Both the position numbers and the translations under genes were made by a program. The notes below the pieces were generated by a model. That model had not been told where the DNA came from. It worked only from the letters and a program-made list of their open reading frames with translations, and searched no databases. Below, piece by piece: positions 1 to 42,795 of a DNA stretch of 42,795 nt (the stretch's first letter is position 1; the number at the start of each line of letters is the position of its first letter). Source of the stretch: a bacterium (GTDB taxonomy: Bacteria > Patescibacteriota > Dojkabacteria > SC72 > WJKH01); contig JAKPPS010000040.1 of NCBI GenBank assembly GCA_029547225.1, positions 1 to 42,795 of the forward strand, read 5' to 3'.

Positions 1-159
1 TCTGATATTTTGAGTATGTTTTTCATATACCTCTGATTATACAGAGGTGTTCCATACCATATTGATTTTAGTCTTGTTTGGACTCCTGTATGCATATATT
101 TTTACATACCTCTGAGTCCCATATGTATCGTAACTTATTCAGTATCAAGAGATTAAAAA

Positions 160-192
160 ACAACCCCTCCACTTTGTGGAGGGGTAAATTAA
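160..192 (-). terminator. Intrinsic terminator for the DUF1566 gene
   Basis: Perfect 9-bp hairpin cccctccac-ttt-gtggagggg (164-184); on the minus strand it is followed by ttgtttttt. Confidence 0.8.
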
Positions 193-220
193 AAATTACT
201 AAATTACTAAATTCTGGTTT

Positions 221-1504
221 TTAGTCCCGGGATACACAACGAACTCCGGAGTTTGTATTTGTCTTAAGGTTGTAGTAGGGCTCTCCATTGAAAAGGTAAA
301 CGTACCATGCGATTGTTGAACCGTAGGAGACCTCCGAGCTAGACCAATAGAGTTGATCTGTAACAAATGCTGCTGCAGATTCCTCATCTATACCCGCCTG
401 GTTATGTATCCCATCTATATATGCTTGCATCAATTCTTTTTGAGAAGGTAAATACCAATCTGTTCTTCCTGCAAAATCTAATGTCGCACAGTAGTTTATT
501 GCTAAACCGCAATCAGAATCTAAACCATCATATGAACTTCTAGGTATTGAAGTAAAGTAATCACATGAAGCCATAGTAAAAATATTTGACATAGTACCTT
601 GGTCTGCAGACCAATATACTCCAGTTCTCTCATCTCTCCATGCTATATCCTCTCCTACTGACATATTACTCCACTCTGACTCTTCTCCTTGATAGTCATC
701 AGTTAATGTCCCTCCCCATCTAAGATAGTCACCTCCAGCATAATCATCATATGTACTGTATTGCATATTTGTAAAATCTATAGGTGTTGGAGGTGTATAT
801 GTACCTGTTAGAAGAGTACCTGAGTCAGAGTAAAACTTCTTTCCACTAATTACCTCATCTACTCCTGCATCTCCCAAAAATGACCAAGTACCTGTTAGTA
901 ATGTTCCAGAATCAGAATAGAACTTCTTACCACTCATTACATCTGTAACTTGTGCATCACCTAAATATGATACTACTGGAGGAGTATATGTCCCTGTCTT
1001 TAATGTACCTGAATTAGAGTAAAATGTCTTACCTGCTAGTACATCACTAGTACTTGCATTTCCTCTGTATGTTACTGTAGGTACAGTAGGTAGTTTAAGA
1101 GTACCTGCTAAAAGTTCATCATCCTCTGAGTAAAACAGTTTCCCCTCTAATACATCCTCTGCAGATGCATCACCTAAAAATTCAAACTCTTCAGGAACAT
1201 ATGTCCCAGTTTGTAAATCTCTAGAATTGTTGTAAAAAGTTTTACCCTCTAATACATCACTCGTAGTAACAGTACCACTAGGAATCCAATTAGAAGCCTC
1301 TTGTACCTTTTCAACCATCGAATCTAAATCAACATCAGAAAGTTCTTGTGTATATCCTAATTCTACTAACTTACCATATATACCCCTAACATCTTCCTCT
1401 AATTGAGATACATCAACTTCTTTACTTGGTTTGAAAAAGAGAAACATTATTACTGCTGTAATAACGACACCTAGTAGAAATGAAAAAATATGTTTTTTAT
1501 TCAT
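221..1504 (-). CDS. Membrane-anchored repeat protein with C-terminal DUF1566 (Lcl-like) domain
   Basis: N-terminal TM segment; about five repeats of the form DVxxGKxFYSDSGTLLTGTY; C-terminal WYLPSQKELMQAY...WSSSEV...GVRCVSRD typical of DUF1566. Confidence 0.75.
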   Translation of the reverse strand: MNKKHIFSFLLGVVITAVIMFLFFKPSKEVDVSQLEEDVRGIYGKLVELGYTQELSDVDLDSMVEKVQEASNWIPSGTVTTSDVLEGKTFYNNSRDLQTGTYVPEEFEFLGDASAEDVLEGKLFYSEDDELLAGTLKLPTVPTVTYRGNASTSDVLAGKTFYSNSGTLKTGTYTPPVVSYLGDAQVTDVMSGKKFYSDSGTLLTGTWSFLGDAGVDEVISGKKFYSDSGTLLTGTYTPPTPIDFTNMQYSTYDDYAGGDYLRWGGTLTDDYQGEESEWSNMSVGEDIAWRDERTGVYWSADQGTMSNIFTMASCDYFTSIPRSSYDGLDSDCGLAINYCATLDFAGRTDWYLPSQKELMQAYIDGIHNQAGIDEESAAAFVTDQLYWSSSEVSYGSTIAWYVYLFNGEPYYNLKTNTNSGVRCVSRD

Positions 1505-1610
1505 TTAATATATATATATATATAACAAATTAATACTTCTTTAATGTTTTAATGGTATCAGAATGTAAAAAATAAAACAATACAAGGGGTGGGTCATAGG
1601 ACAATACTAT

Positions 1611-2345
1611 GGGTCTAGACTAGTTTAGAGAGGATTTTTTCTAAAGTCTGAAAGAAGTATATCATAAATATTTTCATTTCTCAAATTCCATCTGAACTCT
1701 GACTCCATCAAATGCAAATGAAACACCTTATCACTTAATCCGTTAAATTTTGAAAGCCTTCTTTTAGTGTAACTCCAGAAGCTCTCTATTCCATTTATAT
1801 GCGTTTTTCCTCGGGAAAATTCATTTTTACTATGATATACTCGATAATGATCATAGCCATTAAGTATTAATCCATCATAACTCTTCCAGCCATCTGAGTA
1901 TATAGTAGAACCTTCAAGTACCTTACCCTCTATTATCGGCAGTAATTGCTCCTTTTTGCAGTTCTTAACTATATTCACATAGATCTTACCATCCCTCTTT
2001 AATATACCAAAAACAGGGGTTTTACCTGCTGCTCCCCGTCCTCTTTTTCCTCTCACTCTCCTTGCTCCAAAATACGATTCATCTACTTCAAATTCTCCCA
2101 GCACTGGTACTTGAGCTACACTCATCTGAGCTATGCGTAACCTAAAAAGATAGTATAGTCTGTTTACAGTATTTCTATTAATTCTTGAGTATTTGGATAC
2201 TTTTGTAGCTGTTTCATCCTCAGAAAAAAACATCAGAATTTCTCTAAATTTGCTCTCCGAAATTCGGGCTTTGCATAAATATCTATTTTTCATTATCTTA
2301 GAACTTATTTTAGCATATTAAAATGCTCTAATCTAGTCTAGACCC
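1611..2345 (-). mobile_element. IS1595-family insertion sequence (ISXO2-like), complete
   Basis: Terminal inverted repeats gggtctagactagtttagag (1611-1630) and ctctaatctagtctagaccc (2326-2345), 19/20 complementary, flank the transposase ORF. No matching target duplication seen. Confidence 0.9.
1625..2293 (-). CDS. IS1595/ISXO2-like DDE transposase
   Basis: EVDESYFGARRVRGKRGRGAAGKTPVFGI...SDGWKSYDGL...HINGIESFWSYTKRRL, the signature of ISXO2-like transposases. Confidence 0.9.
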   Translation of the reverse strand: MKNRYLCKARISESKFREILMFFSEDETATKVSKYSRINRNTVNRLYYLFRLRIAQMSVAQVPVLGEFEVDESYFGARRVRGKRGRGAAGKTPVFGILKRDGKIYVNIVKNCKKEQLLPIIEGKVLEGSTIYSDGWKSYDGLILNGYDHYRVYHSKNEFSRGKTHINGIESFWSYTKRRLSKFNGLSDKVFHLHLMESEFRWNLRNENIYDILLSDFRKNPL

Positions 2346-3626
2346 ATCGCTATTATTGAGAAAATTGACCGTGTAGCACGAAACTTTGCCGACATTGTAA
2401 AAGTTTATGACCTTATAAAAGCAGGTAAAGAATTCCACTTTGTAAAAGAAGGAATTGTGCTTAATAACGAGTCAAAATCAAATGAATTGATGAACTTTGA
2501 CCTACAAGCAGTCATGGCAAAAGGATATATAAATAACTTGCGTGATGACGTTAAAAAAGGACTTGAGGAGAAAGTAGCACAAGGTGGCTGGCCTGCTTCT
2601 GCACCACTTGGCTACAGAAACAACAGAGATACCCACACTTGTGATATAGACCAATATAAAGCTCCATTTGTAAGTAAAATGTTTGAATTGTATGCTACAG
2701 GTGAATATAGCTTTCAAACAGTTGGCGAACTTTTATTGGAACAAGGACTTCATGCAAAAGGAAAACCTGATGTTCCGCTTTGCAAAGAAAAAATTCGAGT
2801 AACCTTACAAAATCCGTTTTATATTGGCATAATGAGATGGAAAGGCAAAGAATACAAAGGTATTCACGAGCCAATAATATCAGAAGAACTTTACTACAAG
2901 GTGCAAGACATATTACGAAGTAGGAAAAAACCGAATAAACGAAAGAATAGCTTCCTATTTAGCGGACTTATTAAGTGTGGTGTTTGTGGCTCATCATATA
3001 CAACTGAAATACAAAAAGGTAGATAAGTGTATTACCGCTGTACTGAGCATAAAATGAAGCATAAGCACCAATACTGGAGGGAAGAAAAGCTAAACGACAA
3101 AATTTGCGAAGTGATTGAAACAATGAAAATTCCTAAAGAAACCTTTGAGGTATTAAAACAAACCCTATAAGATGCACATAAAAGTGAAGAAGATTTTCAT
3201 AATCAAGCAATGTCTATATTACAAGCAAAGCTCATCAAAACACAATCTAGAAAAGACCAATTATATCATGACAGACTTGATGGATTAATAACAAAAGAAA
3301 CATATCTTGAAAAGTATAACAAAGAAGTAAAGGCAGAAAAGCAAACTATCCGTGATATGGAGAAGCATAAACAAGCAAATCAGATATATTTTGAAACAGG
3401 TTTGAGGATTCTCGAACTGACACAAAATGCGTCACAGCTTTACAAACGAGCAGATGATGAAGGGAAAAGAGAAATTATAAATTTTGTATTCTCGAACTTA
3501 ACTATAACCCACGAAAAACTAAGTTATACAGGCAAAAGTCCGTTTGATAACTTCCTGAATTTCAACGATCGACCTAAATGGTCGGGGCAACCGTACTATG
3601 TACGAACAGCTCCTTCCTTACATTGA
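2346..3626 (+). pseudogene. Degraded large serine recombinase (5' truncated, two in-frame TAA stops)
   Basis: One frame encodes IDRVARNFADIVKVY...KKGLEEKVAQGGWPASAPLGYRNN...CGVCGSSYTTEIQKGR*VYYRC...KQTL*DAHKSEED...; ORFs 2457-3026 and 3210-3626 share this frame, separated by TAA at 3024 and 3168. The catalytic-serine N-terminus is missing at the IS boundary. Confidence 0.85.
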
Positions 3627-3854
3627 TAAAATTATCTCATATTTTAACGAATTTGAGTACAAATGGAAATTCTTATCAGAGCTTCCCAAATTAGATCTAA
3701 ACTATTAGTATTGTTGTATTATGATTTAGTTAGCTTATATTCTTGTTTCTAAAAATTATTACACACTATTGAGGTCAGCTTTATATTTTCTTTTTTACAA
3801 ATGCAAGTAATGAGATATAATTATCGTATCTATATAATTTGTGAAATAACATAA

Positions 3855-4748
3855 ATGTCTGAAATTAAACTATTTAATGTATCTCCAACTAATAAAACGA
3901 AACAAATTAAAGTTAAAAGTTTGAAGTTAGAGAAGTATATCCAAGATATTGTAGAAAAAAACTTAGAGGAACTCTTTGGGGTAAGATTCTTAGATTCTGA
4001 ATATATTATTGATAATGGAAGAGTGGATACATTAGGCTTAGATGAAAATAATTGTCCTGTAATCATAGAATATAAACTTGATTCAAATTCAAATGTTATT
4101 AATCAAGGTCTTTTTTACTTAGATTGGTTTATGGAACACAAGGCAGAATTTGATGTGTTATGTAGAAAGAAACTTGGCAAAGAAATTGATATTGATTGGA
4201 ATAATCCCAGATTGTTATGTATAGCAAAGGATTTTAGCGAGTATGATGACAATGCTATAAAACAAATAAATAGAAATATAGAGTTAATTAGATATACATT
4301 GTTTGAAAATGATTTTTTGATGATACAGTTAGCTTCTGCTGTTAGTGAGAAACCAAGAAATTCAACTGCAACTAATGATAGATACTCTCATGACAGAATT
4401 GGTCATAGATTAAAGACTGCGAATAAAAATATTGTTAAGTATATTGAAGAGTTGGATGAATATATACTAAATCTAGGTAATGATGTTCAGAAAAAGGAGC
4501 TGAAAAACTATTGGGCATACAGAACAATTAAAAATTTTGCTTGTATTGTAATTAACAGAAAAAAACTTGGTGTTTATTTATCCATAGACTATGAGAATAT
4601 AAAGAATCCAAACTCAAATGTAGAAAATGTTAAGGATAAGGGACATTGGGGGACAGGAAATACAGTTGCTTTTGTTAGTAATGATGATGAATTAGAATAT
4701 ACAAAAGATTTGATTAGGAGAGTTTATAACGGAGAGGTAGGTGCTTAA
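3855..4748 (+). CDS. DUF5655-type protein with PD-(D/E)XK nuclease-like N-terminal domain
   Basis: GRVDTLGLDENNCPVIIEYKLD gives a D...ExK core; C-terminal VAFVSNDDELEYTKDLIRRVYNG resembles DUF5655. Confidence 0.6.
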   Translation: MSEIKLFNVSPTNKTKQIKVKSLKLEKYIQDIVEKNLEELFGVRFLDSEYIIDNGRVDTLGLDENNCPVIIEYKLDSNSNVINQGLFYLDWFMEHKAEFDVLCRKKLGKEIDIDWNNPRLLCIAKDFSEYDDNAIKQINRNIELIRYTLFENDFLMIQLASAVSEKPRNSTATNDRYSHDRIGHRLKTANKNIVKYIEELDEYILNLGNDVQKKELKNYWAYRTIKNFACIVINRKKLGVYLSIDYENIKNPNSNVENVKDKGHWGTGNTVAFVSNDDELEYTKDLIRRVYNGEVGA

Positions 4749-4779
4749 ATTAGATTAAAAATATTAGAATGATTACATT

Positions 4780-4932
4780 ATGATTTATAAGAGAGGCAAA
4801 GGAGCAGGAGTATACCATCGTTCAGGTTTTAGGAATTACGGTTGTTTAATGAATCTATTACTATTTCCTTTTCAAGTCATTATTATTGCAATAATAACGG
4901 TTATTAAAAGGATTCGTGGAGAGAAGAAGTAA
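4780..4932 (+). CDS. Small membrane protein, 50 aa (not in ORF track)
   Basis: MIYKRGKGAGVYHRSGFRNYGCLMNLLLFPFQVIIIAIITVIKRIRGEKK*; one TM helix between basic flanks; convergent with the DUF2130 gene. Confidence 0.4.
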   Translation: MIYKRGKGAGVYHRSGFRNYGCLMNLLLFPFQVIIIAIITVIKRIRGEKK

Positions 4933-4933
4933 T

Positions 4934-6145
4934 CTAATTATCTTCTTCATCTGTTTCTGGTAACTCTAAATACTGAACTTTTGGTAGAGAATTACCTATT
5001 AAGCCTTGTAAATCGCCATACATTCCTGCTGTATTTTGAAATACTTTTGTAATATTTTTATCTTCTTTTGCCCATTTCTTCATGTAATATCGCTTCTCTG
5101 CCTCCATTTCTTCCTTCCTCTCTTTGAAGTATTCGATCCAAACTTCAATCCTCTGCTTAAACTCATTACTAATTAAGTAGTTGTATACCACTTCTGCTTT
5201 AGTTGCTTTCCCTTTGTTTGCCTCTTGAACATTCCTTACAGCTATAATCTTCTCTCTCAATGCAAAAGCTAGAGGAATAGCACTCTTCATATCACAAACC
5301 CATACACCATCGACAAGACCAAATGATTCTACTCCTTCTGGTAAGACAGCTGATACTAATACTGAAATATCTGCTTTTAATGTTCTCGTGTCTTCCTTCA
5401 ACTTTGTAATCCATTGTTGAGACCATGCTTTGGTGTTCTTAGATTCCCAAACAATCATTCCACAAGCTACCCCAAAGTTTGTTTTAACTGTTTGTAACAC
5501 ATCTGCTCCATTAATACCTTTAGGTACTTCAGATACCTCGTCATATACAAATGTTTGTTGTAGTTGTTCTTGGAGAGCTAGTTCCTGCACTTCGCCCTGA
5601 AGTTGTTGTGAGCCTTGTTGAGCTTTTCTTTGTGCTTCCTGTAGTTGCTTTCTAAGGTCTGCAAGTGTCTTGTCCTTTTCTGCCATTTCTAGATTTAGTT
5701 CTTCCTGTGCTTCTTTCTTAGCACTCTGCTTTATCTTCTCCTGTTCTTCAAGGAGTGCTTTCTCATACTTAATCTTCATTTCTCCTTCTGCATTTTTCGA
5801 TTCTCTTAGTTGCTTAATTAAATCAGATACTTGTTTTTGTAACTCTTGATTTTGTTTCTCTTGTGCTTCAGATTCTTCTTTTGTCGAATTGATTTTCGCA
5901 TCGTATTCTTTTCTAACTTTTTCAATTGCTTCTTTCTTTGATGATTCTAGTATTTCTTGTCTAACTTGTTCTATTTCTTTTTGCTTTTGTTCTTCAAGTT
6001 GTTTTTGTTTTTCCTTTAAATCATTTATTTCAGCTTCATGTTTGGCTTTGGTGTCTTGGAGTACTTGTGCCTCTAATTCTTTACGAATAGCGTCCGTTAT
6101 TTCAATGATATTTCCACATTTATCACATTTTATTGTTGTTGCCAT
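4934..6145 (-). CDS. DUF2130 family coiled-coil protein with nuclease-like C-terminus
   Basis: N-terminal zinc ribbon-like IKCDKCGNII, long coiled coil, then FGVACGMIVWESKNTKAWSQQWITKLKED typical of DUF2130. Confidence 0.75.
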   Translation of the reverse strand: MATTIKCDKCGNIIEITDAIRKELEAQVLQDTKAKHEAEINDLKEKQKQLEEQKQKEIEQVRQEILESSKKEAIEKVRKEYDAKINSTKEESEAQEKQNQELQKQVSDLIKQLRESKNAEGEMKIKYEKALLEEQEKIKQSAKKEAQEELNLEMAEKDKTLADLRKQLQEAQRKAQQGSQQLQGEVQELALQEQLQQTFVYDEVSEVPKGINGADVLQTVKTNFGVACGMIVWESKNTKAWSQQWITKLKEDTRTLKADISVLVSAVLPEGVESFGLVDGVWVCDMKSAIPLAFALREKIIAVRNVQEANKGKATKAEVVYNYLISNEFKQRIEVWIEYFKERKEEMEAEKRYYMKKWAKEDKNITKVFQNTAGMYGDLQGLIGNSLPKVQYLELPETDEEDN

Positions 6146-6156
6146 TGGCTTTTAGA

Positions 6157-8481
6157 TTACAATTTATAAATGAAGTCCAACATCTTAGCCGTATACTTAA
6201 TAATATCTTCAGGACTACCATCAAGTTGGAATTCATGGTGTTCAGGATTTGTACCTTTTCTATAATCCTCTAATTTGTTGTATGTTTGTTCATTAATAAC
6301 GGAGTTCTCTTTCAACTCAGTTATTAACTCTCTAAGATTGGAATATAGAATTCCTTTTTCTTTGATATCTTTCTTAAAGCGTGATGTCAAATAGTTTTCG
6401 AGGAAGACACGACAGTCCTGAGTTATATCGTCTGTATGTTCTCTCTTTATATACCCCCAGATTTTTTCAAAAGCTCGTTCCATTTTTGACATTGTTAACT
6501 TTTTTACGTCGTATGGTTCAAAAGAACAAGTTTTTGAGTCTTTCGTGATATTAAAATATGTAGCATCTGAGATTTTTACACCTGCTAACCTTGAAATAAA
6601 AGAACCGTAATGAGATAACATAATTATCTGTCCAAACTCCCTTGAAAGTTCTAAGACTATATCTGCAGTAATTTTAATCCGATTATCATCGAAACTGACC
6701 ACAGGGTCATCTAATACAAGTATAATCTTATCTTTCTCGTCAATCTGTTTAGTCTTAGCTAGAAATATCGCCAAAGCTAAACTTCTCTTGTCAGAATCGC
6801 TAAATACTATGTTGAGATGTTCTGTACTGATAGGTTCACCCTTGAAGCTAACATCTAAGTAATAAACCTTTTGATAACCTCTGCCTGATTCTGCTCGTGT
6901 TAATGTAAAATCACGGCTACCCAATTGATTAAAATAGTCATTTAGGTCAGTGAAATACTTGTCCAAATATTCCGATTGCTGATTTTCTAATTCTTTAGTT
7001 AATTTAACTATTTCCGTTTCTTCGTTGATTAATCTATTCTGCTCTTTTTTATAAGTAACACATTCTTTATCTTGTTCTAACCTTGCTAGTTTGCAATTAC
7101 TATCATCTATTGAATTCTGTGCCCTCTCTTTTTGGATTTCTATCTGCTTACTATTAAGAGATTCATAGCTGGTCTTTAATGTGATTGCTAAAGTTATACC
7201 TCTCGAAAGTGATTCATTCAATTTCTTACTTTCTTCTGTTATTGAAGCTAGTGTCTTCTTTAATTCACTTCCAAGTTGTATCTCGTCAACTGCTTTATGA
7301 GGAGCAATCTTTTTTTCATTAATTTTCTCTATAAAACGTTTTTTATATTCTGCTAATTGTGGTTTTACTCCTTCAATCAAACCTGAAAGTTTTGAATAAT
7401 CAATATCGTCTTCAACCTCTTCTGAATAATTTTTATATTTTGATAAGTTTATTACCTGTTCTTGAAAGTCCGTAAGTATACTGTCAAAGTTCAATAGACC
7501 AATACGATTCTTCAAAGCCTCAAGAGGTGTATTAATTTCGTTTGTTATATATTTTCCATATTCGTCATTGAAATAATCTGAATATACATCAAGTATATTC
7601 AAATTTGATTCAATTTTTTGACTACAAAAAGGACAAACATCATGAGTTGTTTTCATATGCTTCTGAAAACCCTCCCTTAACCAATCTTCCGTTGTAGAGT
7701 TATTTGTCGTATTAAGATTTAGATGTTCTAAGAATTTTGTCTTAATTTCTTCTGTAAAACCTTTAAAATCAAGTCCTAAGATTTTATTAAGTTCTTCATT
7801 AATTTTTTCTAATTCAAATAAACATTCTGTATTTACAGGACTGACAGTAGGTAGCTGTTTTATCTGATTAACCCTCCCTATATTTTCTAAAATCTTCTTT
7901 TCTTTTGAAATGAGATTCTCCAATTCCTCTTTCTTTTCAACAACATTTAAGTTAACAAAAGTGTCTACATCACTATCTGAAAAGTTTTTTGTATATGTAG
8001 GTCTAATGTCTTTGAGATTTGCTTTATCATTTGCAAGTTGTTTCTTCCTTTCTGAGATAGTCTTAGATAAGGTAACACCTTCTTCGCCAAGAATGAAATC
8101 TGTAAAAGACACCCTGTTTTCTCTTGTAACCACTATACCTGAAATTAAGTTCTTATGAACAAAATTACTGTCAAAGACAAAAAGCCTACCTTGGAGGTCG
8201 GTATTTGACCAATTACCATTGAAATTTAAGCTCTCTTCTTTTTCATCTTTTAAATATGTTAGTTCGATTTCCTGTTTCTCAGAGCTTATAGGAATAGATT
8301 TCCTGTTTGTAATATATGAAGGTTGATTTTCTGCGATAGAATTAAAAATATCGGTAAGAGTAGACTTTCCATATGTATTCCAACCATGAAATATGGTTAC
8401 CTTTGTAAAATCAAATTTCCCTGTATCTATGCAATTATAAAATGAGCCAATTTGATTTATCTTTTTTATTCTTTTAATCAT
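6157..8481 (-). CDS. ABC/SMC-like ATPase, RloC/PrrC-type putative anticodon nuclease
   Basis: Walker A-like GWNTYGKSTLTDIF; zinc-hook-like CPFCSQKI in the coiled coil; ABC D-loop/Walker B IILVLDDPVVSFDDNR; C-terminal RVFLE and RKGTNPEHH (Rx6H). Confidence 0.65.
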   Translation of the reverse strand: MIKRIKKINQIGSFYNCIDTGKFDFTKVTIFHGWNTYGKSTLTDIFNSIAENQPSYITNRKSIPISSEKQEIELTYLKDEKEESLNFNGNWSNTDLQGRLFVFDSNFVHKNLISGIVVTRENRVSFTDFILGEEGVTLSKTISERKKQLANDKANLKDIRPTYTKNFSDSDVDTFVNLNVVEKKEELENLISKEKKILENIGRVNQIKQLPTVSPVNTECLFELEKINEELNKILGLDFKGFTEEIKTKFLEHLNLNTTNNSTTEDWLREGFQKHMKTTHDVCPFCSQKIESNLNILDVYSDYFNDEYGKYITNEINTPLEALKNRIGLLNFDSILTDFQEQVINLSKYKNYSEEVEDDIDYSKLSGLIEGVKPQLAEYKKRFIEKINEKKIAPHKAVDEIQLGSELKKTLASITEESKKLNESLSRGITLAITLKTSYESLNSKQIEIQKERAQNSIDDSNCKLARLEQDKECVTYKKEQNRLINEETEIVKLTKELENQQSEYLDKYFTDLNDYFNQLGSRDFTLTRAESGRGYQKVYYLDVSFKGEPISTEHLNIVFSDSDKRSLALAIFLAKTKQIDEKDKIILVLDDPVVSFDDNRIKITADIVLELSREFGQIIMLSHYGSFISRLAGVKISDATYFNITKDSKTCSFEPYDVKKLTMSKMERAFEKIWGYIKREHTDDITQDCRVFLENYLTSRFKKDIKEKGILYSNLRELITELKENSVINEQTYNKLEDYRKGTNPEHHEFQLDGSPEDIIKYTAKMLDFIYKL

Positions 8482-8492
8482 AAATATATGAA

Positions 8493-11474
8493 TTAACTAT
8501 TTCTTGTTTTTTCTTGTAATCCTGATTGCTCCCAAACCACATCAAAAAGCCTATCAGCCATAAACTTCTTAAACTCAGGGTCGTCAGAATACTTCTTGTA
8601 TAAGTTAAAGTTTATATTAATCATGTTTTGGAATTTTTCATTAAGTAGCTTTTCAAATGTAATCCAAGAATTCTGCCTGTCTGAATTTTGTGTTGCTTTT
8701 ATAAAAACAGGATCATTTCTAACATCATCAGCAATATCGCCGAATGTCTTTCGAACTTTATCTTCATCTCCAAAATCAATTCCTCCAAATCTTTCATTCA
8801 TCTCTTCTAAAATCCTAGAAAGCCTGTCTTTTTCCTCAGGAGCTTTGCCACCACGCATTTTAGTAGGTATTGGTTCAATAGTTGTGTCACCTTTCAAACT
8901 GATAGAGCCATCGTTTTCTTTTTGAACACGGATAGAATCAAGGTCTATTGAATTGACTAAATCATCAATAGGGTCTTTCTTACAATTAATCACAAGTTTT
9001 TTATTAAGGTCGGTAAGGTAAATATAAAGTTTCTCTAGCTCTATGCTTTCAAAAGGAGCAATCTGAGATATATAAGCATATAATCGAATAAACGATTTAA
9101 TTTTTGCTTTTATGTCATACTTATGTTCTTCTTCCAGACTATTAAATCTCTCTACTGCTATATCAAGAATAGGGTGTAGTTCGACTATAGACCTCTTTTC
9201 TAAGCACTTAGTGACATATAAGGTAACTTCCTCGTCTGTAAATATCTGAAATGCTTTAATTGCATCTTTGAGGTCAAAGAGCTTATTAGGGTCTGTACCT
9301 TCCGACAATATAGTTGTTTTATAATAAGGTTCAAATGCCTTTTGTATATCTTCGTGCGTATTAACAAAATCAAGTACGAATGTATCTGTTTTTTGAGGTG
9401 GCATAACACGATTCAACCTTGACAATGTTTGAACAGCCGCTACACCTGCAAGGGGTTTATCTACATACATAGTATGAAGTAATGGCTCATCGAATCCTGT
9501 CTGGAACTTTTCTGCAACAATCAAAAACTTATAATCATCTTCGTTTTCTAATTTCTTCTTCACAGATAATAAAGATACACTGAAGCCATTAAGTTTGTCT
9601 TCTGTTAAGCCATCAATCTCTCCTGTAAAAGCAACAATAGACTTAAATGGAAGATTTAATTCCTTACATACCTTGTTAAAAGCATAATAGTACTCAACTG
9701 CATTTTTACGACTATTTGTTACTACCATAGCTTTGGCTCTTTCCCGAATTTTGTATACAGTGTTGTTTCTAAAATGGTCTAACATTATTTTGGCTTTCTT
9801 TTCGATAGTATCTGGATTGGAAAGTAAGAACTTATAAATAATCTTTTTTGCTTCCTGTTTATCGTATTCAGGGTCATCTTCGACTTTCTTAATTAGATTG
9901 TAATATATGTGATATGTCGTGTAATTAAGTAAAACATCAAGAATAAACTTTTCCTGAATAGCCTGTTGCATTGAATAAACATGATAGGCTTTGTAAGTGC
10001 CATCTGGCTGTTTAACTCCAAATAGTTCCAAAGTCTTGTTTTTAGGTGTTGCTGTAAATGCAAAATAACTAGCATTTGGAAGTAATTTTTTATTAATTAC
10101 CATTTCATTCAAAATATCTTCGAAATCTTTAGTTGGGTTTTCCTCGTTGTATCCAAAAGATGATTTGTCGGCTAAAGTCATACTGATATTCCTTGATGTT
10201 TCTCCTGACTGTGAAGAGTGGGCTTCATCAATAACTAATGCAAACCTCTTGGAGGGAAGCTGTCCTATATCATTTACAATATAAGGGAATTTCTGGACAG
10301 TCGTAATTATTATCTTTTTTCCTGCCTCTAAAGCAGTTCTAAGATGTTGACTACCTTCTGTTACAGCTTCAACAACACCTTCAACTTGTGCGAATTGTCT
10401 GATGTTGTTTCTTATCTGTTGGTCAAGAATCTTTCTATCAGTTACAACAACAACACTATCAAAGATAACATCTTCGTTTGTTGAATCATGAAGTTCAACT
10501 AGCTGATGAGCTAACCATGCAATAGAGTTACTTTTTCCAGAACCTGCTGAGTGTTGGATTAAATATCTATGTCCAACACCTTTTTGTTTTGCGTCTATCA
10601 ACAGTTTCCTTACACAATCTAATTGATGGTATCTTGGGAAGATTTGTTTAACTGTTTCTTTTCCTGTGTTTTCATTTTTCTCAACGATTTTACTTGCAAA
10701 ACTCTCAATTATGTTTATTAAAGAATCTTTTTGAAAAATTTCCTCCCACATGTACGAAGTCCTATACCCATTTGGATTATCAGGATTTCCGGCTTGTCCA
10801 TTATTTCCTTTGTTAAATGGTAAGAACACAGACTTCGCTCCATCTAATTTTGTACACATAAATACTTGTTCACTATCCATTGCGAAATGTACCATACATC
10901 TCGTAAATGAAAAGAGTGTTTCTTTGGGTGAACGGTCATTTCTGTATTGCCATATAGCGTCTTGGTAAGTCTGTCCTGATAAAGGGTTCTTTAACTCAAT
11001 TGTTAAGACAGGTATTCCATTTACAAAAACAACTAAATCTACGGATTCGTTTGATTGTTGACTAAAATGTACTTGTCTAATTACAGACAATATGTTTTGG
11101 TCGTATTGTTCTTGTGCATTTGGATTTTTTGATGAGGAAGGGTGGGGGTACATAAGAGTAAATTGTACTCCCATGTCTTCAATTCCCTTTCTTAAGACTT
11201 CAATTACACCTTTTGACTTAATCTGCTGATTTAATCGATACGAGAAGTTTCTCTCAAATAGTTCTTTATGAATATTTTTCAGGTTCTCTAATTTTTCGAG
11301 TTGGGTCTTTTGCAGAAATTCCATCAGCACACCAAAATCAATACAATTAGCTTTGTCGTAATCAGAATCAACTCTTGCACGATAGTTAGGTGTTTGCTGT
11401 TGTGTAAGGTATTCAAAGATAACATCCTCGAATCCTGATTCTTTTTTGTTTAGTGTATTGTTTTGGTTTTCCAT
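8493..11474 (-). CDS. hsdR: Type I restriction endonuclease subunit R (HsdR)
   Basis: Nuclease motif VLTIELKNP; helicase motifs QHSAGSGKSNSIAWLA, IDEAHSSQSG, AFTATP, QTGFDEP. Confidence 0.95.
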   Translation of the reverse strand: MENQNNTLNKKESGFEDVIFEYLTQQQTPNYRARVDSDYDKANCIDFGVLMEFLQKTQLEKLENLKNIHKELFERNFSYRLNQQIKSKGVIEVLRKGIEDMGVQFTLMYPHPSSSKNPNAQEQYDQNILSVIRQVHFSQQSNESVDLVVFVNGIPVLTIELKNPLSGQTYQDAIWQYRNDRSPKETLFSFTRCMVHFAMDSEQVFMCTKLDGAKSVFLPFNKGNNGQAGNPDNPNGYRTSYMWEEIFQKDSLINIIESFASKIVEKNENTGKETVKQIFPRYHQLDCVRKLLIDAKQKGVGHRYLIQHSAGSGKSNSIAWLAHQLVELHDSTNEDVIFDSVVVVTDRKILDQQIRNNIRQFAQVEGVVEAVTEGSQHLRTALEAGKKIIITTVQKFPYIVNDIGQLPSKRFALVIDEAHSSQSGETSRNISMTLADKSSFGYNEENPTKDFEDILNEMVINKKLLPNASYFAFTATPKNKTLELFGVKQPDGTYKAYHVYSMQQAIQEKFILDVLLNYTTYHIYYNLIKKVEDDPEYDKQEAKKIIYKFLLSNPDTIEKKAKIMLDHFRNNTVYKIRERAKAMVVTNSRKNAVEYYYAFNKVCKELNLPFKSIVAFTGEIDGLTEDKLNGFSVSLLSVKKKLENEDDYKFLIVAEKFQTGFDEPLLHTMYVDKPLAGVAAVQTLSRLNRVMPPQKTDTFVLDFVNTHEDIQKAFEPYYKTTILSEGTDPNKLFDLKDAIKAFQIFTDEEVTLYVTKCLEKRSIVELHPILDIAVERFNSLEEEHKYDIKAKIKSFIRLYAYISQIAPFESIELEKLYIYLTDLNKKLVINCKKDPIDDLVNSIDLDSIRVQKENDGSISLKGDTTIEPIPTKMRGGKAPEEKDRLSRILEEMNERFGGIDFGDEDKVRKTFGDIADDVRNDPVFIKATQNSDRQNSWITFEKLLNEKFQNMININFNLYKKYSDDPEFKKFMADRLFDVVWEQSGLQEKTRNS

Positions 11475-11495
11475 ATTAATTACTTCATAAATAAA

Positions 11496-12776
11496 TTAAG
11501 GTTTTCGTTTACCTGTAACCAATTCATAAATTAATGATTGGCGATATTGCTGAACCAATTCAATTTGACTGCGAGTATGTTTTATCACTTCTTCAATATA
11601 GTCCTCAAATTTTTCGACTTCTTTAACAATGTCCTCCATTTCATTAGTTTCTGGATATGCTAGAGGCATATCCCTTAACCACTCTCTTTGAAGTTCAATC
11701 TGATTTGTAGAACCTTCTGAAAGGATTCCGTTAATTAAATCATAATTGGTTAGAAAGAAATAGTAAAAGAATCGACTTACCAATGGACCACTTCCTCTCA
11801 TAATAGTAACATGGCTGTCTGCCATATATCCTTCCCCTTGGTTAAATATATGCACTTTACCAAGAACACCTCCCCCTGTTGAAGCCATAATTAAATCCCC
11901 ATCTTGTAACTTTCCTTTAGAACATAATCCTTTATGATAACGGATATCTTTTTCATCAAAGAAACCTTTACTAAAAGTCGCCTGATTTACAACTTTTATA
12001 TCTGACGATTCTACATAATTTGGTGTTTCTCCTCTATTACAATAACGAAAGATATTTTTCAATCTTTGAACTTTCCAATGTTGAGGAATTTCTCCGAGCC
12101 ATTCAATTCCGCTGTCCTTCATTTCAATATTGGGATTTAGACCTTTAGTTACCAATTCATTTATTTTTGATTGTTTGTACGTCTTAAGTAACTCTATATA
12201 CTTTTCTTTCTGTTGTATAAAGTCTTGAGTTAGTTTGTCTATATGGTTGACATACTCAACTATTGCTTTCTGATTGTCTTTAGAGGGTAAAGGTAAAGAC
12301 ATATTTTTAAGCTCTACCCACTCCACAGACTCTCTTATCTCCATAATTCCTTTTGCCATAGTTCTAAGAAATTTCTGTACAGGTCTTGTTTTGAAAATTA
12401 ACTCAAAGTATCTACTAACAAATTTGTTTTCATCTCTATTTCTCAACACATAATATACAGGGCTAACCAATCCATTGTATCCTGAAATACCTAAAGAACC
12501 TATAACTGCGTTCATTTTATTTATAACAAAATCACCTTTTTTAACTATTTTGTATTTCTCTAATTTCTCAGAAGACTTGTTTCCCTGATTTCCTCTTTCT
12601 TCATACGGTATGATTCCGACATCTTTTACAAGTGATAACATCTGTAAATCGTCACCATTCTTGTTTATATCTTTAACATCTTCAAAAACTTTTCTTAAAG
12701 GGATTTCGTTCCAATCAGCAGGAATACCATCCATCCATTCAATATTTGTTGTTTTATAAGATTCATACTTCTGCAT
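11496..12776 (-). CDS. hsdS: Type I restriction specificity subunit (HsdS)
   Basis: Two repeated halves: IEWMDGIPADWNEIPLRKVF and IEWLGEIPQHWKVQRLKNIF; KTYKQSKINELVTKGL and QQYRQSLIYELVTGKRK conserved regions. Confidence 0.93.
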   Translation of the reverse strand: MQKYESYKTTNIEWMDGIPADWNEIPLRKVFEDVKDINKNGDDLQMLSLVKDVGIIPYEERGNQGNKSSEKLEKYKIVKKGDFVINKMNAVIGSLGISGYNGLVSPVYYVLRNRDENKFVSRYFELIFKTRPVQKFLRTMAKGIMEIRESVEWVELKNMSLPLPSKDNQKAIVEYVNHIDKLTQDFIQQKEKYIELLKTYKQSKINELVTKGLNPNIEMKDSGIEWLGEIPQHWKVQRLKNIFRYCNRGETPNYVESSDIKVVNQATFSKGFFDEKDIRYHKGLCSKGKLQDGDLIMASTGGGVLGKVHIFNQGEGYMADSHVTIMRGSGPLVSRFFYYFFLTNYDLINGILSEGSTNQIELQREWLRDMPLAYPETNEMEDIVKEVEKFEDYIEEVIKHTRSQIELVQQYRQSLIYELVTGKRKP

Positions 12777-12777
12777 A

Positions 12778-14526
12778 CTATCTCTCGGTTATTGTTTCAA
12801 GTAAAGTATCTGAATCGCTGTCTAACTGCTTTAACTCTGCTAAAATTTCTTCCGATGGTCTAGGAGATACAAACTTATAGAAGTATTTATTAAAGTTGAC
12901 CTCATATCCTATTTTTGATTCATCTGGTTCATACCATGCGTCAGGACGATATTGCTTAACTTCCTCGTTAAAGAATGTATCTATATCTGTTTTTAATGGG
13001 ATATTTTCAACATCATCCAAATCCTTATCAATTTCTATTCCTCCTGCTTTCTTTCTTATTATATTTCCATCTTCATCTTTCTTAGGTTGATGAACCTTTA
13101 TTTGTGTGTATCCAAATTCTGCATTATCAAATATTTTAGAATGTTCAGATTCTTCAAAATTAGTATATATTTCAAATATCTTATCTATCTGTGAATCTGA
13201 GATTTTAACTCTTTTTTGTCCCAATGTTTTTCTTAGATTTGTATAAAATTCTTTTGAGGTTGCATTGATAAGTTGTGTCTTACCAATTCTTTTCTCTTCC
13301 TTTCTATTAGTTAAAACAAGAATATATGTCGGAATACCTGTGTTGTAAAACATGTTAGTAGGAAGTGCAACAATCGCTTCTACCAAATCGTTTTCAAACA
13401 AATATCTTCTTATCTCACTTTCACCTTGTCCTGCATCACCAGTAAAAAGAGCAGAACCATTATGCACAGAAGCTATCCTTGACCCAAGTTCCGTATCTGT
13501 TTTCATTTTTGAAAGCATGTGTGATACAAAGAGTAACTGACCATCAGAGACTCTTGGAATACCTATCTGGAATCTACTGTCAATAATCTGTTTCTTTCTA
13601 TCATCTCCAACCAGTAGTTTTTTTCTATCATCTTTCCAACTTTTCCCATAAGGTGGATTTGTAAGCATAAAGTCAAACTTCTTATCAGGAAAGCCATCGT
13701 TAGAAAGTGTTGAACCAAAAGCAACACCATCTGGATCTTCGCCTTTGATAAGAAGGTCTGCCTTACAAGTTGCATATGTTTTATCGTTTACTTCTTGACC
13801 GAACAAATGCACAAAGCCATCATATTTAAGGTTATTCTTTAGATACTCCTTTGATTCTGAAAGCATACCTCCTGTTCCACAAGCAGGGTCGTAAAGCAAA
13901 ATTGTTCCAATATTCTTTATCTTGTCTTCAACAGGGTCAAATACAATCCTATTCATCAATCTAATGACTTCTCTTGGAGTGAAGTGTTCTCCAGCCTCCT
14001 CATTGTTTTCTTCGTTAAACCTTCTAATTAAGTCTTCAAAGACATATCCCATTTCATGGTTTGATAGTTTATCTGGTGAAATAGCTACTTCTGGGTCAAC
14101 AAATTTTTCAATCAACGAGAAAAGAATACCGTTTCTATTACATTTTTCTACAATGTTCTTTAGGTCAAATTTGTCTATAATATCCTTTATATTGTCAGAA
14201 TAGCTATTTAAATAGGACAGTGTGTTTTCTTTTAGATTCTTAGGTTCGTCTAGTAGTGTTTTAAGTGAATATTTCGAGTAGTTGTAATACTTCTTCCCTG
14301 AAGTAGATTCTAATAGTCCCTCCAAATTGGTAATCTTGTCCTTAAACTCATCATAAGTAGCAACAACATCAGCTTTTGTATCTTCAAGAGATAAATCAAT
14401 TCTTCTTAATACAGTCATTGGCAATATAACATTGGGATATTCTCCCTTTCTATAATGGTCTCTTAAGACATCGTCTGCGACTGACCAAATAAAACTAATA
14501 ATTGAATGTAGATTTGATGTCGACAT
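12778..14526 (-). CDS. hsdM: Type I restriction-modification N6-adenine methyltransferase (HsdM)
   Basis: LLYDPACGTGGML and MLTNPPYGKSW motifs; GEHFTPREVIRLM. Confidence 0.95.
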   Translation of the reverse strand: MSTSNLHSIISFIWSVADDVLRDHYRKGEYPNVILPMTVLRRIDLSLEDTKADVVATYDEFKDKITNLEGLLESTSGKKYYNYSKYSLKTLLDEPKNLKENTLSYLNSYSDNIKDIIDKFDLKNIVEKCNRNGILFSLIEKFVDPEVAISPDKLSNHEMGYVFEDLIRRFNEENNEEAGEHFTPREVIRLMNRIVFDPVEDKIKNIGTILLYDPACGTGGMLSESKEYLKNNLKYDGFVHLFGQEVNDKTYATCKADLLIKGEDPDGVAFGSTLSNDGFPDKKFDFMLTNPPYGKSWKDDRKKLLVGDDRKKQIIDSRFQIGIPRVSDGQLLFVSHMLSKMKTDTELGSRIASVHNGSALFTGDAGQGESEIRRYLFENDLVEAIVALPTNMFYNTGIPTYILVLTNRKEEKRIGKTQLINATSKEFYTNLRKTLGQKRVKISDSQIDKIFEIYTNFEESEHSKIFDNAEFGYTQIKVHQPKKDEDGNIIRKKAGGIEIDKDLDDVENIPLKTDIDTFFNEEVKQYRPDAWYEPDESKIGYEVNFNKYFYKFVSPRPSEEILAELKQLDSDSDTLLETITER

Positions 14527-14527
14527 A

Positions 14528-14788
14528 TTATTTTTCTTCTAATTTAATTAAGTCATCGGTTGTCACACTTAGTGCGTCAGCAATCTTCTTTATGGTCTTG
14601 ATAGTAGGATTCTTTACTTGTGACCCCTCGATTTTGATAAGTGTTGTATATGGTACACCACTTTTAATTGCTAATTCCTCCTGAGTAAGACCTGTGTCTT
14701 TTCTCAGTTTCTGAATAATATTACCGATATTTTGAGTTTTACTCATACAATCTCTTCCTAGTAAAGTAAGGATAATGTATTTTATCAC
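14528..14788 (-). CDS. XRE-family HTH regulator at head of the R-M operon (C-protein-like)
   Basis: IQKLRKDTGLTQEELAIKSGVPYTTLIKIEGSQVKNPTIKTIKKIADALSV; 1 bp upstream of hsdM. Confidence 0.85.
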   Translation of the reverse strand: MIKYIILTLLGRDCMSKTQNIGNIIQKLRKDTGLTQEELAIKSGVPYTTLIKIEGSQVKNPTIKTIKKIADALSVTTDDLIKLEEK

Positions 14789-14875
14789 AAATGGAGAATA
14801 ACTGAAGCCAATTTTCTTTGCTTACTTTCTATTTCGGCTCAAGATAAAGAAAGTAAGTTAGCCTTGCTCAAATTG

Positions 14876-14907
14876 TGAGGGTTTAACCTTACAACCCTCA
14901 TAAGGTT
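14876..14907 (-). other. Intercistronic RNA element, copy 2 (interleaved helices)
   Basis: Minus: aacctta-t-gagggtt-gt-aaggtt-aa-accctca; two helices in pseudoknot order, just after the stop codon at 14914. Confidence 0.5.
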
Positions 14908-14913
14908 TAGATT

Positions 14914-15114
14914 TTAATCCACTAAATGAATTTTCCAATCTTCAACATCTTCTTGATTATCGACCAAATCAATTAATTCTTTAGTATTTTCAATTTGAGC
15001 AAGTTCGCCATCTTGTGGAGTAGTGCTTAATTCTTGCCATAGTTCACCACCTTTCTCTAAGTGTTTAGTACACTCTGTTAATGTTCTTGCTGTTGGGTAT
15101 TCGATGTAATCCAT
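14914..15114 (-). CDS. Hypothetical protein, 66 aa
   Basis: Open frame in the small-gene cluster, same strand as its neighbours. Confidence 0.5.
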   Translation of the reverse strand: MDYIEYPTARTLTECTKHLEKGGELWQELSTTPQDGELAQIENTKELIDLVDNQEDVEDWKIHLVD

Positions 15115-15144
15115 TTATATTTGTTTAACAATTTAATTTACAAG

Positions 15145-15167
15145 GGCAGAGGCTGTTAACCTCTGCC
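15145..15167 (-). other. Intercistronic hairpin
   Basis: Perfect 8-bp stem ggcagagg...cctctgcc, 10 nt after the stop codon at 15177. Confidence 0.55.
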
Positions 15168-15176
15168 ATATACCTG

Positions 15177-15371
15177 TTATACTTGTATGAAGCACTCTTC
15201 AGCTGTAAGCATACTTTCTTTTCCCAAATTGAATTTTGCTCTTGCTCTGTTGAGTGCTTGTTTTTCATCTTTTACTCCTTCAATCAAACCAATGAAGGTT
15301 TTTTCATTGATTTCCTTACAGATGTTATACAAGCTATTAAGTATTAAGTAGTTTTTCATGTTATATATCAA
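15177..15371 (-). CDS. Hypothetical protein, about 60 aa
   Basis: Open frame overlapping the upstream ORF end; TFIGLIEGVKDE resembles the FFGLVEGIEKE segment of the neighbouring DUF2958 protein. Confidence 0.5.
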   Translation of the reverse strand: MIYNMKNYLILNSLYNICKEINEKTFIGLIEGVKDEKQALNRARAKFNLGKESMLTAEECFIQV

Positions 15372-15741
15372 AATGTTTGTTTATATAATTTAATAATTCC
15401 TCTCTGTGCTTTTTTCCGATTACAGCTTCAACATAATTTCTTGATTTATTCTTTATATACATCGCCTCATCGTATTCAATTGCTCCTGTTAGTTTTAATT
15501 GTGTGTAAATGACTATTGGCATTAAATCCATGCCACAACCTGATAAAGCACAGAAAATCAATCCGTCAACTTCAACAGGTATCATTCCACAATTTCTAAC
15601 TGTTTTGGCGTTCTCTTCTGACCATTCGCACTCATCAAAATTCCATAATGTATCCCACATTATTTCTTCATCATCTTTCAATGTTTCTCTGTAATTAGGA
15701 TTGATTTTCTTAATCCAATCTAGTTGTAAAGTAGTTATCAT
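15361..15741 (-). CDS. Hypothetical protein, 126 aa
   Basis: Open frame in the cluster; no recognised family. Confidence 0.6.
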   Translation of the reverse strand: MITTLQLDWIKKINPNYRETLKDDEEIMWDTLWNFDECEWSEENAKTVRNCGMIPVEVDGLIFCALSGCGMDLMPIVIYTQLKLTGAIEYDEAMYIKNKSRNYVEAVIGKKHREELLNYINKHFDI

Positions 15742-15767
15742 TTCTAAAAATGTAATAATTTATATCT

Positions 15768-15797
15768 GAGGGTTTAACCTTTCCACCCTCTAAGGTT
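15768..15797 (-). other. Intercistronic RNA element, copy 1 (interleaved helices)
   Basis: Minus: aacctt-a-gagggt-gga-aaggtt-aa-accctc; just after the DUF2958 stop codon (15803). Confidence 0.5.
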
Positions 15798-15802
15798 TTG
15801 AT

Positions 15803-16096
15803 TCAGTTCATTAACTCTTTTAATGTTTTAGGTTTGAAATATAAATCTCTTTCTATTGGTAAGCCTAAAGTCCCTCGAATACTTTTAAGCTCTGAAAGTC
15901 TAAAATACCCAAGTTCTTTTTCTATACCTTCTACAAGTCCGAAAAATGTATCTTCTCCGTCAAATTCTGTTGCGTACCATGTCCAGCCACTATCAGGAGT
16001 AAAAAACTTGACTATTGCTATTGCGTCAAGTCCTTTTTCTTCTTGTGAGTAAAGAGGAGGTAATTTTTTCAATATCTCCTTAGTAAGTAAGACCAT
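15803..16096 (-). CDS. DUF2958 domain-containing protein
   Basis: LLTKEILKKLPPLYSQEEKGLDAIAIVKFFTPDSGWTWYATEFDGEDTFFGLVEGIEKELGYFRLSEL matches the DUF2958 pattern found on plasmids/ICEs. Confidence 0.8.
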   Translation of the reverse strand: MVLLTKEILKKLPPLYSQEEKGLDAIAIVKFFTPDSGWTWYATEFDGEDTFFGLVEGIEKELGYFRLSELKSIRGTLGLPIERDLYFKPKTLKELMN

Positions 16097-16120
16097 GATT
16101 AAATAAATAAAAAGTTAAAT

Positions 16121-16465
16121 ATTGGCTTGCCTTAACTTTCCACCTCGTAAGCTTTGCAATACGGTTTGTAGTTTTGAGTTAAGGTTATTCAATTGTTAAA
16201 GAGCTTTCTTTTAAGTCAGGTTGTTTTCCCTTTCTTGAAATAGAAAAAGCGAGCCGAACGACCGCAGGGAGAGAAGGCAGTATAAAAATCCATATTTGAC
16301 AAGGAGGAATTCACAGAAGCAAATCCTTGCAAACCCAGAGGGTAGCAAACGAATGCGACAGCAGTAGTGAAGCTATAGGAGGATTTTTATGCTAGTATTT
16401 TCGAAAGAAAGGGAAATAATCATAAGACAGGTCTGCACAAGCAGACCGTCAAACAAGAGAGAGAA
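16121..16465 (-). ncRNA. Putative structured leader RNA upstream of DUF2958 gene
   Basis: 375-nt non-coding gap with nested complementary arms: 16225-16236/16405-16416 (12 bp), 16282-16291/16381-16390 (10 bp), hairpin 16430-16447 (7 bp), a boxA-like AGCTCTTTAACA (16205-16194) and an interleaved pair at 16121-16184. Confidence 0.5.
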
Positions 16466-16469
16466 GCGT

Positions 16470-17000
16470 TTAATCGCTTAACCTAATAAATATTCTCTGA
16501 TTTGATGAATAAAATTTACATGTGTAAATTGTCAAAAATTCATCACTTGGATTGTTCGTTCCATCAATAATTTCTTTAACAAGGTATTCGTACCTCTTAC
16601 CATTCCAAATAACAAAAACTTTATCTCCTTTATTTAGTTTATTTACATGATAAAGTGTTTGTTTCATTCTTTGTTCAGGACTAAGAGTTGACCACCCAAA
16701 ACGATGTACTGCAATCAGGTTGGGGAGATTGTTTGAATCAAGTCTTTGAATCCAACCTCCATAGTCCAGATATTCTTTATCTTGTCCTATCTTCATATCA
16801 ACACCAATCGATGGAATCATAAGTCTGTTGATTGAATAATCTTCTTCTGATTCGATAGCTTCAATAATCTCAACTTCCTTTGGAGGATTAATTTTGTATT
16901 CAATCTCAGGTGAGCAAACTTCATAGATAATAAAGAAACCAATTCCAACAAGAATAACTAAAAGAGAAATCAATATTGCTTTAACAAATCTGTTACCCAT
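16470..17000 (-). CDS. Sortase
   Basis: N-terminal TM; catalytic H in LIAVHRFG, TIYTC (TLxTC-like), Arg in RIFIRLS. Confidence 0.85.
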   Translation of the reverse strand: MGNRFVKAILISLLVILVGIGFFIIYEVCSPEIEYKINPPKEVEIIEAIESEEDYSINRLMIPSIGVDMKIGQDKEYLDYGGWIQRLDSNNLPNLIAVHRFGWSTLSPEQRMKQTLYHVNKLNKGDKVFVIWNGKRYEYLVKEIIDGTNNPSDEFLTIYTCKFYSSNQRIFIRLSD

Positions 17001-17860
17001 GATTCATTCAGTTGCTTAAATAAAATAGGCATGGTGAGGAATGTTTCTATTTCTGTTGATGTTATGCTTCTAATGTTCTCACATATTCCAACACTCCTCC
17101 AAAGTAAACTCTTTGATTTTTCAAGTAAACCTCGTGCATTAATTGCTGATTGAATATCTGTTTCTGGTTCTACTTGTAAGTTGTTTAATCTCTCCGAACT
17201 TCTTTCTGAAAGAAAAAGAATATGGGGATATTGATTAAATCTTTTCTGCCAATCACCATAAACAAAGTATTCAAAATAACGCATAAACTTTCTTGATAGC
17301 TGTTCAATATCCATGCTTCCAGTATCGTATTCGAGAAAATAGCCATAGGCTTTGTTATCTACTGTAAATTCGAAGTATGAATCAGGTGATAAAACTCGTT
17401 TTATTGTTCGACCTGATTTATCAGATCTAAATTCATATTGAAGTACCAATCTTTGGTCGCCAATCCAGTCATTCAATTGAATGTGAGGAAATGATTTCAA
17501 ACCAATGAGAAATTGCTCGTAAAGTTCACCAATTTTGACAGAATGTTCCAACATCGCAAATTGGACTTTCTTGCCTTGATTTGGGATTGAAATATCTTCA
17601 AGTTCAACACCTCTAATATCTGCAAGTAGTTCACCACATTTTCGAGTAAGATAAACAACTTTCCAGTTATTTCCATAGTAAAAAGATTTCAACAATCCTT
17701 TCTTTTCTAAACTAATAATAGATTTCTCCAATGACTGTCTATGAGAATATAATCCTTGTTGTTTTGCTATCGTTCTTAATACCTTGATTGGTAAGTACCT
17801 GAATGATTCGATAATATCTAAAATCCCTATTTGATTGTATGTAATTCTAATTTTATTCAT
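16970..17860 (-). CDS. Replication-relaxation (Replic_Relax) family protein; candidate MOBC-type relaxase
   Basis: Start reassigned to MNKIRITYNQ (17860). SPDSYFEFTVDNKAYGYFLEYDTGSMDIEQLSRKFMRYFEYF is characteristic of Replic_Relax and resembles a PD-(D/E)XK core. Confidence 0.7.
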   Translation of the reverse strand: MNKIRITYNQIGILDIIESFRYLPIKVLRTIAKQQGLYSHRQSLEKSIISLEKKGLLKSFYYGNNWKVVYLTRKCGELLADIRGVELEDISIPNQGKKVQFAMLEHSVKIGELYEQFLIGLKSFPHIQLNDWIGDQRLVLQYEFRSDKSGRTIKRVLSPDSYFEFTVDNKAYGYFLEYDTGSMDIEQLSRKFMRYFEYFVYGDWQKRFNQYPHILFLSERSSERLNNLQVEPETDIQSAINARGLLEKSKSLLWRSVGICENIRSITSTEIETFLTMPILFKQLNESWVTDLLKQY

Positions 17861-17902
17861 AAATGTATCAATATCCGACCGTTGTATTTCACACTTCGTG
17901 TA

Positions 17903-18001
17903 GGTCAAACATACACATGTTGACCGTAGTCGAGGGAGTGATTGGGTGGAGTCCGTAGGAGTCCACCCAAGCACTCAACACCGAGGCTGAAATAGACGGT
18001 C
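17903..18001. other. oriT-like cluster of inverted repeats
   Basis: Hairpin 17903-17925 (ggtcaaacat/atgttgacc), hairpin 17936-17976 (gagtgattgggtgga/tccacccaagcactc, 14/15) and outer arms gaccgt/acggtc (17922-17927/17996-18001), in the 218-bp gap between T4CP and relaxase genes; GC-rich against an AT-rich background. Confidence 0.5.
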
Positions 18002-18078
18002 GGAACACACTATTTGTTAATTTATGTAAATCAAAAATAACTGTTGCTTCTGGCTTCCAGAGTGAAATAGGGAGGCAA

Positions 18079-20673
18079 CTATTCAAACTTGCAACCATCA
18101 ATAATCCAAGTTCGTCTGTTTTTGATTTCCTGCTCAATTTCGGACTTGTTTTTTCCATATCGTAGATATGAATTACAAATAAAATTATTTACATACTCCT
18201 TGCTAAAAGAAACTTCTCTTTCTTCTGGAATATAGATAGAAAAAATGTCTTCCCCTGCTTTTACATTCGCATTAAATTCAGGTACTTCCATTACCTCTTG
18301 TTCAAGCACCTTTCCTTGTAACTCCTTTGAAATTATCTCGGAATCTTCTAAACCACATCTGTAATAAATCTTGTTCTTTACATTTCCCATAACGGAATGA
18401 AATACATCGTCTGGAAGTTGTTTGAAGAATTGGTGTGCAAGGACTAACTCAAGTTTGAATTTTCTAGCCTCTGATAAAGCCTGAGAGAAATCAGAACTAG
18501 CAAAGTTTTGAAACTCATCAGCATAAACAACAAAGGGTCGTCTTTCATCTCTGTTGACCTTTTTTGTTTCAAACCACACTTTAGACATAAGGAGTGAACC
18601 AAGTAAACTCATTCCTTCCTCACCAATATTCTTAGATGATAGGTTTACAAGTAGCACCTTTGATTGTCTAATAATGTTTGAGATATTGATTGCATTCCTC
18701 GACTGTCCAAAGGTGTACATTAAGATACCTGTAAGTATTTGAGAAAGTTTATTATCAAAGCCTTGCCTGATTTCTTGCCAGTTCTGTGAGGTCTTGTAAT
18801 TAGGTAATGTGTCCTGCCAAAAGGCTCTTAGTCCCTCATATTTGTTTAAGTCTATGACTTTAAGTACATTAGATTCCATTTTGTCGCTAAAGAACAAATT
18901 ACGAACATCAATTAAAGTAGGAGCATGAGAGCTCATAAATTGAATTGCTTCTGGTGTAGAGCCAAAGGAGGCAATCCAATCATTCTGAAAAATCATTAAT
19001 GTTTTTATTGCATTTATTAACATGGGTTTTCCAGTCATACCCATACCACTATCAGGATTACTTCGTTTGACGACCTTTTCAATCAGTTTGAAATTTGAAT
19101 CAACTATTAAGTCAATTTCTCTTTCGGAAAGTCCTATCGCATACAAAGGATTAAATCCAAAGTAATAATCTTCACTTCTTGTATCCCAAGTTATAATCTT
19201 GTTTGATTGTTCAAAGCTGTTAGGAAGTCTTTGTAAAATATCGAAAAAGAAATCTTCATGAGGATCCATAAGCATTAGACCTCTTTTATTTCCTTTATTT
19301 ATCAAATTGTCGATATCTTGTAATATAAATCTTTTCAAAATTGTTGATTTCCCTGTACCTGTTTGTCCTGTAACCACTATGTGTCGTTTTCTATTCTCAC
19401 AAGGCAAGTAGACCTTAAAACTTTTCTCTCTTGAGTAGTTTATGCCGAGTTCTAAATCGTCCATATTTTGTTTACTTCTGTATATCTTTTTAGAGGCAAT
19501 ATCAGGTGCAATAAAGTGTTCAACTTGTGGGTCGCTAATTCTATTTGGTAAATGATAAAGCATTGAGATTTCTCTGGAAGACAAACTTCCCTGTGAAGTA
19601 AACATTTCTCTGTAAAAGGGGAAGAACTTATCTTCTGGATAAATGAACCTTGTAATAACATCGTTAAGTTTGTGTACTTGTTTACGAACAAGCCGATTTT
19701 GAGTTTCGCTTTTCATTGATTCGAGAGCCTGTTCTATTGAATCAAGCTTCTGTTTTGCACCATCACCTTGAGCCACAACTCTGATGTAAGATGTAAAAGA
19801 AGTTTTGTATTTTTCGTCCATTCTACTGTAAAAACTTTGTAATTCATCTTTATCTACAAAGATTTTTCTGGGGTCGCTATCAGGTAATGCTGTTAATGGG
19901 TCGATTGTATTTTGTTCATTAGAGAACGACTTAAAGAGAGCTGATACAGTCTTTAATATAGCCAAAGGTAGCAACGGTACTGCGTAAATCAGATAACTTT
20001 CAAAACGATTTAGGAATAAACTTACCCAAGTGATTTCATTCTTCACAAGACGGTAGTTCTGCTTTGCCATATTTAGAGCCTCTTTATCAATTTCAGAAGG
20101 CTTTAGAACAATTTGGAATAATGTTGTAGAGTTTTTCTTTTGTCCAGAAAGAGCTATGAGTAAATCGTTTATCGGATCCATACTTTCAAAATCCCTTACA
20201 TCCATGAGCATATAAACATCATGCTTTAGACTTTTATACTCATTGATTTCGACAAACTCTTTACGAAACGATTTAATAGGGTCATGGTCAAGAGTTTTAA
20301 TCTTTACTCTGTCCTTGTATGTACTGTACAGATTTAATTTCACTAAGTCCTGCATAGGCTTTGTTGGTGTCCATACAAGGAATTTTATTCCGTCATGATT
20401 AGAGAATATTTCAAAAGATATTCTTGAATTCTTAACAGAAGCTGTAAGATTATCGATAAATCTCTGTAATGCAAATCTTTCACCTTGCTTGTTCTGTAAT
20501 TCTTCAAGTTGATACTTCGGTGGTATTATCTGCATAACAAATCCTTCTTTTTTTCGAGCTTTCCATCTCTCAATAAACAAGCGGACAAAATACTTAACAA
20601 TCCAAGCTACTGAAATAGACAAAGAGATTGTGATTACAAGTTGTACTATTTGATTGCTCAATAATTCAGTCAT
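18079..20673 (-). CDS. Type IV coupling protein / VirD4-TraD-like DNA-translocating ATPase
   Basis: N-terminal TM; VVTGQTGTGKSTILKRF Walker A, LMLMDPHEDFFFDIL, FVVYADEFQNFASSDFSQALSEARKFKLELVLAHQFF. Confidence 0.88.
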   Translation of the reverse strand: MTELLSNQIVQLVITISLSISVAWIVKYFVRLFIERWKARKKEGFVMQIIPPKYQLEELQNKQGERFALQRFIDNLTASVKNSRISFEIFSNHDGIKFLVWTPTKPMQDLVKLNLYSTYKDRVKIKTLDHDPIKSFRKEFVEINEYKSLKHDVYMLMDVRDFESMDPINDLLIALSGQKKNSTTLFQIVLKPSEIDKEALNMAKQNYRLVKNEITWVSLFLNRFESYLIYAVPLLPLAILKTVSALFKSFSNEQNTIDPLTALPDSDPRKIFVDKDELQSFYSRMDEKYKTSFTSYIRVVAQGDGAKQKLDSIEQALESMKSETQNRLVRKQVHKLNDVITRFIYPEDKFFPFYREMFTSQGSLSSREISMLYHLPNRISDPQVEHFIAPDIASKKIYRSKQNMDDLELGINYSREKSFKVYLPCENRKRHIVVTGQTGTGKSTILKRFILQDIDNLINKGNKRGLMLMDPHEDFFFDILQRLPNSFEQSNKIITWDTRSEDYYFGFNPLYAIGLSEREIDLIVDSNFKLIEKVVKRSNPDSGMGMTGKPMLINAIKTLMIFQNDWIASFGSTPEAIQFMSSHAPTLIDVRNLFFSDKMESNVLKVIDLNKYEGLRAFWQDTLPNYKTSQNWQEIRQGFDNKLSQILTGILMYTFGQSRNAINISNIIRQSKVLLVNLSSKNIGEEGMSLLGSLLMSKVWFETKKVNRDERRPFVVYADEFQNFASSDFSQALSEARKFKLELVLAHQFFKQLPDDVFHSVMGNVKNKIYYRCGLEDSEIISKELQGKVLEQEVMEVPEFNANVKAGEDIFSIYIPEEREVSFSKEYVNNFICNSYLRYGKNKSEIEQEIKNRRTWIIDGCKFE

Positions 20674-21473
20674 ATTTTTGTTTTATTCATAAATGAATTT
20701 TCAAATTTAGCTAACATTTCATTCACTTTTTCTTTCTGTTCATTCTCTTTTCTTTTCTTAATCAATTTGTTTAGTACTGAAACAAACCAACCTGCAGGAT
20801 TCTTGAGAAAATTAGTACCATCAGCCTTATCAGTTTTAATAACATTTCTAGTGTTTGTAAGAGCAGATTGAATATCAGTATTTGAAACTTCACCTCGATT
20901 GCGTTTGTTGATGATTCCCTGATAAAACTTAATGCTTTTCAAATCATTGAATTCTTTAGCTAATTCAATAGCTTCTGAATCGAAAGAACTAAGATTGATA
21001 TCTCCGTTGTCGTTGCCCAACATTAACGGCTTCTTATATTCTTTCTTTTTATATTCAACTTCTTCTACTTTATGCACACAACCTTGTGCATCTGTTTGCA
21101 CAGATGATTGGGCATCTTGATGAACAGTAGTTTGTGTATCACTCGTTTGTTCTTTAAGCGAATCTAATGACAAAATGTAGTAAACATTTGTCTGTTTGAA
21201 TCCCCTACGATTCCAACTAATGAGCTTGAATTCTCTGAGTTCTATCAAGTATTTCTGAATTGTATTTCTATGAACTCCTAAGTCATTTGCAAGTCTATCT
21301 TGCCCTGGGAAGCATTGGTTTTTCTGCCAAGCATAATCAAGGAGTAGGGCATACAAAGTTTTTGCCTGCATACTCAAATTTTTTGCTTTTAATACAGTTC
21401 TAGGAATCTGAGTAAATCCCTGTTTTAGAGTTGTATCAAGTATTTCTATTGTATCTTTATTGTTTTTTGCCAT
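20670..21473 (-). CDS. HTH_36-type helix-turn-helix protein (replication/partition accessory)
   Basis: Start reassigned to MAKNNKDTIE (21473). YALLLDYAWQKNQCFPGQDRLANDLGVHRNTIQKYLIELREFKLI is an HTH_36 motif. Confidence 0.7.
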   Translation of the reverse strand: MAKNNKDTIEILDTTLKQGFTQIPRTVLKAKNLSMQAKTLYALLLDYAWQKNQCFPGQDRLANDLGVHRNTIQKYLIELREFKLISWNRRGFKQTNVYYILSLDSLKEQTSDTQTTVHQDAQSSVQTDAQGCVHKVEEVEYKKKEYKKPLMLGNDNGDINLSSFDSEAIELAKEFNDLKSIKFYQGIINKRNRGEVSNTDIQSALTNTRNVIKTDKADGTNFLKNPAGWFVSVLNKLIKKRKENEQKEKVNEMLAKFENSFMNKTKI

Positions 21474-22521
21474 AAAAATTTGTTGAAAACAAAAACGGAG
21501 TTGGGTCAATAAGATTCCAACCTCCCTGACTATTCTTTTCGTATATTCCAATGTGGGTATGTACACCAGTAGAGAAGCCTGTATTGCCCATAAAACAAAT
21601 TGGATCTCCATACTTAACACTTGAGCCATCTTTAGCTATAAAAGCACTACAATGGCAGTACAAGACCTTAAAGTAATCATTTGTTATGTATGAACATAAT
21701 GCACCGTTTCTATCTTTGAAATTCGAAACTTTCCCAGTAAGAATTGCTCTATTGATTGCGTCGGTAGAACCTTTGCCAATATTTTCTTGATACCATTTTG
21801 TAGACAAGACTATATCAACACCTTTGTGAACATCTTTTTTGCCACCAATTACTCTAACAACATTAAAACCAGAACTAACCGTTACTAAATCAGACCTGTT
21901 TAACCCAATAGGATTTCCATAAGGTATATACATTAACCCTACATACATTTGATATTGTTCATAAACCTCATTTTTTTTTGAATATGAGTACTGATTTATC
22001 TTCTTCTTGGCGTCCCCATCAAAATCTGAAAGAATGTTTGATAGTGTAAAGTAGTTATCACATAGGTCATCATAGTCAATTTCATTATTGTTGTTTCCAT
22101 CTGCTTCGTATTTATCCCAATCAGATTGAGAGATTTCTAAGAAGCCAACTCCGTTTCCTGAATGATTTGTATCAAAGTCTGCAATAACTTTTCCGTACGA
22201 GGCAAGTAATTCAAACTCTTGAGAGTATTTACGACTAGCTTTATCTATGCATTCGTAATGTTCTTTAGGAATCTCATCAATCAAACCTCTTGTCCCTGCA
22301 AGTACCTGATATGCGATTGCCTCTAGTGCAAATATCACAAAGAATGAAGTAACTGCATTTAGCAGAAGTATCTTCCATTTGTTTTTCCAGATGATATTTA
22401 CAAGTATAGGACCGATTACAGGAGCAACTTTACTTGAAGCTATTCCAATAACATCTCCGATAAGGTTATCTGTCTTCTCTATTGCATTTTTTGTTGCTTG
22501 AAGTGGTCTGTTTTCGTCCAT
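21457..22521 (-). CDS. M23-family peptidoglycan endopeptidase (VirB1-like role)
   Basis: N-terminal TM; HKGVDI and GVHTHIGIY metal-binding motifs of M23 peptidases. Confidence 0.85.
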   Translation of the reverse strand: MDENRPLQATKNAIEKTDNLIGDVIGIASSKVAPVIGPILVNIIWKNKWKILLLNAVTSFFVIFALEAIAYQVLAGTRGLIDEIPKEHYECIDKASRKYSQEFELLASYGKVIADFDTNHSGNGVGFLEISQSDWDKYEADGNNNNEIDYDDLCDNYFTLSNILSDFDGDAKKKINQYSYSKKNEVYEQYQMYVGLMYIPYGNPIGLNRSDLVTVSSGFNVVRVIGGKKDVHKGVDIVLSTKWYQENIGKGSTDAINRAILTGKVSNFKDRNGALCSYITNDYFKVLYCHCSAFIAKDGSSVKYGDPICFMGNTGFSTGVHTHIGIYEKNSQGGWNLIDPTPFLFSTNFYGKKQ

Positions 22522-23363
22522 TATTTAACAACTATTGAGAAATTAGATGTTACTGTAAGTCCGTCTTTTGAAATACGAACAGCTCCTACAATTAGTCCTA
22601 TATTTCCTTCTGGCACTGTAAAGTCGATTCTGGTAGAGCCATTAGATGAAGATGGGAAATTGTATGTGGTCTGTCCACTTTGCCAATTAACAACTGCACT
22701 ACCTGTTGCTCCACTTACTGGATTGTTGTTTTGATTTTTAACTAGACAATCCAAGCTAACGCTTTGTCCAACAAAGGGTTGAGTGTTAGTTATCGAGCAA
22801 GTAAGTTTCAATCCTGTTAGTTGGTATTGTTCAGGTTGTTTTGATTCTATTGGCTTCATTATTTCAGGCTTCTGTTCACTCTTAGATGTTTCCGTTTCTG
22901 GTTGTTCTTGTTTTACTTCAGGTAAAGGCTCTTCTTTTTGCTCTTCCTCACGAATAATAGAAATTACTTCTGATTTACTGGTACCATTTGGATTTTGTAC
23001 CTCTATAAAAACCTCATTAGTTCCAATAACAAGTTCTATTTGCAATTCAAAGATTCCTTCTTCATTTACCAACACCTCTTTCCCATTGATAAAGCCTTTA
23101 TTTTGAGCCTCTGTTTGAGCAACAACCGTAACAGAAGAATTTTTGGTTCTGTAATAATTTTGTAATGAAATTATGCTAAGGGTTGGCTCGGCGACATCAG
23201 AAACACTGTTATCTTCGGAGTTTTGTGTTTCTACAGAATGTATTACAGAATTGAAACCTCCTTTAAGATAAATTTCTATGGACAAGGCAATAGAAAACAA
23301 GACAAGGAAAATACTTGTCAGGAAGATGTATCCATGTTTTAGGTTTATATCTTTATTTTTCAT
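22521..23363 (-). CDS. Membrane-anchored Ig-like domain protein
   Basis: N-terminal TM; Ig-like segment SVTVVAQTEAQNKGFINGKEVLVNEEGIFELQIELVIGTNEVFIEVQNPNGT; Pro/Glu/Gln-rich linker; second beta domain. Confidence 0.65.
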   Translation of the reverse strand: MKNKDINLKHGYIFLTSIFLVLFSIALSIEIYLKGGFNSVIHSVETQNSEDNSVSDVAEPTLSIISLQNYYRTKNSSVTVVAQTEAQNKGFINGKEVLVNEEGIFELQIELVIGTNEVFIEVQNPNGTSKSEVISIIREEEQKEEPLPEVKQEQPETETSKSEQKPEIMKPIESKQPEQYQLTGLKLTCSITNTQPFVGQSVSLDCLVKNQNNNPVSGATGSAVVNWQSGQTTYNFPSSSNGSTRIDFTVPEGNIGLIVGAVRISKDGLTVTSNFSIVVK

Positions 23364-25197
23364 TTTTTCGTTGTTCGTCTAATTTTGCTAAATCTTCTGC
23401 ATTTGAAGAAAAAAGTTTTCTCTCATGTGGAGTTGCATATACAAACATATGGGAATGAGTATTTCCTTTGATAAAGAGAGCCTGTCCTTTGGTTAACCTT
23501 GTAATGTAGTCTTGTTCTATATCCGACAAATCAAAAGCCTTTGCTAAAGAGGGTATAGACTGTTTTTTCTGAGCAAGTATCAATGCAGTATCTGCATTTT
23601 TTGCAATTACACTCCCTTGAAGACTTTTTAGAAAATCATCAACATCTTGTGATATTGAAATAACTCCAAGATTATATTTCCTACCTCGTCTAACAAGATT
23701 CTCCATGAAGTTAGCACTAGATTCGTCTTTCAAAAGGAGATGTGCTTCATCAATGATTAGTATCTTTCGATTTCTATTAGATAGAACTTTTTGCCAAATA
23801 AAGTTGGACAAATAAAAGATTGAGGCATGTTTTTCCTGCTCAGGAACTTTTTGAATGTTAAAAACTACCATTGGAGAGTTAAAATCAACGTCATTGGTTG
23901 ATTGATTATCGTAAAGATCACCCATTTCTCCTTTACGAGAGTACTCTAACAGTTCAACAGCTATTCGTTTACCTTCTTCGCCTTGCTTTTTGAAGATTTT
24001 GATAAGGTCTGAAATAGTAGGAGGTTTCTTAGAATATGTATTTGGGTCGTCAAGTAATATTCCTTTACTCGCATAAGTTTCGTTTACTGCTTTGCTTACA
24101 ATACCTCTATTGTAAGCTTCTTCTGATAACCAAATTTTAAGAAGTCCTTTGACAACCCCAAGATGAGTTCTCATGACTTCTTTGGTATCAGTATCACTTG
24201 AGAAGAATTGGAGCGGATTGACTTTAGTTTTACTCTCAGGGTTTATATCTATGTTTGTACCTCCAACATAATCACAAAGGGTCTTAAACTCTCCTTCTGG
24301 GTCAATAACATAAACATTTATACCTCTGAACAGACTTCGATAAGCCTCTAATTTAGCAACGAAACTTTTTCCTGCACCAGAAGTAGCAAATATGATTCCG
24401 TTATAGTTCTTTGATGACTTTGAGAACCTATCAAAGCGAATTTTCTCACCACCCAAAGTTATTCCGTAAAATATTCCATCAGGGTCATTTAATGTTGCTG
24501 TGGTGAATGGTAAAGACGAAGAAACATTTGAGCTTGTTAAGTAGAATTCTTCTCCAACAGAATCATTTACATTTGGTAGAAATGTTTCAAGCCCTTGTTT
24601 CTGCTTGTATACAAGTTGGTGTAATTTAATCTGTTTGGCATATGTCAAATCCTTGAGAGCTTTATCGCTTTTTAATAGCTTAGCAAGGCTCTTCTGACTT
24701 AATTTAAGATACATCGACATAGAGTATAGTTTCTCTACACCTCTAACAATTGAATCCTCTATACTCCTTGCGTCTGCAATTGCTTGTTCAAGATCAACAG
24801 TGTGCATTTTCCCTTTGTCTGCCTTTTCGTAGAATTGAGAGGAGAGATTAGTGATTCTATTCCTAAGACCTGATAAGGCTTTTTGATAATCAAGAGGCTT
24901 AATGAACTGACTAATGACAATTGGCTCCCCATAATTCACAAGGTCGTATAGCCAATTTGGATATATGATTTGAGGAAACTCGGAAATCATATATGACTGA
25001 ATAAAGCTATCTTCCATCTCTACAAACTTTCCCTTGTTTTGAAACTCAAAAACAAGAGAATCATCAGGTGATAGTTTTGCTATTTCTGCTTTACGAAGGC
25101 TATCCTTAATGTATCTTCTACCTTTCAAATCAATTCTGTATTTGAAGTCATGAAGTGCATATTTAGATTGTTTGAAGAAATATTTAATAGGGTTCAT
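23353..25197 (-). CDS. VirB4-like conjugation ATPase
   Basis: GIIFATSGAGKSFVAKLEAYRSLFRGINVYVIDPEGEFKTL; KILIIDEAHLLLKDESSANFMENLVRRGRKYNLGVISISQDVDDFL. Confidence 0.93.
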   Translation of the reverse strand: MNPIKYFFKQSKYALHDFKYRIDLKGRRYIKDSLRKAEIAKLSPDDSLVFEFQNKGKFVEMEDSFIQSYMISEFPQIIYPNWLYDLVNYGEPIVISQFIKPLDYQKALSGLRNRITNLSSQFYEKADKGKMHTVDLEQAIADARSIEDSIVRGVEKLYSMSMYLKLSQKSLAKLLKSDKALKDLTYAKQIKLHQLVYKQKQGLETFLPNVNDSVGEEFYLTSSNVSSSLPFTTATLNDPDGIFYGITLGGEKIRFDRFSKSSKNYNGIIFATSGAGKSFVAKLEAYRSLFRGINVYVIDPEGEFKTLCDYVGGTNIDINPESKTKVNPLQFFSSDTDTKEVMRTHLGVVKGLLKIWLSEEAYNRGIVSKAVNETYASKGILLDDPNTYSKKPPTISDLIKIFKKQGEEGKRIAVELLEYSRKGEMGDLYDNQSTNDVDFNSPMVVFNIQKVPEQEKHASIFYLSNFIWQKVLSNRNRKILIIDEAHLLLKDESSANFMENLVRRGRKYNLGVISISQDVDDFLKSLQGSVIAKNADTALILAQKKQSIPSLAKAFDLSDIEQDYITRLTKGQALFIKGNTHSHMFVYATPHERKLFSSNAEDLAKLDEQRKNEK

Positions 25198-25952
25198 GCT
25201 TCACTTACTGCTAATTTGGTTAAATCTAAAATCTCTTGTGTATTTAGAGGAATCAGCTTTATCTTTGTCTGTTCTAACAATCTCCCAAACGAATTTTCTT
25301 CTTCATCAAGCTTCTGTTTTGCGTCATCTAAACCTTTAGCATAGGTTGTGAGAACAATGAAAAAGCTTCGTTCCATTGTCTGAGTTAAGTCTTGGTATTC
25401 AAGTAAATACTCTCTACATCTCTTTTGAAGAACTCCGTTCAAATTGCGATATCTCTCGATTTCTTTATCAATACTCTTGTCCTTCGTTGAAAATCTTTGG
25501 ATTGTTAAAATTTGAACAGGATATTTCAAAGCAAATAAAGCTTGTTGAAGATACTTCTTGAAGGCAAATATCTCCTCCTCACTACTCATAGAAAGATTGA
25601 TTGGTTCTATTCTAAATACCTTTGAATATTGGACATCTGACACGATAACGATTCCCTCTGAAATATCTTTACCTATGACAATCCTCTGCTTTCTTGGGTT
25701 AAGAAGAAATTTGAAAGTATCAATAATATAGATGTGAAGAGGTCGTCCATGTACATCAAAAAGAAAAGGAATTAAGCATAACGCTATGAATAGTTCTCCA
25801 AGTATTTTCTGGTCTACTGTACGAAATATATCTGTTGTCCAAACAAGCAAAGACAAGCCTATTCCTATAAGTAATAGAAAATTCCTTCTGTTCAATACAA
25901 CAGAGAAGAAGCCTGTTTCTTTATTCAGTTTTGGAGGAACTATTTCCTGCAT
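25194..25952 (-). CDS. PrgI-like conjugation membrane protein (VirB3-type position)
   Basis: Pro-rich N-terminus, two TM helices, FDVHGRPLHIYIIDTFKFLLNPRK; immediately upstream of virB4 with ATGA overlap. Confidence 0.7.
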   Translation of the reverse strand: MQEIVPPKLNKETGFFSVVLNRRNFLLLIGIGLSLLVWTTDIFRTVDQKILGELFIALCLIPFLFDVHGRPLHIYIIDTFKFLLNPRKQRIVIGKDISEGIVIVSDVQYSKVFRIEPINLSMSSEEEIFAFKKYLQQALFALKYPVQILTIQRFSTKDKSIDKEIERYRNLNGVLQKRCREYLLEYQDLTQTMERSFFIVLTTYAKGLDDAKQKLDEEENSFGRLLEQTKIKLIPLNTQEILDLTKLAVSEA

Positions 25953-27972
25953 CTTTTTTTATTGGTTTAATCTGAAAATATTTAGTAACTGGCTTTTGCC
26001 CTGATACTTTATCTTGAATCTTTACAGTATTAATTCCTTGTATTTGGAAATACCCTTTATCAAAGGCTGTACTTAGAATATCCATTCTATTCTGAGGATT
26101 TTGAATATACTGTTGTATCTGTTTTTGATTCATTACTCCATCAAGAACCTGATTTTTTGAATACCATTCGGAGAGATGATTCCAATGCTTTTCGTTATCC
26201 GAATCAAATGTTCTTCCTCGTATGATTTCTGTTGGCTTATTTGTAACTACATCTGATAAGTACTGATTAGTATTAGGATTTGAAAAACTAACTTGAGATA
26301 AATCCATTAATTGATGAATTGAAGTTGGTTTGTCTGTAAGAGGTTCACCAAGTGAAGAAGTAAAATTACTTCGAGAATACCCATTACTTACAATATTCGA
26401 ATCTTTAACAGAAATATCTTTGATTTTTTCAATGTTAGGAGTGGTAGAGTATAGTGTTTTTGGTGTTCGAATATCTTTCAAAGTCCTTCCGTTCAAAGGC
26501 TTCATGCCAATCTCCAAGAAAGCCTTCTTAGCAGTTCCTCCAGAACTAATTACTGCATTAAAACTTCCTGTTTTGCTACTACCCCCTCCAGTTTTAGCAC
26601 TAACACTTGTATCAACAGCTTTCTTTGTTGTGCTACCAAGTGGGAGTTTAGAAACAATAGCTTCTCCAAGAGCATTACCTGCTAGATTTCGTACAGATGA
26701 GGACTTACCACCAGACATTCCAGAAACAACACCTTCCTTGAGCCTTCTAGCTTGTCCTATCGTAGCTCCTGCAACAATTCCCCCTGCAAGAGAGCCACCA
26801 ACACTCCAAAGTATTCCTGAGAACTTGTTAATTATTGAAGGAATAATATTCAGAAAAGCTAAAGAACCCAAGCCCAAAATCACTTTAGGTATAGGTTCAT
26901 TTACACTCTGAATAATCTCTAGTGAAATGCCAATACCCACAAGAAAGATTGGTTGCATAAATAGAATCTTCAGGAGTTCTTCAATGTATTGTTTGAAGAA
27001 TTGACTGCCACTGGGAAGTAACCCAATGATAAAAACGATTGGGAAAAGAATCATATACAAGAGGAGATGAAAGAAACGAATTATGAATTGAAAAAGTATA
27101 GTTACAAGTAAAAATAACAGACCAACCCAAAGTATTATTTCTGCAAAGATATTTAATGTACCTTGAATACTGAATTCAAGTTTAGAATTAACTATTTGTA
27201 AGCCAAGAGCATTAAGAAGTGATTCTGACAAGGTATTACCACTTCCAACAAGAGTATTCAAAACGAACCTGTTTAGAGCATTCACCAAATCTATTGCATT
27301 GGCAAACAAAAATCTCATAGCAACCATACAGAGAACGAAAAGAAGAACATTCTTAGCAACCTCTTTTAGTAATTGAATACCTCTTAAAGAATCTTCAAGG
27401 ACTAAATATGTTCCTGTAAGTACTATTATGAGTGGAAGTAGTAGCCAAGCTACACTTTGAGAGGCATTGTAAAATTTGTTTACATGGATAGTAATATTAT
27501 TTCCTCTTACATCAAGAATCTGTCCATCACTTTTTGCAATGTTGGGCGTAAATGCAACATAATCGTCAAACAATTCCAGACCTTGCATAAGAATTTCAGA
27601 AATAGCGTCTACTATTGATTCCTGAAAGCTAGAGAAAGGATTGAATATGTCAATCTGATTTGGTGTAGTTTGCCCTCTACCAAATTCCTCTTCTGGTAAA
27701 TCAAGAACTCCTGAATCATTGGGTAACTCATTTTCAATCTGTTGTTCAATTTCTGTTTGTTTTTGAAACACAGGCTCTTGTATCTTTGACCGATATACAA
27801 AGAAGAAAGCTATCTGGAGGACGCCAATAATAATTGTTAAGATAATCCCTACGATGAAGAGCTTGTTAATTAAACGCTTTTCTTCTTTTCCTGCCTTTTT
27901 AATTTTATCTTTCATGTCTAAGGCTTGTTTTTCAATTGTTTTGTATGAATTTAAGAAGTTAAACATTTGCAA
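25921..27972 (-). CDS. VirB6/TrbL-like polytopic membrane protein
   Basis: Multiple TM helices, Gly/Ser-rich cytosolic C-terminus; between VirB2-like and PrgI-like genes. Confidence 0.75.
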   Translation of the reverse strand: MQMFNFLNSYKTIEKQALDMKDKIKKAGKEEKRLINKLFIVGIILTIIIGVLQIAFFFVYRSKIQEPVFQKQTEIEQQIENELPNDSGVLDLPEEEFGRGQTTPNQIDIFNPFSSFQESIVDAISEILMQGLELFDDYVAFTPNIAKSDGQILDVRGNNITIHVNKFYNASQSVAWLLLPLIIVLTGTYLVLEDSLRGIQLLKEVAKNVLLFVLCMVAMRFLFANAIDLVNALNRFVLNTLVGSGNTLSESLLNALGLQIVNSKLEFSIQGTLNIFAEIILWVGLLFLLVTILFQFIIRFFHLLLYMILFPIVFIIGLLPSGSQFFKQYIEELLKILFMQPIFLVGIGISLEIIQSVNEPIPKVILGLGSLAFLNIIPSIINKFSGILWSVGGSLAGGIVAGATIGQARRLKEGVVSGMSGGKSSSVRNLAGNALGEAIVSKLPLGSTTKKAVDTSVSAKTGGGSSKTGSFNAVISSGGTAKKAFLEIGMKPLNGRTLKDIRTPKTLYSTTPNIEKIKDISVKDSNIVSNGYSRSNFTSSLGEPLTDKPTSIHQLMDLSQVSFSNPNTNQYLSDVVTNKPTEIIRGRTFDSDNEKHWNHLSEWYSKNQVLDGVMNQKQIQQYIQNPQNRMDILSTAFDKGYFQIQGINTVKIQDKVSGQKPVTKYFQIKPIKKDAGNSSSKTE

Positions 27973-28297
27973 TGTACTTGATAGCTTCTAAAATAAAATC
28001 AGGTTTGAATAAGAAGATTGCTGCAATTATTAAGATGACAACATCACGAGCAAGTTTTCCTCTAACCATCGGATTATCACCACTATTAAGTAATTCGAAA
28101 GCGTCTTTAATAATGTAAAGAATTAACACTCCAGAACCAACTCTTGTAGCTATTGTGATAACCCTTTCAATAATTGCTGAAATCTCTGCACTCGGATCAC
28201 TTTGTGCGTAAACTGTTTGCACAAAAATCATCGGTGAGATAGCAAGTGTTGTTATAGATAGAGCAAGTTGCTTTAATTTTTCTATGTTTTTCATCAT
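27959..28297 (-). CDS. VirB2/TrbC-like pilin
   Basis: Signal peptide ending VYAQS, two hydrophobic helices; 112 aa; upstream of the VirB6-like gene. Confidence 0.7.
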   Translation of the reverse strand: MMKNIEKLKQLALSITTLAISPMIFVQTVYAQSDPSAEISAIIERVITIATRVGSGVLILYIIKDAFELLNSGDNPMVRGKLARDVVILIIAAIFLFKPDFILEAIKYIANV

Positions 28298-28315
28298 GTT
28301 GAGTTTGTTAATAAA

Positions 28316-28450
28316 TTAGATTTCTTCATCAGACAAAGCCTCTTCTTTTTCTTTGAGCTTTTTATCTCTTTTCTCTCTGTACATACCTCGAAAGAAAATG
28401 ATTGCTACGTACACAACAAAAAGGCTTATAAATATAATTAGTGTTATCAT
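28316..28450 (-). CDS. 44-aa single-TM protein (not in ORF track)
   Basis: MITLIIFISLFVVYVAIIFFRGMYREKRDKKLKEKEEALSDEEI*; ATGA overlap with the stop of the adhesin gene. Confidence 0.6.
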   Translation of the reverse strand: MITLIIFISLFVVYVAIIFFRGMYREKRDKKLKEKEEALSDEEI

Positions 28451-31400
28451 TGTTGTTTCTTCTTGCGTTTCAAAAGTAAGATTGAGATAACAGTTCCACC
28501 AACAATTAACCCAATACCAAGTACTAAAGGTAGAACAATTGATTGACCTGTTTGAGCAAGGATTACATCTCGATAAACTCCTGCATTAAAGAAATTGAAA
28601 CATCCTGAAGCGGTTAAGTACCTGACACCGTCAATTTCATAATCTTCTATGACACCATCTTTGTTTGGTGGTAATACAACAAGTTTGAACTCATCAGGAG
28701 TAGTAATATTGTCAAAACCCTCTGGCTTAAATACCTTAACCGTGAGTAATGTATGATATGGAAGTCCTGTATATTCATAATGACCATTAGAATCGGTATA
28801 AATATCTACTGAATTTTCACTCAAAGATTCTGATTCTTTCCATTTAATATTGATGTGAACATCTGAGATTCCTTTCTCTTCCTCATCGTACTTACCGTTA
28901 TTATTTGAATCTTCCCAAATAAAACCTCCAACACAACCTAAACGCTGGTCTACTCTGATAATTGCATTGTCTGTGTCTTTATCAACAAGCTCGTTCTCAG
29001 AAGCAATTTCTGAGACATTATCAATCAGTCTTTCAACATCATCAGGTGATAAAACAATCTCCGAACTTCTATTTAATCTCACCCTGAACTCTTTGACCTT
29101 CCATTCTTCTCCAACTTCTAACTCACCAATATTCCATCTAATATCAAAACCAGAGCTAGTTTCAATTACCTCTATATCGTCTGATATATCAAAAATATCT
29201 TCTAAAAGAATGATTTGGTACTGATTACCATTTACATCAGTAATAAACTTTGGAATATGGTCTTCTATGTAGGTTCCTGGGCTATGAGCATTTCCTGTAT
29301 TTCTGTATACAAGGGTATACTTAAGTATATCTCCAGAGATAGCATAGACATCACTATTTGTTCCGTATACCTCGTCTGCATCAGCACCATATTCGTCATG
29401 ACTAATATAACTTCCATTATTAGGTCTGTTATGTTGTAGTGCTGTTTCGTTGATTACATATTTTTCAATATCGTTCTTAGGTAGAGCTTCTACTGGTAAT
29501 GTATGCTCTGTTTGATTTGATGGATAGAAAGAAGTTTCTGTGATTGCTATGTTTTCAAGATTGGTAGTTCCTACTGGAAATACTGAATCAAGAACAACAT
29601 CAAAACTAAGAGTTTTACTTTCTCCCCATATACTTCTTGAATCTGGGTCATATGAACCATTAAGAATATATTGAGGTTCAGTAGTACTCCATACAACACG
29701 CCTTAACTGATTATCCCAAGCACCATCATCTGAGATATTACTTACACTCATTCTTTCTGGTACAACATCGTAAACTTCTGTGTTGTAAGCATTACCTGTT
29801 CCAATATTTCTAACATTAATTACCCAATGAACAGTCTGAGAAGGCTCAGCACTTTCAATTCCGTCATCCTTAATTATCTCAAGAATAGGGGCGTGAATAG
29901 TTGTGATTGTTGAATCACTAATAGGTGGAACTTCTTGAGTTCTAACTTCAGCAATATTATTTATTTGCGTATTATCATCAATTCCTGCATTAAATTGGAC
30001 ATCAAATGTAACCGTTCTATCTTCTCCTTGTGGTAATTCGCCGATATCCCAGACAATTTCTCCAACCAATTGTCCGTCAACCATTTTTGTTGTCAAAACT
30101 CCATCATCACTAATATTTCTGATAGATCCATATCTAATAACTTCGGAAACATTATCATGGATAGCAACAAGATGGGCATCAGCATCTCCGTTGTTTTTTA
30201 TATTAATCGAATAGGTCGATAACCTTTCGGTATTGTCTGGATGCCCACCTTGTAAGTGGTTAGAGTTAGTATTTATTTCATCACTATCGGAAACTGTTTT
30301 ATCAATTTCCATCCTAACCTCAGCAGTAATATTGGTCTGTGTAGTGTCATTAATTGGTAATGTTTGGTCTGAATCAACTGTTACTGTATTTGGTGCTTGA
30401 TATGTCCCATGAGCTAGTGGAGCTTTTACTCTAGCACGAACAGTAAATGATTCGGTTTGTTGGTTTTGTAGATTACCAACATTCCAAGTTATGGTATTTC
30501 CATTATCATTTCCTCCATCAGTATCAAGTATTTCAAGCATGTTTTCTTCATAATCATCAACAACTACTACTCCTGTTGCATTTCCACCAGTATTTCTAAC
30601 TGTAATATCGTATGTGATTTCCTCTGCTGGTCTTGAATCATTCGATTCAACTCTTGTTTCGTCATTATCAGATACAACTTTATCAACAGAGATATTAGGA
30701 GGTACATTCAAAGTAGTACTATCTGAATAAACAGTGTAGGGTAGTAGCTCGATGAAATAGTAATCACCTTGAGGATACGCATTAAAATCAGGTTGTTTAC
30801 CAGTCCAACCAGAAGGTGTTCCTAAATCAGTCCTGTTAGAAATAATTGTTCTTGTTTCAGGGTTGTAATCAAGAACCCTTGAACCTGCAATCGCAGCCTC
30901 TTCTTTGTGTCTATTGGGGTCAGTTACTCTTGCAGGAGTATTAGTAATATTGGTAGGGTAACTAGCACCCATGTTCGCATAATAAGTAAATGTTTTAGTT
31001 TCTCCTGAGCCAAAGGTTACTGTTTGATTAAAAACTTCTCCACTTGGAAGTTCGTCTATAACATTAACATTTGAGAGATTGTAGGAAGATACATTCCTTA
31101 CAGTCAAATCATACCTTATTCGTAGGTTTCCACCTCCAACAAACTCTGGTGTAGCAGTCCTAGATTGAATCTGAATAGGCTGAATTGTTACAAACGAATA
31201 TATAGTCCTACCACTTGGTGGATTACTTGAGGTATGGGCAGGATATGTACCTAAATTACCTAAAGTTACATATCTTCCACTCCTTGTCTTCCAATTACCT
31301 AAATGAAGATAAGTAATCGCACCAACAGAACCACCAGAACCAAGTCGTCCCCAATCACCATTGTTAGTATCACCTCTCGAAACAAAGAGGTATGCTTGTT

Positions 31401-31851
31401 CTGCTGTTATAGAATGACCTGAATAATTGTAAGTATAGTAACCGATATCAATCATCGTATTTGGTGGTACTGCAACTCTATCAACAACACCTCTATATCT
31501 ATGAGCGTCTGGGTATGTAATATCAGCTACATCGTAAAAGTTATGATTTTCTGGATACACACCACTTTCACCATAAACTTGAGAAGCGTCAAAAGACACA
31601 CAGTTTGCTCCAGAGCAATTATTGGGTAAGTTTCTATACGAAACAGAAGTAGCCTGTGCAAAGTAGCAATCATCTGCATCGGCTAACGGATAGAATGAAT
31701 CAGAATAAACTGGTTGTAACAATAAAAGGTTGTACACACCAGAAAATAAGAGAACGAAATTAAGAACAAAGATTTTCTTCAATATCTTTGTCTTCTTTAC
31801 TCTCTTAATAATCTTCTTGAGCAGTTGATTTTTGAAGTATTTACTTCTCAT
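28447..31851 (-). CDS. LAQTG-anchored surface adhesin with DUF11 and SdrD_B-type domains
   Basis: Repeated DUF11-like units (NTGGNATGVVVVDDYEE...), GFIWEDSNNNGKYDEEEKGISDVHINIKWKES (SdrD_B-like), C-terminal LAQTGQSIVLPLVLGIGLIVGGTVISILLLKRKKKQQ sorting signal. Confidence 0.88.
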   Translation of the reverse strand: MRSKYFKNQLLKKIIKRVKKTKILKKIFVLNFVLLFSGVYNLLLLQPVYSDSFYPLADADDCYFAQATSVSYRNLPNNCSGANCVSFDASQVYGESGVYPENHNFYDVADITYPDAHRYRGVVDRVAVPPNTMIDIGYYTYNYSGHSITAEQAYLFVSRGDTNNGDWGRLGSGGSVGAITYLHLGNWKTRSGRYVTLGNLGTYPAHTSSNPPSGRTIYSFVTIQPIQIQSRTATPEFVGGGNLRIRYDLTVRNVSSYNLSNVNVIDELPSGEVFNQTVTFGSGETKTFTYYANMGASYPTNITNTPARVTDPNRHKEEAAIAGSRVLDYNPETRTIISNRTDLGTPSGWTGKQPDFNAYPQGDYYFIELLPYTVYSDSTTLNVPPNISVDKVVSDNDETRVESNDSRPAEEITYDITVRNTGGNATGVVVVDDYEENMLEILDTDGGNDNGNTITWNVGNLQNQQTESFTVRARVKAPLAHGTYQAPNTVTVDSDQTLPINDTTQTNITAEVRMEIDKTVSDSDEINTNSNHLQGGHPDNTERLSTYSINIKNNGDADAHLVAIHDNVSEVIRYGSIRNISDDGVLTTKMVDGQLVGEIVWDIGELPQGEDRTVTFDVQFNAGIDDNTQINNIAEVRTQEVPPISDSTITTIHAPILEIIKDDGIESAEPSQTVHWVINVRNIGTGNAYNTEVYDVVPERMSVSNISDDGAWDNQLRRVVWSTTEPQYILNGSYDPDSRSIWGESKTLSFDVVLDSVFPVGTTNLENIAITETSFYPSNQTEHTLPVEALPKNDIEKYVINETALQHNRPNNGSYISHDEYGADADEVYGTNSDVYAISGDILKYTLVYRNTGNAHSPGTYIEDHIPKFITDVNGNQYQIILLEDIFDISDDIEVIETSSGFDIRWNIGELEVGEEWKVKEFRVRLNRSSEIVLSPDDVERLIDNVSEIASENELVDKDTDNAIIRVDQRLGCVGGFIWEDSNNNGKYDEEEKGISDVHINIKWKESESLSENSVDIYTDSNGHYEYTGLPYHTLLTVKVFKPEGFDNITTPDEFKLVVLPPNKDGVIEDYEIDGVRYLTASGCFNFFNAGVYRDVILAQTGQSIVLPLVLGIGLIVGGTVISILLLKRKKKQQ

Positions 31852-31885
31852 AGAATGTAAATCAAAATATTAAATAAAGCTTTCG

Positions 31886-31936
31886 CTTAAGACAGAGCTA
31901 CTCAACTGCTCAAGGTAAAAGTAGCCCTGTCTTAAA
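31886..31936 (-). promoter_or_regulatory. Leader hairpin upstream of adhesin gene
   Basis: cttaagacagagctac (31886-31901) versus gtagccctgtctta (31921-31934): a long stem whose single non-Watson-Crick position is G-U only on the minus-strand RNA; followed by aagc-gaaa-gctttattt. Confidence 0.55.
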
Positions 31937-31941
31937 GACCC

Positions 31942-32259
31942 TCAGAAAACCCTAATTGTATTTTGATCTAATCTTTGAGCACCAATAATCTTTTTTCTAG
32001 TTAGTCGTTTTATAGACCTTACAACCTCATCTTCATCCAACCCAAAACCTTCTGATACAACAATTCGTTTACCATCAGCTGTAAACTTATCTATACCCCA
32101 AATCAAATCGTCAATTAAGAGGTCAAAATGTTGATTTGTTTTTTCATATTTAAGAAGTATCAAAATCACACATGCAATACGAAAATCTATATCCTTCAAA
32201 TATGGACTTTTCAGTAGTATCAATTTTTCTAATCTTTTATCCAATGATTTCTTTTTCAT
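31942..32259 (-). CDS. Hypothetical protein with winged-helix-like C-terminus
   Basis: Open frame; EDEVVRSIKRLTRKKIIGAQRLDQNTIRVF; first genes of the transfer operon. Confidence 0.5.
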   Translation of the reverse strand: MKKKSLDKRLEKLILLKSPYLKDIDFRIACVILILLKYEKTNQHFDLLIDDLIWGIDKFTADGKRIVVSEGFGLDEDEVVRSIKRLTRKKIIGAQRLDQNTIRVF

Positions 32260-32662
32260 TATCTATAAAAACTACAGAATTATGTATGTTAACGACTATT
32301 TTTGAGCCATCTTTATATTTAGAGATATGTACCTCAGGAACATCAATACCTGCTTTCCTACACGCCTTTGCCAAATTCAAAGCTCTCTCTTTAATCTTTT
32401 GAGACCTTGGGTTCAAATTTGAAACTGCCTCTATAAAGTCATCAATGTCTTTAATTTTGAAAAACCCTGCTGGTGAACTCGATTTAGAACCAATAGGTTC
32501 AAACCTTTCGTTGATTAAGTACCTAACAACATTTCGAATCTCTCGACCTGTTAGTGGAACAATCTCCATCAGCTCAGAAACCTGAATAGGATTTTCTAAG
32601 CCCTCATGTAAGAAGATTTCCTCCAATATTCTTTGTATGTATTTGTCAGCTACAGTTTTCAT
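32237..32662 (-). CDS. Hypothetical protein, putative regulator
   Basis: Start reassigned to MKTVADKYIQ (32662), avoiding the upstream hairpin; IQVSELMEIVPLTGREIRNVVRYLINERFEPIGS looks wHTH-like. Confidence 0.55.
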   Translation of the reverse strand: MKTVADKYIQRILEEIFLHEGLENPIQVSELMEIVPLTGREIRNVVRYLINERFEPIGSKSSSPAGFFKIKDIDDFIEAVSNLNPRSQKIKERALNLAKACRKAGIDVPEVHISKYKDGSKIVVNIHNSVVFIDNEKEIIG

Positions 32663-32689
32663 ATTTATCTTTGTATTTTTAAGACACAA

Positions 32690-32753
32690 AAGGCTATGCT
32701 TTACATTGAGATGAATCATCTGAGGGGGCGATTTCCTCAGAAAGCATAGCCTT
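32690..32753 (-). other. Two-stem hairpin overlapping a stop codon
   Basis: Perfect 13-bp arms aaggctatgcttt (32690-32702)/aaagcatagcctt (32741-32753) with an inner ctgagg/cctcag stem (32720-32725/32735-32740) stacked directly on it. Confidence 0.6.
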
Positions 32754-32987
32754 GTCTACCTTAAATCTTTTCAATTTATTCTCTTCTAATTGTTGTTGTG
32801 CCAATCTGCCTGCAATCGTTAAATGAACCTCAATAAGAGGTTTAGCTGTCATCGCAACAGATAAAAGCTGTTTATCTGAGTAGTTCCTGAAAGCTGGAAA
32901 AGCACCTTGTGATATTCTTTCCTTGATAAAGCTAAATACTTCATCCAAGGTAACCTGTGTGAATTTGAATTGACTACTCAAGTCCAT
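32694..32987 (-). CDS. Hypothetical protein, first gene of transfer operon
   Basis: Open frame divergent from the XRE repressor gene. Confidence 0.55.
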   Translation of the reverse strand: MDLSSQFKFTQVTLDEVFSFIKERISQGAFPAFRNYSDKQLLSVAMTAKPLIEVHLTIAGRLAQQQLEENKLKRFKVDKAMLSEEIAPSDDSSQCKA

Positions 32988-33022
32988 ATGTTTTTTCTTT
33001 ATGTATAATACCCTTGAGCAGT

Positions 33023-33182
33023 CTGATACATTTCAGTTATCAATAATATACATATGAGTTATCAGAATGTCAAGTAAAATGTATCAGAATTTTTCAAAAT
33101 CTGTAATGTCGTCCGATGATGTACATATTTTGATAACATTGACACAGATGTTCATCAAGTGATACAATGCTATACAGATAAC
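33023..33182. promoter_or_regulatory. Divergent control region: XRE promoter and repeated operator-like sites
   Basis: Plus-strand TTGACA (33139-33144), 18-bp spacer, TACAAT (33163-33168); inverted repeat ctgatacattt/aaatgtatcag (33023-33033/33077-33087); four gttatc/gataac boxes (33036, 33058, 33132, 33177). Confidence 0.55.
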
Positions 33183-33207
33183 TAACTATATATATAAAAA
33201 CATTGAG

Positions 33208-33666
33208 ATGGATAAGAAAATTGTTGGTAAACAAATCAAAAAGGCAAGAACAGAAAAGAATCTCTCACAAGAAGAACTAGCACAAAAAATCGGAGTATCA
33301 AGAATGATGATAAGTAGGTACGAAATATCTTCGAGTGATGTGCCTATTGAGAAATTACAAAAGATTTCAAAAGTATTAGAAAAGCCAATATCGTATTTCT
33401 TTGGAGAAGAACCAAAGCATGATTCTCAGCAAGTATGGAAAGAAGCTCAAAAATATCTTGAACTATTGAAGCAGAAAGTTGGAGGGGACATATTGCTTTC
33501 ACCTAAAGAAATGCTTGTGTTTTCACTTGGTCCAAATGCAAATACAGAACAAGCTGTAAACGAAGCAAAGACCATAATGAAAAATTGGTACATCGCAAAT
33601 AAATTAGAAGATTCTACACATAAAACATTCGAAGAATGGTGGGAAAATGTAAAAAAAGAAAACTAA
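33208..33666 (+). CDS. XRE-family repressor (ImmR-like)
   Basis: IKKARTEKNLSQEELAQKIGVSRMMISRYEISSSDVPIEKLQKISKVLEKPISYFFGE. Confidence 0.88.
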   Translation: MDKKIVGKQIKKARTEKNLSQEELAQKIGVSRMMISRYEISSSDVPIEKLQKISKVLEKPISYFFGEEPKHDSQQVWKEAQKYLELLKQKVGGDILLSPKEMLVFSLGPNANTEQAVNEAKTIMKNWYIANKLEDSTHKTFEEWWENVKKEN

Positions 33667-33716
33667 TTTTATGTTTTTTCCAAATAAGGATTTTCCTTAT
33701 CTATCTTCTCACCACT

Positions 33717-33746
33717 AAAAGGAGGTTTAACAGCCTCCTTTTTTTT
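33717..33746 (+). terminator. Intrinsic terminator after XRE gene
   Basis: aaaggaggtttaacagcctccttttttttt: 7-bp stem plus T-run. Confidence 0.85.
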
Positions 33747-33821
33747 GGTCAAAATAAATTAATTTAGTTTGGAAACTGCTCATGACTGCCCCAATATTAA
33801 TTATTGGGAATAAAATAAAAA

Positions 33822-34172
33822 ATGGTCTTACCTCTTGTCCAAGACATGCTCCACATGTCGGCTGAAAGCCTAAGGACAAGATACCCCCAAGATTACAAAT
33901 ATATAAAAGCAATAGCTCAAGAAAAATGGCCACATATACAAATAGAAGAGAAGTCATTTAAGGAAGATGTTAAAGGGTTTAGGAATCTTATTGGTGATAC
34001 AAGTGCATATTGGCTTATTGTAATTAATACTGACTTATCAGACAAAGAGAAATATTTGGCACTAATACATGAACTTCTGCATTGTACATTAGATGAGGTA
34101 AAATTACTTAGTAGGGAAGAAGAAGAAAAGCTAGTAACAACGATAGAGAAGAGGGTTGGAGAAAGTTTTTGA
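33822..34172 (+). CDS. ImmA/IrrE-like metallopeptidase (start uncertain)
   Basis: YLALIHELLHCTLDEV, an HExxH zinc-binding motif, next to an XRE repressor. Confidence 0.7.
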   Translation: MVLPLVQDMLHMSAESLRTRYPQDYKYIKAIAQEKWPHIQIEEKSFKEDVKGFRNLIGDTSAYWLIVINTDLSDKEKYLALIHELLHCTLDEVKLLSREEEEKLVTTIEKRVGESF

Positions 34173-34202
34173 GATACTTAATGAAAAATGATAGTATATG
34201 AA

Positions 34203-34320
34203 TGACCACAACTTAAAACATAACAAGCCACCTTCGCTTTCTCAGGCAGAAGAGAAAGTAATAAGGGCGATTCGTACAATCTGGCTTGTTCAGGTTGTGG
34301 TCAACGAGTCGCCCTTTTTG
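34203..34320 (+). ncRNA. Predicted pseudoknotted RNA with terminal T-run
   Basis: A=tgaccacaac(34203-34212)+aacaagcca(34222-34230); hairpin ctttctc/gagaaag (34237-34258); B=aagggcgattcgt(34263-34275); A'=tggcttgtt(34282-34290)+gttgtggtca(34294-34303); B'=acgagtcgccctt(34304-34316) then tttg. Confidence 0.65.
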
Positions 34321-34344
34321 TTAAATAAATAATTTACGAGAAAA

Positions 34345-35832
34345 ATGAAGACAGCAGTTATATACGCAAGAGTATCATCAAGAGAACAAGCTGAAGGATT
34401 TTCAATTGACGCACAAGTAAAGGCTTGTAAGGCTAAAGCATCACAAGAAAACTTCAAAGTTCTAAAGATCTTCAAAGATGAAGGTTTTACTGGTACAAAT
34501 CGTAATAGACCTGCATTGAAAGCATTGGTCGATTTCTGTAAGAACAATAGTGTACATTCTGTAATCATTCATAAAGTAGATAGATTCGCTCGTTCAATTG
34601 TTGACCACTCAGCAATCAGAGCAATGTTAATAAAGCATGGAACGAATCTTCTTTCTTGTTCTGAGCAATTAGGAACAGCCCCACATGAAGTATTCCTTGA
34701 GAACATAATGGCTTCTATGGCTCAGTATTATAGCGACAACCTCAAAACAGAAGTTAAGAAGGGAATAGTAGAAAGATTTGAGAGTGGTTACCATATGTCA
34801 AATCCTCCATTTGGTTATGAAGTAAGAGCAGGTTCAAAAGTTATGCAAATAATTCCAAGAGAAGAAAAAATTATTCAGAAAATATTCTCTCTATATGTAA
34901 CTGGTAGATACTCATTCCAAACCATTGCCGACAAAATATATGTTGAAAATAATTACAAAAATCGTCAAGGAAAGAAATTTTCAAAATCACGTATTCAAGA
35001 CATACTGAGTAATGTAGTTTATATGGGGCAAATTGAATACAAGAAATTAGGTAAGAAAACACAGGGATTGCATAAACCAATAGTAACACCTACAATATTC
35101 TTATTAGCACAAGAGATTATGGAAACAAGAGGTAATGTTAGAAAAGTAGAAAAAGGAAAGTTCGAGTTTCTCTACAAAGGTTTTGTTGCTTGTCCTGAAT
35201 GTGGTAAAACACTTTATGCAGCCTACTCAACAGGAGGAAGTGGAAAGAAACATTTATATTACTGTTGTAGAAATAGGAATCATAAAGCAGTAAATATAAA
35301 AGCTAAAGACATTAACAAGGCTTTCCTCAAAACTTTAGAATCTTTACGAATAAATGACAATGTTATGGATATTGTCGAGGAATTTGTTGGCAAACGACTA
35401 GAAGAGCAAAGAGCCGTATCAGGAGAAAGGCTTAAAGAGTGTGAAAAACGAGTGAAAGCTATTGAGAAAGAAAAACTTGATGTCTACAAGGATTACAAGA
35501 AAGGCTTCATCAATGAAGAAGGACTAAAAAATGTTCTATCTGATTTAGAAGACAAGCAGACACTCGCTAGAGTGGATTTGAATGAAGAGTCAATCGATTA
35601 CAATGATTTACTTACACATATTAGAATGTTGGCTCAATTCGGTGCAAGAATCGACAGATATTGGGAGATAGCAACATTTGATCAAAAAAGACAAATTTTG
35701 GGAAGTATATTTACGAACGTACCAGTGTTCAAAAATAACGAGTTTACGAACGGAGAGATTAGCCCTCTGTATAAGGCTTTACAAGGCGTTTCTGAGGAGA
35801 GCGTCCTGTGTGGTCGGGGAAACAGGACTTGA
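34345..35832 (+). CDS. Large serine recombinase (integrase), full length
   Basis: YARVSSREQAEGFSIDAQ catalytic motif, recombinase domain, CPECGKTLYA zinc ribbon, coiled coil; 3' end runs into tRNA-Pro. Confidence 0.93.
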   Translation: MKTAVIYARVSSREQAEGFSIDAQVKACKAKASQENFKVLKIFKDEGFTGTNRNRPALKALVDFCKNNSVHSVIIHKVDRFARSIVDHSAIRAMLIKHGTNLLSCSEQLGTAPHEVFLENIMASMAQYYSDNLKTEVKKGIVERFESGYHMSNPPFGYEVRAGSKVMQIIPREEKIIQKIFSLYVTGRYSFQTIADKIYVENNYKNRQGKKFSKSRIQDILSNVVYMGQIEYKKLGKKTQGLHKPIVTPTIFLLAQEIMETRGNVRKVEKGKFEFLYKGFVACPECGKTLYAAYSTGGSGKKHLYYCCRNRNHKAVNIKAKDINKAFLKTLESLRINDNVMDIVEEFVGKRLEEQRAVSGERLKECEKRVKAIEKEKLDVYKDYKKGFINEEGLKNVLSDLEDKQTLARVDLNEESIDYNDLLTHIRMLAQFGARIDRYWEIATFDQKRQILGSIFTNVPVFKNNEFTNGEISPLYKALQGVSEESVLCGRGNRT

Positions 35833-35887
35833 ACCTGCGACCTCTTGCACCCCATGCAAGCATTCTAGCCATCTGAACTATTCCCCG
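35811..35887 (-). tRNA. tRNA-Pro (anticodon GGG), CCA encoded
   Basis: Minus: CGGGGAA-TA-GTTC..GAAT-G-CTTGC ATGGGGT GCAAG-AGGTC-GCAGG TTCAAGT CCTGT-TTCCCCG-A-CCA; all four arms pair; loop ATGGGGT gives GGG. Confidence 0.95.
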
Positions 35888-36082
35888 ATTTTCTCGCGAT
35901 GCAATTTCATACCCTTTATGACCTTACACGCTAAGATCAAATCAAAGATATGAATAATGATAAACTAGAATATTATACTATATTAGAATTATTCATCAAT
36001 AAAAAACTAATATTGAAGATGTATTCTAAAAAACATCATCCTAAATATGAAGTTCTACGTGTCTATTTTATCCTTCTACCAG

Positions 36083-37048
36083 CTATATCGCTGAGAATGA
36101 GTTCAAGATATCATCTAAGATCTCTAATTCTTCATCAGTTACAGTATTGCTAATAGACCAAGTATATGTGTGACCCTCATGTGTGTCTTGCATTAATGTC
36201 AAGCTTTCTATTTCCCACATATTTTCATATATTCCACAACCTGCATCAAAAGTTGCATTATTATCCTTTGTATCGATATATAACTTTTTATCAATCCTCC
36301 TCAGTTCTCTGTCCAAGAGATTAATCTCTGAATAGCTTTCTGCACTTAAATCAATTATTGGTAATTCTTCGCCATAAAATTCTTCACTTACACCATTAAA
36401 GTAATCATAATCAGCTTGGTCGAAATCTTCAAATTGATAATAATTTGAACAGTAATCAGTACCACCAATACCATAAACTCCTTTTAGTTTGAATATTACT
36501 TCATTATCAGGATTTATTACTTCAATAGCTGACAAACCATCATAACTTACATTTGATACTAGCATGTCAGTACCTTGACCATCAAAATATTCAACTATTT
36601 GCCATTCATTTGGTAAAACAGCGCTAATCGCATCTCCAGTAAACTGCTGATTATCAGATTCCTTCTCATTATCAGTATCTTCGTCCTCTGACTCCTCATT
36701 GTCATTATCATCGCTATCCTCTTCACCATCTTCTTTTTGATCCTTTTTTTGCTCACTATCGTCTGCATCATCACTTTTTTGCTCATCAGATTTTTTGTTA
36801 GTAAAAATAGACTGAAGATCAATTTTATCTTGTCCCCATAACAAATATCCACCGACTAATCCACCTATCAAAGCTACTATCAACAAAATAAACACGATAA
36901 TAAATGTTCCAATATTAGACTTTTTTACCGTCTTTTGTTCTGGAACACTTGGAGCAACACTTTCTACCTTTGTTTCCGCTGGTTTAGCTGTGTTTTCAAC
37001 TTTCACAGCTTCTGGCTGCTTTGTTTCTATATTATTTCCTTCCTGCAT
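36083..37048 (-). CDS. Hypothetical TM protein with acidic low-complexity linker
   Basis: TM helix IGTFIIVFILLIVALIGGLVGGYLLWG, Asp/Glu-rich linker, globular C-terminus. Confidence 0.65.
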   Translation of the reverse strand: MQEGNNIETKQPEAVKVENTAKPAETKVESVAPSVPEQKTVKKSNIGTFIIVFILLIVALIGGLVGGYLLWGQDKIDLQSIFTNKKSDEQKSDDADDSEQKKDQKEDGEEDSDDNDNEESEDEDTDNEKESDNQQFTGDAISAVLPNEWQIVEYFDGQGTDMLVSNVSYDGLSAIEVINPDNEVIFKLKGVYGIGGTDYCSNYYQFEDFDQADYDYFNGVSEEFYGEELPIIDLSAESYSEINLLDRELRRIDKKLYIDTKDNNATFDAGCGIYENMWEIESLTLMQDTHEGHTYTWSISNTVTDEELEILDDILNSFSAI

Positions 37049-37107
37049 TCATTTAAATATTAAATTTAAATAGAAAAATAATTCATACTAAATTTTTATT
37101 AATACTC

Positions 37108-38211
37108 TTACAGTTTTATTTCTAAAATCACTTGATTTGGATTCGTGGTTCCATAAAGCTTGAAATCTTTATTAGTTACTCCATTGAATACAAATGTTGA
37201 TTTATTACCAACCTTATTCATTGTGACATTTCCGACACTCGGTAAATCTCCACTAAAACCATTTCCAAAAACATTGGATGAGAGATCTTCAAAAACAAGA
37301 TTTAGTTTACCTGATGCATATTCTGCATAACATGTAGGTACAGGTTTTTCTGCACTTCCACTAACCTCAAATACTACAGTTAATACTCCATTTGCTGCAT
37401 AGTATGAATATCTACTTAATGTTGCTCCCTCAGCTGATTTTGCTCCCGTTATACTCTGCTTTGTTTGACCGAAGGTATTACTTGTTCCTAAATTCAAACC
37501 TGTTTGAGCAACTGCACCTGGATATTTTACATCCAAAGTGATCTTCCACTTATTCGTACCATTATCTGCAATTTGCAAATAATAAACTGGTGTCTTAGAT
37601 ACTCCTATATCGTATACTGAAACTACATCATTTCCAGAAATATTGTGATAAATCTTTACAACACCTTCTTTATTAATGTCCACCGAATCCTGAAATGCAA
37701 TACCACTACTATCTTTAACAATATTTTCTAATGAGATTTTTACGACATTTGAGCTGGAAACATATTCTGCAGTGACCTTTGGTTTTTGAGTCGTGTTTGC
37801 AGTATTTCCTTCAAGATCAAATACAAATCTATGGTATCCGGTAAAAGGGGAATTAGTTAACGAATTTATCTTGTACTGCTTTGAAGAACTCTCACCGACT
37901 GTTTGTTTATTACTATTATATTTGGAAAAGTCAGTCGTTGTACCAGTGTTTGTACTACCGTTGTTGTTGCCGGTATTAGTACTTGTTTTATCATCTTCTT
38001 CCTCTGTATCCTCTTCATCATCAGTATCATTTGTTTTTGTCGTGTTACTAGTCGTGTTACTATTTGTAGTATTCTTGTTATCATTTGTCACCACAACAGT
38101 ATTGTCATCTGTTGTATCTGTAGTGTCAGTCTTTTTTTCACATCCTGCGAGGAAAATACCTGATGATACTACTATCAGAAGAAGCATCATATACTTAATA
38201 TATTTACTCAT
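37108..38211 (-). CDS. Putative lipoprotein with AMIN-like beta domains
   Basis: Lipobox GIFLAGCEKK; Thr/Asn/Asp-rich linker; FTGYHRFVFDLEG and WKITLDVKYPG. Confidence 0.65.
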   Translation of the reverse strand: MSKYIKYMMLLLIVVSSGIFLAGCEKKTDTTDTTDDNTVVVTNDNKNTTNSNTTSNTTKTNDTDDEEDTEEEDDKTSTNTGNNNGSTNTGTTTDFSKYNSNKQTVGESSSKQYKINSLTNSPFTGYHRFVFDLEGNTANTTQKPKVTAEYVSSSNVVKISLENIVKDSSGIAFQDSVDINKEGVVKIYHNISGNDVVSVYDIGVSKTPVYYLQIADNGTNKWKITLDVKYPGAVAQTGLNLGTSNTFGQTKQSITGAKSAEGATLSRYSYYAANGVLTVVFEVSGSAEKPVPTCYAEYASGKLNLVFEDLSSNVFGNGFSGDLPSVGNVTMNKVGNKSTFVFNGVTNKDFKLYGTTNPNQVILEIKL

Positions 38212-38348
38212 AGATTGCCTAATAATAAATAATTTATTCAGGCATTACTGCCCTACTATTTTATTATACGAATTACCCGCAATAAAGCAACAGAGGATAA
38301 TAATAAGCTTTGAAGATGCAGTATTTCCAAATATTTTATTGATGGGTA

Positions 38349-39674
38349 TTACTCTAATACTAATCCAGCTCTCGTTGCTTCTACAACTTTCTTTCTTACA
38401 ATTTGACCTATTTCTTTTTTACTAGCTGAATTATTAAGAACGACTTCATGATTGAAATAGCTTATTCCCCTACGCCCTCCTGTAATTAAAACATCAACTT
38501 CCTTACCTATATATTTTTTGTTGTGTTTGATCCTGATTTCATTTATTAGGTCATAAACTAGATTTTCTCGGTTCTTTTTTTCCTGTAATGATAGAGTTTC
38601 TTTATATCTGCTTGCTACAGTCCCTTTACGCGGAGAAAACTTTCCAAGATAAACCATATCAATATCGGCATCTTTAAGCAGCTTTAAAGTTGCATCAAAA
38701 TCAGATTTTTCTTCACCCGGAAAACCAACAATAATATCAGTAGTAATTCGGAAGTCTGGATATTTATTCTTTATCGTTCTGACAATATTAAGAAAATCTA
38801 TAGCCTCATACCTTCGATTCATCAATTTCAATATCCTATCTGATCCAGATTGAACCGCCAGATTGACACTTTTGATGAAATGAGGATCTGTTGCTATAAG
38901 GTGACATAGTCGATCAGTAAAATCCATTGGGTTTGAAGATATGAAGTTAATCCAAAAGTCTCCCTCGATTTTTATTAATTCATTCAAAAGATCAACAAAA
39001 TCCCTTTTACCATCTTTACTTTTCCAACTGTTAACATTTTGCCCAATTAGAGTAACAAGTTTTCCACCTTGATTGATAAATTCTCTGACTGCAGATATTA
39101 TCATTTCCTCGGGATAATTAGTTAATCTGCCTCGGGTATATGGCACTATACAGTAGGAACAAAAATTATCGCATCCTGTTGAAATAGGAAATAGACCTAT
39201 TACATTATTACTATTAAATGACCTTATATTTATATTTTCATTGGCTAGATCGTCTTTTTCAAATTGTTTAGTCCCTAACAATGACGGTAATTTATTGATT
39301 TCGGAAATTTCGATTATTTCATCAAGCCAAGGCATTTGGCGTTTTAACAATTTTCTTTGTTTTAACTGTGTATCAACATTATTACTTAAATTTCTATTAA
39401 ATCTAGTCGCCATACATCCTGTTAAAATTATTTTCTGTTTTTTATCCTTATATTTATTCCCCTTAATCCTCAAATTTTGTCCCCAACCGATTACTTTATC
39501 TTCAGCTTGCTGCCTAATCGAACAGCTATTTAGTATCACAACATCAGCATCTGTTGATTTTTTCATCTGTTTAAAACCGATTTTTTCCATCAAAAACTTT
39601 ATTCGCTCGCTATCAGAATAGTTCATCGCGCATCCGAATGTCTTGATATAGTAAGTCTTTTTACCGTTTTGCAT
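38349..39674 (-). CDS. miaB: tRNA-2-methylthio-N6-dimethylallyladenosine synthase (MiaB)
   Basis: YYIKTFGCAMNYSDSERI, STGCDNFCSYCIVPYTRG radical-SAM CxxxCxxC, VGFPGEEKSDFDATL. Confidence 0.92.
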   Translation of the reverse strand: MQNGKKTYYIKTFGCAMNYSDSERIKFLMEKIGFKQMKKSTDADVVILNSCSIRQQAEDKVIGWGQNLRIKGNKYKDKKQKIILTGCMATRFNRNLSNNVDTQLKQRKLLKRQMPWLDEIIEISEINKLPSLLGTKQFEKDDLANENINIRSFNSNNVIGLFPISTGCDNFCSYCIVPYTRGRLTNYPEEMIISAVREFINQGGKLVTLIGQNVNSWKSKDGKRDFVDLLNELIKIEGDFWINFISSNPMDFTDRLCHLIATDPHFIKSVNLAVQSGSDRILKLMNRRYEAIDFLNIVRTIKNKYPDFRITTDIIVGFPGEEKSDFDATLKLLKDADIDMVYLGKFSPRKGTVASRYKETLSLQEKKNRENLVYDLINEIRIKHNKKYIGKEVDVLITGGRRGISYFNHEVVLNNSASKKEIGQIVRKKVVEATRAGLVLE

Positions 39675-39715
39675 ATATTTTACTTAAGATATTACAATAT
39701 GCTATTATACTATAA

Positions 39716-41404
39716 ATGAGCAATCAATTTATAAATCCAAGCACAAATAACAAAAATAAAGAGACTAAGGATACAACAAAAAGTAAAATACCTACACTAG
39801 ATAATAAACAATCTGACAAAACCCTTTCGAGTAAAATTGCACCAACAAAAACAAATTCCTCTGACAAAATTAAAGTAAATTTAACTTCAGATAAAGCTGT
39901 AACACCAGCAAATCCTTCAGAGGTTGTAAGTTCTATTGCGACACCTAAGGCCGCTACAACGACAAATACAAATACTCTACTAAATGAAGAAAAGGTTAAT
40001 ATCTCTCAACCACCACTTGCAAATACAGTTGAAGTCTCAGCTACAAGTAAAACTCCCTCAGCACAAGCAAAGAGTAAAAACATTATTGATTTATCACAAT
40101 CAGTATTAAACCAATCAAATAATGGAGATAAAACTTTAACTAATCTTAAAAATGCCCTTAGTAAAACAGATAGTATCTCAAATGTTCAAACAGATTCGAC
40201 AAGAAAATCTCTCAAAGATAGAATTTCTGGAAAAATAAAATTAAGTAATAAAACAAAAGCAATAATCGGAATTGTTGGAGGAATAATTATTATTGCATTG
40301 GCATTGCTATTTATATGGTTTGGACTTATTAAACAAACACCAAAACCATCATCAATCCTCACAATAAGTTCTAATTATTTGTCACCAATTTCGCAAGTGA
40401 TAACAAAGGATTCAATTTTTAATGTTAACACACTCCTTCCTATTGCTTCTGAACCACGCACCGAAGTAAGTCCTATCAATGGCATTTTACTTACCAAAAC
40501 AGAATATAATGAATTAAAAAATCGTCGTCCAATTGCAGTTATGATAGATAATCATATTTCTGCAAGGCCACAAAAGAATTTAAGCAAAGCAGACATAGTC
40601 TTTGAGACATCTGTTGAATCAGGAATAACAAGATATATGCCTATTTATTGGAGTAACGCAGTAAATGAAGTTGGTCCAATTAGAAGTGCTCGACAATACT
40701 ACTTAGAGTTCTTAAGCCCTTATGATGCAATTTATATTCATGATGGCTGTGCTTCTTCATCAGATGCTCGAGTTAACGCATGTGGTAATTTGTACAATTA
40801 CAATATTGAAGATATCGCCAATACTGTGGGCGCTTGGCGAAGAAGTGATCGATATGCTCCTCATAATGAATATTCATCTACTATCTCAGTTTGGGATTAT
40901 GCTTCACAGAACAGTATAAGCGGTTTATCTGACAATTTTGAAGCATGGCAATTTAAAAAAGACTTACCTATCAATATGCGGGGTACAAAAACTAAAGTTT
41001 CAATTTCATTCTGGGGAGATTTAAGTAATTACTATGGTGATTATGATGTCGAATGGGTATATGATTCTGCGGCGAACAACTATATTAGAAAAATAGGTGG
41101 GAATAATGATATTGATGAGGCTACAGGTCAAGTAATTAGAGCAAAAGTTGTGGTAGTACAAGAAGTAACTATGACTGAAACATACGATATTTCTGGCCAT
41201 GTAATAGTAGAAACCATCGGATCTGGAAAAACTAAAATCTTACAAGATGGAAAAATATATGATGCAACATGGGAAAAAACTAATAGAACCGATCGCACTT
41301 CATACAAAGGTACAGATGGTAAAGATTTTGTATTTAATCGTGGCCTGATCTGGATAGAAGCCTTACCTCGTGATTACGGTCAATTTGTTATTAACGAGCA
41401 ATAG
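39716..41404 (+). CDS. DUF3048 (YerB-like) protein with TM anchor
   Basis: RRPIAVMIDNHISARPQKNLSKADIVFETSVESGITRYMPIYW...VGPIRSARQYYLEFL. Confidence 0.9.
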   Translation: MSNQFINPSTNNKNKETKDTTKSKIPTLDNKQSDKTLSSKIAPTKTNSSDKIKVNLTSDKAVTPANPSEVVSSIATPKAATTTNTNTLLNEEKVNISQPPLANTVEVSATSKTPSAQAKSKNIIDLSQSVLNQSNNGDKTLTNLKNALSKTDSISNVQTDSTRKSLKDRISGKIKLSNKTKAIIGIVGGIIIIALALLFIWFGLIKQTPKPSSILTISSNYLSPISQVITKDSIFNVNTLLPIASEPRTEVSPINGILLTKTEYNELKNRRPIAVMIDNHISARPQKNLSKADIVFETSVESGITRYMPIYWSNAVNEVGPIRSARQYYLEFLSPYDAIYIHDGCASSSDARVNACGNLYNYNIEDIANTVGAWRRSDRYAPHNEYSSTISVWDYASQNSISGLSDNFEAWQFKKDLPINMRGTKTKVSISFWGDLSNYYGDYDVEWVYDSAANNYIRKIGGNNDIDEATGQVIRAKVVVVQEVTMTETYDISGHVIVETIGSGKTKILQDGKIYDATWEKTNRTDRTSYKGTDGKDFVFNRGLIWIEALPRDYGQFVINEQ

Positions 41405-41478
41405 CCTGAAAATCGTAATTATAAAGTATATATGGTTTACATCTTACTGAATAGATAATTCTGTGATAGAATAAAATT

Positions 41479-42048
41479 ATGATAGAGAAACTATTCATTT
41501 CAAAAGTAAGGTGCAAGATCCTCGACATATTCCTCACTCAAGACAATGCACAATACCATGTCAGAGCTCTTGTAAGGCTACTCAACGAGGAGATTAATGC
41601 AATACGCCGAGAATTAAAGAATCTCTCTGATGTGGAGATATTAACAAGCGAATCAAAAGGAAATCGTGTTGTTTACAGCGTTAACGAAGAATGCCCGATA
41701 ATAAATGAGCTTCGCTCACTAATGTATAAAAATAAAGATAAATCAAAATCATTACTGGAAATAGTAAATCGTAATGGTAAGACTGATCTACTTTTTGTTT
41801 CTAAACAATTTTTTGCTGATCAAGCTGGAGAAGATGTTGATATAGTCGTAGTCGGTGAAATGGATGTTAACTCGCTTTCTAAAGAACTTACAGCATATGA
41901 GAAAACCTCAGATAGACAATATAAAGTTGCAGTTTATACGAATCAAGACTTTCAATATAATAAAAAGAATCGAGAGCCATTCTTGCTAAATGCGCTATCT
42001 AGCGATAAAATACTCTTAATTGGTAATTATTTTGACTTATACAATTAA
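41479..42048 (+). CDS. ArsR-like winged-helix protein with nucleotidyltransferase-like C-terminus
   Basis: KVRCKILDIFLTQDNAQYHVRALVRLLNEEINAIRRELKNLSDVEIL; DVDIVVVGEMDVNSL. Confidence 0.7.
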   Translation: MIEKLFISKVRCKILDIFLTQDNAQYHVRALVRLLNEEINAIRRELKNLSDVEILTSESKGNRVVYSVNEECPIINELRSLMYKNKDKSKSLLEIVNRNGKTDLLFVSKQFFADQAGEDVDIVVVGEMDVNSLSKELTAYEKTSDRQYKVAVYTNQDFQYNKKNREPFLLNALSSDKILLIGNYFDLYN

Positions 42049-42069
42049 TAATTAGTTTACATTAAACCT

Positions 42070-42795
42070 ATGGCCATCACCCAAGAAGTAAAAAAGAATA
42101 AGAATTACGATAACAATGTTGTGGTATTGCCCGCTGAAAAGGTCAAAAAACTTTCTAAACCAAGTAAGAAGGAAAAATATACTCAAGATTTCGTTCAAGA
42201 TTACAATCCTAGGACAAATACAAATGCTGTATACAGTATAAAACTACCAAAACCTAGTGGGAAAAAATTCTTTGAGTTTCTTACCGCTATTATTTCAATA
42301 CTATTTGCTGGTATCGTGATTGGGTGTTTGCTTATCGCTTTACCCAAAACCGAGATGATAACCGATAAATTAAATTACGATTTACAGATTGCAGACTCTA
42401 CTCCAACTCAATCTTATTTAATTGAGATTGATTCTACAGATCCAAAAGTTGTCGAAGCATATCAAGATTTATTGTATAAGAGATTAAGGCATATTAATGT
42501 TGAGAATTTTAAGATTGAGCCATACTCATTTGTTACAAAAAGTGCTGAAGCTGATCCAGTAGATCAAACAACTGATGATACTCAAGATCTAGATAATGGA
42601 GATTTGCAAGTAAGCGAAACAGCAGCTGAAAATAATGTAACACAGCAAGTTGGACAATTTGTTGTAGAAATTCAATCTGATTCGCAATACATTAATCAGT
42701 TATTGACAGCCAAAAATGATATTAAGATTTTAATGCTCAAAGAAGGTGTTGATTATACAAGCGAAGAGAATCAATATGCATTATATTTCCCTGAC
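42070..42795 (+). CDS. Membrane protein, 3' truncated by window end (possibly SecD-like P1 domain)
   Basis: Read by translation from ATG 42070: MAITQEVKKNKNYDNN...FFEFLTAIISILFAGIVIGCLL...YKRLRHINVENFKIEPYSFV...; the SecD resemblance is weak. Confidence 0.45.
   Translation, partial: MAITQEVKKNKNYDNNVVVLPAEKVKKLSKPSKKEKYTQDFVQDYNPRTNTNAVYSIKLPKPSGKKFFEFLTAIISILFAGIVIGCLLIALPKTEMITDKLNYDLQIADSTPTQSYLIEIDSTDPKVVEAYQDLLYKRLRHINVENFKIEPYSFVTKSAEADPVDQTTDDTQDLDNGDLQVSETAAENNVTQQVGQFVVEIQSDSQYINQLLTAKNDIKILMLKEGVDYTSEENQYALYFPD

Follow-up and report, generated by a model that had tools for sequence, protein, structure and literature searches.

A predicted two-state RNA attenuator preceding large serine recombinase genes in Patescibacteria

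The RNA encoded directly upstream of a large serine recombinase (LSR) gene in the 42,795-nt stretch of DNA analyzed here (the window) is probably a bistable transcription attenuator, placed in the 5' leader of that gene and gating integrase expression. An attenuator with this role had been proposed from the letters of the window alone (the sequence-only reading), and the proposal is now well supported: both alternative structures covary, a third helix (C/C') is conserved, the two states are nearly equal in energy, and there is no room for another LSR promoter. The computed basis also includes the arm architecture, the position of the predicted promoter and the association with LSR genes. From these features we infer that transcription terminates or reads through in cells, which way the switch works and what it is for, which would be to keep integrase expression low and conditional. 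RNAs of the same design, in wholly different letters, precede many integrase genes across Patescibacteria and look like a family of RNA on/off controls.

The window comes from a Dojkabacteria/WS6-type genome of 1.01 Mb (G000, contig C44). It carries a mobile element that encodes, judging by the translations, secretion-type ATPases and a restriction system, with the LSR gene at its end. This gene overlaps a tRNA-Pro(GGG) gene, the LSR stop codon lying inside the tRNA, and the mobile element is probably integrated at the 3' end of that tRNA gene. An HTH gene and a weakly ImmA-like gene lie 5' of the RNA element; the latter stands where the sequence-only reading put it, but its identity is weak (Peptidase_M78, 19.4 bits, below the cut-off of 22). 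Elsewhere in the window, at 2457–3626, two open frames resemble fragments of a broken serine recombinase, and their neighbor in the tree is a second LSR of the same genome, on contig C39. The features of the locus are as follows.

34169–34197, + strand: predicted sigma70 promoter from a consensus scan, with –35 TTGAGA (34169–34174), 17 nt, –10 TAGTAT (34192–34197) and TG before the –10
34203–34229, + strand: arm A, the antiterminator strand, with outer (34203–34214) and inner (34222–34229) parts and an A-rich bulge between them; from sequence, fold and covariation
34237–34258, + strand: hairpin P2, 7 bp, covarying; present in the closest group and missing from several other members, e.g. L050 and L121
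34263–34275, + strand: arm B, the 5' strand of the terminator; from sequence and covariation
34276–34283, + strand: C, the linker strand, partner of C' in the terminator state; from RNAalifold, folds and an independent shuffle test
34283–34303, + strand: arm A', with inner (34283–34290) and outer (34292–34303) parts, holding C' (34291–34298) and a free 5-nt toehold (34299–34303); from sequence, folds and covariation
34304–34319, + strand: arm B' (34304–34316) and T-run (34315–34319) of the intrinsic terminator; from sequence and fold
34345–35832, + strand: LSR gene, thought to be the regulated one, with Resolvase, Recombinase and zinc-ribbon domains (Pfam)
35811–35887, – strand: tRNA-Pro(GGG) (ARAGORN, Rfam)

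Much of the RNA anatomy given in the sequence-only reading held up. The four arms run in the order A-B-A'-B' with a terminal T-run (34203–34319), A' abuts B' without a gap (34303/34304), B' runs into the T-run at 34315–34319, a 7-bp hairpin occupies the A-B loop (34237–34243/34252–34258), and 25 nt separate the element from the LSR start at 34345. B/B' had been described as matching at 12 of 13 positions. The arm positions were right, but at the one remaining position T faces G, which in RNA makes a G-U pair and completes the stem. Folding of a 166-nt segment gave –43.5 kcal/mol versus –28.5 ± 3.5 kcal/mol for shuffled sequences (z = –4.3), and none of 200 shuffles was as stable. Absent from the earlier description was a third helix, C/C' (34276–34283/34291–34298), which competes with A/A'. 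Separately, at 34230–34247 of the window and in the closest-group homologues, CC(C/U) before P2 could pair with (A/G)GG in the P2 loop; this might form an extra small pseudoknot, and a match so short may be chance.

A homology search upstream of related serine recombinases had been suggested, and searches by sequence, covariance model and architecture all found homologues there. A DNA search returned a second copy in the window's genome and copies in 4 of 192 relatives, each directly 5' of a serine recombinase; among named contigs bearing the same RNA, nearly all are Candidatus Dojkabacteria (WS6). In the six copies found by similarity, B, B' and the following ACAAT are identical, A/A' and P2 change with compensation (e.g. 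TGACCACAAC/GTTGTGGTCA versus TGGACACAAC/GTTGTGTCCA), and the inner A arm is highly variable. The invariance of B/B' and ACAAT in this closest group exceeds what a terminator needs, and is most plainly put down to one module having spread recently. A covariance model added a seventh copy, which has diverged and in which B/B' is compensated (GGGCGATCGG/CCGATCGCCC). We then gathered ∼180 LSR loci from Dojkabacteria and other Patescibacteria and scanned the space before each LSR for A-B-A'-B' plus a T-run, without using sequence similarity. The strict scan, which demanded a strong T-run, gave scores of at least 48 in 14 of 124 regions versus 0.0 in shuffles, and 30 shuffled loci gave no match to the architecture. 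The T-run is weak in several members, and ∼9 missed by the strict scan were recovered once this demand was relaxed (27 of 175 LSR upstream regions scoring at least 48, versus 0.1 in shuffles); two of the hits, L201 and L130, are doubtful and may be false. Two further members, 5' of LSRs in other classes, came from the covariance model. In all, ∼29 distinct members precede LSR genes across several Patescibacteria classes, and ∼1 LSR in six carries the leader. These comprise a folded set of 21 and nine found later; within the former, L142 is doubtful, being encoded on the other strand from its LSR.

Beyond these loci, 404 kb of element sequence held no further convincing member away from an LSR, 62 LSR loci of Clostridia and Anaerolineae gave no strong match, and viral contigs, plasmids and phages gave no sequence match to the RNA. 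Apart from unrelated palindromes, a genome-wide exact-pattern search returned five contigs that carry the true element. One contig binned as a Micrarchaeota archaeon (L018, JAHKLX010000081.1) shares its RNA and the start of its LSR with the Dojkabacteria genome CP129477 (L014), and is probably misbinned. Two elements of one genome (L308:959–1080, + strand; L315:16638–16759, – strand) have a conserved TATAAT box, divergent from a rep-O-like gene, and after it a short hairpin RNA, GC-rich and with a T-run (AAAAGAATCACCTCC...CAGGTGATTCTCTTTTTT); this looks like an antisense, copy-control-type RNA and not a member of the LSR-leader family. LSR genes of Patescibacteria very often end at the 3' end of a convergent tRNA gene, and many different tRNAs are involved. 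Among the Patescibacteria LSR loci L070–L165, a tRNA fell within the sequence examined at 11 of 17 leader-bearing loci and at 39 of 85 others. Targeting of tRNA genes by large serine recombinases may be a rule in this phylum.

The earlier proposal would have been undermined by homologues showing no compensatory changes in A/A' or B/B', and both helices covary. For the structure with A/A' (state I), 96.7% of cells were paired across the six similarity-found copies and 14 of 25 pairs had changed on both sides, a result matched by none of 500 shuffles; sliding the partner strand lowered pairing to 31–48%. For the alternative (state II), 96.2% of cells were paired, with eight doubly changed pairs, B/B' being invariant in these copies. 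Among 14 divergent members, all 18 tested pairs of outer A and inner B were doubly changed, and 99.6% of cells were paired versus 50% in shuffled controls (arms only, with constant spacers joined to hold register). These members were selected for complementarity, so that the count shows divergence with kept pairing and is not independent proof. The weight is on the tests with shuffled regions and on the helix that was not selected for.

That helix is C/C'. For the first six copies, RNAalifold passed over A/A' in its consensus and instead extended B/B' inward by C/C'. Since C, the linker after B, pairs with C' inside A', the A/A' hairpin (state I) and the extended terminator B-C-C'-B' (state II) are mutually exclusive. 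Both formed in nearly all single-member folds. C/C' pairing was not a criterion in the member searches; shuffling the C strand weakened the fold of the loop from –166.0 to –84.1 ± 8.5 kcal/mol, summed over 21 members, and none of 500 shuffles matched the native value. C/C' was individually significant (p ≤ 0.03) in all nine later-found members, and not in the doubtful L142. In the window, states I and II have energies of –39.3 and –39.2 kcal/mol, respectively, and are thus nearly isoenergetic; corresponding values are –35.8 and –35.9 for L128 and –31.7 and –33.1 for L121. For 16 independent members, the mean absolute difference between states was 3.8 kcal/mol and their energies correlated with r = 0.77 (random pairing, p about 1e-4), a correlation that may partly reflect length and composition. 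Hence the RNA has two conserved, mutually exclusive predicted structures, one of them a terminator.

These data bear on whether A/A' and B/B' could instead form together, as a folded pseudoknot that terminates transcription or serves to bind a protein or ligand. The A-B-A'-B' order with A' abutting B' occurs in all members, both helices covary, and B and B' are both single-stranded in state I, all of which such a fold would accommodate. Yet the conserved C/C' helix competes with A/A', and an A helix of ∼20 bp would have to be spanned by linkers of ∼6–10 nt, with 0–1 nt between A' and B'; with linkers so short, at least part of A would have to open. Pairing of A/A' and B/B' can hardly coexist in some members (in L115, the A helix is ∼20 bp and the linker ∼6 nt). 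With C' inside A' as well, a stable pseudoknot as the main state, as the sequence-only reading had entertained, is not supported, and we consider the pseudoknot reading unlikely overall.

Where transcription would start is consistent with attenuation. The predicted sigma70 promoter of the window puts the expected start site at 34203/34204, the first bases of arm A; the consensus scan that found it does no better than chance within this stretch when taken alone. In the homologues, a TATAAT-like box lies 4–8 nt 5' of arm A, and it is a perfect TATAAT in 10 of 21. The distance from T-run to LSR start codon is 3–35 nt (median 27; 14 measured cases), with one exception, own2, at ∼106 nt. So short a gap leaves no room for a separate LSR promoter. 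Transcription of the integrase gene must consequently pass the terminator, and the promoter at A is its simplest origin. Thus, the predicted terminator lies between promoter and coding sequence, and the gene would lack a promoter of its own. Scanned across the 5' arm, the opposite strand gave no antisense promoter signal (summed score of 159 versus 155.9 ± 4.4 in shuffles), and pT181-type antisense control was set aside on this simple consensus scan, which is a weak test.

The history of the RNA departs from that of the recombinases. The leader is scattered over the LSR tree, with at least 14 changes forced by supported branches (FastTree, approximate). RNAs of the first group are 61–84% identical, and several of their LSRs are only 25–30% identical, which argues against an RNA matched to a single recombinase protein. 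Two histories would account for this: transfer of the RNA between integrases, or replacement of recombinase genes beside it. Preceding unrelated integrases as it does, the RNA behaves as a portable regulatory module. A search for a shared element-encoded trans regulator in 13 RNA-bearing and five control elements turned up no common gene.

This distribution also weighs on readings in which the RNA serves something other than LSR transcription. The RNA might work mainly in trans as a standalone small RNA, with other transcripts or, as in type III toxin–antitoxin loci, a neighboring protein as its target; read-through into the LSR would then be incidental. Its predicted promoter and terminator, the order promoter–RNA–terminator–protein gene shared with such loci, and the long, element-specific inner arm would all suit this role. 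But the RNA is a single unit lacking tandem repeats, the next gene encodes a serine recombinase and there is no ToxN-like toxin gene, on which grounds a type III system was rejected. Moreover, similar RNAs adjoin LSRs that are 25–30% identical, so there is no co-evolution with one protein, and C/C' and the energy balance are left unexplained. We regard this role as improbable. Still less credible is a guide RNA that leads the recombinase to a target. Within the closest group the inner A arm is hypervariable against an otherwise conserved background, as might be expected of a guide, but the RNA distribution departs from the LSR tree, most LSRs have no RNA, and the window and L014, both at tRNA-Pro(GGG), have unrelated inner A arms. 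It is equally far-fetched that the palindromes only resemble RNA and constitute a DNA site of the recombinase (attP or operator). B-C-C'-B' is indeed an imperfect ∼52-bp palindrome adjoining the recombinase gene, a usual location of attP. However, an attachment site is split by integration and recombinase-specific, whereas this element is intact in integrated elements beside tRNAs, where the LSR separates it from the tRNA junction, and the same B/B' occurs beside unrelated LSRs, as little as 25–30% identical. The G-U pairs, the T-run and the promoter at A suit RNA instead.

Rfam 15 holds no family that matched the window at or above the gathering cut-off, in a window scan or a permissive scan, in keeping with the sequence-only reading, which had recognized no named riboswitch or ribozyme. 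As to the conserved unpaired core expected of an aptamer, the closest group shows conservation, while the groups differ from one another in their loops and bulges. With no antisense promoter signal, no shared regulator and no obvious unpaired core kept across groups, a pT181-type antisense RNA, a dedicated protein or a metabolite aptamer is less likely.

For the attenuator, we propose the following mechanism. Transcription would begin at arm A. In state I, A/A' (∼20 bp with an A-rich bulge) would tie up C' and separate B from B', so that polymerase reads through and integrase is made. In state II, C/C' within A' together with B/B' would form a long intrinsic terminator with its T-run, and transcription would stop after ∼115 nt. 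The states could interconvert by strand exchange. In most members, state II has 4–7 unpaired nt at the A' 3' end that are complementary to the 5' end of the RNA and could act as a toehold for A; in state I, B and B' are both single-stranded and could start the reverse exchange. A' emerges ahead of B', so in equilibrium folds of the growing chain A/A' is favored, and state II competes only once B' is out. The outcome thereafter would be a race, which holding A or altering polymerase speed could tip. By default, then, polymerase may read through as long as A is free, or its speed may decide a race between the folds. A terminated RNA of ∼115 nt would be an expected product, and an additional small-RNA role is thus possible. 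More speculatively, the mobile RNA family might be a natural toehold strand-exchange switch for excision of integrated elements in Patescibacteria, tipped by a trans signal, for example polymerase speed or a terminated leader made by that element or a relative of it; this would amount to RNA-based control of maintenance or immunity, an idea we hold only tentatively.

The Patescibacteria (CPR) are mostly uncultured. In them, this RNA appears to be a widespread and compact device, with two conserved folds of near-equal energy and a position suited to controlling the integrase itself, and it could serve as an attenuator part. Our literature search found nothing on RNA control of large serine recombinases. 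Several mobile-element systems are nonetheless related in parts. In phage lambda, sib lies 3' of int and acts through RNase III; there, as predicted here, an RNA terminator structure (sib/tI) limits integrase expression, but here the element is 5' of the integrase gene and has two competing folds. The phage P4 CI immunity system is another mobile-element case of a leader-encoded RNA with premature termination, both also predicted here. Trans action by the terminated leader would resemble P4, whereas the arrangement and the gene differ. The ToxI RNA of type III toxin–antitoxin systems is likewise compact, with a pseudoknot-like arm order, its own promoter, a terminator and then a protein gene; the RNA described here shares all of these, but lacks tandem repeats and a toxin gene, and its partner is an LSR that varies freely. 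In pT181 repC, governed by antisense-controlled transcription attenuation, an antisense RNA decides between the folds, and the antiterminator captures the terminator stem by its 5' strand (PMC4878617). As in repC, a mobile-element gene would be controlled by a 5' leader that has an intrinsic terminator, an antiterminator and two mutually exclusive folds; unlike in repC, A takes the loop and inner helix (C'), leaving B and B' untouched, and there is no antisense promoter signal. Mobile-element attenuators are thus known, and what would be new here is an unnamed RNA family, with an antiterminator that spares the basal terminator stem and a switching behavior that is predicted.
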